The translations under genes and the position numbers were made by a program. From positions 186,001 through 250,000 of the forward strand of contig NZ_FTMZ01000001.1 of the NCBI RefSeq assembly GCF_900156335.1: a DNA stretch of 64,000 nucleotides, in the 5' to 3' direction. Source of the DNA: Sphaerotilus natans (GTDB lineage Bacteria; Pseudomonadota; Gammaproteobacteria; Burkholderiales; Burkholderiaceae_C). Shown one piece after another: positions 1 to 64,000 of this stretch (positions are counted from its first letter, which is position 1; the number at the start of each line of letters is the position of its first letter). The notes beneath the pieces are model-generated. The model was not told where the DNA came from. It was given only the letters and a program-made list of their open reading frames with translations, and did not search any database.

Positions 1-450
1 CTGCGGGTCGAGGAAGTAGTCGGCTGCGACGCGCTGCCCCTTCTGCTGTTGCGAGCCTGCGCGGAACTCGCCGGAGTTGCGCTGCTTGTCCGTGATGGAG
101 GAGATCTTCTCTTCCATGCGGTTGTTGCCGATGGATGTGATCACGAAGCAGTTGGACTGCTGCACCGCCAGCCGCAGCAGCGGCTCGATCGACGTCACCT
201 GCGTGGCCTGGCCGAAGCTCGCGTACCACGGCTTGCCACGCCCGTCGTCGACGGCCAGCGTGCCCAGCGGTGCATCGCAGCGCTGCAGGTTGCTGTTGGC
301 TCCGACGCTCGTGCCTCCCGCGGCACCGCCCTTGGCTTCGGTGGCGGCGGTGCCGGTGGAGACGAGGCCACCGCCGGGTGTCACGCATCCGGCCAGTGCG
401 AGCGTGCAGGCCAAGGCTGTCCAGTGGAAGGGGCTTGCCAGATTCTTCAT
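1..450 (-). CDS. CsgG/HfaB-family outer-membrane lipoprotein (partial, 3' end outside window)
   Basis: The first 150 residues of a protein that runs off the left edge. The N-terminus is a lipoprotein signal with lipobox LAGC and Cys22. After a Gly/Ala-rich linker come segments typical of the CsgG/HfaB family: a stretch ending in RLAVQQSNCF, then GSQQQKGQRVAADYF. Known family members form outer-membrane pores for curli secretion or anchor holdfasts. The start ATG (448-450) lies 39 bases downstream of the Sel1 gene on the same strand, so the two are probably one operon. The transport substrate cannot be inferred because the downstream genes are missing. Family call is fairly firm, function is inference. 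Confidence 0.75.
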   Translation of the reverse strand, partial: MKNLASPFHWTALACTLALAGCVTPGGGLVSTGTAATEAKGGAAGGTSVGANSNLQRCDAPLGTLAVDDGRGKPWYASFGQATQVTSIEPLLRLAVQQSNCFVITSIGNNRMEEKISSITDKQRNSGEFRAGSQQQKGQRVAADYFLDPQ

Positions 451-489
451 GGTGATGTGCGTTGGGGGTGAAGGTCGGGGAAGAGGGTG

Positions 490-1077
490 TCAGTACAGAA
501 CCCAGACGCCGGCGCGCCAGGCCCAGTAGTACGGGTAGGCGCTGTACCACCAGGCGATGCCGTTCTTGCGGTAGTGCTCGCGCCAGCGGTAGCGTGCTTG
601 TTCATCCTGCTTTGCCTTGGTGGCTTCGGGCAGCAGCCTTGCCGATTCGTTGTCGCCGCGTTCTGCGGCGACCGACAGCCAGCGCTCGGCCTCGGCGGGA
701 TCGGACCCCATTTCCTGCAGGCCGGTGAGGTAGATGCGACCCAGCGCCGCCTGGGCGCGCAGGTCGCCACGCTCTCCGGCCTGGCGCAGCCACTGGATGG
801 CCTGGTAGCTGTCCATGCGCACGCCATCGCCGCGCATCAGGCGGATGCCCAGGTCGTAGGCCGCTCGCGGATCCTTGGCGGCGATGTCCTTCAGCGTGGC
901 CAAGCGACGGGTTTCCTCGGGGTTGTCGTCCTTGGTGGCGTCGAAGGTGGCGGTGTCTCGCGGTCGGTCGGAGCAGCCCTTGTCGTCGCAGATGCGCACG
1001 TTGGCCGAGGGCACAGTCTGTAGGCAGCCACCCAGGGTCAGTGCGAGTGACAGGGCCAAGGAGGTGGTCTTTGTCAT
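490..1077 (-). CDS. Sel1-repeat lipoprotein
   Basis: 195 residues. The signal peptide ends in lipobox LGGC (Cys18). From about residue 70 to 150 there are Sel1/TPR-like helical repeats, seen as AAYDLGIRLMRGDGV, AIQWLRQAGERGD and AQAALGRIYLTG. The C-terminus is unusually rich in Trp and Tyr (YWAWRAGVWVLY). Sel1 proteins usually act as protein-binding adaptors; as a lipoprotein it would sit on a membrane facing the periplasm. It is the promoter-proximal gene of a pair with the CsgG-like lipoprotein, suggesting an accessory role in that complex. Three spaced repeats lie just upstream (1106-1130). Exact function unknown. Confidence 0.8.
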   Translation of the reverse strand: MTKTTSLALSLALTLGGCLQTVPSANVRICDDKGCSDRPRDTATFDATKDDNPEETRRLATLKDIAAKDPRAAYDLGIRLMRGDGVRMDSYQAIQWLRQAGERGDLRAQAALGRIYLTGLQEMGSDPAEAERWLSVAAERGDNESARLLPEATKAKQDEQARYRWREHYRKNGIAWWYSAYPYYWAWRAGVWVLY

Positions 1078-1105
1078 GGGCGGAGTCGTGGCTGCATAGC
1101 CCGAC

Positions 1106-1130
1106 TGAACTGTGGTGAACTGTGATGAAC
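1106..1130 (-). promoter_or_regulatory. Three TGAAC direct repeats at 10-bp spacing
   Basis: TGAAC occurs at 1106-1110, 1116-1120 and 1126-1130, exactly one helical turn apart. On the strand of the Sel1 gene this reads GTTCA-N5-GTTCA-N5-GTTCA, 29 to 53 bases ahead of its start codon. Direct repeats of this size and spacing are typical of OmpR-type response-regulator boxes. That a regulator binds here is inference. Confidence 0.45.
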
Positions 1131-1252
1131 ATTATGGCGCCAGCTCCGGCGCGGTGGCGCCCTCTCGCAAGTAACGGTGACCTGGCTGGCGGACCGAGAC
1201 GCCTGTCGGGCGTCGCGCGCGCGGCCCTTCGGCGAGCCCCTAGACTCGCCGC

Positions 1253-2533
1253 ATGTCTGCCCCATTTTCTTTCCGCGTCGCCGTCGTCGGCGGCGGCCCC
1301 GCCGGCCTGATGGCCGCCGATGTCCTGCTCGCCGCCGGTGCGCAGGTCGATCTCTTCGATGCCATGCCCTCGGTCGGGCGCAAGTTCCTGCTCGCCGGCA
1401 AGGGCGGGCTGAACATCACCCATGCCGAGCCCGAGGCGGCCTTTCGTGGCCGCTACCGCGAGCGCGTCACCGAGGTGGGCCGCTGGCTCGACGACTTCGG
1501 GCCCGAGGCGCTGCGCGCCTGGGTGCATGCGCAGGGCATTTCGACCTTCGTTGGCAGTTCCGGCAAGGTTTTCCCCGAGGGCATGAAGGCCGCGCCGCTG
1601 CTGCGCGCCTGGCTGCACCGGCTGCGCGCGGCCGGGCTGGCGCTGCATGCGCGCCACCGCTGGAGCGGACGGATCGAGGCCGCGCAGGGCGAGGGCGGCG
1701 GCTGGACGTTGGGCTTCGACACGCCGCACGGGCCGCAGGCCAGCACGCATGACGCGATCGTGCTGGCGCTGGGCGGCGCGAGCTGGGCGCGGCTGGGTTC
1801 GGACGGCGCCTGGCAGCCGTGGCTGGCCGGGCAGGGCGTCGACGTGGCGCCGCTGGCGCCATCCAACTGCGGCTTTGACATCGCCTGGAGCGACTTCCTG
1901 CGCGAGCGCCATGCCGGCACGCCGCTGAAGAATGTGCGCCTGAAGTTCACCGATCGCACCGGCCAGGTGTTCGACCGCCTCGGCGAGGCGGTGCTGGGCG
2001 CCCACGGGCTGGAGGGCAATCTGGTCTACGCGGCCTCTGCGCTGCTGCGCGACGAGATCGCCGCCTGCGGCCACGCCGACGTCGCACTCGACCTGCTGCC
2101 GGCCAAGGACGAGGCGACGCTGGCCGCCGCGCTGGCCCGCGGCCGTGGCGCACGCTCGATGATCAACCACCTGAAGGAGCAGGCCGGCATTCACGGCGTG
2201 CGCGCGGCGCTGCTGCGCGAGGGGCTGGACGCGCCGGCCTGGCAGGCGCTGTGCGCGGATCCGGTGGCACTGGCCGCGCGCATCAAGGCGCTGCCGCTGC
2301 GGCTGCTGGCCGCGCGCCCGATCGACGAGGCCATCAGCAGCGCCGGCGGCGTGCGCTTCGAGGCGATGGACGCGCGGCTGATGCTCTCGGCGCTGCCGGG
2401 CGTGTTCTGTGCCGGCGAGATGATCGACTGGGAAGCGCCGACCGGCGGCTATCTGCTGACGGCCTGTCTGGCCAGCGGCCGGGCGGCGGGGCAGGGGGCG
2501 ATGGCGTGGCGTTCGCTCCCGCGCGTTGGCTGA
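1253..2533 (+). CDS. TIGR03862/HI0933-family FAD-dependent oxidoreductase
   Basis: 426 residues. The Rossmann dinucleotide motif VVGGGPAGLMAADVL sits at the N-terminus, followed by VGRKFLLAGKGGLNITHAE, a hallmark of the BaiN/HI0933 flavoprotein family (TIGR03862 branch). Near the C-terminus are SAGGVRFEAMDARLM and GVFCAGEMIDWEAPTGGY, the second FAD-contacting block. The family is conserved and cytosolic, but its substrate is not established for this branch. It stands alone between the reverse-strand lipoprotein pair and the chemoreceptor unit. The start ATG is preceded by the divergent promoter region of the Sel1 gene. Family assignment is strong, substrate unknown. Confidence 0.9.
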   Translation: MSAPFSFRVAVVGGGPAGLMAADVLLAAGAQVDLFDAMPSVGRKFLLAGKGGLNITHAEPEAAFRGRYRERVTEVGRWLDDFGPEALRAWVHAQGISTFVGSSGKVFPEGMKAAPLLRAWLHRLRAAGLALHARHRWSGRIEAAQGEGGGWTLGFDTPHGPQASTHDAIVLALGGASWARLGSDGAWQPWLAGQGVDVAPLAPSNCGFDIAWSDFLRERHAGTPLKNVRLKFTDRTGQVFDRLGEAVLGAHGLEGNLVYAASALLRDEIAACGHADVALDLLPAKDEATLAAALARGRGARSMINHLKEQAGIHGVRAALLREGLDAPAWQALCADPVALAARIKALPLRLLAARPIDEAISSAGGVRFEAMDARLMLSALPGVFCAGEMIDWEAPTGGYLLTACLASGRAAGQGAMAWRSLPRVG

Positions 2534-2567
2534 TGGTTGCAATTGAGCCGGTTTGTCCTGGACGATC

Positions 2568-2594
2568 TCAAGTCTTGCCGGCCAGCGTCGATAG
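2568..2594 (+). promoter_or_regulatory. Sigma-28 (FliA)-like promoter for the chemoreceptor
   Basis: TCAAGTCT at 2568-2575, 11 bases, then GTCGATAG at 2587-2594. The enterobacterial FliA consensus is TAAAGTTT-N11-GCCGATAA, so the match is 6 of 8 in each half with the right spacing. Transcription would start near 2601, giving a leader of about 195 bases before the chemoreceptor. The assignment is by pattern only. Confidence 0.6.
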
Positions 2595-2624
2595 GAGGGC
2601 CTTGCTCATGATGTCGTCTGCACC

Positions 2625-2780
2625 ATGCCTGTCGCTGCACCGACGATGACCTCGTCCTCACCGTCGAGATCGCCAGCCTTGCTGGTGCTGATGCTGCTGC
2701 TCTGGATCGGCCTCTCCGGTGCAGCGCTGTGGCATCTGCGTCCTGAGTCCGTGTCCCCGGATATCTGTCGCGTGCGCTGA
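2625..2780 (+). CDS. Possible small single-pass membrane protein (51 aa)
   Basis: A short reading frame starting at the ATG at 2625 and ending in TGA at 2778-2780, 16 bases before the chemoreceptor start. The product has a polar Ser/Thr/Pro-rich N-terminus, one hydrophobic helix ([19 protein letters not shown]) and a short basic tail. It lies wholly within the predicted leader of the sigma-28-like transcript. No clear ribosome binding site is visible, and ATG 2646 is an alternative start. I do not recognise a family. It could be a small partner or a leader peptide, or a chance frame. Confidence 0.35.
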
Positions 2781-2796
2781 TTCGCAGCGTCTGCCG

Positions 2797-4251
2797 ATGC
2801 TGCTGCAGGAGATGGTCTTGGATAGTGTCGATCTTCAGAACCGGCAGTTTCATCGCCGGGCCCACCGCGTGGCGATCATCTGTGCCAGTGCCCACCTGCT
2901 GCTGTGTCTGGGCCTGGGCCTGGTGACGTCCACGCTGATGCTGGCGCTGGTGGTCGGACTGCCAGCCTTGCTGATTCCGGCTTGGTTCGCACACCGTGAT
3001 CCGGCATCTCTGCTGTCACGTCTGGCGATGGCCACGGGTTTCATGATCTTCACCGCCCTGATCATCCAGCAGACCGGTGGTGACATGGAGGCACACTTCA
3101 GCTTTTTCGTGCTGATGTCGGTGCTGGTGGTCTACTGCGACTGGCGGCCCATCGTGTTCGCGCTCGGCCTGATTGCCCTGCATCACGGTAGTTTCACGGT
3201 GCTGCAACAGATGGAGTCTGGCGCGATCGTGTGGAACAGCCAGCGCAGCGGCTGGAGCCATTTCTGGGTTCATGCGGGCGTCGGCACGGTCCAGGCTCTG
3301 GCGCTGTCCTACTTGGCCGTCATGCTGCGGAATCTGGTGCAGGGGTCCTTCCAGGTGAACGCGATGGCCAGTGCGATCAGTGAGGGTCGATTCGAGTCCG
3401 CGCCGCCGGCCGGCGCTGATGCGCCAATGATCGCCGCGATGGTGGGCATGCAGGCGCGACTGGGCATGATGATGCGCCAGGTCGATGGCGCCGCTGCCAA
3501 CCTCAGCTCAGCTCTTCAGGAGATCGCCTGCGGATCCGCCGATCTGGCTGCCCGCACCGAAGCCAGTGCGGCGCGCACCCAGTCCACTTCGGTCGAGATC
3601 GAGGCCGTGGTGGATCAGTCACGTGACACGCTCAAGGTCACGATGGAAGCCGAGCAGAGCAATCACCGTCTGGCAGCGGCCGTCTCGACGGTGCTGGCGT
3701 CGACGCACCAGTTGCTGAGCACGATGCAGCAGATCGATGCCAACAGCAGGCGCATGTCCGAGATCATCTCGGCCATCGACGGCATTGCCTTCCAGACCAA
3801 CATTCTGGCCCTCAATGCGGCGGTGGAGGCTGCCCGGGCTGGCGAGCAGGGGCGGGGCTTTGCGGTGGTGGCCAACGAGGTGCGCTCGCTGGCTCAGCGC
3901 AGCGCGGCTGCAGCCCGCGACGTGCGAGACCTGATCCAGGCCGCGGTGGCGAGTGTCGGCGAGGGCAACCAGATCGCTCGTGGCACCGGCCAGGCGCTGG
4001 GCGAAATGGAGGGACTGATTTCCCGCGCCCAGGCTCTGATGCACCAGACTGCGCAGGCGACCAGGCAGGGTCAGCCCCGGCTGGAAGCCCTGAGCCAGTC
4101 CCTTCGGGACATCGACAGCACCATGCAGCAGAACGCTGCTTTCGTCGAGCAGCTGGGCGCTGCGACGATGGCCCTGCGCGAGCAGGAGGCTGGACTGCGT
4201 CAGGCACTGGCCTCGCTGCGGCGCGATTCGCCCGCGAGCTCGCTGGCCTGA
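2797..4251 (+). CDS. Methyl-accepting chemotaxis protein with multi-pass membrane sensor domain
   Basis: About 484 residues from ATG 2797. The N-terminal 180 residues are a cluster of membrane helices with no long periplasmic loop, including the blocks [20 protein letters not shown] and ALHHGSF; this His/Glu-containing membrane sensor recurs in chemoreceptors and signalling kinases. The cytoplasmic half is a classic MCP signalling domain with the hairpin tip [20 protein letters not shown] and [19 protein letters not shown]. The C-terminus lacks the CheR-binding pentapeptide. The start is not certain: ATG 2719 or 2812 are also in frame. It follows a sigma-28-like promoter, consistent with co-regulation with flagella. 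Confidence 0.85.
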
Positions 4252-4253
4252 AC

Positions 4254-4282
4254 AAAAAAAGACGCCCCCTCGCGGGGGCGTC
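4254..4282 (-). terminator. Rho-independent terminator of dnaE
   Basis: A perfect 9-bp stem: GACGCCCCC (4261-4269), loop TCGC, GGGGGCGTC (4274-4282). On the reverse strand it is followed by seven Ts (4254-4260), making it a strong terminator for dnaE transcripts coming from the right. It also lies just past the chemoreceptor stop, where its T tract is missing in the forward direction, so it may stop that gene only weakly. Confidence 0.8.
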
Positions 4283-4513
4283 CCTGGCCGGCCCCGGGAG
4301 CAGGTCCGGCCCTTCATGCTTCATGCGCTCATCAAGGGTTCAGGTGTGACGATCAGGCCGGTTGAGTAGGCCGGCCTGCAGGAACTCGTCAACCTGGGAT
4401 GAAGGTTAGCAGCGTGAATCCCTGACGCCGAGCCCGCTTTTCCGGATCGGTCTCCCGAGGACAAGGGGCGGCGTGAAGGCCTGCGCACTTCCCTGGCGTT
4501 CCCGGCCCTCGGC

Positions 4514-8104
<3,591 letters not shown>

Positions 8105-8207
8105 CGCGGGATTGTAGGCAGCGGCTGTTGCAACTCGTGTCAGATGTCGTGATCTCTGCAACTTCGGGTGCCGGACTGGAAGTGGAAATAACGCAAAATG
8201 CCGCGCG

Positions 8208-8220
8208 ATTACCCCGTAAT
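8208..8220. promoter_or_regulatory. Palindrome ATTACCCCGTAAT upstream of the tubulin-like gene
   Basis: A perfect inverted repeat, ATTAC-CCC-GTAAT, in the 237-base gap between the divergent dnaE and tubulin-like genes. Its TTAC-N3-GTAA core recurs at 12978-12988 upstream of the MBOAT gene. It could be an operator for a small dimeric regulator. The role is inference. Confidence 0.4.
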
Positions 8221-8341
8221 TCCGGGGGCCATGCGGGGCGATCCGGCGGCGGGGGGCCGGCGGTTTGCCGGGACCATAGCGACCGCCGGGCGGCAGTGCT
8301 GCCGCAACCGGCATGACGACATTGCTGGATACGACGCTGAC

Positions 8342-11281
8342 ATGAATCATCTGTATCTCGGGCTCGGGGGGGCCGGTGTCCGGGTATGGCAGGCTCTGTG
8401 CCGCAGGCTGGCCTGCCGCATCGAGCCCGCCGGTCGCCGCGCGGTGCTGGAGCCGCTGCTGATCGACACCGATCCGAAGGAGTTCCGGGACGATGCGCCC
8501 GGCTGGCGCCATCTTGGCAGCAGTCTGGTGCCGCCGGCCCCGCAGCGGCTGCTGCTGGGCGCCAGCGCCGCCGAGCTGCATGCGCTGCTGCGCGCTCGGC
8601 CTGAGCTGCGCGCCTGTCTGGCGCTCGAGGGCCTCGACTGGGAGGCGCGGCTGCTCGAGCTCGGTGCCTTCGATGCGCCGCTGTCGCAGGTGGCGGCCCG
8701 GCTGCCGGGCTGGCCCTCGCGCCGGCTCGGCCGGCTGCTGCTGGCGCACGGCCAAGGGCGGGTGCGGCTGGCGCTCGATGCGGTCTCGCAGGCGCTGCAG
8801 GCCCGCCACACGCATCCGTCGCTGACGCTGCATCTGGTGGTCCAGCTCGGCGGGGCCACCGGCGCGGGTCTGCTGATCGACCTGCTGCAGCTGCTGCGCC
8901 AGCATCCGCCAGCCACCCGCTGCAGCGTGCATCTGCATGCGCTGCTGCCGCAGGACGACACCGCCGCCGGCCGGCCCGCGCCGCTGGCCGAGGTCCAGGC
9001 CTATGCGGTGCTGCGCGAGCTGCAGGCCGCCGCGCAGGAGGGTCTGTTCGAGCTGTGCCTGCTGTCGGCGCGCACCGACGAGCGCGGCCTGCAGCCGCTG
9101 GACGCGGCCGGACGCGAGCAGCGCCTGGCCGACTGGATCTTCCAGCGGGTCAGCGGCGAGCCGGAGTGGCTGACGCCGCCGCGCGCCGCGGGCCAGGCCG
9201 CCCGCCGGGGCGAGTTCGCCGCCTTCGGCCTGGCCGAGCGCACGGCCGACCGGGTCGCGCTGCGTAGCCATCTGAGCCATGAGCTGCTGCTGCGGCTGCT
9301 GGCCCAGCTGCGCTACAACCACTGGCGCCCGGGCCTGGGCTTTGTCACCCATCCGCGCCCGGTGCCGGTCGAGGCGATGGAATCGATGGAGGCGCTGCTG
9401 GCCGGCTGGGGCCTGAGCGAGGCGCATCTGCAGCTGGCCGCACCGCTGTCCGAGATCGACGGCGACAGTCCGCCGGGCACGCCGATCGAGCAGGAATGGC
9501 AGGCGCTGGAGGCGCACTACCGGCAGCTGATCGATCTGGTCGCGCCGGCCCGGCGCGCCACCGAGCTGCGGCGCCTGTTCGAGCAGGGGCTGGAGGAGCG
9601 CTTCCGCGGCCAAGGCATCGATGCAGCCTTCGATCTGCCCGACCATGCGCTGCGCCGCCGCGCGGTGGTGGTGCGCCAGCGGGTCGAGTCGACGCTGTGG
9701 GAGGACTGGCGCGAGGGTCGGCGCGCGCTGCATGAGTGCGGTCAGCTGCTGGCGGCGGTGCTGGCCGATCTGGCTGACCGTGTCGAGCCGCTGCGCCAGG
9801 AGCAGCACGGGCTGGAGACCCAGGCCGCGCTGCTGTGGCAGCAGATCGAGGCGGCCGAGCAGGCCGCCGCGGTGCGTCCGGGCATGCTGGCGCGGCTGCG
9901 GGGCCAGACCGCGCAGGTCGATGTCGAGGCGCTGATCGAGCTGCTGCGCGAGTACGCGCTGGCGCGCACCCGCTCGGCGGCGGTCACGCTGACGCTGCGG
10001 CTGGTTGCCGAGATCGAGGCGCAGCTCACCACGCTGCAGGGCATGATCGACGCGGGCGAGATGGAGCTGGCCGCGCTGGTCGAGACCACCGATGCGGCCG
10101 CCGCCGCCGCGCTGCCGCCGGCCCGGCCGGAGGCCGGCGAGTCCCGGCTGGACACGCGCGAGCTGCTCAACCCCTGGCGCCAGCAGCTCATCACCCGCGA
10201 GACCATGCAGCGCGAGCATCTGCGGGTGCTGCGCGCCGGCCTGTTCGCCCGGCTCGGCGAGCAGGCGAGCTTCCGCATCTTCGCGCAGCGCATCGGCGAG
10301 GCGGCCACCTGCGACGCGCTGCTGGCGGCCTGTGCGCAGCGCCTGCCGCCGGCGCAGCTTCAGCCGGTGGTCGCGGGGGCCTGGGACGCCTGGCTGGCCG
10401 GGCTGCAGGCAGAGCCCGAGCGGCTGGCGCGCGAGCAGGCGGCGCTGCGCGCGCAGGCGGCGGTCTCGCTGCTGTGGTCGTCTGAGCAGGCGCCCGGCGC
10501 CAGCATCCAGGAATGCCTGAGGGTGCCGGCGCTGCCGGAGCCCGGTGACGCAGTGAGCGCCGATGTCGACGAGGACGAGGGCGGCGGCGGCATCGCGGCG
10601 CGGGCCGTGCCGACGCTGCAGCCAGCGGACCTGGCCCGGCTGCTGCGCCGGCCCGGCGGCGCCGGCACCGCGCCGACGCTGCAGATGCGCGCCGAAGGCG
10701 AGGGCGCGCTGGTGCTGATACGCCTGGTGCGCGGCCTGCCGCTGCAGGCGCTGCGCCCGGTGCAGGAACTGCACCGGCTGCATGAGGCGCATCGGCTGCA
10801 GGCGGGGCGCGCGGCGCTGTGGCTGCAGCTCGACGAGGCGGCCTGCCTGCCCGAGCTGCTGGCGGTCGACGTGCAGGCGCAGCAGGCGCGTGCGCGCACC
10901 GTCGTGCTGCTGGCCGAGGCGCTGGGCCTGCTGCGCCACGAGCCCGAGCCGCTGACCGGCGCGCCGGTGCTGGTGCATGTCAGCCTCGATGCCGACGGCT
11001 TCGAGATCGCCCGGGTGCGGCTCGGTCGCGATCCGCTCGAGGCGGTCGACCAGGCCCGCGAGCGGGTGCTGCATGATCTTTTTGATGAGGTCTGCGCCGA
11101 GCTGCAGTCCGGTCGCCACGGCTCGCCCGAGGCGATCGCCGGCTTGCGCGACCGCATGCGCGACCGCATCGAGATGCTGCGCCGGCAGTCGCCGCCCACC
11201 CAGTGGGACACCATCAGTCGCGACTGGAACGAAGCCGCCCGCGAGGCGATGAAGCTGATCCGTCAGGAATGCCCCCGATGA
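8342..11281 (+). CDS. Tubulin-like (Tub_2-type) GTPase-fold protein
   Basis: 979 residues from ATG 8342. The first residues give LYLGLGGAGVRVWQAL, matching the glycine-rich nucleotide loop that opens FtsZ/tubulin domains. At residues 170-176 is GGATGAG, the tubulin signature GGTGxG with one Thr changed to Ala, followed by LLIDLLQLLRQ. This pattern fits the large bacterial tubulin-like proteins (Pfam Tub_2) rather than FtsZ. The remaining 700 residues are helical, Leu/Ala/Arg-rich, with coiled-coil-like stretches around 470-510. The gene ends in an ATGA overlap with the next gene, so the two products are probably made together. I found no division or plasmid genes nearby. GTPase activity and filament formation are inference. 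Confidence 0.75.
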   Translation: MNHLYLGLGGAGVRVWQALCRRLACRIEPAGRRAVLEPLLIDTDPKEFRDDAPGWRHLGSSLVPPAPQRLLLGASAAELHALLRARPELRACLALEGLDWEARLLELGAFDAPLSQVAARLPGWPSRRLGRLLLAHGQGRVRLALDAVSQALQARHTHPSLTLHLVVQLGGATGAGLLIDLLQLLRQHPPATRCSVHLHALLPQDDTAAGRPAPLAEVQAYAVLRELQAAAQEGLFELCLLSARTDERGLQPLDAAGREQRLADWIFQRVSGEPEWLTPPRAAGQAARRGEFAAFGLAERTADRVALRSHLSHELLLRLLAQLRYNHWRPGLGFVTHPRPVPVEAMESMEALLAGWGLSEAHLQLAAPLSEIDGDSPPGTPIEQEWQALEAHYRQLIDLVAPARRATELRRLFEQGLEERFRGQGIDAAFDLPDHALRRRAVVVRQRVESTLWEDWREGRRALHECGQLLAAVLADLADRVEPLRQEQHGLETQAALLWQQIEAAEQAAAVRPGMLARLRGQTAQVDVEALIELLREYALARTRSAAVTLTLRLVAEIEAQLTTLQGMIDAGEMELAALVETTDAAAAAALPPARPEAGESRLDTRELLNPWRQQLITRETMQREHLRVLRAGLFARLGEQASFRIFAQRIGEAATCDALLAACAQRLPPAQLQPVVAGAWDAWLAGLQAEPERLAREQAALRAQAAVSLLWSSEQAPGASIQECLRVPALPEPGDAVSADVDEDEGGGGIAARAVPTLQPADLARLLRRPGGAGTAPTLQMRAEGEGALVLIRLVRGLPLQALRPVQELHRLHEAHRLQAGRAALWLQLDEAACLPELLAVDVQAQQARARTVVLLAEALGLLRHEPEPLTGAPVLVHVSLDADGFEIARVRLGRDPLEAVDQARERVLHDLFDEVCAELQSGRHGSPEAIAGLRDRMRDRIEMLRRQSPPTQWDTISRDWNEAAREAMKLIRQECPR

Positions 11282-12894
11282 GCCGTGCTGTCTGCACCAA
11301 TCTGCCCGCCGCCTGCAGCAAGGCGGCTTCCCGTGCGCTGCTGCCGCTGAAGTCACCGGACGATCGCTGCCCGGAATGCGGCGCCGCGCTGCTGCCGATC
11401 GATGCGGCGGTCGAGGCCTCGCCGGCCGGCGCAGCGCGCTGGCTGGTCCCGGTCGTCGGCGTCGTGCTGGTGGCCACGGCGGGCTTCTTCCTGTCGGGGC
11501 TGGGTGGCAAGTCGGCTTCGGAGTCCGGCGTGCGGGCCGGGGCGGGCGCCGGGCTGGTCACCCAGGCGGGCGCGACGCTCGAAGGTCAGCCGCCTGCCGC
11601 CGGCCTGCCCGCGACCCTGACGCTGCATGGCGCCGCGCTGCTGGGCCCGGACCTGATGGCCGAGCTGGTCCAGGCTTTCCTGCGCGCCGACGGTCTGAAC
11701 GATGCGCGCCGGCCGGACCCGACCGTGCCGCTGCTGGTGGCGCGCACCTCCGCCGGCGCACGGCTCGAGTTCCGGCTCGATCCGGCGCTCTCGGTCTCGG
11801 GTGCTGCCGGGCTGCGGCGGGTCTCGGTGCTGGGTGACGACATCGGCGTCGACGACATCACCCTCGGCCTGGACGCGCTGGCGGTGGTGGTCCATCCGGA
11901 CAGCCCGCTGCGCTCGCTGACGCCGGGGCAGCTGCGCCAGCGCCTGCTCGGCCGCGCCGGCCGGGCGGATGCGGTGCACCTGCCGGCCGATCCCGCACTG
12001 CAGGCGCTGGTGTCGCGCCAGCTGCTCGCTGGCGAGGGCCTGCCCACCGCGCTGCCCGCCCATGCCGACAGCCGTGAGCTGCTGAAGGCGGTGGCGGCCG
12101 ATCCTGAGGCCATCGGCCTGGTGCCGCTGGCCGAGGTCGGCACCGCGCGGGTGCTGCCGGTGGCCGATGCCTCGGGGGCGGCCTGGATGCCCGACGCGCA
12201 GACCCTGGCCGCCGAGCGCTATCCGCTGACGCACCGGGTGGTCATGCACCTGCCGGCGGGCTCGGACGCACGGCTGCAGCGCCTGGCCAGCTATCTGGCC
12301 GGGCCGGCGGCGCAGCAGCGCCTGGCCTCCCGGCTGGCGGTGCCGGCGGTGCCGCAGCTGCTGGCGGCCGGTCAGCCCGCCACCGCCGAGACCCTGCCGG
12401 CACCGCGCCTGCCGCGTGACCAGACCGCGCTGATCCGCCAGGCGCGGCTGCTGGGGGGGCGCATCGGCTTCGAGGCCGGCGCCGACACGCTCGATGCGGT
12501 GGCGCGTGCCGAGACCGAGCGGCTCGGCCGTCTGCTGGCGGCCGGCCAGATTCCGCGTGGCGCGGCGATTCTGGTGCTGGCCAGCGCCAACGATCCTGGC
12601 GGCTTCTGCGGCAACCGCACGCTGTCGGAGCGACGAGCTGCGGAGGTCGCCCGGGTGCTGGGCGAGCTCGGGGTGAAGGTCGATGTGGTGCGCGGCATCG
12701 GTCGCCTCGGTCCGGCCGGGCTGGACGCGACGCCGGTGGCCACGATGGAGCGTCGTGCCGAGATCTGGATCAGCGAGACGCCGCTGCGCCAGCCGCCGCC
12801 CTTCCGCTGCTCGCCTGGACCGGGGCGGGCCGGGGAGGGGGCAGCGGAGGGTGCCACCCCGGTGGGGGCCTCGGCGGCTGCATCGGCCTCATGA
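11278..12894 (+). CDS. Zinc-ribbon/TM/binding-protein/OmpA fusion, partner of the tubulin-like protein
   Basis: 538 residues. Residues 6-34 hold Cys6, Cys13, Cys31 and Cys34 (the last pair as CPECG), a likely zinc ribbon facing the cytoplasm. Residues 55-75 are a membrane helix (WLVPVVGVVLVATAGFFL). From about 105 to 370 is a PstS-like periplasmic binding-protein fold (LTLHGAALLGPDLMAELV; LAVVVHPDSPLRSL; IGLVPLAEVG). The C-terminal region carries an OmpA-like peptidoglycan-binding motif (GFCGNRTLSERRAAEVARVL ... ERRAEIWI). The tail is low complexity. The layout would join a cytoplasmic module to the cell wall through the inner membrane. The start overlaps the tubulin-like stop by 4 bases. Confidence 0.75.
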   Translation: MSRAVCTNLPAACSKAASRALLPLKSPDDRCPECGAALLPIDAAVEASPAGAARWLVPVVGVVLVATAGFFLSGLGGKSASESGVRAGAGAGLVTQAGATLEGQPPAAGLPATLTLHGAALLGPDLMAELVQAFLRADGLNDARRPDPTVPLLVARTSAGARLEFRLDPALSVSGAAGLRRVSVLGDDIGVDDITLGLDALAVVVHPDSPLRSLTPGQLRQRLLGRAGRADAVHLPADPALQALVSRQLLAGEGLPTALPAHADSRELLKAVAADPEAIGLVPLAEVGTARVLPVADASGAAWMPDAQTLAAERYPLTHRVVMHLPAGSDARLQRLASYLAGPAAQQRLASRLAVPAVPQLLAAGQPATAETLPAPRLPRDQTALIRQARLLGGRIGFEAGADTLDAVARAETERLGRLLAAGQIPRGAAILVLASANDPGGFCGNRTLSERRAAEVARVLGELGVKVDVVRGIGRLGPAGLDATPVATMERRAEIWISETPLRQPPPFRCSPGPGRAGEGAAEGATPVGASAAASAS

Positions 12895-12976
12895 CGGGGC
12901 ATCCTGCGCGATCTCTGCTCCGGTCGTGATCTCTTTACACCGCCTGCCTAGGGGGTAAGGGCTAATGAATCACGCT

Positions 12977-12989
12977 TTTACATTGTAAA
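12977..12989. promoter_or_regulatory. Palindrome TTTACATTGTAAA with nearby -10-like TATGAT
   Basis: An inverted repeat in an AT-rich island (12962-13014) that contrasts with the GC-rich surroundings, ahead of the MBOAT gene. A TATGAT -10-like box lies at 12996-13001. The TTAC-N3-GTAA core is shared with the palindrome at 8208-8220. Likely promoter and operator of the MBOAT unit; by pattern only. Confidence 0.45.
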
Positions 12990-13108
12990 TCTCTTTATGA
13001 TTATTTTCATTTAAGGGGGCGGGTCAGCACAAGATCCGGGTCACAAGCCAAGAAAACGGGGCGCAATCGGGCGACCTCGCGGCCCCCTCCATCCTGTTCG
13101 GGGGGGTC

Positions 13109-14554
13109 ATGCTTTTCAACTCGGCGGAATTCATCCTGCTGTTCCTGCCGGTGGTGCTGGTGATCTATCACGCGCTGCCGCACCGTGGACAGAACATCTT
13201 TCTGGTGCTGGCCAGCTGCGTGTTCTATGCCAGCTGGGACTGGCGCTTCCTGCTGCCGCTGCTGTTCACCACCGGGGTCGACTACCAGATCTCGCTGAAG
13301 CTGGCCGAGTCGGTGCGCCGCGGCGAGCCCCAGCAGGTGCGCAAGCGCTGGATGCAGCTGAGCATCGCGCTGAACCTGGGCCTGCTGGGCTTCTTCAAGT
13401 ACGCCAACTTCTTCGCCCAGTCGGCGGTCGATGCCGGCCGGTTGCTCGGGCTGGACTGGTCGCTGCCGGTGATGGAGATCGTGCTGCCGGTGGCGATCTC
13501 GTTCTACACCTTCCAGGCGATGTCCTACACGATCGACGTCTACCGGGGCGAGCTGCATCCCTGCGACTCGTTCTGGGACTTCTTCCTGGCGGTGCTGTAC
13601 TTCCCGCATCTGGTGGCCGGTCCGATCCAGCGCGCCTCGACGCTGCTGCCGCAGGTGATCCGCCCGCGCACGATGCAGCGCGACGTGGTGATCGAGGGCC
13701 TGCACCTGATGCTGTGGGGCTACTTCAAGAAGGTCTACATCGCCGACAACCTGACGCCCTGGGTCGACGCGGCCTTCCGCGCCGGCGCCACGCCCGACAC
13801 CGCGACGGTGGTGACCGGCGTGCTGGCCTTCACCTTCCAGATCTACTGCGACTTCTCGGGCTACACCGACATCGCGCGCGGCGTGGCGCGGCTGATGGGC
13901 TTCGAGTTCACGCTGAACTTCCGTCTGCCGTACTTCGCCACCAACCCGTCGGACTTCTGGCGGCGCTGGCACATCAGCCTGTCGAGCTGGCTGGCCGACT
14001 ACCTGTACAAGCCGCTGGGCGGCAACCGCGGCTCGCGCTGGATGACCTGCCGCAACCTGATGATCACGATGCTGCTGGGCGGCCTGTGGCACGGCGCGGC
14101 GTGGAATTTCGTGCTCTGGGGCTTCTACCACGGCCTGATCCTGGTGCTGCACCGCCTGGCGCAGCCGGCGCTCGAGCGCATCGGCCAGCGATTCGAGGCG
14201 ATGCCGAGCCTGTGGCTGACGCTCCGCATCGCGACGATGTTCCTCATGACCTGCTACGGCTGGCTGCTGTTTCGCGCCACCTCGCTGGAGCAGATCGCCT
14301 CGATGACGCATCTGCTGCTGGTGCCGCAGGGCGGCTTCGACTGGGCGCCGCTGGGCGAGGTGCTGAAGCTGGTCGCGCCGCTGCTGCTGGTGCAGTGGGT
14401 GCAGTGGCGCACGGGCGAGCTGTACTTCTCCCGGCTGCTCTGGGGCGGGCGTCTGCGAGGCGCGCCGCTGCGGGTGACGGGCTACGCCGTCATGGCCTAT
14501 CTGTGCCTGTTCCTGGGCGGCCAGCCGCAGTCCTTCGCCTACTTCCACTTCTGA
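13109..14554 (+). CDS. MBOAT-family O-acyltransferase (AlgI-like)
   Basis: 481 residues with many membrane helices. The start MLFNSAEFILLFLPVVL and the block VLASCVFYASWDW are typical of the AlgI/PatA/DltB-like group. Conserved MBOAT features include SFYTFQAMSYTIDVYRGE, FPHLVAGPIQRAS, DFWRRWHISLSSWLADYLY and the catalytic histidine region LLGGLWHGAAWNFVLWG. These proteins move acetyl groups across the inner membrane onto exported polysaccharides or cell-wall sugars. The next gene, an SGNH protein 30 bases downstream, is the expected periplasmic transfer partner. No polysaccharide synthesis genes are in the window, so the acceptor is unknown. Confidence 0.93.
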   Translation: MLFNSAEFILLFLPVVLVIYHALPHRGQNIFLVLASCVFYASWDWRFLLPLLFTTGVDYQISLKLAESVRRGEPQQVRKRWMQLSIALNLGLLGFFKYANFFAQSAVDAGRLLGLDWSLPVMEIVLPVAISFYTFQAMSYTIDVYRGELHPCDSFWDFFLAVLYFPHLVAGPIQRASTLLPQVIRPRTMQRDVVIEGLHLMLWGYFKKVYIADNLTPWVDAAFRAGATPDTATVVTGVLAFTFQIYCDFSGYTDIARGVARLMGFEFTLNFRLPYFATNPSDFWRRWHISLSSWLADYLYKPLGGNRGSRWMTCRNLMITMLLGGLWHGAAWNFVLWGFYHGLILVLHRLAQPALERIGQRFEAMPSLWLTLRIATMFLMTCYGWLLFRATSLEQIASMTHLLLVPQGGFDWAPLGEVLKLVAPLLLVQWVQWRTGELYFSRLLWGGRLRGAPLRVTGYAVMAYLCLFLGGQPQSFAYFHF

Positions 14555-14584
14555 TTCCACCTCCGATCTCGTGGAGACCTGCTG

Positions 14585-15721
14585 ATGATGACGACCCTGC
14601 TCAAGCATCGTCCGGTCCGCTGGACCGCCTATGCGCTGCTGGCGCTGCTGACCCTGGAGTGCTGTGCCCGTCTGGAGGACAAGCTTCGCCAGCAGGCGCC
14701 GATGAACCGCCCGCACAGCATCGACTCGGTCTTCCATGACAGCCCGGAGGGCCGCCAGGGCCGGCCCGGAGCCCGCTTTGCCAAGTGGTCGATGAACTCG
14801 CTGGGCTACCGCAGTCCCGAGCCTCGCCCCGACAGCAGCGTGCGCATCCTGACCTTCGGGGCCTCCGAGACCTTCGGGCTCTACGAGAGTGCGGGCAACG
14901 AATATCCGCGCCAGCTCGAGCGCGAACTGCAGCGTCGCGGCCTGTCGAATGCCGAGGTGATCAACATCGCGCTGCCAGGCATCCGCATCGGCCACGCCGA
15001 CTATCTGCGCGAGGCGATCGCTCGGCTGCAGCCGCAGTGGGTGTTGCTGTATCCGTCTCCGGCCAACTACATCGGGGCGGAGAACACGCTGTGCCGGGAG
15101 GGGGGCTCGACCCGCGCGGTGAGGATGACGCCGTCACCCGAGCAGATGGCCCCGCTGCCGCCCAAGCTGCATCTGCGCCTGGCCGGCAAGCTCACGGACA
15201 TCGCCAAGCCGCTGATGCCGCTGCAGATGACGGTGGCGCTGAAGCAGCTGTCGATCCAGCGCTTCGAGGCGCGTGGCGAGGTGATGGATCGGCTGCCCGA
15301 CGCGCAGCTGGACCGCTTCCTCTCCGACCTGTCCTGCACCGCGCGGGTGGCCGAATCGATGGGCGCGCGGCCGCTGCTGGTCACGCACGCGACCCGCTTC
15401 GGTCCCGGCTTCGAGCGAGGCGATGGCCTGATGCTGACGAACTGGCGCTCCTTCTATCCGGAGCTGCGCGAAGAGGGGCTGCTCGACATGGAGCGCAGGG
15501 CCGCCGAAGGCATGCGGGCGCTGGCACAGGCACGCCAGCTGCCGCTGGTCGATGCCTCGGCCAAGATGCCGGGGGGCGCCGAGAATTTCGCCGACTTTGT
15601 CCACTTCACGGACGCAGGCGCGCAGCGCATGGCCACGCTGGTGGCCGACACGCTGGCGGACACGATCCGGCGGGGGCTGGAGCGTCCGAAGGTGGTGGCG
15701 TCGGTCACGGTCGCGCCATGA
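14585..15721 (+). CDS. SGNH/GDSL-fold protein, partner of the MBOAT acyltransferase
   Basis: 378 residues. A signal-anchor helix (WTAYALLALLTLECCARL) is followed by an SGNH-type domain: block I FGASETFG with the nucleophile serine, ALPGIRIGHADYL, an Asn block SPANYIG, and the terminal DFVHFTDAGAQRMA supplying Asp and His. Such proteins sit in the periplasm beside AlgI-type MBOATs and act as O-acetyltransferases or esterases. It lies 30 bases after the MBOAT gene on the same strand. Whether it transfers or removes acyl groups cannot be told from sequence. Confidence 0.85.
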   Translation: MMTTLLKHRPVRWTAYALLALLTLECCARLEDKLRQQAPMNRPHSIDSVFHDSPEGRQGRPGARFAKWSMNSLGYRSPEPRPDSSVRILTFGASETFGLYESAGNEYPRQLERELQRRGLSNAEVINIALPGIRIGHADYLREAIARLQPQWVLLYPSPANYIGAENTLCREGGSTRAVRMTPSPEQMAPLPPKLHLRLAGKLTDIAKPLMPLQMTVALKQLSIQRFEARGEVMDRLPDAQLDRFLSDLSCTARVAESMGARPLLVTHATRFGPGFERGDGLMLTNWRSFYPELREEGLLDMERRAAEGMRALAQARQLPLVDASAKMPGGAENFADFVHFTDAGAQRMATLVADTLADTIRRGLERPKVVASVTVAP

Positions 15722-15736
15722 GGCCGCGAGCGGGGA

Positions 15737-16456
15737 TCACATCGGCTCGTTGAGCAGCGACAGCACGTCGGAGTGGAACTCGCGGCGGTAGAGCACCCAG
15801 ATCACCGCCAGCGTGCCCACCACCATCGCCAGCGGCGACAGGAACCACAGCACCGCGGCGAAGCTCATGTAGACCGCGCGCAGGCCGTCGTTGAAGGTCT
15901 CGGCGCCCAGGCCCATGACCCGGCCGGCGCGCTCGGCATAGCGCCGGCGCAGCTGGGTGTCCTCGGCACGCTCGAAATCCTTGGGCGAGGGCGCCGAGCC
16001 GATCAGCAGCGCGCCGAAGCTGTACTGGCGCATCGACCAGGTGAAGCGGAAGAAAGCATGCACGAAGATGCCGGTCAGCACCAGCAGCTTCAGGTCAAGC
16101 ACCAGCATCGAGGTGCGCGCGGCGAAGGGCAGCTCCTGCACCATTTCCGCCGTCTTGTCGGTGGCGCCCACCGCCGCGATCAGACCGCCGATGATGAAGA
16201 TGGTGGTCGAGGCGAAGAAGCTCGGGCTGGTGGCCATGCTCTGCGACACGGCTGCATCGACGATGCGGTTGTCGCGGAAGGTGGTCTGCAGCATCCACTC
16301 CTGGCGGATGCGATTGGTGCTGGCCAGCACCGAGGGGCGGCGCACCGCGCGGGCCTTGGCGAACCGCACATAGCCCACCCAGCCGGCGAAGAACACCCCC
16401 AGCGCCAGCCAGTCGGCCAGCGGCAGCACCTGAATCACGCGCAGCAGGAAATCCAT
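15737..16456 (-). CDS. DUF599 membrane protein
   Basis: 239 residues with four hydrophobic helices: WLALGVFFAGWVGYVRF near the N-terminus, FFASTTIFIIGGLIAAVG, LLVLTGIFVHAFFRFTWSMRQ, and a C-terminal LWFLSPLAMVVGTLAVIWVL. The motifs FFASTTI, RFTWSMRQYSF and GAETFNDGLRAVY are those of the DUF599 family, widespread in proteobacteria and of unknown role. It is transcribed towards the SGNH gene, ending 15 bases from its stop, and is separated by 52 bases from the flavodoxin gene upstream. Family firm, function unknown. Confidence 0.88.
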   Translation of the reverse strand: MDFLLRVIQVLPLADWLALGVFFAGWVGYVRFAKARAVRRPSVLASTNRIRQEWMLQTTFRDNRIVDAAVSQSMATSPSFFASTTIFIIGGLIAAVGATDKTAEMVQELPFAARTSMLVLDLKLLVLTGIFVHAFFRFTWSMRQYSFGALLIGSAPSPKDFERAEDTQLRRRYAERAGRVMGLGAETFNDGLRAVYMSFAAVLWFLSPLAMVVGTLAVIWVLYRREFHSDVLSLLNEPM

Positions 16457-16508
16457 GGCGCGACTTTACCGGCTGCGGCGCCCAGGCGCGCCGCCAGCCG
16501 GTCGGGCA

Positions 16509-17069
16509 TCAGGCCAGGCGGGCGGCAGCGGCAGCGACGCGTGCGCCGAAGGCTCGCGCGGTGGCCAGGTCGCCCGGCACCATCTCGTCGACGCTGGCGT
16601 CCGACGGGGTGGCGGTCATCAGGCCGGCGGACATGCCCAGGTTGTTCAGGTCGTCGCGGGTCGAGGCCTTGGTGTTGGCGGGCATCATGCCGGCGCCCAC
16701 CCACAGCATGCCGTGCTGCATCGCCAGCGTGGTCAGGTAGGACATCGTGGTGTGCTTGTCGCCGTACAGCGAGGCCGAGTTGGTGAAGCCGGCAGCCAGC
16801 TTGTCCTGCCACTTGCGGGTGAACCAGGCCTTGCTCGAGGCATCGGCGAACTTCTTGAACTGCCAGCTGACCATGCCCATGTAGGTCGGCGAGCCGAACA
16901 CGATGGCGTCGGCGGCGTCGAGCTGCTCCCAGCCGCCCTCGGGCAGGTTGCCCTCGGCGTCGATGGCCAGCAGGCTCGCGCCCGCGCCAGCCCCTTCGGC
17001 GACGGCGGCGGCGACCTTGGCGGTGTGGCCGTAGCCGCTGTGGTGGACGATGACGATCTTCTTGCTCAT
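16509..17069 (-). CDS. Flavodoxin-family (WrbA-like) NAD(P)H-dependent oxidoreductase
   Basis: 186 residues from ATG 17067-17069, chosen because AAAGGA lies upstream at the right distance; an in-frame start 17 codons earlier lacks support. KKIVIVHHSGYGHTAKVA is the FMN phosphate loop. AIVFGSPTYMGMVSWQFKKFAD and the Trp-containing FTRKWQDKLAAGFTNSASLYGDK segment are typical of WrbA-like quinone reductases. It follows the pirin gene by 66 bases on the same strand, and both face a divergent LysR gene. The trio resembles a small redox/quinone response unit controlled by the LysR protein, which is inference. Confidence 0.88.
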   Translation of the reverse strand: MSKKIVIVHHSGYGHTAKVAAAVAEGAGAGASLLAIDAEGNLPEGGWEQLDAADAIVFGSPTYMGMVSWQFKKFADASSKAWFTRKWQDKLAAGFTNSASLYGDKHTTMSYLTTLAMQHGMLWVGAGMMPANTKASTRDDLNNLGMSAGLMTATPSDASVDEMVPGDLATARAFGARVAAAAARLA

Positions 17070-17135
17070 GGCGGGGTTCCTTTCAGAGAGGGGAACGGGG
17101 TGGGGGAGAAGAAAAGACAAAGGGACCGGGGCGGT

Positions 17136-17849
17136 TCAGGGCTGCAGTTCGAACACCAGCACCTCGGCGTCCTGGCCGTCGTGCAGGCTCAGCACGGTCT
17201 CGCCGTCGATCGCCAGCGCGTCGCCGGTGTTCAGCGCCTGGCCGCTTGCCGTCAGCCGGCCGCGTGCCAGGTGCACATAGGCCTTGCGGGCCGGGTCGAG
17301 CGTCAGCTCGGCGCGCTCGGCCGGGCCGTCGAAGCGGCCGATGTGCAGCCGCACGTCGGCGTTGAGGGCGACGGCCGCCTGCGCGGCCTCGGCGCTGCCG
17401 GCCGGGGCGCCGACCAGGCGCAGCCGCCCGCGCAGCTCGGCGTCGTCGATCGTGTGCTGGTCGTAGCTCGGCGGCAGCCCGGCCTGGCTCGGCAGCATCC
17501 AGATCTGCAGCAGGTGCGCGACCTCGATGCCGTGGTTCATCTCGCTGTGGCGCACGCCGGTGCCGGCGCTCATGCGCTGGGCCTCGCCGGGACGGAGGGT
17601 CGCGCCGTTGCCCAGGCTGTCGCGGTGGCTGAGCTCGCCGCCGAGCATCCAGGTGAAGATTTCCATGTCGCGGTGGCCGTGCGTGCCGAAGCCGCGGTGA
17701 CCGGCCACCCAGTCCTCGTTGATGACGCGCAGATTGCCCCAACCCATGCGGCTCGGGTCGAAGTAGTCGGCGAAGGAGAAGCTGTGGTAGCTCTCCAGCC
17801 AGCCGTGGTGGGCGTGGCCGCGCTTGGCGGAGGGGCGGAACTCGATCAT
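17136..17849 (-). CDS. Pirin-family protein
   Basis: 237 residues from ATG 17847-17849 (MIEFRPSAKRGHA), preceded by AAAGAGA. The bicupin shows FGTHGHRDMEIFTWMLGGEL with the metal-binding His/Glu residues, then RMSAGTGVRHSEMNHG and LLQIWMLPS. YhhW-like pirins in this family have quercetinase-type dioxygenase activity in vitro, though the natural substrate is usually unknown. The gene is divergent from the LysR regulator with a 112-base gap and probably co-transcribed with the flavodoxin gene. Confidence 0.92.
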   Translation of the reverse strand: MIEFRPSAKRGHAHHGWLESYHSFSFADYFDPSRMGWGNLRVINEDWVAGHRGFGTHGHRDMEIFTWMLGGELSHRDSLGNGATLRPGEAQRMSAGTGVRHSEMNHGIEVAHLLQIWMLPSQAGLPPSYDQHTIDDAELRGRLRLVGAPAGSAEAAQAAVALNADVRLHIGRFDGPAERAELTLDPARKAYVHLARGRLTASGQALNTGDALAIDGETVLSLHDGQDAEVLVFELQP

Positions 17850-17961
17850 GGCGAACTCTCTTTCTGTGCCCTCATGGTCGCCCGGCCGCGGCGTCTGTGG
17901 GTGGCGTGGCGATGATGGCATCATTCAAATAGATTGAATTGAACTTCCGGGAGCCCACCCC

Positions 17962-18930
17962 ATGCCCGAGCGCCGCCGCGCCCTGACCCCTGATGCCCTC
18001 GAGATGATGGACACCATCGCCCGCACCGGCAGCTTCGCCGCGGCTGCGCGCGAGCTGGGCAAGGTGCCCTCGGCGCTGACCTACAGCGTGCGCCAGCTCG
18101 AGGAGTCGCTCGACGTGCTGCTGTTCGACCGCAGCTCGCGCCAGGCGCAGCTCACCGCCGCCGGCGAGGAGCTGCTGCGCGAGGGCCGGCGGCTGCTGCA
18201 GCAGATCGACGCGGTGGCGCACCGGGTGCAGCGCGTGGCCACCGGCTGGGAGCCCTCGCTGACGATCGCGGTCGACAACATCCTGGCGCCGCGTGCGGTG
18301 TTCGACCTGATCGAGGCCTTCCTGTCGCTGCGCTGCTCCGATCAGGCCGAGGCCGGCCCGCTGCCCACCCGACTGAAGCTGCGCACCGAGGTGATGACCG
18401 GCACGCTGGAGGCGCTCTCCAGCGGCCAGGCCGATCTGGCCATCGGCGTGCCGGTGACGGGCGGCCTGCCGCAAGGCCTGCGCTCCGAGCTGATCGGCCG
18501 GCTGCCGATGCTGATGGCGGTGGCGCCGCACCATCCGCTGGCCGAGGCGAGCGAGCCGCTGTCGGCGCAGACGCTGGCGCAGCACCGCGTCATCGCCATC
18601 GCCGACACCGCCCAGCGCATGGACCGGCTCACCACCGGCATCCTGCCCGGGCAGGACGTGCTGACGGTGCCCTCGCTGGTGGCCAAGCTGGAGGCGCAGA
18701 TCCGCGGCCTGGGCTGCGGGCGGCTGCCCGAGCCGCTGCTGCGCCCGCATGTCGAGGCCGGGCGGCTGGTGGTCAAGCACACCGAGTCGCCGCCCACGGT
18801 GGTCGAGCTGCACTATGTCTGGCGCGATGCGCCGGGCCGGGGCCGCGCGCTCGGCTGGTGGCTCGAGCAGCTCGGCAGCGACATCACGCGCCGGGCGCTG
18901 CTGGAGCAGCATGCGGGGCTGATCCTGTGA
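17962..18930 (+). CDS. LysR-family transcriptional regulator
   Basis: 322 residues. The winged helix-turn-helix occupies residues 8-67 ([51 protein letters not shown]), followed by a linker helix and a substrate-binding-type effector domain. It is divergent from pirin, the usual arrangement for a LysR protein controlling its neighbour. Its stop codon overlaps the GTG start of gluQ by 4 bases, so gluQ is translationally coupled to it even though the functions look unrelated. The effector is unknown. Confidence 0.93.
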
Positions 18931-19847
18931 GCGTGCGCCCCGGCGAGCTCTATGTCGGCCGTTTTGCGCCATCGCCGACCGGCTGGCTGCATGCCGGCTC
19001 GATGGTCGCGGCGCTGGCCTCGTGGCTGGACGCGCGCGCGCATGGCGGGCGCTGGCTGGTGCGCATCGAGGATGTGGACGGCCCGCGCTGCATCGCCGGC
19101 GCCGAAGACGCGATCCTGCGCCAGCTCGCCGACTGCGGGCTGCATCCTGATGCGCCGCCGCTGCGCCAGTCCGATTGCGGCGCGCTCTACGCGCAGGCGC
19201 TGGAGCGGCTGCAGGCGGCCGGCCTGGCCTACGGCTGCCGCTGCACGCGACGCGAGATCGCGCAGGCGCTGCAGGCGCGCGGCCTGGACCGCGAGCGCCA
19301 CGGCGATCTGGTCTATCCCGGCACCTGCCGGCCCGGCGGGCCGCAGCCGGTGCCGTGGCTTGAGGCCCGGGCGGTGCGGCTGCTGACCTGCGCCGACGAT
19401 GGGTGCGACACCGTCATCGACTGGCAGGACCGTCGCCTGGGGCGACAGCGCCAGAACGTCAGCCGGGAGGTCGGCGACTTCGTGCTGCGCCGCGCCGACG
19501 GGCTGTGGGCCTACCAGCTCGCGGTGGTGGTCGACGATGCGGCGCAGGGCGTGACCGACATCGTTCGCGGCGAGGATCTGGCCGACAACACGCCGCGCCA
19601 GATCCTGCTGCGCCGCCATCTCGGCCTGCCGCAGCCGCGCCACCTGCACACGCCGCTGGTGCTGGCCGCCGACGGCCAGAAGTTGTCGAAGCAGAACGGC
19701 GCCGCGCCGGTCGACACCGGCCGTCCGGCCGAGGTGCTGACCGCCGCCGCGCGTGCGCTGGGTCTGGATCTGGCCGAGGGACTGAGCGCCGACGCGGTGC
19801 GCGCCGAGGCGCTTCGGCAGTGGCGCCTGCGGCTGGAGCGGGAGTGA
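18927..19847 (+). CDS. gluQ: Glutamyl-Q tRNA(Asp) synthetase
   Basis: 306 residues from GTG 18927. A truncated class I glutamyl-tRNA synthetase catalytic core: [20 protein letters not shown] holds the HIGH-type motif (HAGS), RIEDVDGPR follows, and the KMSKS-type loop is QKLSKQNG. The anticodon-binding domain of GltX is missing, which defines GluQ-RS. It attaches glutamate to the queuosine base of tRNA(Asp). A zinc-binding-like [10 protein letters not shown] cluster is present. The GTG overlaps the LysR stop as GTGA. Confidence 0.95.
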
Positions 19848-19931
19848 TGCGGATGCGGCCGGCCGCGGCTGGTGGCATCATCGCGGCCTTTTCTATCAGT
19901 TCACCCCCCACACACAAGAAAGGCTGATCTC

Positions 19932-20288
19932 ATGATCACCACCGCTTCCGGTCTGCAGTACGAAGACACCGTCGAGGGCAACGGCGAGCTGGCGGTCGCC
20001 GGCCGCCAGGTCAGCGTCCACTACACCGGCTGGCTGCACGATCCGGCGCAGCCGAACGGCCGCGGTCGCAAGTTCGACTCCAGCAAGGACCGTGGCCAGC
20101 CCTTCCGCTTCGGCCTGGGCGCCGGCATGGTCATCCAGGGCTGGGACGAGGGCGTGCAGGGCATGAAGGTCGGCGGCACCCGCGTGCTGGTGATCCCGCC
20201 GAACCTGGGCTATGGCGCCCGCGGCGCCGGCGGCGTCATCCCGCCGAACGCGACGCTGGTGTTCGAGGTGGATTTCCTCGGGTATTGA
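19932..20288 (+). CDS. FKBP-type peptidyl-prolyl cis-trans isomerase
   Basis: 118 residues, a single minimal FKBP domain with no signal peptide. Start ATG 19932 follows AAAGG. Diagnostic blocks are [70 protein letters not shown]. It would catalyse proline isomerisation during cytosolic protein folding. It is a single-gene unit, followed by a strong terminator 30 bases beyond its stop. Confidence 0.95.
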
Positions 20289-20317
20289 TTGCGCGAGTTG
20301 CCTCTCTGCGCATGCCA

Positions 20318-20350
20318 GGGCGCTCCCGAAGGGGAGCGCCCTTGTTGTTT
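20318..20350 (+). terminator. Rho-independent terminator after the FKBP gene
   Basis: A perfect 10-bp stem, GGGCGCTCCC (20318-20327), loop GAAG, GGGAGCGCCC (20332-20341), followed by TTGTTGTTT. Well placed 30 bases past the FKBP stop. Confidence 0.85.
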
Positions 20351-20355
20351 GGGCA

Positions 20356-20396
20356 TGCAAAACAGACGCCAGCCCTCCTGAAGAAGGGCCGGCGTC
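20356..20396 (-). terminator. Terminator of cheZ
   Basis: On the reverse strand, a GC-rich stem with GACGCC and GGCGTC ends (20365-20370 with 20391-20396) plus an inner AGGGC/GCCCT pair is followed by TCTGTTTTG. It lies 52 bases past the cheZ stop. Confidence 0.6.
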
Positions 20397-20447
20397 AAGT
20401 CGGAGACGACAGGGAGAAAACGAGAGAAAGCGGGAACGTAGGCGGGC

Positions 20448-21005
20448 TCAGAAGCCCAGCGAGGCCAGCAGGTCGTCCACGTCGTCCTGCTTCATCGCCT
20501 TGTCGGGCGTCTGCGGGCCCTCGAGCTTGGCTGCAGGCTCGACCTTCGGTGGCGGGGTGTGGCTGACCAGCAGCTCCAGCAGCTGCTTCTCGGTGCGGGT
20601 GATGATCTTGATGACCTTGTTGATCACCTGACCGGACAGGTCCTGGAAGTCCTGCGCCATCATGATGTCGTTGAGCGCGTCCTGCTGGAGGCTGGCCACC
20701 TCGACCGAGCGCTCGGCAAACGCCTTGAGCTGGTCGGGCGGCGGATTGGCAGTCAGCAGCGCGCGCCCCTGCTCCACCAGCGAGGTGCATTCCGGCTTGG
20801 CCATGTCGACCAGGGTCAGCACCCGGTCTGCCGCCTGCTCGGTCATGGCGCCGACATAGGCCAGTCGCTCGCGTGCGTCAGGGATTTCCTGGGTGACCTC
20901 GTGCAGAACGGCGTCATAGCCGAGTGCCTGCAGGGCGTCATGGAGCTGTCGGACGATGCCGCCGAGCTGCTGGCGGGTTTCGTCGGGCATCAGGTTCTGG
21001 CTCAT
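20448..21005 (-). CDS. cheZ: Protein phosphatase CheZ
   Basis: 185 residues. A mostly helical protein with the CheZ catalytic segment MMAQDFQDLSGQVINKVIKI, where the Asp/Gln pair needed to dephosphorylate CheY-P is visible. The C-terminal MKQDDVDDLLASLGF is the CheY-binding tail. Start ATG 21003-21005 (MSQNLMPDE). CheZ normally sits beside cheY; here no other chemotaxis gene is adjacent, so it is a detached cheZ with its own sigma-28-like promoter at 21096-21123 and its own terminator. Confidence 0.95.
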   Translation of the reverse strand: MSQNLMPDETRQQLGGIVRQLHDALQALGYDAVLHEVTQEIPDARERLAYVGAMTEQAADRVLTLVDMAKPECTSLVEQGRALLTANPPPDQLKAFAERSVEVASLQQDALNDIMMAQDFQDLSGQVINKVIKIITRTEKQLLELLVSHTPPPKVEPAAKLEGPQTPDKAMKQDDVDDLLASLGF

Positions 21006-21095
21006 TCGGAATCGACTCCTCGTGTGCACGTCGGTGGCATCGCCTGACAGGGCGCAGGGCTGCGGACGCGATGGTGCCGGGCGGGCATGGGGAGG

Positions 21096-21123
21096 ATGTC
21101 GGACAGCATCGCGGGCAACTTGA
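21096..21123 (-). promoter_or_regulatory. Sigma-28-like promoter of cheZ
   Basis: On the reverse strand, TCAAGTTG (21123-21116), 12 bases, then TCCGACAT (21103-21096). The -35 half matches FliA in 6 of 8 positions, the -10 half in 5 of 8; spacing is 12 rather than 11. It lies 91 bases ahead of the cheZ start. Confidence 0.5.
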
Positions 21124-21273
21124 GCGGCCATCTCAGGGCGGGGCGCGGTCAATGGGAATTCGTGGCGAATGACATCCGCCCTAGCCGGGTGGTGCCGTGA
21201 TTGCGCCGTGTCGCGGGCGTGCCGTCCCGTGCAAAAGAGGGGTGAACAGGGGGCTTCTTTCGGTGCTGCGGCC

Positions 21274-21495
21274 TCATTCAGCCGGCTTGCTCTCCTGAGG
21301 CTCGGCATGGCGGCGCCAGCTGCCCATGGCCTCGCGCATCAGCTCGACCTGGCGGCCGAAGCGGGCGCAACCGGCGCACATCCGCCAGTGCAGCCGCACC
21401 CCGGCGCGCTCGAGCAGCCGGAGCTGGCGGTCCTCGCCCTCGAGCACCAGGCGGGTGGTTTCCTTGCAGTCGGGCAGCAGCGGCATCTTGCGCAT
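21274..21495 (-). CDS. Small zinc-finger anti-sigma factor
   Basis: 73 residues from ATG 21493-21495. The N-terminal part has LPDCKETTRLV and the centre has HWRMCAGCARFGRQVELM, giving the His-x3-Cys-x2-Cys pattern of zf-HC2/ZAS anti-sigma proteins. It is soluble, without a membrane helix. It follows the ECF sigma gene by 26 bases on the same strand, the standard order for a sigma/anti-sigma pair, and the two are divergent from the bufferin operon. Likely holds the sigma factor inactive until a metal or redox signal arrives. Confidence 0.85.
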   Translation of the reverse strand: MRKMPLLPDCKETTRLVLEGEDRQLRLLERAGVRLHWRMCAGCARFGRQVELMREAMGSWRRHAEPQESKPAE

Positions 21496-21521
21496 GAGGG
21501 TGTCCGTCAGGGAAAAGGGGC

Positions 21522-22103
21522 TCAGCGTCCGGCTGCGGGCGCGAACCAGTGGATCTGCAGGCACTCGCGCAGCCGCAGCCGCGCGCGGTGCAGCAGCACG
21601 AACAGATTGGTCGCGCTGACGCCGGTTTCCTTGCAGATTTCTTCGGTCTCGAGTTCCAGCCACTCGCGCATCAGGAAGATTCGGCCCTGCTGGCCGGGCA
21701 GACGCTCGATGCAGGCGTCGAGCACCGTCAGGAACTGGCGCTGCTGCAGCGCCGGGCCGGGCTGGCCCCAGTCGGCGGGCATCTCGCGCCAGTGGCCGTC
21801 CGGGTGGAAGAGCAGCTCGTCGAGGTCCTGCGATTCGTCCGCATCATCGCGCGAGGGCAGGGCGAACTCGCGGCGGTGGCGGCGGATCTGGTCGATGACC
21901 TTGTGCTTGAGGATGCCCACCAGCCAGGTCTTGAGCTGCGAGCCGCCCTGGAAGGCCTGCGGCCGCTCCAGCGCCGCCAGCACCGTCTCGGACACCGCGT
22001 CCTCCGCCCAGATGTCCTGGCGCAGCTGGTGGCGGGCATAGCGCAGCAGCTCGGGGCGCAGGCCCTGGACTCGGGTGGCGAAGTCGCTCATGAGATCGCT
22101 CAT
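21522..22103 (-). CDS. ECF-type RNA polymerase sigma factor
   Basis: About 193 residues. Region 2 is seen in LLRYARHQLRQDIWAEDAVSETVL and FQGGSQLKTWLVGILKHKVIDQIRR; region 4 in CIERLPGQQGRIFLMREWLELETEEI and GVSATNLFVLLHRARLRLRECL. The middle linker is longer than in most ECF factors (DDADESQDLDELLFHPDGHW). I place the start at ATG 22101-22103; ATG 22089-22091 and GTG 22113-22115 are alternatives, none with a good ribosome binding site. It probably drives the divergent bufferin genes and its own operon. Confidence 0.9.
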   Translation of the reverse strand: MSDLMSDFATRVQGLRPELLRYARHQLRQDIWAEDAVSETVLAALERPQAFQGGSQLKTWLVGILKHKVIDQIRRHRREFALPSRDDADESQDLDELLFHPDGHWREMPADWGQPGPALQQRQFLTVLDACIERLPGQQGRIFLMREWLELETEEICKETGVSATNLFVLLHRARLRLRECLQIHWFAPAAGR

Positions 22104-22136
22104 CGAAGGGGGCACCGAAAAAAAGATGGGCGCAGT

Positions 22137-22162
22137 GTAAGGACCGCAGCCCCTGGCGCGAC
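22137..22162 (+). promoter_or_regulatory. Candidate ECF-sigma promoter of the bufferin operon
   Basis: GTAAGG (22137-22142), 16 bases, CGAC (22159-22162). This resembles the GTAACC-N16-CGAA promoter reported for SigF-dependent metal-stress genes in Caulobacter, with two and one mismatches. It lies 65 bases ahead of the DUF2282 gene. Pattern-based only. Confidence 0.35.
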
Positions 22163-22226
22163 AGAGTCAGGTCGATCCCGACGTTTCACCCTTCCGAGCA
22201 TCTTTGAGCCTTTCGAGGAGTCCTTC

Positions 22227-22508
22227 ATGAGCACCACCACCCGCCTGATCCTGTCGTCCGCCCTGGCCTCCGTGATGGCCGCCGGCCTGGTCGCGCCTGC
22301 CGCGGCGCAGTCCAAGGAGAAGTGCTACGGCATCGCCAAGGCCGGCCAGAACGACTGCGGCAATCTCTCCGGCACGCACTCCTGCGCCGGCCAGAGCAAG
22401 ATGGACAACGCGCCCGACGAATGGAAGTACGTCGCCAAGGGCACCTGCAAGGACCTCAAGGGCATGACGGCCGACGAGGCCCGGGCCGCGATGGCGATGA
22501 AGAAGTAA
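22227..22508 (+). CDS. DUF2282 bufferin precursor peptide
   Basis: 93 residues with a clear Sec signal peptide cut after APAAA (about residue 27). The mature part carries four cysteines, Cys33 (EKCYG), Cys44 (NDCG), Cys53 (HSCAG) and Cys74 (GTCKDL), the conserved pattern of DUF2282. These peptides have recently been described as bufferins, periplasmic copper-binding peptides whose central cysteines are modified by the MNIO enzyme encoded next door. GAGGAG lies 6 bases ahead of the ATG. First gene of a four-gene operon (DUF2282, DUF692, DUF2063, DoxX). Confidence 0.9.
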   Translation: MSTTTRLILSSALASVMAAGLVAPAAAQSKEKCYGIAKAGQNDCGNLSGTHSCAGQSKMDNAPDEWKYVAKGTCKDLKGMTADEARAAMAMKK

Positions 22509-22513
22509 GCCCG

Positions 22514-23416
22514 ATGACGCGCACCGCATCGCCCCCCGCCGCCGGCATCGGTCTGCGTGCCCCGCACCTTGCCGAGGTGCGGACCCGCCAGCCTGAGCTC
22601 GGCTTTCTCGAAGTCCACAGCGAGAATTTCTTCGCCGAGGGTGGTGCGGCGCGCGCCGCGCTGCTGGGCCTGCGCGCCGACCAGGCGATCAGCCTGCACG
22701 GCATCGGTCTGTCGCTGGGCAGCGCCACCGGGCTGGACGCCGAGCATCTGGAGCGCCTGGCGGCGCTGGTGGCGGCGGTCGAGCCGGTGCGGGTGTCGGA
22801 TCACGCCAGCTTCGCCCGGGTCGATCCGGGGCGTGGCCGGCCGGTCTGGCATGGCGCGGACCTGCTGCCGGTGGCCTTCACGCGGGGGGCGCTGGCGGTG
22901 ATGGTCGCCAATGTGCAGCGCGTGCAGGAGCGGCTCGGCCGGCCGCTGCTGGTCGAGAACCTGAGCGCCTGCCTGGCCTGGGCCGACGACACGATGGCCG
23001 AGGCCGACTTTCTCGCCGAGCTGGCGCGGTGCAGCGGCTGCGGCCTGCTGCTCGATGTCAACAACCTGGTGGTCAACGCGCTGAACGCGCAGCCGGCAGG
23101 CACGCCGGCGGCAGCGGCCGATGCCGAGGCCAGCCGCCGGGCCTGCGTCTGGATCGACCGCCTGGCCGGCGCCGCCCCGGCCGGTGCGGTCGGCGAGATC
23201 CATCTGGCCGGCTACACGGTGGACGACGACGGCCTGGTCGTCGACGACCACGGCAGCCGCGTGCATGCGCCGGTCTGGCCGGTCTACCGCCACGCGATCC
23301 GGCACTTTGGCGCCGTGCCGACGCTGATCGAATGGGACACCGACCTGCCGGCGCTCGACGTGCTGCTGGACGAGGCGGCGCGGGCGGATGCGGCGATGCA
23401 GGAGGTGCTGGCATGA
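22514..23416 (+). CDS. DUF692 multinuclear non-heme iron oxidase (BufB-like)
   Basis: 300 residues, a TIM-barrel MNIO enzyme. Metal-ligand blocks are visible in order: LEVHSENFF, SLHGIGLSLGS, RVSDHASF, LLVENLSACL, LLLDVNNLVVNA, GEIHLAGYTVDD and PTLIEWDTDLP. In bufferin systems this enzyme oxidises cysteines of the precursor to thiooxazole-type groups, with help from the DUF2063 partner. It begins 5 bases after the precursor stop and ends in an ATGA overlap with the partner gene. Confidence 0.93.
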   Translation: MTRTASPPAAGIGLRAPHLAEVRTRQPELGFLEVHSENFFAEGGAARAALLGLRADQAISLHGIGLSLGSATGLDAEHLERLAALVAAVEPVRVSDHASFARVDPGRGRPVWHGADLLPVAFTRGALAVMVANVQRVQERLGRPLLVENLSACLAWADDTMAEADFLAELARCSGCGLLLDVNNLVVNALNAQPAGTPAAAADAEASRRACVWIDRLAGAAPAGAVGEIHLAGYTVDDDGLVVDDHGSRVHAPVWPVYRHAIRHFGAVPTLIEWDTDLPALDVLLDEAARADAAMQEVLA

Positions 23417-24252
23417 ATCCGGCCGACGACGAGGCCATCCGCCGCGAGCGGCTGCGCCAGATGCTGCTGATGGATGCGCTGCGCCGGCGCGATGTGCGCG
23501 GCGTGGCCGGCTGGCTGCGGCCGCTGGCGCGCGCGAACGCCGCACGCGGGCTGGTCGCCTATGCCGCCAATGCGGACGAGCACGCCGCGCGGGCGCTGGC
23601 GGCGCGCTACCCGACGGTGCAGGCGCTGCTCGGCGAGGACACCTTCGCGCAGGTCGCGGCGCGCCACTGGCGCGAGGCGCCGTCGTCCTGCGGCGATCTG
23701 GCGCGCTGGGGCGAACGGCTGCCGGCGGCGCTGGCCGACGACGAGCGGCTGGTCGATCTGCCGTATCTGGCCGAGGTGGCTCGGCTGGACGATGCGGTGG
23801 CGCAGGCCGCGGCGGCCGCCGATGCCGACGCGCCCCGGCCCGACACGCTGCTGCGCCTGGCCGACACCGACGCGCAGCAGCTGGTGCTGCGCGCGGCGCC
23901 CGGGCTGGCGCTGCTGGAGGGCCGCCATCCGGCCGGCTCGATCTGGCGGGCGCACCAGGCACCGGCGGTGCACGGCCAGTCCGATGCCTGGGCCGAGGCC
24001 CGCGCGGCGCTGGCCGAAGGCCGCGGCGAGGCGGTGATCGTCTGGCGCCAGGGCTGGGCGGTGCGGGTGGCGGTCGTCGCGCCGGCCGTGGCCGCCTTCG
24101 TCCGATCCGCCTTGCTTGAGGCCCGGCCGCTGGCCGAGGCGCTGGAGCGTGCGGGCGATGCCTTCGATTTCGCCGCCTGGCTGGCGCCGGCGGTGGCCGA
24201 CGGCCTGGTGCTGCGGCTGGATCTGCGCGGCCCTGTTCCTGAGTTTCCCTGA
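23413..24252 (+). CDS. DUF2063-domain partner protein (BufC-like)
   Basis: 279 residues. The N-terminal region (residues 15-100) fits the DUF2063 putative DNA-binding-like domain found next to DUF692 enzymes: [50 protein letters not shown] and the [11 protein letters not shown] block. It acts as the precursor-recognition partner of the MNIO enzyme in known systems. The C-terminal half is more variable. Its ATG overlaps the upstream stop by 4 bases, so enzyme and partner should be made in equal amounts. Confidence 0.9.
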
Positions 24253-24270
24253 ATTTCCGGAGTGACCGAG

Positions 24271-24741
24271 ATGATCCGACCCGATGCCCTGCTGCCCGCG
24301 CCGCTGCGGCGTGCCCATGCCGCCTTCGTCACGCTGGCCGAGGCGCTGCAGCCGCTGGCGCAGCTCGCCGCACGGCTGTTCGTCGCGCAGGTGTTCTTTC
24401 TGGCCGGCCTGACCAAGCTGCGCGACTGGGAGACGACGCTGCTGCTGTTCACCGAGGAATACCGCGTGCCGCTGCTGTCGCCCGCGGTCGCTGCGGTGCT
24501 GGGCACCGCCGGCGAGGTGCTGCTGCCGGTGCTGCTGGTGCTCGGGCTGGGCGGACGGGTGGCGGCGTTGGGGCTGTCGGTGGTGAATGTCGTGGCGGTG
24601 CTGAGCGTGCCGGAGATGCCCGAGCCCGCCTTCATGCTGCATGTGTTCTGGGGCAGCCTGCTGGCCGGGCTGGTGCTGTGGGGGCCGGGGCGCTGGTCGG
24701 TGGATGGTGGCGGACGGGCGTCCGCCCGCGCTCAGGACTGA
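24271..24741 (+). CDS. DoxX-family membrane protein
   Basis: 156 residues, four membrane helices. [22 protein letters not shown] is the DoxX signature segment, followed by [39 protein letters not shown] and the last helix [14 protein letters not shown]. DoxX proteins often close DUF2282/DUF692 operons, perhaps handling electrons or quinones for the oxidase; that role is inference. The start ATG 24271 has GGAG 11 bases upstream. Its last 10 bases overlap the convergent gene on the other strand. Confidence 0.9.
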
Positions 24742-25073
24742 GGACCGATGCGACCCTGACCCGCAACGACTTCCCGGGCCTGAACCTCGACGATGTCCTC
24801 GGGGGCCGCCGCCGCCGGGCCCTGCGAGGATCGCGCCGACCAGCCGCCGGCGAAGCCGCGGGCCTGGGCGCGTTCGCGCATCTGGCGCTGCACCCGCCAG
24901 ATGTCGGCCACCAGCGGCCGGCGTCCACGCAGCAGGCTCCAGAGCGTGAAGCCGAGCGCGGCGATCGCCCCGGCCAGCAGCAGGCTGAAGAAGAACACCG
25001 CCCCGGCGGCGACCAGGAACAGTCGCACGACAAGGCGGAACAGGCGGCCGAGGGCTTCGGAGGGTGTGTTCAT
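24732..25073 (-). CDS. Small two-helix membrane protein of unknown function
   Basis: 113 residues. Two adjacent hydrophobic segments, [25 protein letters not shown] and [15 protein letters not shown], are followed by a basic, Arg-rich cytoplasmic region ([22 protein letters not shown]) and a Gly/Ala tail. I do not recognise a characterised family. It lies 42 bases before pyrD on the same strand in the direction of transcription reversed (pyrD is upstream), so it may be co-transcribed with pyrD. It is convergent with doxX, overlapping by 10 bases. Confidence 0.65.
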
Positions 25074-25115
25074 GGTCGGATTGGAGCGATTCCAGGCGCG
25101 CCGGTTCCCTGCCTT

Positions 25116-26156
25116 TCAGCGGCTGCGCATCGCCCGGGCGCATTCGCCCGCCAGCGCCGGGCCGCGGTAGATGAGGCCGGTGTAGACCTGCACCAGATCG
25201 GCGCCGGCGCGCAGCTTGGCCTGCGCGTCGGCGCCGCTCAGCACGCCGCCGACGCCGATGATCGGATAGCCCGCGCCCAGCTCGGCGCGCAGCTGCGCGA
25301 TCACCCGGTTGCTGGACTCGAACACCGGCCGCCCCGACAGGCCGCCGGTCTCCTCGGCGTGCTTGAGGCCCTTGACCGCGTCGCGGCCGATGGTGGTGTT
25401 GGTGGCGATCACGCCGTCGATGCCGTTGTTCTTCAGCGTCGCGGCGATGACCTTGACCTGCGCCTCGTCCAGGTCGGGCGCGATCTTGACGAACATCGGC
25501 GCGTTGCGGCCGTGCTGGCGCGCGAGCTGCTGCCGGCGTTCCTGCAGCCGCGACAGCAGCGCGTCGAGCGCCTCGTCGCTCTGCAGCGCGCGCAGGTTCT
25601 TGGTGTTCGGGCTGGAGATGTTGACCGTCACGTAGTCGGCGTGCGGATAGACGCCGTCGAGCGCGATCAGGTAGTCGTCGACCGCGTTCTCGATCGGTGT
25701 CGCCGCGTTCTTGCCGATGTTCAGGCCGAGGATGCCGCCGTTGCGGCGGAAGCTCGTCGCGCGCCTGACGTTGTCCAGGAAGCTGTCGAGGCCCTCGTTG
25801 TTGAAGCCCAGGCGGTTGATCAGCGCGTCGGCCTCGGGCAGGCGGAACATGCGCGGCTTGGGGTTGCCGGGCTGGCCCTTCGGCGTGACGGTGCCGACCT
25901 CGATGAAGCCGAAGCCCATCGCGCCCAGGCCGTCGATGCAGCGGCCGTTCTTGTCGAGACCAGCGGCCAGGCCGATGCGGTTCGGGAACTTCAGGCCGGC
26001 GACGCTGACCGGGTCGCTGACGCGCGAATGGGCCCACAGGCACTGCAGCGGCGTGTTCTGGAAGCGCGCGATCGCGTCGAGCGTCAGTTCGTGGGCAGCC
26101 TCCGGGTCGAGGCCGAACAGGAAGGGGCGGGTGAGGGCGTAGGGGACGAGGGCCAT
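25116..26156 (-). CDS. pyrD: Dihydroorotate dehydrogenase (quinone), class 2
   Basis: 346 residues. The N-terminal helix [21 protein letters not shown] is the membrane/quinone-binding segment of class 2 enzymes. FMN and substrate blocks are [57 protein letters not shown] with the catalytic serine, [16 protein letters not shown] and [14 protein letters not shown]. Fourth step of pyrimidine synthesis. It is divergent from rpiA with a 51-base gap. Confidence 0.97.
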
Positions 26157-26207
26157 AATCGTGAATTGTCCCCGATCGCAACCTCTCTCTCCTCGAAGAT
26201 TCCTCCC

Positions 26208-26870
26208 ATGACCCAGGACGAACTCAAGACCCTCGTCGGCCAGGCGGCCGTGCAGCATGTGCCCGCGGGCGCCATCGTCGGCGTCGGCACCGGCTCGACC
26301 GTCAACAAGTTCATCGACGCGCTGGCCTCCATCAAGGACCAGATCCGCGGTGCGGTGTCGAGCTCGGTGGCGTCGACCGAGCGCCTGAAGGCGCTGGGCA
26401 TCCCGGTGCTGGAGGCCTCGGAGGTCGAGTCGCTGCCGGTCTACATCGACGGCGCCGACGAGATCGACGCTGCCGGCAACATGATCAAGGGCGGCGGCGC
26501 GGCGCTGACGCGCGAGAAGATCGTCGCCGACCTGGCCGAGCGCTTCATCTGCATCGCCGACGAGAGCAAGCTGGTCGAGGTGATGGGCAACTTCCCGCTG
26601 CCGGTCGAGGTGATCCCGATGGCCGCGGCGCAGGTCGCACGCCGCCTGAAGGCCCAGTACGGCGGCGACGCCACGCTGCGTGCGGGCTGCGTCACCGACA
26701 ACGGCTGCCACATCCTGGACGTGCGCGGCCTGAAGATCACCGATCCGGCCGCGATGGAGGCCGACGTCAGCCAGTGGCCGGGCGTGGTCACGGTGGGCAT
26801 CTTCGCCCGCAACAAGGCCAGCGTCTGCCTGCTCGGCACGTCGGAAGGCGTGCGCACGCTGACCTTCTGA
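26208..26870 (+). CDS. rpiA: Ribose-5-phosphate isomerase A
   Basis: 220 residues, the usual length. [16 protein letters not shown] is the phosphate-binding loop; [20 protein letters not shown] and [25 protein letters not shown] hold the catalytic Asp, Glu and Lys. It interconverts ribose 5-phosphate and ribulose 5-phosphate in the pentose phosphate pathway. A single gene, convergent with the response regulator, 19 bases apart. Confidence 0.97.
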
Positions 26871-26889
26871 CCTTCAGGCGCGCCGCGCC

Positions 26890-27597
26890 TCAGGCCGGCG
26901 CCTCCAGCCGGTAGCCCAGGCCGCGCACCGTGTGGATCAGCGCCTGGGCGTGGCCCTCGTCGATCTTGGCGCGCAGTCGGCGGATGTAGACGTCGACGAC
27001 ATTCGTCAGCGGATCCTCGCTGGCGCCCCAGACATTGGCGAGGATGCGCTCGCGGCTGAACAGCCGCCCCGGCGCGCTCATCATCAGCTCCAGCAGCGCC
27101 AGTTCACGCGCGGTCAGCGCCAGAGGCTGACCGGCGCGGCTGGCCTGCATGCGTTCGCGGTCGAACACCAGGTCGGCCACCACCAGCTGGCTCGGCATCG
27201 CCGGCGTCCAGTCGCGGCCGCGCCGCGCCAGCGATTCCAGCCGCGCCAGCAGCTCCTCGAAGTCGAAGGGCTTGGCCAGGTAGTCGTCGGCGCCGAGCCG
27301 CAGCCCGGCGACCCGGTCCTCGACCGCGCCGAGCGCCGACAGCATCAGGATCGGCAGCGCCGCGCCTTGCGCGCGCAGTGTCTGGCAGATCTCCAGCCCG
27401 CCGATGCCCGGCAGCATCAGGTCCAGGATCAGTACCACCGGCGCGCCGCCGGCGGCCACTTCGCGTGCGGCCTGGCGGGCGGCCTCCAGGCCCTGCGGCC
27501 CGGTGCTGGCCAGCTCGACCCGGTGGCCCTCGGCGCGCAGGCCGCGACCCAGGAAGTCGGCGATGCGCGGATCGTCCTCGATGATCAGGATGTTCAT
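26890..27597 (-). CDS. OmpR/PhoB-family response regulator
   Basis: 235 residues. The receiver domain shows the acidic pair EDD at residues 7-9, the phosphorylated Asp in LILDLMLPG, and the conserved Lys in YLAKPFDF. The C-terminal winged helix has LTARELALLELMMSAPGRLFSRERIL, VDVYIRRLRAKID and IHTVRGLGYRL. Its ATG overlaps the stop of the histidine kinase gene (ATGA at 27594-27597), so the pair is co-translated. Three 11-bp-spaced GTTCAT-type repeats upstream of the kinase gene are the expected binding site. Confidence 0.95.
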   Translation of the reverse strand: MNILIIEDDPRIADFLGRGLRAEGHRVELASTGPQGLEAARQAAREVAAGGAPVVLILDLMLPGIGGLEICQTLRAQGAALPILMLSALGAVEDRVAGLRLGADDYLAKPFDFEELLARLESLARRGRDWTPAMPSQLVVADLVFDRERMQASRAGQPLALTARELALLELMMSAPGRLFSRERILANVWGASEDPLTNVVDVYIRRLRAKIDEGHAQALIHTVRGLGYRLEAPA

Positions 27598-29192
27598 GCG
27601 GTGTCCTGGGGCTGTGCTGCAAGGCGGGGCAGTGTCAGCACCGCACGGGTGCCGGCGTCATTGCTGTGAAGCTCGAGCTGTCCGCCGTGCGCGCGTGCCA
27701 GCGCGCGCGCGATCGACAGCCCCAGGCCGCTGCCGTCGGGGCTGTGCCTGCGCGCCTGCGCACCGCGGAAATGGCGGTCGAACACCTGCGGCAGCTCATG
27801 CACCGGAATGCCGATGCCCTGGTCGTGCACGGTCACCCGCAGATCGGTCGGTTCGGCCTCGAGGGTGATGTCGACCCGGTCGCCGGCGCGCGAGTAGCGT
27901 GTGGCGTTGTCCAGCAGCACGCCCAGCAGCTGGCGCAGCCGCAGCGGATCGCCCGCGACCAGATGGTGGCCGGTGCGCTCTGGCGGCTCGCCCAGCCGCA
28001 CGCCCTGACGGGCCGCGAGCACGCCGGCCTGGGCGAGTGCCTCGGCGGCGAGCTCGTCCAGATCGACCGGCTCGCGCACCAGCGAGAGCGAGTCGATGTC
28101 GCTGCGCGCCATCGCCAGCAGGTCGTCGATGACCGCACCGAGCTGGCGCGCGGTGCTGACGATGCGCGACAGCGCCTCCTTGTATTCGCTGGCGGGCTTG
28201 TCTCGTCCGCGCAGGGTGATCTCGGCTTCGCCGCGAATGACGGTGGTGGGCGTGCGCAGCTCGTGGCTGATGTCGGCGAAGAGCCGGCGGCGCTGCGCGT
28301 CGGCCTGGTGCAGCGAGGCCAGCGCATCGGCCAGCTCGCGGGTGCGGGTGTCGACCTGCACCTCGAGTCGCTGGCGCTGCGCCGACTCGCGCTCGCGGTG
28401 CTGCTCGAGCTCGGCCGCCAGCGCATTGACGCTGCCGGCCACCTCGGCGAACTCGTCCTGGCCGGTCAGCGCGATGCGGTGGCCGAGCCGGCCTGCCTGC
28501 AGCGCCCGTGCGCCTTCGCTGAGCTGCTGCAGCGGGCGGTGCAGCGCACGGCCGAAATGCAGGGCCACGGCCATCGCGCTGACCGAGACAATCGCCGCGG
28601 CGCCCAGCCACAGCCAGCGGACCCAGGCCAGCGTGACGTCGGCGGCCGCCCGCTCGCGTTGCACGGCGGCGGTCTCGCGGGCGATGTTCTCGGCGATCAG
28701 CCGTCGCACGTCATGGCCCTGGGGCATGTCGAACACCCGGGACAGCGCCGCCCAGGCCTGCGGGGCGTCTGCGCCCGGCTCCAGCGGACGCACCCGGTCG
28801 ACCGCCTGCGCCAGGGCGGCCAGGCTGCGTTCCAGCACCACCAGCGTCTCGCGCCGGCGCAGGTGCTCCTCGCGGGCCTCGGCGCTGCCGTCGAGCTCGA
28901 TGGCCTGCTGCGTCAGCACCTTCAGCCGCTGCAGCGTGCCCTGCATGGCCGCGAGCAGCTCGGCCCGTGCGCCGCTGTCGGCATGCGCCCCCTGCTGCAT
29001 CTGCGCGACCCAGGTGCGCAGGCGCTGCTTCTGCGCCGAGAGCTGGATGAAGCCGGTGGCGATGTCGCTGGCCACCCGTCCGCGCAGCACCTGGCGTTCG
29101 GTGACGGCCAGCGAGGCGGCGGCCAGCAGCGCAGCCAGCGCCATCACCAGCGCGAACAGAGCCAGGACCAGGGTGATGCGACGACGGAACAT
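27594..29192 (-). CDS. Sensor histidine kinase
   Basis: 532 residues. A first membrane helix at about 5-30, a helical periplasmic region to about 190, a second helix at 193-215 (WLWLGAAAIVSVSAMAVAL), then a HAMP linker, a coiled coil, the H box FADISHELRTPTTVIRGEAE, N box VLLDNATRYS, G1 HDQGIGIP and G2 GSGLGLSIARALARAHGG. It is the first gene of the pair and overlaps the regulator by 4 bases. The ligand is unknown. The divergent secreted protein gene at 29355 is its likely target. Confidence 0.95.
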   Translation of the reverse strand: MFRRRITLVLALFALVMALAALLAAASLAVTERQVLRGRVASDIATGFIQLSAQKQRLRTWVAQMQQGAHADSGARAELLAAMQGTLQRLKVLTQQAIELDGSAEAREEHLRRRETLVVLERSLAALAQAVDRVRPLEPGADAPQAWAALSRVFDMPQGHDVRRLIAENIARETAAVQRERAAADVTLAWVRWLWLGAAAIVSVSAMAVALHFGRALHRPLQQLSEGARALQAGRLGHRIALTGQDEFAEVAGSVNALAAELEQHRERESAQRQRLEVQVDTRTRELADALASLHQADAQRRRLFADISHELRTPTTVIRGEAEITLRGRDKPASEYKEALSRIVSTARQLGAVIDDLLAMARSDIDSLSLVREPVDLDELAAEALAQAGVLAARQGVRLGEPPERTGHHLVAGDPLRLRQLLGVLLDNATRYSRAGDRVDITLEAEPTDLRVTVHDQGIGIPVHELPQVFDRHFRGAQARRHSPDGSGLGLSIARALARAHGGQLELHSNDAGTRAVLTLPRLAAQPQDTA

Positions 29193-29229
29193 CGGCCGAT
29201 TGTCTCCGCGCCGGCCCAGGGGTGCTGCG

Positions 29230-29256
29230 GTTCATCTGGCGTTCATCTTTCGGTCA
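29230..29256 (+). promoter_or_regulatory. OmpR-type triple direct repeat, 11-bp spacing
   Basis: GTTCAT at 29230-29235 and 29241-29246 and the related GGTCA at 29252-29256, each 11 bases apart, between the kinase gene (38 bases away) and the divergent gene at 29355 (99 bases away). This is the normal geometry for an OmpR-family dimer array. It suggests autoregulation of the two-component system and control of the neighbour. Confidence 0.6.
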
Positions 29257-29354
29257 GGGGCTGCTCATGCCGCGATCACGGCAGGTTCAGGGCGTTCCGA
29301 TGCAATGGCTGCATTGCCACTGTCGCGATGAGCGCGAGACACGGAGAACCGACC

Positions 29355-29927
29355 ATGAAGATCATTTCCGCCCTGACCGCCTCCCTGGCCGTCCTGACGA
29401 TGGGCAGCATTCCGCTGGCGGCGAGCGCCCAGGCTGTCGTGGTCAACCAGGCCATCACCGAAGCCGAGGTGCTCTCGGCCCAGAAGGCCTGGTGCCAGGC
29501 GCTGGTCGACATCAGCAGCACCCATGCCCGCGACGGCCAGCCGGCCGCCAAGGCGCTGGCCGAGAAGGTGATCGACGCCGCCTACGGCTACCAGATGGGC
29601 GCGGTGCTGTTCAAGCCGACGCTGACGGTCAATCCGCAGACCTTCCGCACCACCCGTGCCGGCGCGCTGGCCTACTTTGTCGGCGGCGACACCGCTTTCC
29701 CGAAGGACAGCGGCTTCGCGCTGAAGGGCTGGACCCGCTGCGAGCCGGTCAATGCCGCGGTCTTCATCGCCGGCGACAGCGCCACCACCATGGGCAAGGT
29801 CCACATCACCGGCAAGGACGGCAAGGTCACCACCGTCGACAAGACCTGGAAGTTCGTCAAGGACGACGCCGGCCGCCTGCGCATCGTCGTGCATCACTCG
29901 TCGCTGGAACACGTCGCGGCGAACTGA
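29355..29927 (+). CDS. Secreted NTF2-like protein (often mislabelled phosphoribosyl-AMP cyclohydrolase)
   Basis: 190 residues with a Sec signal peptide ending at SAQA (about residue 27). The mature part has EVLSAQKAWCQALVDIS, AYGYQMGAVLFKPTL, AYFVGGDTAFPKDSGFALKGW and ends in DKTWKFVKDDAGRLRIVVHHSS, the final strand pattern of NTF2/CaMKII-association-like folds. Homologues are often annotated phosphoribosyl-AMP cyclohydrolase, but it has none of the HisI metal-binding Cys/His motifs and is exported. It is divergent from the two-component pair and preceded by the triple repeat. Function unknown. Confidence 0.75.
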   Translation: MKIISALTASLAVLTMGSIPLAASAQAVVVNQAITEAEVLSAQKAWCQALVDISSTHARDGQPAAKALAEKVIDAAYGYQMGAVLFKPTLTVNPQTFRTTRAGALAYFVGGDTAFPKDSGFALKGWTRCEPVNAAVFIAGDSATTMGKVHITGKDGKVTTVDKTWKFVKDDAGRLRIVVHHSSLEHVAAN

Positions 29928-29956
29928 GTTCGGGCTTCTGCGAGCGCAAAAGAACA

Positions 29957-29990
29957 AAGGGCCCGGAGGTTGTCCGGGCCCTTGTCGTTG
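29957..29990 (+). terminator. Terminator after the NTF2-like gene
   Basis: A perfect 11-bp stem, AAGGGCCCGGA (29957-29967), loop of 5, TCCGGGCCCTT (29973-29983), then GTCGTTG. It separates this gene from the convergent tmRNA gene and could serve both. Confidence 0.8.
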
Positions 29991-29994
29991 CAGC

Positions 29995-30366
29995 TGGTGG
30001 AGCCGGGGGGAATTGAACCCCCGTCCGCAAGCCATCCTCAGGCAGTTCTACATGCGTAGTTCTCTGATTTGAGTCTCGCGCGCCAAGCGGGCAGGAACAC
30101 CCTCTTGGACACGCCAGTCACGAGATCTCGACCTGAACCGTGTGACCCGGCTCAGATCCAGCCAATGTGAATGACCTCTCAGCCCTTGACCTTGCGATCT
30201 CAGGCCCGGCCCATCGGCCAACCGTTGAGAGGCTCACCGGTGTTAAGCGGCGAGGGCGAAACGTTCGTCGTTCGCAGTTACTTTGTTTCCAGTGGTTTTA
30301 CGAGCGAACTGGTGCTCGGCATGCCCTGCTCCGATTCCGCACCCACGTCGAAACCAGGTCGGCCCC
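29995..30366 (-). ncRNA. ssrA: Transfer-messenger RNA (tmRNA)
   Basis: Reverse strand, about 372 nt. The 5' end GGGGCCG pairs with CGGCTCC before the encoded ACCA 3' end (CCA at 29997-29995), forming the tRNA-like acceptor stem. The T arm with GGTTCAATTCC-type sequence lies next to the 3' end. The tag reading frame is 30275-30246 and codes for ANDERFALAA, followed by a TAA stop (30245-30243). The molecule rescues stalled ribosomes and marks the stalled product for proteolysis. It is a one-piece tmRNA, as usual in betaproteobacteria. Confidence 0.96.
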
Positions 30367-30393
30367 TGAACCCGTCATCTTAGCATCATCTAC

Positions 30394-31068
30394 TCAGTGG
30401 CCGAGCTGAAGCGCCTCGATCAGCCTGGCCGGCGTGCGGGCGAGATGGTCCGCGCCCCAGGCCTCGATCGGCTCGCCGTCGCCCAGATAGCCCCAGGCAG
30501 CGGCCACCGTGCCCATGCCTGCGGCCTGGCCGGCCTGGATGTCGCGCAGATCGTCGCCGACATAAAGGCAGTGCGCCGGATCGACCGACAGACGGCGCGC
30601 GGCCTCCAGCAGCGGATCGGGGAAGGGCTTGGCGCGTGCGGTGGTGTCGCCGCAGACCAGCACCCGGCTGCGCGTGGCCAGACCGGTGCCGGCGACGACC
30701 GGCTCGGCGAAGCGGCTGTGCTTGTTGGTGACGATGCCCCAGGGCAGGGCGGCGGCGTCCAGCGCATCGAGCACTGGCGCCATCGCGTCGAACACCCGTG
30801 TCAGCCGGGTCAGACGGGTGGCGTAGATCGCCAGATACTCGTCCTTCAGCGCCTCGAAGTCCGCATCCTCCTGCGCGGTGCCCAGCGCCACCCGCAGCAT
30901 GCCGCGGGCACCGGTGCCAGTCAGCGGCCGGAAGACCTCCAGCGGCAGCGGCGGCAGACCGCGGCGCGCGCGCAGATCATTGCCCGCGCCGCCGAGATCC
31001 AGTGCACTGTCGACCAGGGTGCCGTCAAGATCGAACAAGACCGCATGGACAGGACGACCGCGACTCAC
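30394..31068 (-). CDS. gph: Phosphoglycolate phosphatase (HAD family)
   Basis: 224 residues from GTG 31068, which overlaps the ubiG stop as GTGA. HAD motif I is [16 protein letters not shown], motif II lies in WGIVTNKHS, motif III Lys in [11 protein letters not shown] and motif IV in [13 protein letters not shown]. The product removes phosphate from 2-phosphoglycolate, cleaning up DNA-repair or oxygenase by-products. The ubiG-gph coupling is usual in this order. An upstream in-frame start exists but lies inside ubiG. Confidence 0.93.
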
Positions 31069-31775
31069 TGTGCTTCCTTGCGGCAGGCGATCATGTAGTT
31101 GACGCTGGTGTCGCCGCTGAGCCAGTAGCGGCGGGTCAGCGGGTTGTATTCCAGGCCGCGGGTGTGCTGCAGGTCCAGGCCGCAGTGGCGGCACCAGGAG
31201 GCCAGCTCGCTGGGCCGGATGAACTTGGCGTACTCGTGGGTGCCGCGTGGCAGCAGGTTCAGCACGTACTCGGCGCCGACGATCGCGAACAGGAAGGACT
31301 TCGGGTTGCGGTTCAGCGTCGACAGGAAGACCCAGCCGCCCGGGCGCACCAGCTTCGCGCAGGCCTCGACGATCGCGCCGGGATCGGGCACATGCTCGAT
31401 CATCTCCATGCAGGTCACGACATCGAAGCGCCTCGGCATCTCGGCGGCCAGGGCCTCGGCGGCGATCTCGCGGTACTGCACGTTCTGCAGGCCGGCCTCC
31501 ATCGCGTGCAGCTGGGCGACCTTCAGCGAGCGTTCAGCCAGATCGACGCCCAGCACCTGCGCGCCGCGTCGGGCCATCGCCTCGCTGAGGATGCCGCCAC
31601 CGCAGCCGACATCGACGACCTGACGGCCTTCGAGCGAGCCTGCGCACTGCTCGATCCACTCGAGCCGCAGCGGGTTGATCTGATGGAGCGGGCGAAACTC
31701 GCTCTCCGGGTCCCACCACTTGTGGGCCAGCTCGCTGAACTTGGCGAGTTCCTTGGGGTCGGCGTTCTGCATCAT
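31065..31775 (-). CDS. ubiG: Ubiquinone biosynthesis O-methyltransferase
   Basis: 236 residues from ATG 31775 ([20 protein letters not shown]). SAM-binding motif I is [30 protein letters not shown] and [23 protein letters not shown] are typical UbiG blocks, the last being the membrane-associating insertion. It performs both O-methylations of ubiquinone synthesis. It lies 77 bases after ompA across a strong terminator, so it needs read-through or its own promoter, and is translationally coupled to gph. Confidence 0.96.
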
Positions 31776-31805
31776 CCGGCGATGGTAGCGAAATCGGACA
31801 GGCAA

Positions 31806-31830
31806 GAAAAAACCCCGCCGGGGCGGGGTT
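31806..31830 (-). terminator. Terminator of the OmpA-like gene
   Basis: AACCCCGCC (31811-31819) and GGCGGGGTT (31822-31830) form a tight stem; on the reverse strand it runs into TTTTTTC. It stands 23 bases after the ompA-like stop and 30 bases before the ubiG start, so it would lower expression of ubiG-gph relative to the abundant envelope protein. Confidence 0.8.
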
Positions 31831-31852
31831 CTCGGAGCGAGCAGCGAGCTGC

Positions 31853-32521
31853 TTACTTGGCGCGGGTACCGACGACCTCGATTTCCACGCGGCGGTTCTT
31901 CGCGCGGCCTTCGTCGGTCTTGTTGTCGGCGACGGGCTGCTTCTCGCCCTTGCCTTCGGTGTAGACGCGGTTGGCTTCGATGCCCTTGCCGACCAGATAC
32001 TTCTTGACGGCTTCGGCGCGGCGCAGCGACAGCTTCTGGTTGTAGGCGTCAGAGCCACGGCTGTCGGTGTGACCGACGGCGATGATGACTTCCAGGTTCA
32101 CGCCCTTGACCTTGCTGACCAGGTCGTCGAGCTTGGCGCCGGCGTCCTTCTTCAGGACAGCCTTGTCGAAGTCGAAGAACGCGTCGGCGGCGAAGGTGAC
32201 CTTCTCGCTGACCGGAGCGGCCGGGACGGGGACCGGAGCGGGCTTCGGAGCCGGAGCTGCCGGGACGACGGCCGGAGCCGGGGCCGGAGCGGGGGCCGGA
32301 GCCGGAGCGGGCTTCGGAGCCGGAACGCCGTCGCAGCCCTGCACGCCGGTCTGCGGCGTCCAGTTGGCATCACGCCAGCACAGTTCGTTCGTGCCGTTCT
32401 TCAGCACGGTGCCATCGGCAGCGCGCCAGTTGTCGACGGCGCCAGAGGTCGAGCCACCGGTCGCACAGGCGGCGAGAGCGGCCGACGCGAACAGCAGTGC
32501 AACCTTGTTGAGTTTGTTCAT
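31853..32521 (-). CDS. OmpA-family lipoprotein
   Basis: 222 residues. The signal peptide has lipobox LAAC (Cys19). Residues 25-65 form a small domain with two Cys. Residues 68-105 are a proline/alanine/lysine linker built from repeated PAPA units. The C-terminal OmpA domain has [44 protein letters not shown] and [10 protein letters not shown], the peptidoglycan-binding fold. It is the OmpA-like protein conserved next to gyrA in Burkholderiales. It tethers the outer membrane to the wall. Divergent from gyrA. Confidence 0.92.
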
Positions 32522-32783
32522 GGTTCTCCTCTCGAGAAAAGCCGCAGATCGGGCTGCAGAATGCAGAAAAGACGGCGGCCCATGCTTGCCGATGAGAGCG
32601 CGGCACCAGGGACCGACAAATTCATTGTGCCATATGCGGTTTGTCGCCCTGTGCCACAGGAAGACGCCCCAGGACAGGGCTGTTGCGCGATGACGACATT
32701 GCGCGGATCGTAGAATGGCGGGTTCGATGCCCCGGCGCTGCAGCGTCTTTGTGGGCGTCCCCGCTGTGCAACGGCCCGACCGC

Positions 32784-35452
<2,669 letters not shown>

Positions 35453-35453
<1 letters not shown>

Positions 35454-36037
35454 TGACTTGCCTGTCCACTCTGCGTCGTCTGGCGCTGATTCCTGCCGCG
35501 ACGCTGGTGCTGCTGGCGGCGCTGCCGGCGCAGGCCGCCGAGCCGAGCCCGGCCAAGAAGGAGCTGATCGCCAAGGTCGTCTCGCTGCAGCAGGGCGGCA
35601 TCGACGGCATCGCCCGCGGGCTGGTCGAGCAGCCGGCGATGGCGCTGATGCAGCAGGCCGGCATGATCCTGCAGACCCGTGTCGCGCCGGAAAAGCGCGA
35701 GGCGCTGGCCAAGGAGATCCAGGCCGACGTGCGCAAGTATGTCGAGGAGGCCACGCCGATCGTGCGCGAGCGCGCGCAGAAGGCCGCGCCGGGCGTGATG
35801 GGCGCGCTGCTCGACGAGCGCTTCACCGAAGACGAGCTCAAGCAGCTGGTCGCCTGGCTGGAGTCGCCGGTGGTGCGCCGCTACCAGCAGATGACGCCCG
35901 ACATCCAGAAGGGCCTGTCCGAGAAGCTGGTGGCCGACACCCGCGCCGCGGTCGAACCCAAGCTGCAGGCGCTCGACCGCAGCATCAGCGCCCGCCTGGG
36001 CGTGCAGCCGCCGGCCTCGGCGCCGGCGAAGAAGTGA
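35453..36037 (+). CDS. DUF2059 exported protein
   Basis: 194 residues. A Sec signal peptide ends at PAQAA (about residue 28). The mature part is helical and fits DUF2059: KKELIAKVVSLQQGG, APGVMGALLDERFTEDELKQLVAWLESPVVRRYQQMTP and KLVADTRAAVEPKLQALD. The family is periplasmic and of unknown function, and sits between gyrA and serC in many Burkholderiales. It starts one base inside the gyrA stop codon, so translation is coupled. Confidence 0.88.
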
Positions 36038-36064
36038 CGCTCCTGAAGACCTCTTGATCTGACG

Positions 36065-37171
36065 ATGACGATGACCGCGCGCCCCTACAACTTCTCCGCC
36101 GGCCCGGCCGCTCTGCCCGAGGAGGTCCTGCAGCAGGCCGCGGCCGAGATGCTCGACTGGCACGGCTCCGGCATGAGCGTGATGGAGATGAGCCACCGCG
36201 GGCGCGAGTTCATCTCGATCGCCGAGGCCGCCGAGGCCGATCTGCGCGAGCTGCTGGCGGTGCCGGCGAACTTCCGCATCCTGTTCATGCAGGGCGGTGG
36301 CCTGGCCGAGAACGCGATCGTGCCGCTGAACATGTCGAGGGGCGGCGCGGCCGACTTCGTCATCACCGGCGCCTGGTCGCAGAAGTCGGCCAAGGAGGCG
36401 CAGCGCTACTGCGACGCAAAGGTCGCGGCCAGCAATGCCGCGGGCGGCCACCTGTCGATTCCGGATGCCGCCGGCTGGGCGCTGCGCGCGGACGCGCGCT
36501 ACGTCCACATCTGCAGCAACGAGACGATCCACGGCGTCGAGTTCCAGACGCTGCCGGATCTGAAGGCCCTGGGCAGCGCGGCCGAGCTGGTGATCGACTG
36601 CTCCTCGCACATCCTGTCGCGCGGCATCGACTGGTCCCGGGTGGGCCTGGCCTTCGCCGGCGCGCAGAAGAACATCGGCCCGGCGGGCGTCACCATCGTC
36701 ATCGTGCGCGAGGACCTGCTCGGCCACGCGCTGGCGATCTGCCCCTCGGCCTTCGACTACAAGCTCGTCGCCGACAACGCCTCGATGTACAACACGCCGC
36801 CGACCTACGGCATCTACATCGCCGGGCTGGTGTTCCAGTGGGTCAAGCGCCAGGGCGGCGTGGCCGAGATGGAGCGCCGCGCGGTCGAGAAGGCCGGGCT
36901 GCTCTACGGCTACCTGGACGGCGAGGGCGCGGGCTTCTACGTCAATCGCATCGATGCGGCCTGCCGCTCGCGCATGAACGTGCCGTTCCAGCTGCGCGAC
37001 GAATCGCTCAACGCCGACTTCCTGAAGGGCGCGCAGCAGCGCGGCCTGCTGCAGCTCAAGGGCCACAAGAGCGTGGGCGGCATGCGCGCGTCGATCTACA
37101 ACGCCATGCCGCTGGCCGGTGTGCAGGCGCTGGTGGACTACCTGCGCGAGTTCGCCGCCACCCACGGCTGA
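36065..37171 (+). CDS. serC: Phosphoserine aminotransferase
   Basis: 368 residues. [18 protein letters not shown] is the SerC opening; [23 protein letters not shown] and the PLP-lysine block [17 protein letters not shown] are present. It makes phosphoserine from phosphohydroxypyruvate and also serves the pyridoxal pathway. ATG 36065 or 36071 may be used. First of the serC-pheA-tyrA-aroA run, each gene separated by about 30-40 bases. Confidence 0.97.
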
Positions 37172-37209
37172 TCCGACCTCTCTCGACAACAAGACCGGGA
37201 AACTCCGCC

Positions 37210-38325
37210 ATGACCACGCCCGACCACGACGCCGCGTCGCCCGCGCCGACCCTGCCGGAGCTGCGCGACCGCATCGACGCGCTCGACCGCGAGCTGATCG
37301 CGATGCTCAACCGCCGAGCCCGCCTGGCGCAGGAGGTCGGCGAGATCAAGAAGAAGGAGGGCTCGGTCGTCTTCCGCCCGGAGCGTGAGGCGCAGGTCAT
37401 CGACGGCCTGAAGCAGTTCAACCCGGGCCCGCTGAAGAACGAGAGCGTCGCACCCATCTGGCGCGAGATCATGAGCGCCTGCCGCGCGCTGGAGACGCCC
37501 ACCCGCGTGGCCTATCTCGGCCCGGCCGGCACCTTCAGCGAGGAGGCGGCGCTGGGCTTCTTCGGTTCGTCCATCGTGCGCGTGCCGTGCGCGAGCATCG
37601 ACGAGGTCTTTCGCAACACCTCGGCCGGCGTGGCCGACTTCGGCGTGGTGCCGGTCGAGAACTCGACCGAGGGCATGGTCGCTCGCTCGCTCGACATCTT
37701 CCTGACCACGCCGCTGTTCATCATCGGCGAGACCAGCCTGTTCGTCCGCCACAACCTGCTGCGCCGCGAGAACGCGCTCGACGGCATCGAGGCGGTCTGC
37801 GCGCATCCGCAGGCGCTGGCGCAGTGCCACGACTGGCTGTCGCTGCACCTGCCGCACGCCGAGCGCCGGCCGGTCTCGAGCAACGCCGAGGGCGCACGCC
37901 TGGCCGCGCAGGACAGCCGCCTGGCCGGCATCGCCAGTGCGCGCGCGGCCAGCGAGTACGGCGTGCATGTGGTCGCCCCGGCGATCCAGAACGATCCGCA
38001 CAACCGCACCCGCTTCGCCATCGTCACCGATCCGCACCGCCACCCGGCGCCCAAGGCCTCGGGCCACGACTGCACCAGCCTGGTGGTGTCGGTGGTCAAC
38101 CGCCCCGGCGCGATGTACGACATCCTGGCGCCGCTCAAGCGCCACGGCGTGTCGATGACCCGGCTGGAGTCGCGCCCGGCACGCTCGGGGCAGTGGGAGT
38201 ACTACTTCTTCATCGACCTGCAGGGCCATCCCGAGCAGCCGGCGGTGCAGACCGCGATGCACGAGCTGCGCGAGGCCTGCGCCTTCTTCAAGGTGCTCGG
38301 GGCCTATCCGATCGACGCTCACTGA
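37210..38325 (+). CDS. pheA: Chorismate mutase/prephenate dehydratase (P-protein)
   Basis: 371 residues. Residues 15-95 are an AroQ-type chorismate mutase (RDRIDALDRELIAMLNRRARLAQEVGEIKK). The prephenate dehydratase domain follows: VAYLGPAGTFSEEAAL, FGVVPVENSTEGMV, with the Thr-Arg-Phe motif in NRTRFAIV. A C-terminal ACT domain (TSLVVSVVNRPGAMYDILAPL, LESRPARSGQWEYYFFIDL) gives feedback control by phenylalanine. Two consecutive steps of phenylalanine synthesis. Confidence 0.97.
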   Translation: MTTPDHDAASPAPTLPELRDRIDALDRELIAMLNRRARLAQEVGEIKKKEGSVVFRPEREAQVIDGLKQFNPGPLKNESVAPIWREIMSACRALETPTRVAYLGPAGTFSEEAALGFFGSSIVRVPCASIDEVFRNTSAGVADFGVVPVENSTEGMVARSLDIFLTTPLFIIGETSLFVRHNLLRRENALDGIEAVCAHPQALAQCHDWLSLHLPHAERRPVSSNAEGARLAAQDSRLAGIASARAASEYGVHVVAPAIQNDPHNRTRFAIVTDPHRHPAPKASGHDCTSLVVSVVNRPGAMYDILAPLKRHGVSMTRLESRPARSGQWEYYFFIDLQGHPEQPAVQTAMHELREACAFFKVLGAYPIDAH

Positions 38326-38356
38326 GCCCCACTGATCTCCGCCAGGTTCTTCCATC

Positions 38357-39238
38357 ATGTTCAATCAACTCGGGGTGATCGGCTGCGGCCTGATGGGCGG
38401 CAGCTTCGCGCTGGCCCTCAAGCGCGCCGGTCTGGTGCAGCGGGTGGTCGGCTACAGCAAGTCGCCCTCGACGGTGGAGCGCGCGCGTCGGCTCGGCGTC
38501 ATCGACATCGCGGCCGAATCGGCGCTGCTGGCGGTCTCGGGCTCGGACATCGTGCTGATCTCGGTGCCGGTGGCCGCCAGCGACGCGACCTTCAAGGCGA
38601 TCCGCCACATGGTCGAGCCCGGCACGCTGTTCATGGATGTCGGCAGCACCAAGCGCGATGTGGTCGACGTGGCGCGGCGCGTGCTGCGCGAGCGCATCGG
38701 CAGCTTCGTGCCGGCGCATCCGATCGCCGGCAAGGAAGTCGCCGGTGTCGAGCATGCGGACGCGCAGCTCTACCAGGGCAAGCAGGTCATCCTCACGCCG
38801 CTGGCGCAGACCGATCCGGTCATGGTGCAGAAGGCCACCGACGTCTGGGCCGCCATCGGCTGCCAGGTGCTGCGCATGACGCCGGAGAACCACGACGCGG
38901 CCTTCGCCGCCGTCAGCCATCTGCCGCACCTGCTGGCCTTCGCCTATTTCAATGCGGTGATCTCGCAGCCGGCCGGGCGCGAGTTCCTGTCGCTGGCCGG
39001 GCCGGGATTCCGCGACTTCACCCGCATCGCCGCGGGTGATCCGACGGTCTGGCGCGACATCCTGCTGGCCAACCGCGAGGAAGTGCTCAAGCAGTCGCAG
39101 CGCCTGCGCCACGCGCTCGACGCCTTCGAGGTGGTGATGCGCTCCGGCAACCAGGAGGCGCTCGAGGACCTGATCCGCACCGCCTCCGACGGTCGCTCGG
39201 GCTGGCAGATGAATGCCCGCCCGGCCACCGCCCGCTGA
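38357..39238 (+). CDS. tyrA: Prephenate dehydrogenase
   Basis: 293 residues. NAD-binding [16 protein letters not shown] at the N-terminus; [27 protein letters not shown] and [18 protein letters not shown] hold the substrate and catalytic histidine residues. No ACT or chorismate mutase domain. Tyrosine branch of aromatic synthesis, in operon with pheA and aroA. Confidence 0.96.
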
Positions 39239-39278
39239 TTTCTCGCCGCAGATTCCGCCGAAGACTCTCCCTCCGCGC

Positions 39279-41303
39279 ATGTACTCGATCCCGCATCTCG
39301 ACCTTCCGCCGCTGGGCCACGCCGCCGGCACCGTGCAGCTGCCCGGCTCCAAGAGCATCTCGAATCGGCTGCTGCTGCTGGCCGGCCTGAGCGAGGGCAC
39401 GACGACGCTGGTCGACCTGCTCGACTCCGACGACACCCGCGTGATGCTGGCGGCGCTGCGCACGCTGGGCTGCGCCATCGTCCAGGACGGTCGCCACACC
39501 CGCATCACCGGCTTCGCCGGTCGACCCGCGGTGGCCTCGGCCGAGCTCTTCCTGGGCAACGCCGGCACCGCGATGCGCCCGCTGACCGCCGCGCTGGCGG
39601 TGCTAGCCACGCAGCAGGACGGCGCGGCCTACACGCTGGGCGGCGTCAAGCGCATGCACGAGCGCCCGATCGGCGATCTGGTCGATGCGCTGCGCGCCCT
39701 GGGCTGCACGGTCGCGTGCCTGGGCACCGAGGGCTATCCGCCGCTGCGGGTGGCCGGCGGTACGCTGGACCTGGCCGCGCCGGTCAAGGTGCGCGGCGAC
39801 GTGTCGAGCCAGTTCCTGACCGCGCTGCTGCTGGCGCTGCCGCTGGCCGCCACCGACCGCGCCGTCACCATCGAGGTGGTCGGCGAGCTGATCTCCAAGC
39901 CCTACATCGAGATCACGCTGAACCTGCTGGCGCGCTTCGGCATCGCGGTCGAGCGCCAGGGCTGGGAGCGCTTCGTCATTCCGGCCGGCAGCCGCTACGT
40001 CACGCCGGGCGAGGTCCATGTCGAGGGCGATGCCTCGTCGGCGTCGTACTTCATCGCGCTGGGCGCGATCGCCGGCGTGGACGCGCCGGTGCGCATCGAG
40101 GGCGTGGGCGCAGCCTCCATCCAGGGCGACATCCGCTTCAAGGAGGCCGCCGAGGCGATGGGCGCGCAGGTGACGGCCGAGCCCAACGCGCTGGAGATCC
40201 GCCGCGGCGCCTGGCCGCTGAAGGCGATCGATCTCGACTGCAACCACATTCCCGACGCGGCGATGACGCTGGCGGTGATGGCGCTCTACGCCGACGGTCC
40301 CAGCACGCTGCGCAACATCGCCAGCTGGCGCGTCAAGGAAACCGACCGCATCGCCGCGATGGCCTGCGAGCTGCGCAAGCTCGGCGCCACGGTCGAGGAG
40401 GGCGAGGACTTCATCCGCGTCGAGCCGCTGGCGCGCTTCCAGCCCGCGTCGATCCACACCTACGACGACCACCGCATGGCGATGTGCCTGTCGCTGGCCG
40501 CCTTCAACCGGCTGAATCCGGCCGGCGACGGCGAGACGGCGGTGCCGGTGCGCATCCTCGATCCGAAGTGCGTTGCCAAGACCTTCCCCGACTACTTCGA
40601 GGCGCTGTTCTCGGTGGTCGAGGCGCGCGCGGCCGACATTCCGGTGATCACCATCGACGGCCCGACCGCCTCCGGCAAGGGCACGCTGTCGGCCAGCGTG
40701 GCCGCCGGCCTGGGCTGGCACACGCTGGATTCGGGCTCGCTGTACCGGGTGACCGCACTGGCGGCGCGCCGCGCCGGCGTTTCGGCCGACGACGAGCCGG
40801 GCCTGGCCGCGACCGCGCGTGCGATGCAGCTGCGCTTCGAGGGCGTGCGGGTGCTGCTCGCCGGCGAGGACGTCAGCGACCAGCTGCGCGACGAGGCGGT
40901 GGGCATGATGGCCTCGCGCATCTCGGCCTGGCCGGCGGTGCGCGCCGCGCTCTACGACCTGCAGTGCGGCTTCCGCCAGCTGCCCGGTCTGGTGGCAGAC
41001 GGCCGCGACATGGGCACCGTCATCTTCCCCGACGCCGGCCTGAAGATCTTCCTGACCGCGACGGCGGCCGCGCGCGCCGAGCGCCGGCTCAACCAATTGA
41101 TCGCCAAGGGAATTTCTGCTAGCCTCGACGATCTTCGTGCTGATCTGGAGGCGCGCGACGAGCGGGACCGCACCCGCGAGACCGCCCCCTTGAGACCGGC
41201 CGAAGACGCGCTCCGGCTCGACAACTCCCAGCTCGGCATCGAGGCTTCGGTGCAGCAGGTGGTGGCCTGGTGGAACGCACGGCAGCCCTTCGACGCGCCC
41301 TGA
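39279..41303 (+). CDS. aroA-cmk: Fused EPSP synthase / cytidylate kinase
   Basis: 674 residues from ATG 39279; an earlier in-frame ATG at 39213 lies inside tyrA. Residues 1-436 are EPSP synthase: [65 protein letters not shown] and [15 protein letters not shown]. From about 450 the cytidylate kinase starts with [19 protein letters not shown] (P-loop) and continues through [12 protein letters not shown] and [20 protein letters not shown]. The two are separate adjacent genes in most bacteria; here no stop intervenes. It joins shikimate synthesis to nucleotide metabolism in one chain. Confidence 0.97.
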
Positions 41304-41453
41304 GCGAGCCGGATCGACCGCCACCTTTCCTGCCTTCTGGCCCGGAGTTCCGGCCGAGTGCGCAATGCACCGACGGCGCCCCGGATCATCAACTCAACCC
41401 CGCCACGGAAGTGGCACCCGCCGCCGGCCCGTCGCCGGTGCAGAAAGTCCCCA

Positions 41454-43163
41454 ATGTCCCAAGCATCTATGGCCGATCTCGGCATGGAATCCTTTGCCGC
41501 GATGTTCGAGGAGTCGCTCCAGCGCGCCAACATGCGCGCCGGCGAAGTGATCTCCGCTGAAGTCGTCCGCGTCGAGCACAGCTTCGTCGTCGTCAACGCC
41601 GGTCTGAAGTCCGAAGCCTACGTTCCGCTGGAAGAGTTCAAGAACGACCAGGGCGAAGTGGAAGTCCAGGTCGGCGACTTCGTGTCGGTCGCGATCGACG
41701 CCATCGAGAACGGCTACGGCGACACCATCCTGTCGCGCGACAAGGCCAAGCGTCTGGCCTCGTGGCTGTCGCTGGAAAATGCCCTGGAGTCGGGCGACTT
41801 CGTCACCGGCACCGTCAACGGCAAGGTCAAGGGCGGCCTGACCGTGCTGGTCAACGGCATCCGCGCCTTCCTGCCGGGTTCCCTGCTGGACACCCGTCCG
41901 GTCAAGGACATGAGCCCGTTCGAGGGCAAGACCATGGAGTTCAAGGTCATCAAGCTCGACCGCAAGCGCAACAACGTTGTGCTGTCGCGTCGCGCGGTGG
42001 TCGAGGCCTCGATGGGCGAAGAGCGCGCCAAGCTGCTGGAAACGCTGCGCGAAGGCGCCATCGTCAACGGCGTGGTCAAGAACATCACCGAATACGGTGC
42101 GTTCGTTGACCTGGGCGGCATCGACGGCCTGCTGCACATCACCGACATGGCCTGGCGCCGTGTCCGTCACCCGAGCGAAGTGGTGACGGTCGGTCAGGAA
42201 CTGACCGCCAAGGTCCTGAAGTTCGACGCCGAGAAGAACCGCGTCTCGCTGGGCCTGAAGCAGATGGGCGACGATCCGTGGTTCGGCGTCTCGCGCCGCT
42301 ACCCGTCGGGCACCCGCCTGTTCGGCAAGGTCACCAACATCGCCGACTACGGCGCGTTCGTCGAGATCGAGCCGGGCATCGAAGGCCTGGTGCACGTCTC
42401 GGAAATGGACTGGACCAACAAGAACGTCGCTCCGTCCAAGATCGTCTCGCTGGGCGACGAAGTCGAAGTCATGGTCCTGGAGATCGACGAAGACAAGCGT
42501 CGTATCTCGCTGGGCATGAAGCAGTGCCGCGCCAACCCGTGGGACGAGTTCGCGCAGAACTTCAAGCGCGGCGACAAGGTCAAGGGCCCGGTCAAGTCGA
42601 TCACCGACTTCGGCGTGTTCGTGGGTCTGGCTGCTGGCATCGACGGCCTGGTGCACCTGTCCGATCTGTCGTGGAACGAGCCGGGCGAAGCCGCGGTCCG
42701 CAACTACAAGAAGGGTCAGGACGTCGAGGCCGTGGTCCTGGGCATCGATGTCGAGCGCGAGCGCATCTCGCTGGGCATCAAGCAGCTCGACGCCGATCCG
42801 TTCACCAACTACACCTCGGTCAATGACCGCGGCATGACGGTGACCGGCAAGGTCAAGTCGGTCGACCCGCGTGGTGCCGAGATCCAGCTGAACGAGGAAG
42901 TCACCGGTTACCTGCGTGCTTCGGAAATCGCCCGCGAGCGCGTGGAAGATGCCCGCAACGTGCTGAAGGAAGGCGACGAAGTCACCGCCCTGATCATCAA
43001 CATCGATCGCAAGACGCGCTCGATCCAGCTGTCGATCAAGGCCAAGGACAACGCCGAGAACCAGGAAGCCATGCAGCGCCTGTCGGCTGACTCCAGCCGC
43101 GAGAACGCTGGCACCACCAGCCTGGGCGCCCTGCTGAAGGCCAAGCTGGATCAGGGCAACTGA
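41454..43163 (+). CDS. rpsA: 30S ribosomal protein S1
   Basis: 569 residues with six S1 RNA-binding repeats, e.g. [40 protein letters not shown] and [20 protein letters not shown], each followed by an RISLG(M/I)KQ-type end. Start ATG 41454 ([14 protein letters not shown]). The first two repeats bind the ribosome, the rest capture mRNA. Codon use is visibly more uniform (AAG, CTG, GAA) than in its neighbours, as expected for a highly expressed gene. A 150-base leader separates it from aroA-cmk. Confidence 0.98.
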
Positions 43164-43197
43164 TCCTGATGCCGGACGCCACGGACCTGCCGTCTGC

Positions 43198-43551
43198 ATG
43201 ACCCGCTCCGACCTCGTCAATCTGCTGGCCGCACGCTTCGGCCAGCTGACCCATCGTGATGCCGAGTTCGCCGTCAAGACGATGCTCGACACGATGACCG
43301 AGGCCCTGGGGCGGGGCCACCGCATCGAGATCCGTGGCTTCGGCAGCTTTGCCGTCAATCGCCGGCCGCCGCGCATGGGGCGCAATCCCCGTTCCGGCGA
43401 GCCGGTCGTCATTCCCGAGAAGCTGGTGCCGCACTTCAAGCCGGGCAAGGCCCTGCGCGAAGCCGTCGACCGCACCGCCGCTTCTGCCATGCCCACGCCT
43501 GCTGCTGCAGTCGTCGCACCGCCTGCCTCCGCCTCCGGCGACAAGGCCTGA
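43198..43551 (+). CDS. ihfB: Integration host factor beta subunit
   Basis: 117 residues. [14 protein letters not shown] and the DNA-binding arm block [20 protein letters not shown] with [24 protein letters not shown] identify IHF-beta. The C-terminus carries an extra Ala/Pro-rich tail of about 20 residues beyond the usual end. It bends DNA with IhfA in replication, recombination and transcription. It lies 34 bases after rpsA, as in most proteobacteria. Confidence 0.95.
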
Positions 43552-43620
43552 CCGTCCGCCCGGACGGCCGCGCACCCCGCGCGGCGCATGCCGCACGACA
43601 CGCACTAGAATCCCGGTGCG

Positions 43621-43953
43621 ATGCGATTCTTCTCCTGGCTATTTCGAGCCGCCATCTTCTTCGTGCTGTTCGCCTTCGCGCTGAACAATCAGCACGAGGC
43701 CCGGATCCGCTGGTTCTTCGGCTTCGAGTTCCGTGCACCGATGGTGCTGATGGTGCTCGTGGTCTTTGCTGCCGGTGCGCTTTTTGGCGTCCTGGCGATG
43801 ATGCCGAACTGGTGGCGCCAGCGCCGCCGCGCCCGTGCCTCGACCGAGCCGCAGACCCCGGTGATCACCACCGCGGCCGTGCCGGCGGTGTCCGGCGTCA
43901 CCCCTGTCCTGCCTGACGTTCCCCTGGGCGCTCCCCCCCGCGATGGACTTTGA
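43621..43953 (+). CDS. lapA: LapA-family membrane protein (DUF1049)
   Basis: 110 residues. Two membrane helices (LFRAAIFFVLFAFALNNQHEARIRWFF and VLMVLVVFAAGALFGVLAMMPNWW) match LapA/YciS. The C-terminus is Pro/Thr-rich. It overlaps lapB by 11 bases. With LapB it takes part in control of lipopolysaccharide synthesis through LpxC turnover. Confidence 0.9.
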   Translation: MRFFSWLFRAAIFFVLFAFALNNQHEARIRWFFGFEFRAPMVLMVLVVFAAGALFGVLAMMPNWWRQRRRARASTEPQTPVITTAAVPAVSGVTPVLPDVPLGAPPRDGL

Positions 43954-45094
43954 CCTGCAGTGGCTGCTGCTGGCCCTGCCGCTGGCCTTCGGGCTGGGCT
44001 GGCTGGCCTCGCGCCTGGACATGCGCCAGTGGAAGCGCGACATCGAGTCGTCTCCGCGCGCCTATTTCAAGGGCCTGAACCTGCTGCTCAACGAGCAGCA
44101 GGACAAGGCCATCGATGCGTTCATCGAGGCCGTCCAGCATGACCCGGGCAGCTCGGACCTGCACTTTGCGCTCGGCAACCTGTTCCGGCGCCGGGGCGAG
44201 TACGAGCGGGCGGTGCGGGTGCATCAGCATCTGCTGGCACGTGCCGACCTGCCGACCTCCGAGCGTGACCGCGCCCAGTACGCGCTGGCGCAGGATTTCC
44301 TGAAGGCCGGTCTGTTCGACCGGGCCGAGGCGGCCTACCGGGCACTGGAGGGATCCGCCTTCGCGACCGATGCCCGCATGGCACTGCTGACGCTGCATGA
44401 GCGTTCGCGCGACTGGAAGGCCGCGATCGAGGTGGCACGCCAGCTCGAGGCGGTGGCGGCTGGATCATTTGCGCCCCGCCTTGCCCATTACTGGTGCGAG
44501 CTGGCGCTCGAGGCCGATGCCCGTGGCCAGGGCGACGATGCGCTGGTCGCACTGGACAAGGCGCGCCAGGCCGCGCCGCAGTCGGCGCGTCCCCTGGTGC
44601 TGGCCGGCCAGCGTGCGGCGCGTGCTGGTGCGCATGCGCAGGCGCTGCAGGCCTGGCTGCCGCTGGTCACGCTGTCGCCGGGGGCCCTGTCGGTCATCGC
44701 GGCGGACTTCGCGGCCAGTGCGCAGGCCTGTGGCCGGGTGGACGAGGCCCGTGCCGCGCTGTCCGAACTGCATCGCCAGGTGCCGACCTCCGACCTGCTG
44801 GCCGCGCTGCTCGGGCTCGATGCCGATGCGGCCTCGCGCCGCCGGCTGCTGCTCGAACACATGAAGGTTCAGCCCGGCCTGGGCCCGGTGCTGAGGCTGC
44901 TGCGCGAGCCCGGTGGTGCGTCCCTGTCTGGCGACGAGCATCAGGCGGTGCAGGGCAGCGTCGCGCAGGCGCTGCGGCCGCTGCAGCGCTACCGCTGCGC
45001 GGCCTGCGGCTTCGAGGCGCAGCAGTATTTCTGGCAGTGCCCCGGCTGCCAGGGCTGGGAGACCTTCCCTCCGCGCCGCCTCGAGGATCATTGA
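43943..45094 (+). CDS. lapB: Lipopolysaccharide assembly protein LapB
   Basis: 383 residues. An N-terminal membrane helix ([23 protein letters not shown]) is followed by TPR repeats (YFKGLNLLLNEQQDKAIDAF, DLHFALGNLFRRRGEYERAV) and a C-terminal rubredoxin-like knuckle with two CxxC pairs (YRCAACGFEAQQYFWQCPGC). LapB tethers LpxC to FtsH for degradation, balancing LPS. It overlaps lapA. Confidence 0.95.
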   Translation: MDFDLQWLLLALPLAFGLGWLASRLDMRQWKRDIESSPRAYFKGLNLLLNEQQDKAIDAFIEAVQHDPGSSDLHFALGNLFRRRGEYERAVRVHQHLLARADLPTSERDRAQYALAQDFLKAGLFDRAEAAYRALEGSAFATDARMALLTLHERSRDWKAAIEVARQLEAVAAGSFAPRLAHYWCELALEADARGQGDDALVALDKARQAAPQSARPLVLAGQRAARAGAHAQALQAWLPLVTLSPGALSVIAADFAASAQACGRVDEARAALSELHRQVPTSDLLAALLGLDADAASRRRLLLEHMKVQPGLGPVLRLLREPGGASLSGDEHQAVQGSVAQALRPLQRYRCAACGFEAQQYFWQCPGCQGWETFPPRRLEDH

Positions 45095-45100
45095 GCTCTC

Positions 45101-45141
45101 CCCCATCGGAGGGCCCCCGGAAGAGGGCCCTCCTGATGGGG
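45101..45141 (+). terminator. Strong hairpin after lapB
   Basis: CCCCATC plus GGAGGGCCC (45101-45116), loop of 8, GGGCCCTCC-T-GATGGGG (45125-45141), a 16-pair stem with one bulge, 7 bases past the lapB stop. No T tract follows, so it may end transcription poorly or protect the 3' end of the rpsA-ihfB-lapAB message. Confidence 0.5.
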
Positions 45142-45276
45142 ATGCACCGAGTCTGACCGCGCTCCTATCGTGGATCCACGCCGGCATCCGTGCCGCCGGC
45201 GCCGCCGATCCGCCCCGCTGCGAGCGGATCATCCCTGTCCGCGAACCACCCCCGCACGGGGTCCGGGAGCATCACG

Positions 45277-45627
45277 ATGATGACGATCCGCAATCTGCTG
45301 GCTGGCCTGGCGCTGGCCCTGGCCTCGGTGACCTGTCTGGCCACCGACATCAACAAGGCTTCTCAGGCCGAGCTGGAGTCGATCAAGGGCATCGGCCCTG
45401 CGATGTCCGGCCGCATTCTCGAGGAGCGCAAGAAGGGCCCGTTCCGGGACTGGGCCGATGTGATGGAGCGTGTCAAGGGCATCAAGCAGGCCACCGCGAC
45501 TCGCTTCTCCAGCGGGGGGCTGACGGTCAATGGGGGCGCCTTCGCTCTGCCCGCCGCGCCTGCCACCACGCCGGTGGCTGCGGCGGGCCCCGCGGCGACG
45601 GCGCTCACGCCGGTGAAGAAGCCCTGA
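45277..45627 (+). CDS. Exported helix-hairpin-helix (ComEA-like) protein
   Basis: 116 residues from ATG 45277, with GGGAG 7 bases ahead. A Sec signal peptide (about 1-22) precedes a single HhH pair: [26 protein letters not shown] and [22 protein letters not shown]. ComEA-type proteins bind incoming DNA in the periplasm during natural transformation; many Burkholderiales carry short versions like this. An Ala/Pro/Thr tail follows. Its last 23 bases overlap the convergent patatin gene. Confidence 0.85.
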
Positions 45628-46963
45628 CCGTGAGCGGTTGCCCCGATGTGCCGCTGTCGGCGCAGGCCGTCAGCGCGGGGCGGGCCGCATCGCCGTTGGC
45701 GAGCCGGGCCTGGGGCGGCGTAGGGCCCTGTGTGTCGTCCGGCTGCCAGCCGAAGAAGCGCAGGACATCGGCACGCCGCGCCATCGCGTCCGCCTCGCCC
45801 AGTGCGATCAGCTCTCGGGTGTAGCCGGACTCGAACAGCAGGTAGCTGGCCAGCGCCGCGCCGCGTGCCGAGCTGCCCCGGCCACTGACACCGACGCCGC
45901 GCAACAGGCTGCGCACCGTCAGCGGCAGGCTGTCGAGATGGCGGCCTGCGATCTCGTCCAGACGCTGGCTGGGCGCGATCACCAGCGCTTCGATCGGCCG
46001 CAGCGTGGTCTGCGCCCGGGCCTGCGGTGGCAGCAGGGCCAGCGTCGAGTTGATGCGCTGCAGCCGCTCGACATCGACCGCCAGCGCGTCGAGAAAGATG
46101 TTCGACATCGCATGGCCGGCGATCTGCGCGATCGTCGGGTAGCCGCTGATTTCCAGATGAACGCCCGGCGGCTCGTGCATGCGGCCGGCGCCGATGATCA
46201 GGATGCGCTCCGCGCCCAGATGCACCGCGGGCGAGATCGGTGCGGCCTGGCGCATCGAGCCGTCGCCGAACCAGCCGGTGCGCTCGCCGCAAGGCAGCTC
46301 GACCGCTGGAAAGACGAAGGGAATCGCTGCCGAGGCCAGCAGGTGGCGCACCCCGAGCCGGGCCGGCACCGCGAGGCGCTGCGAGCGGTTCCAGGGCGCG
46401 ATGTTCTCGCGGCTCTCGTAGAAGGTGACATGCTCGCCGCTGGTGTAGCTGGAGGCCGTCACCGCCAGCGCATCCAGATGGCCGTCGTTCATCAGCCGCT
46501 GCAGTCGGTCGAAGCGCACCATGCGCAGCAGCAGCGATTCCAGCGGACTGTTGTTCAGCAGCGAGCGTGGGCGCAGTCGCCGCCAGCGGTGCAGCAGCCA
46601 GCCGAAGGACATCATCGTCAGCCAAGGGGCACCGGTGCGCAGCACGCCCAGCGAGTCGGTGCGGTAGACCTGCTCGGAGCGGAACTGCGCCCAGACATCG
46701 GCGATCTCGCGCACCGCCGCATCATGGCGGTCGGCCTGGCAGGCCAGGGCGGTGGCGTTGATCGCGCCGGCCGAGGTGCCGGCGATGATCTGGTAGGGGC
46801 TGTGCGTCGGCGCGCCGACCTCGCGGGCGATGTCGGCAATCGCTCTCAGCACGCCGACCTGATAGGCAGCCCGCGCTCCACCGCCCGTCAGCAGCAGCCC
46901 GGTGCGCGGCTGCGACCGGACAGGGGGCGGGAGCATCGCCGGGAGGGAGGAGGCCGTGTCCAT
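45605..46963 (-). CDS. Patatin-like phospholipase
   Basis: 452 residues from ATG 46961-46963. The oxyanion loop [15 protein letters not shown], nucleophile elbow [14 protein letters not shown] and the catalytic Asp in [10 protein letters not shown] form the Ser-Asp dyad of bacterial patatins. [16 protein letters not shown] is another family block. No signal peptide. About 90 residues of C-terminal extension have no motif I recognise. It would hydrolyse membrane or storage lipids. Transcribed alone; the convergent HhH gene overlaps its 3' end. Confidence 0.9.
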
Positions 46964-47022
46964 GCGCGCCAGTCTATCGACCCCCTGTGCGGGTGTCGGC
47001 AGAAAACCGCCCGACTCCGGCC

Positions 47023-47301
47023 TCAGTCGTGGTGATGGCGCTGGCGGCGCATCAGCCGGCGCTGCAGTAGCGCGATCGAGAGCAGGCCCGCGGCGGCCAG
47101 CGCGGCCGGATGGGACTCGCCGTCCGACAGCGCCCCGGTACTGGCCGAGGCAGAGACCGTCGGCGGTGCGGGCGGCGCCTGATGCGCAGGCATCGCCCAG
47201 GCGGCGGTGCAGCCCAGCAGACTCAGCGCCGATCCTGCCGCGATCCGTCTCAGCGACCGATGCGACAGGTGTGGCGATGCGGAGAGAGTGAGAGTGAACA
47301 T
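47023..47301 (-). CDS. Small exported protein with C-terminal membrane/Arg anchor
   Basis: 92 residues from ATG 47299-47301. A long signal peptide ([20 protein letters not shown] ... AWAMP) is followed by a short Pro/Ala/Ser-rich segment and a C-terminal hydrophobic helix ([15 protein letters not shown]) ending in [13 protein letters not shown]. This tripartite end (motif, helix, basic cluster) looks like the CTERM protein-sorting signals processed by exosortases or rhombosortase. No sorting enzyme is nearby. I do not recognise the family, and a chance frame cannot be excluded. Confidence 0.5.
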
Positions 47302-47462
47302 GTCGGGCTTCCCTGGCGTTGCGGCCGAATGTCGCGGCCGAATCGAGGCGCCGTCCCGGCATCGATCGGATGTCACGCCTGGGACGGTACGGCCCCATTC
47401 TATTCAGGGAGTCACGATCTGATCAGTGGAAACCCTGACCAAAAGGTGTGCGGCTGTTCACG

Positions 47463-48293
47463 TCATGTCCGCCAGATCCGGGGCGCGGACTCGGCCAGCG
47501 ACCAGCCGTCCTGGCGCCAGGCTGCCCGCACGGCCACCAGCAGCTGCATCAGCGGCTCGACCCGCTCGGCCAGTGCACGCAGCACGATCACCCTGTCATG
47601 GACAGCGCTGACCCCGGCGCTGTCCGCCAGCGGCGAGGCCGACAGCCGATCTCGGGCCACCTCGAGCAGCCGTGCCGTGCGCTCTCGGCCGATCGCCTCG
47701 CCGCTGCCGAACCACATCGTGCCCAGCACCCGCCGGCCCGCCCAGCCAAGCGGACCGTCGAGCAGCAGCGTGTCGCTGGCGTCGATGCGGGCCTGCTCCA
47801 GCCAGACGCCGGGCAGTTCCAGGTGCTGCTGGTAGCGGCCCCGGCTCCAGGCTTCCCCGGCGGCAGGCAGACCGAGCGCCAGCAGATCCCAGCCGATCAT
47901 TTCGGCCTTCGGGGCCAGATCGAAGTGCATCCGGTTGATCGCATGGCAGTCGCGGTAGGCGATGGTCTCCAGCGGCAGCCATTCCAGCCGGGCATGGTCG
48001 GCCAGCCGCGCCTGCACCTGCTGCATGCCGGGCGCACCGGCGCTGCGGTAGTAGCGGGTCGCGCCGGGCGTGGTGATCAGCGCATGCGTGCCTTCTTCCA
48101 GTTGCGCCTCGATCTCGAGCGTGTCGCCGCCGACGATGCCGCCGGGCGGATGCACCAGCACGTGATGGCAGATGCCGGGGCCTTCCGGGTACAGGCGCTG
48201 CAGCACGCGCAGCGGGCCATGGTGGCGGTCCAGCGCGATCGTGCGCTCGCCATCGCGGGTGTAGTGCAGGTTCAGGCGGCCGGGCCAGCTCAT
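47463..48293 (-). CDS. ureD: Urease accessory protein UreD
   Basis: 276 residues, the normal length. Family blocks are LLVHPPGGIVGGD-type (HPPGGIVGGDTLEIEAQLE), TTPGATRYYRSAG, LEWLPLETIAYRDCHA and WDLLALGLPAAGEAWSRGRY. UreD works with UreF and UreG to load nickel into urease. Normally it heads a ureDABC cluster, but the sequence downstream (47462 to 47302) holds no urease gene, so the structural genes must lie elsewhere. Start ATG 48293. Confidence 0.95.
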   Translation of the reverse strand: MSWPGRLNLHYTRDGERTIALDRHHGPLRVLQRLYPEGPGICHHVLVHPPGGIVGGDTLEIEAQLEEGTHALITTPGATRYYRSAGAPGMQQVQARLADHARLEWLPLETIAYRDCHAINRMHFDLAPKAEMIGWDLLALGLPAAGEAWSRGRYQQHLELPGVWLEQARIDASDTLLLDGPLGWAGRRVLGTMWFGSGEAIGRERTARLLEVARDRLSASPLADSAGVSAVHDRVIVLRALAERVEPLMQLLVAVRAAWRQDGWSLAESAPRIWRT

Positions 48294-48382
48294 GGGCGTG
48301 TCGAGGAAAGGACGAATGGCAAGGGCGAAAGGGCGGGAGTGTAGCGGGCCGGCCTGGCGCAGTGGTCCTGCGTCGAACCGCG

Positions 48383-49354
48383 TCAGGCCGCCTCGGGCAG
48401 CGTGGTGCGGCGGTACATCTCGACGATATGCTCGCCGGCGGTGATGGCCGGATAGCGTGGCGGATCGCTGGCGTCATGGCAGCCGGGCAGGGTGGCCACC
48501 TGGGCGTGGTAGTCGATGTCGTGGAACCAGGCGATCGAGAAGCGCTCGCGCCCGCTGTGGCGGTTGACGACCCGGTGCAGCGAGGAGCGGTAGCGGTCGT
48601 TGGTCCAGCGCTGCATCAGGTCGCCGAGGTTGACCACCAGCGTGCCGGGCATCGGCGGCACGTCGATCCACTCGCCCTCGCGCTGGACCTGCAGGCCGCC
48701 GGACTCGTCCTGGGCCAGCAGCGTCAGGCCGCCCCAGTCGGTGTGGGCGCCCGAGCCGATCTGGCCGTCGAGCCGGCTGGCCGACTGCGGCGGATAGTGC
48801 AGCAGCCGCAGCACCGGCATCGGATTGCGCTGGAAGGGCTCGAAATGCTCGCGCGGCAGCTTCAGCGCCAGCGCGATCAGGCCCATCAGGTGGCGACCGA
48901 GGCGGGTCATCGTCGCCTGGTAGGCCTCGACGGTGGCCTGGAAGCCGGGCACCAGCGCCTCGTCGGGCCACTGGTTCGGGCCATGGTTGGGGGTGCCGGC
49001 GCGCACCAGCGCGTCCCAGGGGCCGCGGTCGACGCCGAGGTAGAAGCTCTCCTTCAGGTCCGCGGGCCGGCCGGATTCCAGCGCCTGCCAGCCCACCGGA
49101 TCGAAGCCGCGGCACAGGCCGCCCGACAGATCGACATGCCAGCGCCGCTTGACCTCCTCGGGGAGCGCGAACAGCCGGCGCGACAGCATGAAAAGATGAT
49201 GGCTGAGCGCCAGCGGCACGCCGTGGCCGGTGACATGGAAGAAGCCGTCGCGCCGGCAGGCCGCATCGATGCGGGCGGCGATGGCGTGCAGGGCCTGGGG
49301 GTCGTGACCGAAGCTGGGGGCCAGATCGATCACCGGCAGCGGGCTGTCCGGCAT
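48383..49354 (-). CDS. 2-oxoglutarate/Fe(II) oxygenase, isopenicillin-N-synthase family
   Basis: 323 residues; AGGAG lies 7 bases before ATG 49354. The DIOX_N part starts LPVIDLAPSF and includes GFFHVTGHGVP. The iron site is His-Thr-Asp in GSGAHTDWGGLTLL plus the distal His in YRSSLHRVVNR, and 2-oxoglutarate is bound by Arg-x-Ser in RERFSIAWF. The substrate cannot be read from sequence. It is upstream of ureD by 89 bases and downstream of the deaminase, so it is probably part of the same reverse-strand run. Confidence 0.9.
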   Translation of the reverse strand: MPDSPLPVIDLAPSFGHDPQALHAIAARIDAACRRDGFFHVTGHGVPLALSHHLFMLSRRLFALPEEVKRRWHVDLSGGLCRGFDPVGWQALESGRPADLKESFYLGVDRGPWDALVRAGTPNHGPNQWPDEALVPGFQATVEAYQATMTRLGRHLMGLIALALKLPREHFEPFQRNPMPVLRLLHYPPQSASRLDGQIGSGAHTDWGGLTLLAQDESGGLQVQREGEWIDVPPMPGTLVVNLGDLMQRWTNDRYRSSLHRVVNRHSGRERFSIAWFHDIDYHAQVATLPGCHDASDPPRYPAITAGEHIVEMYRRTTLPEAA

Positions 49355-49461
49355 GGGGCGCTCCTGATGGCGAAAAATGAGAGATTCGTCACGAAGAATC
49401 GCACGAGCCATGCCAGCCGCTTGCGCCCGCGATGCACCGATCGCGGGCGGCGGAGCGCTGC

Positions 49462-49962
49462 TCAGCGGCCGAGCCAGAAGCGCGCGTGCACTGCGGCGAG
49501 CTCGTCCTCGATCGCGGGAATCGGCCCCCAGACGCGGATCGGCTTCTGGCCGCGCGAGAAGACCTCGCGGCAGGGCACATCCAGCGTCGGATTCTCGGGA
49601 TGGCGGCCGGTGGTGGCGCGCAGCCGCGTCTCGCTCATGCCGTAGACCAGCCGCCCGATGCCTGCCCAGTACTGGGTGCCCGAGCACATGCAGCAGGGCT
49701 CGACGGTGGTGTAGAGCGTGCAGTTCCACAGCAGCTCGGCGTCGAACTTGGCCGCGGCCTGGCGCGCGAGCACCGCCTCGGCATGGTTGACGCTGTCGAC
49801 ATTGCCCTGGATCAGCAGCACCGTCTCGTGGTCCGGCCCCACCAGCAAGGCGCCGAAGGGGTGATGGCCCTGCTCCATCGCGGCGCGTGCGATGTCGCTG
49901 GCCTGGCGCAGGTGCAGCAGCATCTGCTCCATCGTCGGGTCGGGCGTGGTGAAGGCGTGCAT
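49462..49962 (-). CDS. Nucleoside/nucleobase deaminase (CDA superfamily)
   Basis: 166 residues. The zinc site is VNHAEAVLA (His and catalytic Glu) and TVEPCCMCSG (two Cys). The pattern places it with guanine- and TadA-related deaminases rather than with cytidine deaminases. The usual substrate-specifying C-terminal region (TLDVPCREVFSRGQKPIRVWG) is divergent, so the base is not certain. It lies 27 bases downstream of the ABC permease gene and 107 bases before the oxygenase gene. Confidence 0.88.
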   Translation of the reverse strand: MHAFTTPDPTMEQMLLHLRQASDIARAAMEQGHHPFGALLVGPDHETVLLIQGNVDSVNHAEAVLARQAAAKFDAELLWNCTLYTTVEPCCMCSGTQYWAGIGRLVYGMSETRLRATTGRHPENPTLDVPCREVFSRGQKPIRVWGPIPAIEDELAAVHARFWLGR

Positions 49963-49989
49963 GGTCCGATCATGCGCCTTTTTGCCGCT

Positions 49990-50757
49990 TCAGTGCGCGT
50001 TCGAGCCGCGATGGGCCCAGCCGGTCGTGCGCTTCTCCACCACCGAGAACAGCTCGTACATCACCATCGCCATCGCGCCGACCACCACCAGCCCGGCAAA
50101 CGCCAGTCCCATCTGCATCGAGCTGCCGGCCGAGATCAGCAGATAGCCTATGCCCTCGTTGGCCGCGGTCATTTCCGACACCGTGGTGCCGACGAAGGCC
50201 AGCGTGATCGCCACCTTCAGCGAGCCGTAGAAATAGGGCAGCGAGCGCGGCAGCCCGACCTTGACCAGCACGTCCCAGCGCCGTGCGCCCAGCACCCGCA
50301 GCACGTCCTCCAGCTCGGGTTCGAGCGTGGCCAGGCCGGTGGCGATGTTGACCATGATCGGGAAGAAGCTGATCAGGAAGGCGGTCAGGATGGCCGGACC
50401 GATGCCGATGCCGAACCACACCACCAGGATCGGCACGAAGGCGGCCTTGGGCAGCGCGTTGAAGGCGGTCATCAGCGGATAGACCGCGGCGTAGGCCGCG
50501 CGCGAGCTGCCGATCAGGAAGCCCAGCAGCACGCCGACGACGATCGACAGGCCGAAGCCGGCCATCGTCACCCAGAAGGTGCGCCAAGCGTGGCCGGCGA
50601 TGGTGGCGGCATGCTCGGCCAGCGCCGCGCCGATCGCCGCCGGGCTCGGGAAGATGAATTCCGAGATGCCCAGGCCCGCGCACAGTGCCTGCCACAGCAG
50701 CAGCACCGCGACCAGCAGGATCCAGGGCGACCAGCGTTCCATCTGGCGGGCGTTCAT
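49990..50757 (-). CDS. ABC transporter permease (SsuC/TauC type)
   Basis: 255 residues, six membrane helices. The EAA-type loop is seen in LEDVLRVLGARRWDVLVKVGLPRSLPYFYGSLKVA. FNALPKAAFVPILVVWFGIG is conserved in nitrate/sulfonate/taurine and thiamine-precursor permeases. Its start overlaps the stop of the ATPase gene by 4 bases (50754-50757). Confidence 0.93.
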   Translation of the reverse strand: MNARQMERWSPWILLVAVLLLWQALCAGLGISEFIFPSPAAIGAALAEHAATIAGHAWRTFWVTMAGFGLSIVVGVLLGFLIGSSRAAYAAVYPLMTAFNALPKAAFVPILVVWFGIGIGPAILTAFLISFFPIMVNIATGLATLEPELEDVLRVLGARRWDVLVKVGLPRSLPYFYGSLKVAITLAFVGTTVSEMTAANEGIGYLLISAGSSMQMGLAFAGLVVVGAMAMVMYELFSVVEKRTTGWAHRGSNAH

Positions 50758-51584
50758 TGGGCGATCTCCGATGCGGTGGCGAGGCCGGCGACGGGCTTGC
50801 GCATGGCGCCGATGTGGCCGCGCAGCTCATGCACGATGGCGGTGAATTCGGGCGTGTAGGTGATCTCCAGATCGCGCGGGCGCGGCAGGTCGATCTCGCG
50901 CCGGACGACGAAGCGGCCTGGGCTCTTGCTCATCACATAGACCGTGTCGGCCAGGAACACGCTCTCGCGCAGGTCGTGCGTGACCAGGATGACGTTGAAC
51001 TTCTGCGCCGCCTGCAGGTCGCGCAGCGCGCACCACAGCTCCTCGCGGGTGAAGGCGTCGAGCGCGCCGAAGGGCTCGTCGAGCAGCAGCATCTTCGGCT
51101 CGTGGATCAGCGCGCGGCAGATGCTGGCGCGCTGCTGCATGCCGCCCGAGAGCTGCCACGGAAACTTGTCTTCCATGCCGGCCAGGCCGACACTGGCCAG
51201 CAGCCGGCGCGCCTTCTCGCGGTACTCGCCCTTCTTCTGCTTGAAGGACGAGCGGTAGGGCTCGACGATCTCCAGTGGCAGCAGCACGTTGTCGATCGTG
51301 GTGCGCCAGGGCAGCAGGCTCGGCGCCTGGAAGGCCATGCCGGTGATCTTCAGCGGGCCGGTGACCTCCTGGCCGCCGATGGTGACGGTGCCGCGGCTCG
51401 GGCGCTTCAGGCCGGTGGCCAGCTTCATGAAGGTGGACTTGCCGCAGCCCGAGGGCCCGACGATGGCGATGAACTCGCCCTCGCCGACCTGCAGGTTGAT
51501 GTCCTCGACAGCGAACTGCTGCTGGGCCAGCAGCTCGTCGTTGTAGGCCAGCCAGACATCCTTGAAATCGACGAAGGCGCTCAT
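50754..51584 (-). CDS. ABC transporter ATP-binding protein
   Basis: 276 residues. Walker A VGPSGCGKSTFMKLA, signature QLSGGMQQRASICRAL, Walker B MLLLDEPFGALDAFTRE and the switch His in VTHDLRESVFLAD are intact. It belongs to the SsuB/TauB group. It follows the binding-protein gene by 27 bases and overlaps the permease start, completing a three-gene importer. Confidence 0.95.
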   Translation of the reverse strand: MSAFVDFKDVWLAYNDELLAQQQFAVEDINLQVGEGEFIAIVGPSGCGKSTFMKLATGLKRPSRGTVTIGGQEVTGPLKITGMAFQAPSLLPWRTTIDNVLLPLEIVEPYRSSFKQKKGEYREKARRLLASVGLAGMEDKFPWQLSGGMQQRASICRALIHEPKMLLLDEPFGALDAFTREELWCALRDLQAAQKFNVILVTHDLRESVFLADTVYVMSKSPGRFVVRREIDLPRPRDLEITYTPEFTAIVHELRGHIGAMRKPVAGLATASEIAQ

Positions 51585-51611
51585 CGCATCAGTCCTGTGC
51601 GGTCATGTCGG

Positions 51612-52661
51612 TCACTTCTTCGCGGTGGCGAAGAGGTTGCGGTCGGTGGCCGGGGGCAGGAAGCTGCCGTTCCAGACCGCGTCCGGGTTGATGCGCTCCT
51701 TGGTGGCGAAGGCGTCGGCCACCTGGCTGGCCATCAGGCTCAGGCGCGGGCCGCTGACCGCGCCGAAGCCCTCGGCCCGGGCATCCGGCGTCAGCACCGA
51801 GGCCTCGAGCGCCAGCTTCAGCCGGCGCAGCTCCAAGTCGGCGTTGATGATGCCGTCGCGCGCCTTGACCAGATCCACGCCGGCCTTCGGGTCGGCGATC
51901 ACGTCCTTCACGCCCTTGGTGAAGCCGCGCAGGAAGGCCTTCACCGCCTCCGGGTTCTTCTTCAGGAAGGCCTCGCCGACGATGATCGCGTTGCCATAGA
52001 GCTTCACGCCGTGCGCGGGGTAGGGCAGCACGACCACATCCTCGGTCTTGACGCCGCGGGCCTCCAGGTTCAGCAGCGAGGTGAAGGAGAAGCCGGTGAT
52101 CGCGTCGATGTCGCCGCGCACCAGCATGGTCTCGCGCAGCGGCGGGTCCATCGCGGTCCAGGTGACGTTGCTGACGCCGTTGGCCTTGGCGAAGATCGGC
52201 CAGGCCTTGCGGCCGGCGTCGAAGACTGGCGCGCCCAGCTTCTTGCCGCTCAGGTCGGCCGGCGTCTTGATGCCCGACTTCTTCAGCGCCAGCACCGCCG
52301 CGGGCGTGTTGTTGTAGACCATCATCACCGCGACCGGCTTGTTCGGCGCGGTGGGGTTGTTGGCGTGGAACTCCATCAGCGCGGCCAGGTCGGCGAAGCC
52401 CATGTCGTAGGTGCCCGAGGCCACGCGGGTGACGGTGCCGCCCGAGCCGTTGCCGGCGTCGATCGTCACGTCGAGCTTCTCGGCCTTGAAGTGGCCCTTG
52501 GCCACCGGCGCGAGGAACAGCGCGGCCGGACCCTCGAAGCGCCAGTCGAGCTGGAACTTGACCGGGGTCTCCTGGCTGTGCGCCGGGCTGGCGAGCAGGC
52601 CCAGCGTCGAGGCAGCGGCAAGCACCATCGCGGTGCGTCGGATCGGCGAGAGAACGGACAT
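51612..52661 (-). CDS. ABC transporter substrate-binding protein (NMT1/THI5-like)
   Basis: 349 residues. A Sec signal peptide ends at PAHSQ (about residue 29). VKFQLDWRFEGPAALFLAPVAKGHF is the opening typical of NMT1/THI5-type binding proteins, followed by GSGGTVTRVASGTYDMGFADLAAL. Family members bind pyrimidine precursors of thiamine, sulfonates or nucleobases. The neighbouring deaminase and GntR regulator suggest a nucleobase-like ligand, which is inference. First gene of the importer operon, with an operator-like palindrome 17 bases ahead of its start. Confidence 0.92.
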   Translation of the reverse strand: MSVLSPIRRTAMVLAAASTLGLLASPAHSQETPVKFQLDWRFEGPAALFLAPVAKGHFKAEKLDVTIDAGNGSGGTVTRVASGTYDMGFADLAALMEFHANNPTAPNKPVAVMMVYNNTPAAVLALKKSGIKTPADLSGKKLGAPVFDAGRKAWPIFAKANGVSNVTWTAMDPPLRETMLVRGDIDAITGFSFTSLLNLEARGVKTEDVVVLPYPAHGVKLYGNAIIVGEAFLKKNPEAVKAFLRGFTKGVKDVIADPKAGVDLVKARDGIINADLELRRLKLALEASVLTPDARAEGFGAVSGPRLSLMASQVADAFATKERINPDAVWNGSFLPPATDRNLFATAKK

Positions 52662-52677
52662 CGTTGTGGGCTCCAAG

Positions 52678-52687
52678 CTGTATACAG
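52678..52687. promoter_or_regulatory. GntR-type operator CTGTATACAG (importer side)
   Basis: A perfect 10-bp palindrome between the GntR gene and the importer operon, 17 bases ahead of the binding-protein start. An identical copy lies at 53643-53652. Its position would block importer transcription. Confidence 0.65.
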
Positions 52688-52755
52688 TTTGCGGAGAACC
52701 TGGCTTGCAATATCCGTGCGCGCCTCGCAAGCCGAAAAACCGGGGCGGTCCGGGA

Positions 52756-53508
52756 TCAGGGGCCGGCGGCCGGGGCCAGCGCCGTGGCGAGATCGGCGAT
52801 GCGCGGGTGCAGGCGCAGATTGCTCTCGACCTCGGCGATGTGCGCCTCCATCAGCCGCACCGCCTCGTCGGCATCGCCGCAGGCCAGTGCGTCGACGATC
52901 TGCACATGGCCGGCCTGCGAGTGCTCGGCCGAATGCGAGGACTGGTACATCAGCGAGATCAGCGAGGAGCGCGAGAGCAGGTCGGCCAGCAGCTGCGCGA
53001 GCACTTCGTTGCCGAGCTGGCGCGCCAGGATGATGTGGAAGTCCGCCAGCAGCCGCGTGCGTCCGGGCACGTCGGTGCGCTGCACCGCCGAGGCTTCCGC
53101 GCGCAGATGTGCGCGCAGTTCCTCGACCTGTTCCGGCGTGATGTCGCGCGCGAGCTGGCGCACCATCGCTGTCTCGAGCATCAGGCGCACGCCGAAGACC
53201 TGGCGCGCCTCCTCGACGCTCGGCCGGGCGACGAAGGCGCCGCGCGCGGGCTCCAGCGTGATCAGCCGGTCGCGGCTGAGCTGCATCAGCGCCTGGCGCA
53301 CGATGGTGCGCGAGACCTTGAAGATGTCGGCGATCGGCTGCTCGGCGAGCTTGGTGCCCGGCATCAGGCGGCGCTCGACGATCGCCGCGGTGATCGCCTC
53401 GGCGATGCGCCGGGTCATGGTGGCGCCGGGATCGGCGCTGTCGCCCTCGGTCGGGGGGCTGGCATCGGCCTGCAGGGCCTTGGGCATCAGGGAGCTGGCA
53501 CGACTCAT
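52756..53508 (-). CDS. GntR-family regulator (FCD/FadR subfamily)
   Basis: 250 residues from ATG 53506-53508. The N-terminal winged helix has RIAEAITAAIVERRLMPGTK, LAEQPIADIFKVSRTIVRQALMQL and LITLEPARGAFVARPS. The helical FCD effector domain has the metal-binding Asp/His residues in LADFHIILARQLGN, HSQAGHVQIVDAL and LMEAHIAEVE. It sits between two identical CTGTATACAG palindromes, one before the importer operon and one before its own start. Probably a ligand-released repressor of the importer and of itself. Confidence 0.94.
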   Translation of the reverse strand: MSRASSLMPKALQADASPPTEGDSADPGATMTRRIAEAITAAIVERRLMPGTKLAEQPIADIFKVSRTIVRQALMQLSRDRLITLEPARGAFVARPSVEEARQVFGVRLMLETAMVRQLARDITPEQVEELRAHLRAEASAVQRTDVPGRTRLLADFHIILARQLGNEVLAQLLADLLSRSSLISLMYQSSHSAEHSQAGHVQIVDALACGDADEAVRLMEAHIAEVESNLRLHPRIADLATALAPAAGP

Positions 53509-53642
53509 GAACGACTCATGATGAAAAAATCGGTTCCGAACGATCCACCGGAACATGCCGGTGACCTACGCAATACGGAGGCCAGTCTGTCGCAGCACTT
53601 CACGACCCGGTTTTCAGGAACTCCCGAAAACTGTGCATTCGA

Positions 53643-53652
53643 CTGTATACAG
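53643..53652. promoter_or_regulatory. GntR-type operator CTGTATACAG (GntR/Na-Pi side)
   Basis: The second copy of the palindrome at 52678-52687. It lies 135 bases ahead of the GntR start and 84 bases ahead of the divergent Na/Pi cotransporter start, so it could control either or both. Confidence 0.6.
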
Positions 53653-53735
53653 TTGGTGCATGTGCACGCCATCGGCGCATTCCCGAGGCCTGGAACATCG
53701 GGCGCGGTGGCCGGGCTGGCTCCGAAGGGGGGATC

Positions 53736-55403
53736 ATGCTGCATCTGCTGAACCTGTTCGCTGCGATCGCGCTGCTGATCTGGGCCACCCAGCTGGTGCG
53801 CACCGGCGTGCTGCGCCTGTTCGGCGAGAGCCTGCGCCGCATGCTGGCCGCCAGCATGGGCGCCTGGCCCAAGGCGATGCTTTCCGGCATGGTGGTGACC
53901 TGCATCGTGCAGTCGAGCACCGCGACCTCGCTGATCGTGTCGTCCTTCGTCGGCAAGGGGCTGGTGGCCACCGCGCCGGCGCTGGTGGTGATGCTCGGCG
54001 CCGACATCGGCACCAGCGTGATGGCGCTGGTCTATTCCTTCGATCTGTCGTGGCTGTCGCCGCTGCTGATCTTCGTCGGCGTGGTCGCGCACCTCTCGCG
54101 CGAGAAGAGCAGCACCGGCCAGCTCGGCCAGATCGGCATCGGCCTGGGGCTGATCACGCTGGCGCTGCAGCTCATCGTCGAGAGCACCCGGCCGCTGGTG
54201 GAGGCGCCGCTGGTGCGCACGCTGCTGGTGTCGATCCCCAATGATCTGGGCATCGAGCTGGCGGTGGGCGCAGTGCTGGCGATCCTGTCGTATTCCAGCC
54301 TGGCGGTGGTGCTGCTGGTGGCGACGCTGGCCGATCAGGGGCTGGTGCCGGTGCCGACCGCGCTCGGGCTGGTGCTGGGTGCCAATCTGGGCCGGGCGCT
54401 GGTGGCGGTGCTGTCGGTGCTGCGCTCGGACGTGGCGACGCGGCGCCTGCCGATGGGCACGCTGGTGTTCAAGATCGCCGCCTGCGCGCTGGCCGCGCCC
54501 TTCATGGCGACCTTCCATGTCTGGCTGCAGGAGGGGGTGCCGCAGGTGCTGCAGCAGATCGTCGTCTTCAACCTGATCTTCAACGCGGCGCAGGCGCTGC
54601 TGTTCGTGCCGGTGGTGAAGCCGCTGGCGCAGGCGCTCGAGCGCTGGATGGCGCCGCCGCCGCAGATCGACGAGCGCACGCCGCGCCACCTCGATCGGCT
54701 GGCGCTGGACACGCCGTCGCTGGCGCTGAGCTGCGCCGCGCGCGAGGCGCTGCGCCAGGCCGACGCGGTCGAGACGATGCTGCGCGGCATCGTGCCGGTC
54801 ATCCGCGGCAACGACCTCGGCGAGGCCGAGCGGCTGCGCAAGATGGACGACGTGGTCGATGCGCTCTACAGCGCCATCAAGCTCTACCTGACGCAGATCT
54901 CGCGCCAGCCGCTGTCCGAGCGCGAGAGCCAGCGCTGGACCGAGATCGTCTCGTTCACCATCAACATGGAGCAGATCGGCGACATCATCGAGCGGGTGCT
55001 GCAGGACGTGGAGGACAAGAAGATCCGCAAGCAGCGCCGCTTCTCCGAGGCCGGCATGGCCGAGATCATCCATCTGCACGAGCGGCTGATGGCCAATCTG
55101 CGCCTGGGCATGAGCGTGTTCCTCGACGGTCATCCGCGCGATGCACAGCGCCTGCTCGAGGAGAAGGCGCGATTCCGCGAGCTCGAGCATGCCTATGCCG
55201 GCAAGCACCTCGACCGGCTGAAGGAGAACACGGCCGACAGCATCGAGACCAGCTCGCTGCACCTGGACCTGATCAGCGACCTGAAGCGCATCAACTCGCA
55301 CATCTGCTCGATCGCCTACCCGATCCTGGAGCCGGCCGGCGCGCTGGCCAAGACCCGGCTGCGGCCGTCGCGGATGGCGGGGCTGGATGATATTCGGGGG
55401 TGA
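53736..55403 (+). CDS. Na/Pi cotransporter family protein with PhoU-like domain
   Basis: 555 residues. Two inverted Na/Pi cotransporter repeats: the first with VQSSTATSLIVSSFVGKGL, the second with SYSSLAVVLLVATLADQGL, in about eight membrane helices over residues 1-310. The C-terminal 230 residues form a PhoU-like helical domain (MLRGIVPVIRGNDLGEAERL; SFTINMEQIGDIIERVLQDV). It probably moves phosphate with sodium. It shares its upstream region with the GntR regulator. Confidence 0.93.
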   Translation: MLHLLNLFAAIALLIWATQLVRTGVLRLFGESLRRMLAASMGAWPKAMLSGMVVTCIVQSSTATSLIVSSFVGKGLVATAPALVVMLGADIGTSVMALVYSFDLSWLSPLLIFVGVVAHLSREKSSTGQLGQIGIGLGLITLALQLIVESTRPLVEAPLVRTLLVSIPNDLGIELAVGAVLAILSYSSLAVVLLVATLADQGLVPVPTALGLVLGANLGRALVAVLSVLRSDVATRRLPMGTLVFKIAACALAAPFMATFHVWLQEGVPQVLQQIVVFNLIFNAAQALLFVPVVKPLAQALERWMAPPPQIDERTPRHLDRLALDTPSLALSCAAREALRQADAVETMLRGIVPVIRGNDLGEAERLRKMDDVVDALYSAIKLYLTQISRQPLSERESQRWTEIVSFTINMEQIGDIIERVLQDVEDKKIRKQRRFSEAGMAEIIHLHERLMANLRLGMSVFLDGHPRDAQRLLEEKARFRELEHAYAGKHLDRLKENTADSIETSSLHLDLISDLKRINSHICSIAYPILEPAGALAKTRLRPSRMAGLDDIRG

Positions 55404-55499
55404 TCGCGGCGTGCCGGTGCGGCCGCAGGCAGGCAGCCACGAGGTGCCGCAGTGACGGTGGGGTGTGGGCCCTCGCCTTCGCGAGGGTGCCGGCGGGTG

Positions 55500-56969
55500 T
55501 CAGCCCGGCGTGTCGCTGCCTGCCACCAGCACCCGCGCCAACCGATCATGCCGCTCCACCAGCGGCCCCAGATCCACCGTCGTCAACTCCCCCTCACGCA
55601 CCAGCACCCGCCCCCCGACGATGTTCCACGCCACCGACGGGCTCGCGCACAGCAGCAGCGCCGCCAGCGGGTCATGCACCGCGCCGCCGGCCATCGCCAG
55701 ACCGCCCGTGGGCCACAGCACCAGATCGGCCGCCATCCCCACCGACAGGTGCCCGATGTCGTCGCGCCCGAGCACCTTCGCGCCGCCCCGCGTGGCGATC
55801 TCCAGTGCATCGCGCGCCGTCATCTCCGCCGGCCCGAGGTCGCAGCCGTAGCGCAGCACGCCGCCCGCGTCCCTCTCCGGCGGCTGCATCGCCCGCCCGA
55901 CCCGCGCCAGCAGCAGCGCCTGACGCGCCTCGTTCAACAAGTGCGCCGCGTCGTTGCTCGCGCTGCCGTCCACGCCGAGGCCGACCGGCACGCCCGCGTC
56001 CAGCATCCGCCGGATCGGCGCGATCCCTGAGGCCAGCCGCATGTTGCTGCATGGGCAGTGCGCGACCCCCGTGCCGGTCGCGGCAAAGCGCGCCAGGCCG
56101 TGCGCGTCGAGCTTGACGCAGTGCGCGTGCCACACGTCCTCGCCCAGCCAGCCCACGCTCTCGGCGTATTCCGTGGGCGTCATGCCGAACTTGAACTGGC
56201 TGTAGGCGAGGTCGTGGTCGTTCTCGGCCAGGTGGGTGTGCATCCGCGCGCCGAGGCTGCGGGCCAGCGCCGCCGAGTCGCGCATCAGCTCCCGGCTGAC
56301 CGAGAACGGCGAACACGGCGCCGCCACCACGCGCAGCCGGCTGTAGCGGCCGTTGTCGTTGTAGGTCTCGATCAGCCGCTGCGTGTCGGCCAGGATCGCG
56401 TCCTCTCGCTCGACGAGGTGGTCCGGCGGCAAGCCGCCCGCCGACTCGCCCACGCTCATGCTGCCCCGCGCGGCGTGAAAGCGCATGCCGACCTGCTGCG
56501 CCGCCTCGATCTGGTGGTCGAGCGTGACGCCGTTCGGGTAGATGTAGAGGTGGTCCGAACTCGTCGTGCAGCCCGACAGCAGCAGCTCGGCCATCGCGAC
56601 CTGCGTCGAGACCTGCACCATCTCCGGCGTCAGCCCGGCCCAGATCGGGTAGAGCGTCTTCAGCCAGCCGAACAGCTCGGCGTTCTGCGCGGCGGGCACG
56701 GCGCGGGTCAGCGACTGGTACATGTGGTGGTGCGTGTTCACCAGCCCCGGCGTGACGACGTGGCCGCGCGCGTCGATCACCTCGCCATGGGCGCGCACCT
56801 CGTCGAGGATCGGCGCCGGCACCTCGCCCGCCGCGTAGACCGCCGCGATCTGCTCGCCGCGGATCAGCAGGCTGGCGCCGCGCAGCTCGCGGCGGGTGTC
56901 GTCGAAGGTGGCGATCAGGTCGGCCTGATGGACCAGCAGCGGGCGGGGCAGGGCGGCGGGCGTGCTCAT
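55500..56969 (-). CDS. 8-oxoguanine deaminase-like amidohydrolase
   Basis: 489 residues from ATG 56967-56969. A metal-dependent hydrolase of the chlorohydrolase/TrzN/AtzB group: VTPGLVNTHHHMYQSLTRA gives the metal His pair, HTHLAENDHD, WHAHCVKLDAHG, AHCPCSNMRLASG and GLGVDGSASND follow. Best fit is to 8-oxoguanine deaminases, which open a route from oxidised guanine to urate. Its neighbours in the window (nucleobase-type deaminase and importer) fit that theme. Hydroxyatrazine-type hydrolase is the main alternative. It stands alone and is divergent from the PLP decarboxylase gene. Confidence 0.85.
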   Translation of the reverse strand: MSTPAALPRPLLVHQADLIATFDDTRRELRGASLLIRGEQIAAVYAAGEVPAPILDEVRAHGEVIDARGHVVTPGLVNTHHHMYQSLTRAVPAAQNAELFGWLKTLYPIWAGLTPEMVQVSTQVAMAELLLSGCTTSSDHLYIYPNGVTLDHQIEAAQQVGMRFHAARGSMSVGESAGGLPPDHLVEREDAILADTQRLIETYNDNGRYSRLRVVAAPCSPFSVSRELMRDSAALARSLGARMHTHLAENDHDLAYSQFKFGMTPTEYAESVGWLGEDVWHAHCVKLDAHGLARFAATGTGVAHCPCSNMRLASGIAPIRRMLDAGVPVGLGVDGSASNDAAHLLNEARQALLLARVGRAMQPPERDAGGVLRYGCDLGPAEMTARDALEIATRGGAKVLGRDDIGHLSVGMAADLVLWPTGGLAMAGGAVHDPLAALLLCASPSVAWNIVGGRVLVREGELTTVDLGPLVERHDRLARVLVAGSDTPG

Positions 56970-57082
56970 GGATCGATTGTCCAGCAAGCCCCGTGCCCCG
57001 CCGCGATCCTTCTTGGCGGGCCGGCTTTCCCGCTCTCATCCCGCTAATGTTTTCCCGATCCGGCAAATAACCTCGTGTCACG

Positions 57083-58642
57083 ATGACTGACACCGCCGCC
57101 TGTTCGCCGACCTCGCCGACGTCGCTGGATCCCGCCGATCCGGCGGCCTGGGAGGATTTCCGCGCCCAGGCCCACCGCATGCTCGACGACATGATCGGCC
57201 ACCTGCGCACGCTGCGCGAGCAGCCGGTCTGGCGGCCGATTCCCGAGGCGCTGCGCGCGCGCTGGCGCGAGCCGCTGCCGGCGCAGCCGGTGCCGGTGGC
57301 CGAGCTGCATCGGCGCTTCATGGCCGAGGTGCTGCCGCATGCGGTCGGCAACGCGCATCCGCGCTTCATGGGCTGGGTGCAGGGCGGCGGCACGCTTGAG
57401 GGCCTGCTGGCCGAGATGCTCGCCGCCGGGCTGAACGCCAATGTCGGCGGCCGTGACCAGATGCCGCTGGAGGTCGAGCGCCAGGTGGTGCACTGGATGC
57501 GCGAGCTGTTCGATTTTCCCGACACCGCCTCCGGCCTGCTGGTGACCGGCTCCTCGACCGCCAACCTGATCGGCGTGCTGGTGGCGCGCACCCGCGCGCT
57601 GGGCGTCGATTCGCGCCGCGACGGGCTGGGCGCGGACGGCCTGCGGCTGGTGGCCTACACCAGCGCGGCCGCCCACGGCTGCGTCGCGCAGGCGATGGCG
57701 ATCGCCGGGCTGGGCAGCGCGGCGCTGCGCCGGGTGCCGGTGGACGCCGATCACCGCATCGAGGTCGCTGCGCTGCGCCGCATGCTGGCGGCCGACCGCG
57801 CCGCCGGCCTGCAGCCCTTCCTGGTGGTGGGCACCGCCGGCACGGTCGATGTCGGCGCGATCGACGATCTGGAGGCGCTGGCCGATCTGTGCGCGGCCGA
57901 GCGGCTCTGGTTCCATGTCGACGGCGCCTTCGGTGCGCTGGCGCGGCTGTCGCCCCGGCTGGCGCCCCGCCTGGCCGGCATCGAGCGCGCCGACTCGCTG
58001 GCGCTGGACTTCCACAAGTGGGGCCAGGTGCCCTACGACGCCGGCTTCGTGCTGGTGCGCGATCAGGCCGCGCAGCTGGCGGCCTTCGCCTCGCCGGCGG
58101 CCTATCTGGCGCGCCATCCGCGCGGGCTGGCGGCCGGCTCGCCTTGGCCCTGCGACCTCGGGCCCGACCTGTCGCGGGGCTTCCGGGCGCTGAAGGTCTG
58201 GTTCACCGTCATGGCCCACGGCCGCGAGCGCCTGGGCGCGGCGATCGCCGAGAACTGCCGCCTGGCGCGCCGGCTGGCCGAGCGGGTCGAGGCCGACCCA
58301 CGGCTGGCGCTGCTCGCGCCGGTGGCGCTCAACATCGTCTGCCTGCGCTATGTCGGCGCGGCGGCGGACCCGGCCGACGGCCCGCGTCTCGACGAGGCCG
58401 CGCTCGACGCGCTCAACGCCGAGCTGGTCGCCGACCTGCACGAGAGCGGCGTGGCCGCGCCGTCCACCACCATGATCGGCGGGCGCACCGCGGTGCGCGT
58501 CGCGCTGGTCAATCACCGCACCGTCGAGGCCGACCTCGACCTGCTGCTCGAGGCCCTGCATCACTTCGGACAACTGCGCCTGCGGCAGGCGCGGGTGTCC
58601 GGCGCAGGCCTGCCGATCCTTTCCGACGAAAGCTCCCGATGA
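57083..58642 (+). CDS. Group II PLP-dependent decarboxylase
   Basis: 519 residues. VTGSSTANLIGVLVARTRAL is the cofactor phosphate region, HVDGAFGALA contains the pyridine-binding Asp280, and DFHKWGQVPYDAGFVLVR contains the PLP Lys312. HPRFMGWVQGGGTLEGLLAEML is a typical N-terminal substrate block. Relatives decarboxylate aromatic amino acids, glutamate, aspartate or diaminobutyrate; the substrate here is open. It is the first of three genes joined by 4-base overlaps, so it probably feeds an amine to the ATP-grasp enzyme encoded next. Confidence 0.92.
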   Translation: MTDTAACSPTSPTSLDPADPAAWEDFRAQAHRMLDDMIGHLRTLREQPVWRPIPEALRARWREPLPAQPVPVAELHRRFMAEVLPHAVGNAHPRFMGWVQGGGTLEGLLAEMLAAGLNANVGGRDQMPLEVERQVVHWMRELFDFPDTASGLLVTGSSTANLIGVLVARTRALGVDSRRDGLGADGLRLVAYTSAAAHGCVAQAMAIAGLGSAALRRVPVDADHRIEVAALRRMLAADRAAGLQPFLVVGTAGTVDVGAIDDLEALADLCAAERLWFHVDGAFGALARLSPRLAPRLAGIERADSLALDFHKWGQVPYDAGFVLVRDQAAQLAAFASPAAYLARHPRGLAAGSPWPCDLGPDLSRGFRALKVWFTVMAHGRERLGAAIAENCRLARRLAERVEADPRLALLAPVALNIVCLRYVGAAADPADGPRLDEAALDALNAELVADLHESGVAAPSTTMIGGRTAVRVALVNHRTVEADLDLLLEALHHFGQLRLRQARVSGAGLPILSDESSR

Positions 58643-59868
58643 CCGTGACCGCTTCCCCGATTGCCACCCGCAAGCCGCTGCTGGGTCTGGCCACGCTGAT
58701 GACCCAGGCCTTTCGCGGCACCGATCTGCGGCCGCTGGCGCAGGCGCTGATCGATCGCGCCGGCGCCGACGAGCACGATGCCGAGGCGCTGATGGACCTC
58801 TCCACTGCGCTGTTCCTGCAGGGCCTGCGCGAGGTCGGCCTGGCCACTCAGGCGCAGGCGCTGCAGGTCAGCCGCCTGTACCGGCTGGAGGCGCCGTGCC
58901 CGCCGGCCCAGGGCCGGCCGCTGCGGCTGCTGGCGCTGATGATGCCCGGCGACCTGATGACGAATGCGCCGCTGCCCTTCCTGTGCGAGGGCAGCGACAT
59001 CGAGCTGTCGATGCTCTACCTGCTGCCGGGCGAGCCGCTGCCCGAGACGCTGCCGCCGCATGATGTGGTGTGGACCGCGGTGTCGGAGTCGGCCGCGAGC
59101 CGCCCGCTGCTGTCGCGCCTGGAGGCGCAGCGCGCGCGCTGGGGGCTGCGGCAGGTCAACCGGCCGGGCGCCATCCTGCACACTTCGCGCGACGAGGCCT
59201 GGCAGATGCTGCACGATGTGCCGGGCCTGCTGATGCCGGCCACCGCGCTGCATGAGCGCGGCGTGCTGCAGGAGCTGGCCGAGGGCACGCGCCCGCTGGG
59301 CACGCTGCTGCCCGACGCCGCCTGGCCGCTGATCATCCGTCCGCTCGACTCGCATGCCGGCCACGACCTGGAGAAGGTCGACACGCCGGCCGCGCTGGCG
59401 GGCTACCTGGCGGCGACCGCCGGCGAGGCCTTCTACCTGTCGAGCTTCATCGACTACCGCGGCGCCGACGGCCAGTTCCGCAAGTGCCGGGTCGTGCTGG
59501 TCGGCGATCAGGCCTTTGCCGGCCATCTGGGCGTGTCCTCGCACTGGATGGTGCATTACCTGAACGCTGGCATGACCGACTGCCCGCTCAAGCGCCAGCA
59601 GGAGGCCGAGTTCATGACCGGCTTCGACACCGGCTTCGGCGCGCGCCATGCCGAGGCGCTGCGCCGCATCGGTGCGCGCTTCGGCCTGGACTATCTGGTG
59701 ATCGACTGCGCCGAGATGCCCGACGGCCGCCTGCTGGTCTTCGAGGTCGATCCGGGCGCGGTGGTGCACTCGATGGATCCGGAGGACATGTTTCCGTACA
59801 AGCACCCGGCGATGCGGCGTGTCCGGCAGGCCTTCCGAGCCCTGCTGGCACGGCAGGCTGGCCGATGA
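58639..59868 (+). CDS. ATP-grasp ligase (RimK-related) with helical N-terminal domain
   Basis: 409 residues; ATG overlaps the upstream stop as ATGA. Residues 1-85 are helical, TPR-like (ALMDLSTALFLQGLREVGLA). A pre-ATP-grasp domain follows (LRLLALMMPGDLMTNAPLPF). The ATP-grasp core has WPLIIRPLDSHAGHDLEKVD (Lys/Arg nucleotide grip), FYLSSFIDYRGADGQFRKCRVVLVG and the metal-binding end CAEMPDGRLLVFEVDPGAVVH. Such enzymes join a carboxylate to an amine through an acyl phosphate. It ends in another ATGA overlap with the next gene. Confidence 0.85.
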   Translation: MTVTASPIATRKPLLGLATLMTQAFRGTDLRPLAQALIDRAGADEHDAEALMDLSTALFLQGLREVGLATQAQALQVSRLYRLEAPCPPAQGRPLRLLALMMPGDLMTNAPLPFLCEGSDIELSMLYLLPGEPLPETLPPHDVVWTAVSESAASRPLLSRLEAQRARWGLRQVNRPGAILHTSRDEAWQMLHDVPGLLMPATALHERGVLQELAEGTRPLGTLLPDAAWPLIIRPLDSHAGHDLEKVDTPAALAGYLAATAGEAFYLSSFIDYRGADGQFRKCRVVLVGDQAFAGHLGVSSHWMVHYLNAGMTDCPLKRQQEAEFMTGFDTGFGARHAEALRRIGARFGLDYLVIDCAEMPDGRLLVFEVDPGAVVHSMDPEDMFPYKHPAMRRVRQAFRALLARQAGR

Positions 59869-61481
59869 CGGCGCAGATCGAGCACCGCGCCTCGTCCATC
59901 GTTCTGCGCACTCTGCTGTCCACCCGCTCTCACGCCGCCATGGCCACCGCCTCCACGCTGATCGACGACCCCGAGCTGGCCGAGGCGACCGCCTACTGGC
60001 TGACGCAGGGCGGCGACACGCGGCTGCAGCTCGATGCGCAGGGCCTGAACCTCTACGGCTGTCCGTCCCGGCCCGATCCGGGGCTGATCGCGCTGGGCTC
60101 GTCGACCGCGTCGGTGGTGTCGGCGCGCGGCTTCGAGGCAGCCTCGCGGCTGATGCTGCGTCTGGGCGCCGATCCGGGCTGCTGGCCAGGCGAGGTCGAC
60201 CGGGTGCGTGCCGAGCTGCTGGCGCTCTCCGGCGCGGACCAGGTGCCCGGCACGCAGGTGGTGCTGTCGGCCTCCGGCACCGATCTGCACCTGATCGCCA
60301 GCCAGCTGCTGGCCGATGGCGACGAGACCGCCGCGCCGCTGCAGGCCCTGATGGCCGATCCGGCCGAGACCGGCAGCGGCGTGCCCAAGGCGCTGGCTGC
60401 GCGCCACTTCAACACCCGCAGCGCCCAGGGCGCGACGGTGGTGCCCGGGCTGGCTCTGCCCGGCAGCGCGATGGAGGCGCCGCGCACCGTCGCGCTGCGC
60501 GAGATGGACGGCCGGCCCCGCGCGGTCGAGCAGATCGATGCGGATTTCACCGCCGAGGCCGAGCGCATCCTGCGCGCCGGCCGGCGCTGCCTGCTGGTGC
60601 TGGTCGACGTGTCCAAGACCGGGCTGGTGGCGCCGTCGCCGGCCTGTGCGCTGCGGCTGCGCCACCGCTGGGGCGAGCGGCTGGAGGTGCTGGTCGATGC
60701 CTGCCAGTTCCGGCTGGCGCCGGAATCGGTGGCGGCCTGCCTGCGCCAGGACTTTGGCGTGGCGCTGACCGGTTCGAAGTTCCTGGGCGGACCGGTCTTC
60801 AGCGCGGCGCTGTTGCTGCCGCCGGCGCTGGCGGCGCGGGCGCGGCGCCGGCCGCTGCGCTCGCTGCGGGCCTACAGCGCCCGCGGCGACTGGCCGCGGT
60901 CCTGGCCGGGCGCGCGCGAGCTGCCCGGCAGCCCGAACCCGGGCCTGCTGCTGCGCTGGGAGGCGGCGCTGGCCGAGCTGCGCCGGCTGCGCGAGGTGTC
61001 GCAGGCCGCGGTGTCCGGCTTCCTGCGCGAGTGGGGCGACGCCGTCTCGGCGCGGCTGACCGACGATCCGGTCTTCGAGCCGCTGCCGGTCACGCCGCTG
61101 GCGCGCTCGCGCGACTGGCGCACCCGCGGTGTCGACACCGCCTCCTGGGATCTGCAGCCGACGATCTTTCCCTTCCTGCTGCGCCGGCGCGAGGGCCCGT
61201 CCTGGCGGCCGCTGCGTCCGGAGGAAATGGCCTGGCTGTACCGACAGATGCGCGAGCCCCAGGCGGGCGAGCGTGTGCCGCTGCTGGCGCAGCTGCGCTT
61301 CCAGATCGGCCAGCCGGTGGTCTGCGGCGTGCGCGACGGCCAGGCGCTGACCGCGCTGCGTCTGTGCGTGGGCGCACGCGACATCTCGGCCGCCACCGCC
61401 GGCGCGCGCGGCACCGCCGAGGCGCTGACGCAGGCGCGGCTGGCGCTGGACAAGCTGGCCTGGCTGATCTCGCGGCTCTGA
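59865..61481 (+). CDS. PLP fold-type I protein, class V-like, function unknown
   Basis: 538 residues. The core carries the spacing of a PLP enzyme: VLVDACQFRLAPES with Asp278 and GVALTGSKFLGGPVFSAALL with Lys305, 27 residues apart, as in aminotransferase class V and cysteine desulfurase-like proteins. SASGTDLHLIASQLLAD would be the phosphate-binding helix. A C-terminal domain of about 150 residues (FPFLLRRREGPSWRPLRPEE onward) has no motif I recognise. No desulfurase active-site Cys loop is evident. It is coupled by 4 bases to the ATP-grasp gene, completing the operon. Confidence 0.7.
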   Translation: MTAQIEHRASSIVLRTLLSTRSHAAMATASTLIDDPELAEATAYWLTQGGDTRLQLDAQGLNLYGCPSRPDPGLIALGSSTASVVSARGFEAASRLMLRLGADPGCWPGEVDRVRAELLALSGADQVPGTQVVLSASGTDLHLIASQLLADGDETAAPLQALMADPAETGSGVPKALAARHFNTRSAQGATVVPGLALPGSAMEAPRTVALREMDGRPRAVEQIDADFTAEAERILRAGRRCLLVLVDVSKTGLVAPSPACALRLRHRWGERLEVLVDACQFRLAPESVAACLRQDFGVALTGSKFLGGPVFSAALLLPPALAARARRRPLRSLRAYSARGDWPRSWPGARELPGSPNPGLLLRWEAALAELRRLREVSQAAVSGFLREWGDAVSARLTDDPVFEPLPVTPLARSRDWRTRGVDTASWDLQPTIFPFLLRRREGPSWRPLRPEEMAWLYRQMREPQAGERVPLLAQLRFQIGQPVVCGVRDGQALTALRLCVGARDISAATAGARGTAEALTQARLALDKLAWLISRL

Positions 61482-61607
61482 GCGGCGGGCGGGCTTGGTA
61501 CTGGTGCGGGCCGCAGCGCCGCATTGGGGGCTCATTTCCGGCCTTCGCCGGCCGGGTGACCTGCCTAGCATCGCGCCGAGAGCCTTGCCGCCCCTTCTGG
61601 AACGCCC

Positions 61608-64000
61608 ATGTCCGACCTGTCCGAGCTTCCTTCCCAGCCCGCCCCCGAGACGGGCGCTGCCTCGCTGCGGTCCGCGCTGGCCCCGGCCGCCCGGTCGCGC
61701 CGCGCGGCGGCCGAGCCTTTTGTCTGGCCGATGCCGCCGTTTGCGTCCTATCCACCTGCTGAGCCGCAGCGCGAGCCGCTGGCCGTCGAGATCGAGGGGC
61801 GCAGCGGCAACCTGATGAGCGGACTGCTGGTCGCGCTGGAGCCAGCCGCCGGCATCGCCCGGGTGCAGGTGCCGCCGGACCGGGTGTCGCTGCCGATGCG
61901 CTTCGACCAGATCCGCCGCATCACGCTGCAGGCGCCGATCCTGCCGCTGTCGCGCCGCGAGGGCCTGCCGGCGCCCGCCGAGCCGCTCAGCGAGGCGCAG
62001 GCGCAGGTGCTCGAGCACCATCCGGCCCAGCCCTTCACCGTGCATCTGGCCGGCGGCGGCAGCTTTGGCGGGGTCACGGTCGGGCATGTCGAGAACGAGG
62101 TCGGGCTGTTCCTGTTCATGCCGCTGGACGACCGGGGCGCGGTCCAGTGCAGCCTGCTGCCGCGTGCGGCCTATGACCGGGCGGTGCTCGGCGAGCGGCT
62201 CGGTGCGCTGCTGGTCGAGGAGGCTGCGGTCACGCCGGCGCAGGTCGAGCAGGCGATGCAGATCCAGAAGCGCTCGCGCGGGCAGAAGCTCGGCGAGATC
62301 CTGGTCGCACGCCAGATCGTCACGCCCGACCAGCTGCTGGCCGCGCTCGACAAGCAGGCGCGCATGCCGATGGTGCGTCTGGGCGAGGCGCTGGTGGCGC
62401 TGGGCTACCTGCGCGAGGAGCAGCTCCACGAGGTGCTCGGCCAGCAGGTCAGCGAGCGGGTGCAGCCGCTCGGCGAGGTGCTGCTCGAGCGCGACTGGGT
62501 CACGCCGCAGCAGCTGCGGGTGGCGATGGCGCGCAAGATGGGCTATCCGGTCGTCAACCTGACGAATTTCCATCCGCAGAACGAGGCGTTGGCGCGGCTG
62601 CCGCTGGAGACGGCCCGGGTGCTGGAGGTGCTGCCGCTGGTGCACCGCGCCGGCCGGCTGGTGGTGGCGATGCAGGACGTGTCGCGCCAGGCGGTGCTCG
62701 AGCAGCTTGCCGAGCTCAGCGGCTGCGCGATCGCGCCGGCGCTGGCCGGTGCCGGCGACCTGAAGGCGGCGATCGAGCGCGCCTACGCCGATCTGCCGGT
62801 GCCGGTCGATCCGGAGGCGGCCGACACGCCGGCCACCCTGCCGGCAGCCACCGCGCCAGCCTCCTCGGCGTCGACCGGCTCACCGGCCGACAGCTCCCGG
62901 CCGGCGGGCGAACCGCGCGAGGCGGAGGGCGTGCGGGCCGGCCGCGACCATCCGGTGCAGCAACTGCTGGTCACGCTGGTGGCCGACGCGATGGGCAAGG
63001 GCGCCAGCGCCATCCACATCGAGAACCACCCGAGCGAGGACAAGCTGTGGGTGCGGCTGCGCCGCGACGGCCGCATGGAGCCGCACACCGAGCTGCCCGG
63101 GCGCTGGCGCACCGGGCTGATGGCGCGCATCAAGTCGCTGGCCGAGCTGGACGTGGCCGAGCACCGCCGGCCGCAGTCGGGTCGGCTGGCCTTCGCGCGG
63201 CTGATGCCGCAGCACCGCATCGAGTTGCGGGTGACCACGCTGCCGACCCACGGCGGGATGGAAGACATCGTCATCGGCCTGCCGACCCGGCTCAAGGCGC
63301 TGAAGTTCGAGGCCCTGGGCCTGAGCGCGCCTGACCAGGAGCGCCTGGGCGCGCTGCTGGAGCGCCCGGGCGGTGGCCTGATCCTGGGGGTCGGTCCGGC
63401 CGGATCCGGGCGCACCACCACGCTGCTGGCCGAGCTGAGCCGGCTCAACCAGCCCGAGCGCAAGATCGTCTCGCTGGGCGAGCGCCTGGAGGCGACGCTG
63501 CCGGGCGTGCGCCAGATCGAGGTCGATGCCCGCGCCGGCCGGCCGATGGCCGCCGCGCTGCAGGCGGTGCTGCAGGCCGATGCCGACGTGATCGCGATCG
63601 ACGGCCTGCGCGATGTCGACAGCGCGCAGCTCGCGCTGGAGGCGGCCGCCGCCGGCCGCCTGGTGCTGGCCACCACCACCGGCCGCAACACCGCTGAGGC
63701 GGTGCAGCGCCTGCTCGACCTGGGCGTCGATCGCTGGCTGCTGGGCGACACGCTGCAGGCGGTGCATGCGCAGCGCCTGATGCGCCGGCTCTGCAGCAGC
63801 TGCCGGATGAGCCGCTCCGCGCGCGAGCCCGAGATCGCCGAATGGATCGAGGGCCATTTTCACGGCGGCCATGTCGAAGCCGCCGAAGAGGCGCGCGAGC
63901 AGCTGCGCGCCGACTGGCTGATCCGCCACGGCCGCGACGGCAAGCTGCGCCGCTACCACAGCGCCGGCTGCGAGCGCTGCCGCGGCACCGGGCTGCGCGG
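61608..64000 (+). CDS. GspE/PilB-like ATPase with MshEN repeats, degenerate active site (partial, 3' end outside window)
   Basis: 797 residues to the window edge, frame open throughout. Residues 1-150 are variable, possibly PilZ-like. About 195-310 holds three MshEN-type repeats (KLGEILVARQIVTPDQLLAAL, RLGEALVALGYLREEQLHEVL, PLGEVLLERDWVTPQQLRVAM), which in relatives bind c-di-GMP. The ATPase core has Walker A GVGPAGSGRTTT with Arg602 in place of Lys, IAIDGLRDVD with Gly666 where the catalytic Glu is expected, and ATTTGRN where STLHTN is usual. The tetra-Cys zinc motif (LCSSCR ... CERCRG) is kept. It may be a regulatory pseudo-ATPase of a pilus or type II secretion machine. Confidence 0.85.
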   Translation, partial: MSDLSELPSQPAPETGAASLRSALAPAARSRRAAAEPFVWPMPPFASYPPAEPQREPLAVEIEGRSGNLMSGLLVALEPAAGIARVQVPPDRVSLPMRFDQIRRITLQAPILPLSRREGLPAPAEPLSEAQAQVLEHHPAQPFTVHLAGGGSFGGVTVGHVENEVGLFLFMPLDDRGAVQCSLLPRAAYDRAVLGERLGALLVEEAAVTPAQVEQAMQIQKRSRGQKLGEILVARQIVTPDQLLAALDKQARMPMVRLGEALVALGYLREEQLHEVLGQQVSERVQPLGEVLLERDWVTPQQLRVAMARKMGYPVVNLTNFHPQNEALARLPLETARVLEVLPLVHRAGRLVVAMQDVSRQAVLEQLAELSGCAIAPALAGAGDLKAAIERAYADLPVPVDPEAADTPATLPAATAPASSASTGSPADSSRPAGEPREAEGVRAGRDHPVQQLLVTLVADAMGKGASAIHIENHPSEDKLWVRLRRDGRMEPHTELPGRWRTGLMARIKSLAELDVAEHRRPQSGRLAFARLMPQHRIELRVTTLPTHGGMEDIVIGLPTRLKALKFEALGLSAPDQERLGALLERPGGGLILGVGPAGSGRTTTLLAELSRLNQPERKIVSLGERLEATLPGVRQIEVDARAGRPMAAALQAVLQADADVIAIDGLRDVDSAQLALEAAAAGRLVLATTTGRNTAEAVQRLLDLGVDRWLLGDTLQAVHAQRLMRRLCSSCRMSRSAREPEIAEWIEGHFHGGHVEAAEEAREQLRADWLIRHGRDGKLRRYHSAGCERCRGTGLR

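Follow-up and report, generated by a model that had tools for sequence, protein, structure and literature searches.

What does a tubulin-like protein do when its gene is coupled to that of a membrane-spanning chain directed towards the cell wall? Two overlapping genes in a 64,000-nucleotide stretch of Sphaerotilus natans DNA (hereafter the window) raise this question, and their features are collected in Table 1. The gene coordinates given in the original prediction, the lengths of 979 and 538 residues and the ATGA overlap at 11278–11281 are exact, and the ATG at 8342 is favoured by homologues as the start of the tubulin gene over a longer open reading frame from 8198. Neighbouring genes with names assign the window to the Sphaerotilus/Leptothrix group. 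The pair adjoins dnaE on a 368-kb contig, a site common to other genomes of the genus, and lies, as had been stated, between dnaE and an MBOAT acyltransferase gene; the five neighbours scanned with Pfam were dnaE, MCP, HI0933-like, MBOAT and GDSL genes. A promoter scan returned none ahead of the pair and three sites downstream of it (12977–13027), and a single terminator-like site at 12907 did not stand above shuffles. Our home-made gene caller took antisense frames at several GC-rich places (e.g. the window tubulin, L047, L056, L155 and L171), and genes at such places were read from lists of open reading frames or by homology instead.

Table 1. Coordinates of the gene pair and its parts in the window.
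Feature	Position	Strand	Basis
FtsZl1 / Tubulin_2 gene, 979 aa	8342..11281	+	PF13809 54.7 bits, residues 4-237; Foldseek to FtsZ, CetZ, TubZ; relatives in 11/13 genus genomes
T1 glycine loop GLGGAG, residues 7-12	8360..8377	+	7 outside lineages: GLGGTG in 6, GLGGSG in 1
T4 glycine loop GGATGAG, residues 170-176	8849..8869	+	7 outside lineages: AGGTGSG in 6, AGGTGGG in 1
Helical core, residues 386-463, most constrained part in genus	9497..9730	+	19/78 positions invariant, 13 genus members
C-terminal alpha/beta domain, residues 843-979	10868..11278	+	12/137 positions invariant (13 genus members); modelled strands and helices
ATGA overlap, stop and start codons	11278..11281	+	4-base overlap in 14/16 genus pairs and Zoogloea
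Zinc ribbon - membrane helix - PstS-like - OmpA-like partner gene, 538 aa	11278..12894	+	
Zinc ribbon, C6 C13 C31 C34	11293..11379	+	Cys invariant in 15/15 genus sequences; pLDDT 91-95 by ten-residue block, residues 1-40
Membrane helix, residues 56-74	11443..11499	+	Kyte-Doolittle mean 2.18; helix 56-74 in model
Degenerate PstS-like domain, about residues 113-352	11614..12333	+	Foldseek to phosphate-binding proteins; SNT and SGT motifs lost
OmpA-like domain, residues 389-499	12442..12774	+	PF00691 23 bits; Foldseek OmpA, Pal, YfiB, MotB; Asp->Asn 438, Arg 453 kept

The larger protein is a tubulin relative of the FtsZl1 family. It matches PF13809 (Tubulin_2) well above the cut-off of 27 bits (E 1.3e-14), and its model, of moderate confidence like that of the partner (mean pLDDT of the two models 67.7 and 68.4), found FtsZ, CetZ and TubZ as its best Foldseek matches (best E 3.3e-4, probability 1.00), with three that are not tubulin-like among the 50 matches listed. 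These results rule out chance glycine motifs and bear out the claim that tubulin/FtsZ motifs are present; both loops carry substitutions relative to the outside-lineage consensus GLGGTG and AGGTGSG. Structure prediction, proposed earlier as a check on the assignment, thus returned a tubulin fold. A sequence search of solved structures found only flavodoxins and flavodoxin fusions (E 0.6–1), and NCBIfam held no family for the protein. Secondary structure and Foldseek indicate an FtsZ-like domain followed by a long helical region and a C-terminal domain. Although FtsZ, CetZ and TubZ share the fold of the nucleotide domain, the window protein is only 11–15% identical to them in the Foldseek alignments (PDB 6unx, 3zid and 3v3t), is much longer and has another gene context. 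A division or plasmid-partition tubulin (TubZ) is ruled out by family and by context, the dnaE site being shared within the genus; the Zoogloea tubulin, used as a query for phage origin, matched none of 50,697 phage records.

Family and context fit the earlier view that this protein is unlike division or plasmid-partition tubulins, but proteins of its kind are already known: FtsZl1 and its tie to OmpA-domain proteins were described by Makarova and Koonin in 2010 (PMC2875224), so the pair is a variant of a known family. It shares with that family the domain order and the OmpA association, and differs in having no adjoining vWA, GTPase or kinase gene, in a partner that is a single fused zinc ribbon-TM-PstS-OmpA chain, and in a nucleotide domain that is eroding within the genus. 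The vWA, kinase and GTPase genes, frequent though not universal in FtsZl1 operons, were not seen among the five neighbours scanned. In PMC2875224 and PMC7159879 the function of FtsZl1 tubulins is deduced from gene context, and Makarova and Koonin proposed a membrane-remodelling or vesicle machine, which here would work through dynamic GTP-driven filaments. We consider this decidedly unlikely for the window pair. Membership of the same family, the OmpA partner and the T1 and T4 loops kept by the window clade speak for it, but, besides the missing operon genes, the window genome has a single PF13809 match, 6 of the 13 genus copies have lost T1, and most of the invariant positions fall outside the nucleotide domain (residues 1–345 have 14 of 345 across the 13 genus members, against the much denser helical core). 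Only 5 of the 13 copies scanned match PF13809 at E 0.01. The T4 pattern that we used misses G009, whose loop reads GGTTGAA. In G002, G008 and G010 the sole tubulin copy has degenerate loops and the genome has no PF13809 match, which argues that these genomes do not depend on a nucleotide switch. The window protein may bind GTP or polymerise, a trait expected of the family.

The partner had been described as one chain running from a zinc ribbon through a helix to a binding-protein fold and an OmpA domain. Sequence and model bear this out, with an OmpA-like fold and a putative PstS-like one, but in the window copy neither periplasmic domain reaches its Pfam cut-off (PBP_like_2, 14.2 bits against 27; PF00691, 23 bits, E 1e-4, against 27.2) and both have lost signature residues. 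The OmpA-like fold resembles OmpA, Pal, MotB and YfiB with TMt up to 0.75, and the PstS-like domain matches a V. cholerae phosphate receptor at E 4.3e-5 but with TMt of only 0.37 and pLDDT <50 over residues 143–198; searching solved structures with the partner sequence yielded nothing at 0.01. The window partner lacks 62 of the 113 columns conserved in 33 relatives, among them the Ser-Asn-Thr and Ser-Gly-Thr motifs and an Asp aligned with residue 174, each present in 32 or 33 of the 33. We take these to be the residues that hold the anion. Similarly, the Asp/Arg pair of the OmpA domain presumably corresponds to the diaminopimelate-holding D271 and R286 of A. baumannii OmpA; the window copy has Asn 438 at the Asp position and keeps Arg 453, with the same spacing of 15. 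Coupled with the sub-threshold OmpA score, this substitution suggests that wall binding by the window copy may be lost too.

The suggested response to a periplasmic ligand finds no support in the window copy. A receptor that captures a periplasmic solute in its PstS-like domain and relays this to the tubulin is plausible for the second copy in the same genome and for Zoogloea, the two partners scoring 91.5 and 108.4 bits against PBP_like_2, but is highly improbable as an account of the window copy, with its low score and its signature motifs lost or deleted. The nearest annotated name, phosphate ABC transporter substrate-binding/OmpA family protein (hit H4), describes chains that likewise join PstS-like and OmpA domains, some with a zinc ribbon (L083 and L069). 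Unlike the window partner, which is paired with FtsZl1 and has lost the anion-site motifs, these commonly occur without a tubulin: none of the FtsZl1 kind was found in 73 of 80 partner loci, 11 of which were under 15 kb, in called genes rechecked on six frames.

Within the genus, the two genes are not separate, as a search across genomes proposed in the original prediction might have found. We located 16 tubulin copies in 11 of the 13 genomes, every one with an adjoining partner, and the tubulin and partner trees agree on three clades, Zoogloea falling outside them; two window-clade partners (G004 and G009) have a weak membrane helix, below the threshold of 1.6. The same pair also occurs in a Zoogloea MAG and in one genome of another order. 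Beside the same tubulin subfamily elsewhere, G1061 carries a fused partner version, G733 and G1083 a zinc ribbon-TM gene plus a TAXI-type solute-binding gene, G298 a zinc ribbon-TM gene plus a separate OmpA-like gene, and a Paraburkholderia plasmid a zinc ribbon-TM-TPR gene; a zinc ribbon-membrane helix chain adjoins the tubulin in 7 of 8 subfamily lineages examined. What we add to the known family is that in other lineages the zinc-ribbon membrane anchor and the solute-binding or OmpA part can be separate genes next to this tubulin subfamily. The window pair pares the system down to two proteins and points to the zinc ribbon-membrane helix chain as the likely anchor.

We propose a trans-envelope module of the FtsZl1 family made up of two proteins. 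Its window copy, having lost the PstS-like motifs and the OmpA Asp, probably serves as a scaffold or anchor tethered to the wall rather than as a ligand sensor; we put the probability of this reading at roughly one in two. The cytoplasmic protein would assemble by way of the long helical core and the C-terminal domain, its tubulin-type nucleotide domain being an optional switch. The partner, probably translated in coupling with the tubulin, would hold it at the inner membrane through the zinc ribbon, cross the membrane once and reach toward peptidoglycan with its OmpA-like domain, while in the ancestral partner the PstS-like domain probably bound a phosphate-like anion as well. The original idea of a tubulin linked to a wall-binding membrane chain therefore survives in domain content, in the consistent pairing and in the split versions elsewhere, but its wall-binding element is weakened by the Asn at the OmpA Asp position.

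A possible but unlikely alternative is a conflict or regulated-death module, in which damage or an invader would be detected by the trans-envelope chain and the assembly of FtsZl1 would set off an effector; in Sphaerotilus this effector would have been lost, be encoded elsewhere or be the assembly itself. In G605 an FtsZl1 gene of the same subfamily shares an ATGA overlap with an AAA-TIR gene, the TIR of which hits PADLOC ThsB (E 1e-58), and the G298 FtsZl1 cluster includes a caspase gene. Kaur 2020 (PMC7159879) describes conflict-system tubulins that are preponderant in multicellular prokaryotes and, like the window protein, carry a C-terminal helical domain and associate with membrane components, and the Sphaerotilus-Leptothrix group forms sheaths (PMC13386937). 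However, such effector genes sit beside the tubulin in only two of the eight lineages examined, and no effector, DO-GTPase or other GTPase, GAP1 or vWA gene was found among the five window neighbours scanned. Neither window protein (P0001 or P0002) has a PADLOC match, so a known defence system is rejected. We regard as quite doubtful a broader version, in which a wall-anchored alarm of multicellular bacteria has its receptor report the state of periplasm or wall to FtsZl1 assembly, which drives TIR or caspase effectors in relatives; in the sheathed Sphaerotilus/Leptothrix group it would have been duplicated and split, one copy serving as nucleotide switch and the other as receptor in one mixed complex. 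A role in making sheaths stays a guess, as the words tubulin, FtsZ and OmpA are absent from the text of one comparative paper and the pair itself from two of the 13 genus genomes.

The window genome carries two copies of the pair. The pair was co-duplicated, is under purifying selection and has lost motifs reciprocally, a pattern with few independent events behind it and one that S. hippei (G003), with both halves nearly intact, does not follow: the tubulin loops survive in the window copy, and the second copy has lost them and keeps the PstS and OmpA motifs. All nine partners from the other two clades have the GSNT and SGT motifs, and none of the six from the window clade does. Between G000 and G006, dN/dS was 0.17 for the tubulin and 0.34 for the partner (185 codons) of the window copy, and 0.29 and 0.12 for those of the second copy; between G000 and G001 the values were 0.375 and 0.566, and 0.633 and 0.453. 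The motif-keeping half is thus the more constrained in both comparisons. A decaying relic, with function fading in each copy and the pair surviving by chance, would account for the many signature residues lost, for the looser values of the G000–G001 comparison (window-copy partner and second-copy tubulin) and for the G004 tubulin gene, split over two frames. We find it improbable, since dN/dS was <1 in every comparison made, the zinc-ribbon cysteines are invariant and the gene overlap is largely kept. On the scaffold reading, the copies have probably divided the work and would cooperate. One genome with two reciprocally decayed copies, also added here, is a natural separation-of-function experiment that hints at the half each copy still needs and makes the question testable by single-copy deletion.

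The first gene of the pair (gene A, an FtsZl1 or Tubulin_2 gene) and its partner (gene B) share an ATGA at their junction, exactly as originally noted, and the length of the first product also agrees. Its tubulin-like identity also held: Pfam Tubulin_2 (PF13809) matched gene A at 54.7 bits (cut-off 27), and the Foldseek matches of its AlphaFold2 model, built from an input of seven sequences and of moderate confidence (mean pLDDT 67.7), were mostly from the tubulin superfamily. The top match was E. coli FtsZ (E 3.3e-4), followed by CetZ, TubZ and tubulins. Among the 50 matches listed, 47 were tubulin-superfamily chains (probability 1.00, TM-score by target ~0.3–0.5), the other three were non-tubulin, and only two had E <0.001. 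Published work describes the Tubulin_2 group as distinct from canonical FtsZ and tubulin (PMC9871819), reports that genes for OmpA, vWA, GTPase and kinase proteins neighbour FtsZl1 (Makarova and Koonin, PMC2875224), and places tubulins in conflict systems (Kaur 2020, PMC7159879). Our literature search, covering partial texts, returned no paper on the gene A/gene B pair, which the supplement of PMC2875224 may list; in the accessible text of the Leptothrix/Sphaerotilus genome paper (PMC13386937), the words tubulin, FtsZ and OmpA had no match.

The single-chain architecture proposed for gene B largely held. Its zinc ribbon (C6, C13, C31 and C34, invariant in 15 of 15 sequences) and single membrane helix (residues 56–74) are present, and Foldseek of the model, likewise of moderate confidence, recovered PstS-like and OmpA-like domains, though in the window copy both periplasmic domains fall below Pfam cut-offs.

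Features of the pair, its surroundings and related loci (window or locus coordinates)
Feature	Location	Strand	Length	Basis
Gene A	window 8342-11281	+	979 aa	
Gene B	window 11278-12894	+	538 aa	
MBOAT gene	window 13109-14554			
Antisense open frame	window 4514-11356	-	2280 aa	
Region of the second copy	L045:8475-12367			
FtsZl1 and AAA-plus-TIR genes (G605)	L154:8734-14351			
FtsZl1 cluster with zinc ribbon–TM, separate OmpA-like and caspase (Peptidase_C14) genes (G298)	L158:4333-11682			
TAXI-type (NMT1_3) gene	L155:9350-10462			Pfam
TAXI-type (NMT1_3) gene	L156:3855-4979			Pfam
TAXI-type gene	L171:12707-14242			sequence only
TAXI-type (NMT1_3) gene	L172:1791-2828			Pfam

Across eight lineages of gene A's tubulin subfamily, a zinc ribbon–membrane chain adjoins the tubulin in seven. 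The fused zinc ribbon–TM–PstS–OmpA form occurs in the sheath-forming Sphaerotilus/Leptothrix group (hereafter the genus; 13 genomes), where its nearest named loci place the window, in Zoogloea and in genome G1061. Elsewhere the zinc ribbon–TM portion is a separate gene: in G733 and G1083 it precedes a TAXI-type solute-binding gene (assigned in G733 by Pfam NMT1_3 and NCBI TRAP_TAXI, in G1083 from sequence only), in G298 it accompanies a separate OmpA-like gene, identified by profile match, and a caspase gene, and on a Paraburkholderia plasmid it carries TPR repeats. A hydrophobic stretch (2.09–2.47) at about residues 53–81 is found in these four separate chains and in a second small G298 chain; the zinc ribbons of G298 (last Cys pair CxC) and the plasmid (Ser for Asn) lie outside the motif pattern and were scored by eye. 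Because a chain that is fused in some lineages and a neighbouring gene in others is a classic sign of a working complex, we infer that the tubulin and the zinc ribbon–membrane chain form one, and would contact each other. The eighth lineage, G605, lacks the chain and has an overlapping AAA–TIR gene instead.

That G605 overlap is also an ATGA, and the TIR matches PADLOC ThsB at 1e-58; the two genes are a possible tubulin–TIR defence pair. TAXI-type genes recur near FtsZl1 genes, both in gene A's subfamily and at more distant FtsZl1 loci.

Outside the genus, the partner is widespread without the tubulin. From at least 586 partner relatives, 80 loci were retained (11 of them <15 kb), and 73 lack a tubulin of the gene A kind, as judged by called genes (our own calls outside the genus) and by six frames. 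The seven that bear one are from Sphaerotilus or Leptothrix (L060, L061, L063, L065, L066), a Pseudomonadota MAG (L064) and a Zoogloea MAG (L062). Such tubulins are rare: counting the window's genome each time, PF13809 was found in 10/399 genomes of the order, 5/369 of the class and 5/299 of the phylum (four over cut-off in each of the latter two), and a tubulin profile built from the genus matched 3/369 genomes of the class.

Within the genus, the coupling first noted at this locus recurs without exception, the partner lying beside the tubulin in 16/16 tubulin copies, including three cut by contig ends (the G006 dnaE copy and both G007 copies) and a G004 tubulin split over two frames. The 4-base overlap is kept in 14 pairs, the others having gaps of 65 (second copy of G007) and 35 (second copy of G009). 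Matches to the gene A protein occurred in 11/40 genomes, all among the 13 of the genus; those to the gene B protein occurred in the same 11 and, for the OmpA end only, in G015. Trees of the tubulin (13 genus rows) and the partner (15) agree on three clades and place Zoogloea outside them, which indicates that the pair duplicated as one unit; the partner tree gives no firm order of branching for these clades.

The two copies appear to have decayed reciprocally. Compared with 33 relatives, the window partner keeps 51 of 113 conserved columns (≥85% conservation) and has lost 62. The PstS-like motifs GSNT and SGT occur in 0/6 window-clade partners versus 9/9 of the other two clades (part of the rows scored by pattern), and the OmpA domain of the window protein has Asn for Asp with its Arg retained. 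Window-clade tubulins retain glycine loop T1 in 5/5 and T4 in 4/5 by pattern, the fifth reading GGTTGAA. Second-copy tubulins of the window's own genome (G000), G006 and G001 have lost both loops, and that of G009 retains only T1; the second-copy partner of G000 exceeds Pfam cut-offs for both PBP_like_2 and OmpA. Selection agrees in both species pairs compared: between G000 and G006, dN/dS of tubulin and partner was 0.17 and 0.34 (the latter over 185 codons, at a contig end) for the window copy and 0.29 and 0.12 for the second, and between G000 and G001, 0.375 and 0.566 versus 0.633 and 0.453. However, reciprocal decay rests on few events and is not neat: both halves are nearly intact at the dnaE site of S. 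hippei; G002, G008 and G010 each carry a single copy, whose loops are degenerate, and their genomes contain no match to Tubulin_2; and the membrane helix is weak in window-clade partners of G004 and G009.

In the seven outside lineages, the nucleotide domain of the tubulin is the most conserved part (119/345 positions versus 12/78 in the helical core, counting positions with one residue in ≥85%), whereas invariant positions among 13 genus members rank in reverse (14/345 versus 19/78); as thresholds differ, only rankings within each set are comparable. From these alignments, the genus tubulin seems to be drifting from nucleotide switch toward scaffold.

The pair is flanked by dnaE on the opposite strand and, downstream, by an MBOAT gene and a GDSL-like gene. 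Several genomes of the genus share the dnaE site but differ in the gene that lies downstream, which places the acyltransferase outside the unit. The MBOAT gene, whose dS to G001 is 0.095 versus 0.33 for the tubulin gene, and which has no MBOAT-like counterpart after the pair in L048, L050, L051 and L058, perhaps moved in recently. Genes near the second copy at L045 resemble, by sequence, PHA synthase, acetate kinase and fabI. DNA identity to G006 falls to 0.86–0.88 at window positions 10500-10800 and 11400-11700, most bins of the pair being at ≥0.95, and dS to G006 is 0.39 for the partner against 0.11 for gene A; both observations may reflect recombination at these places or linkers that evolve fast. 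The long antisense open frame spanning dnaE and the tubulin gene is a high-GC artefact.
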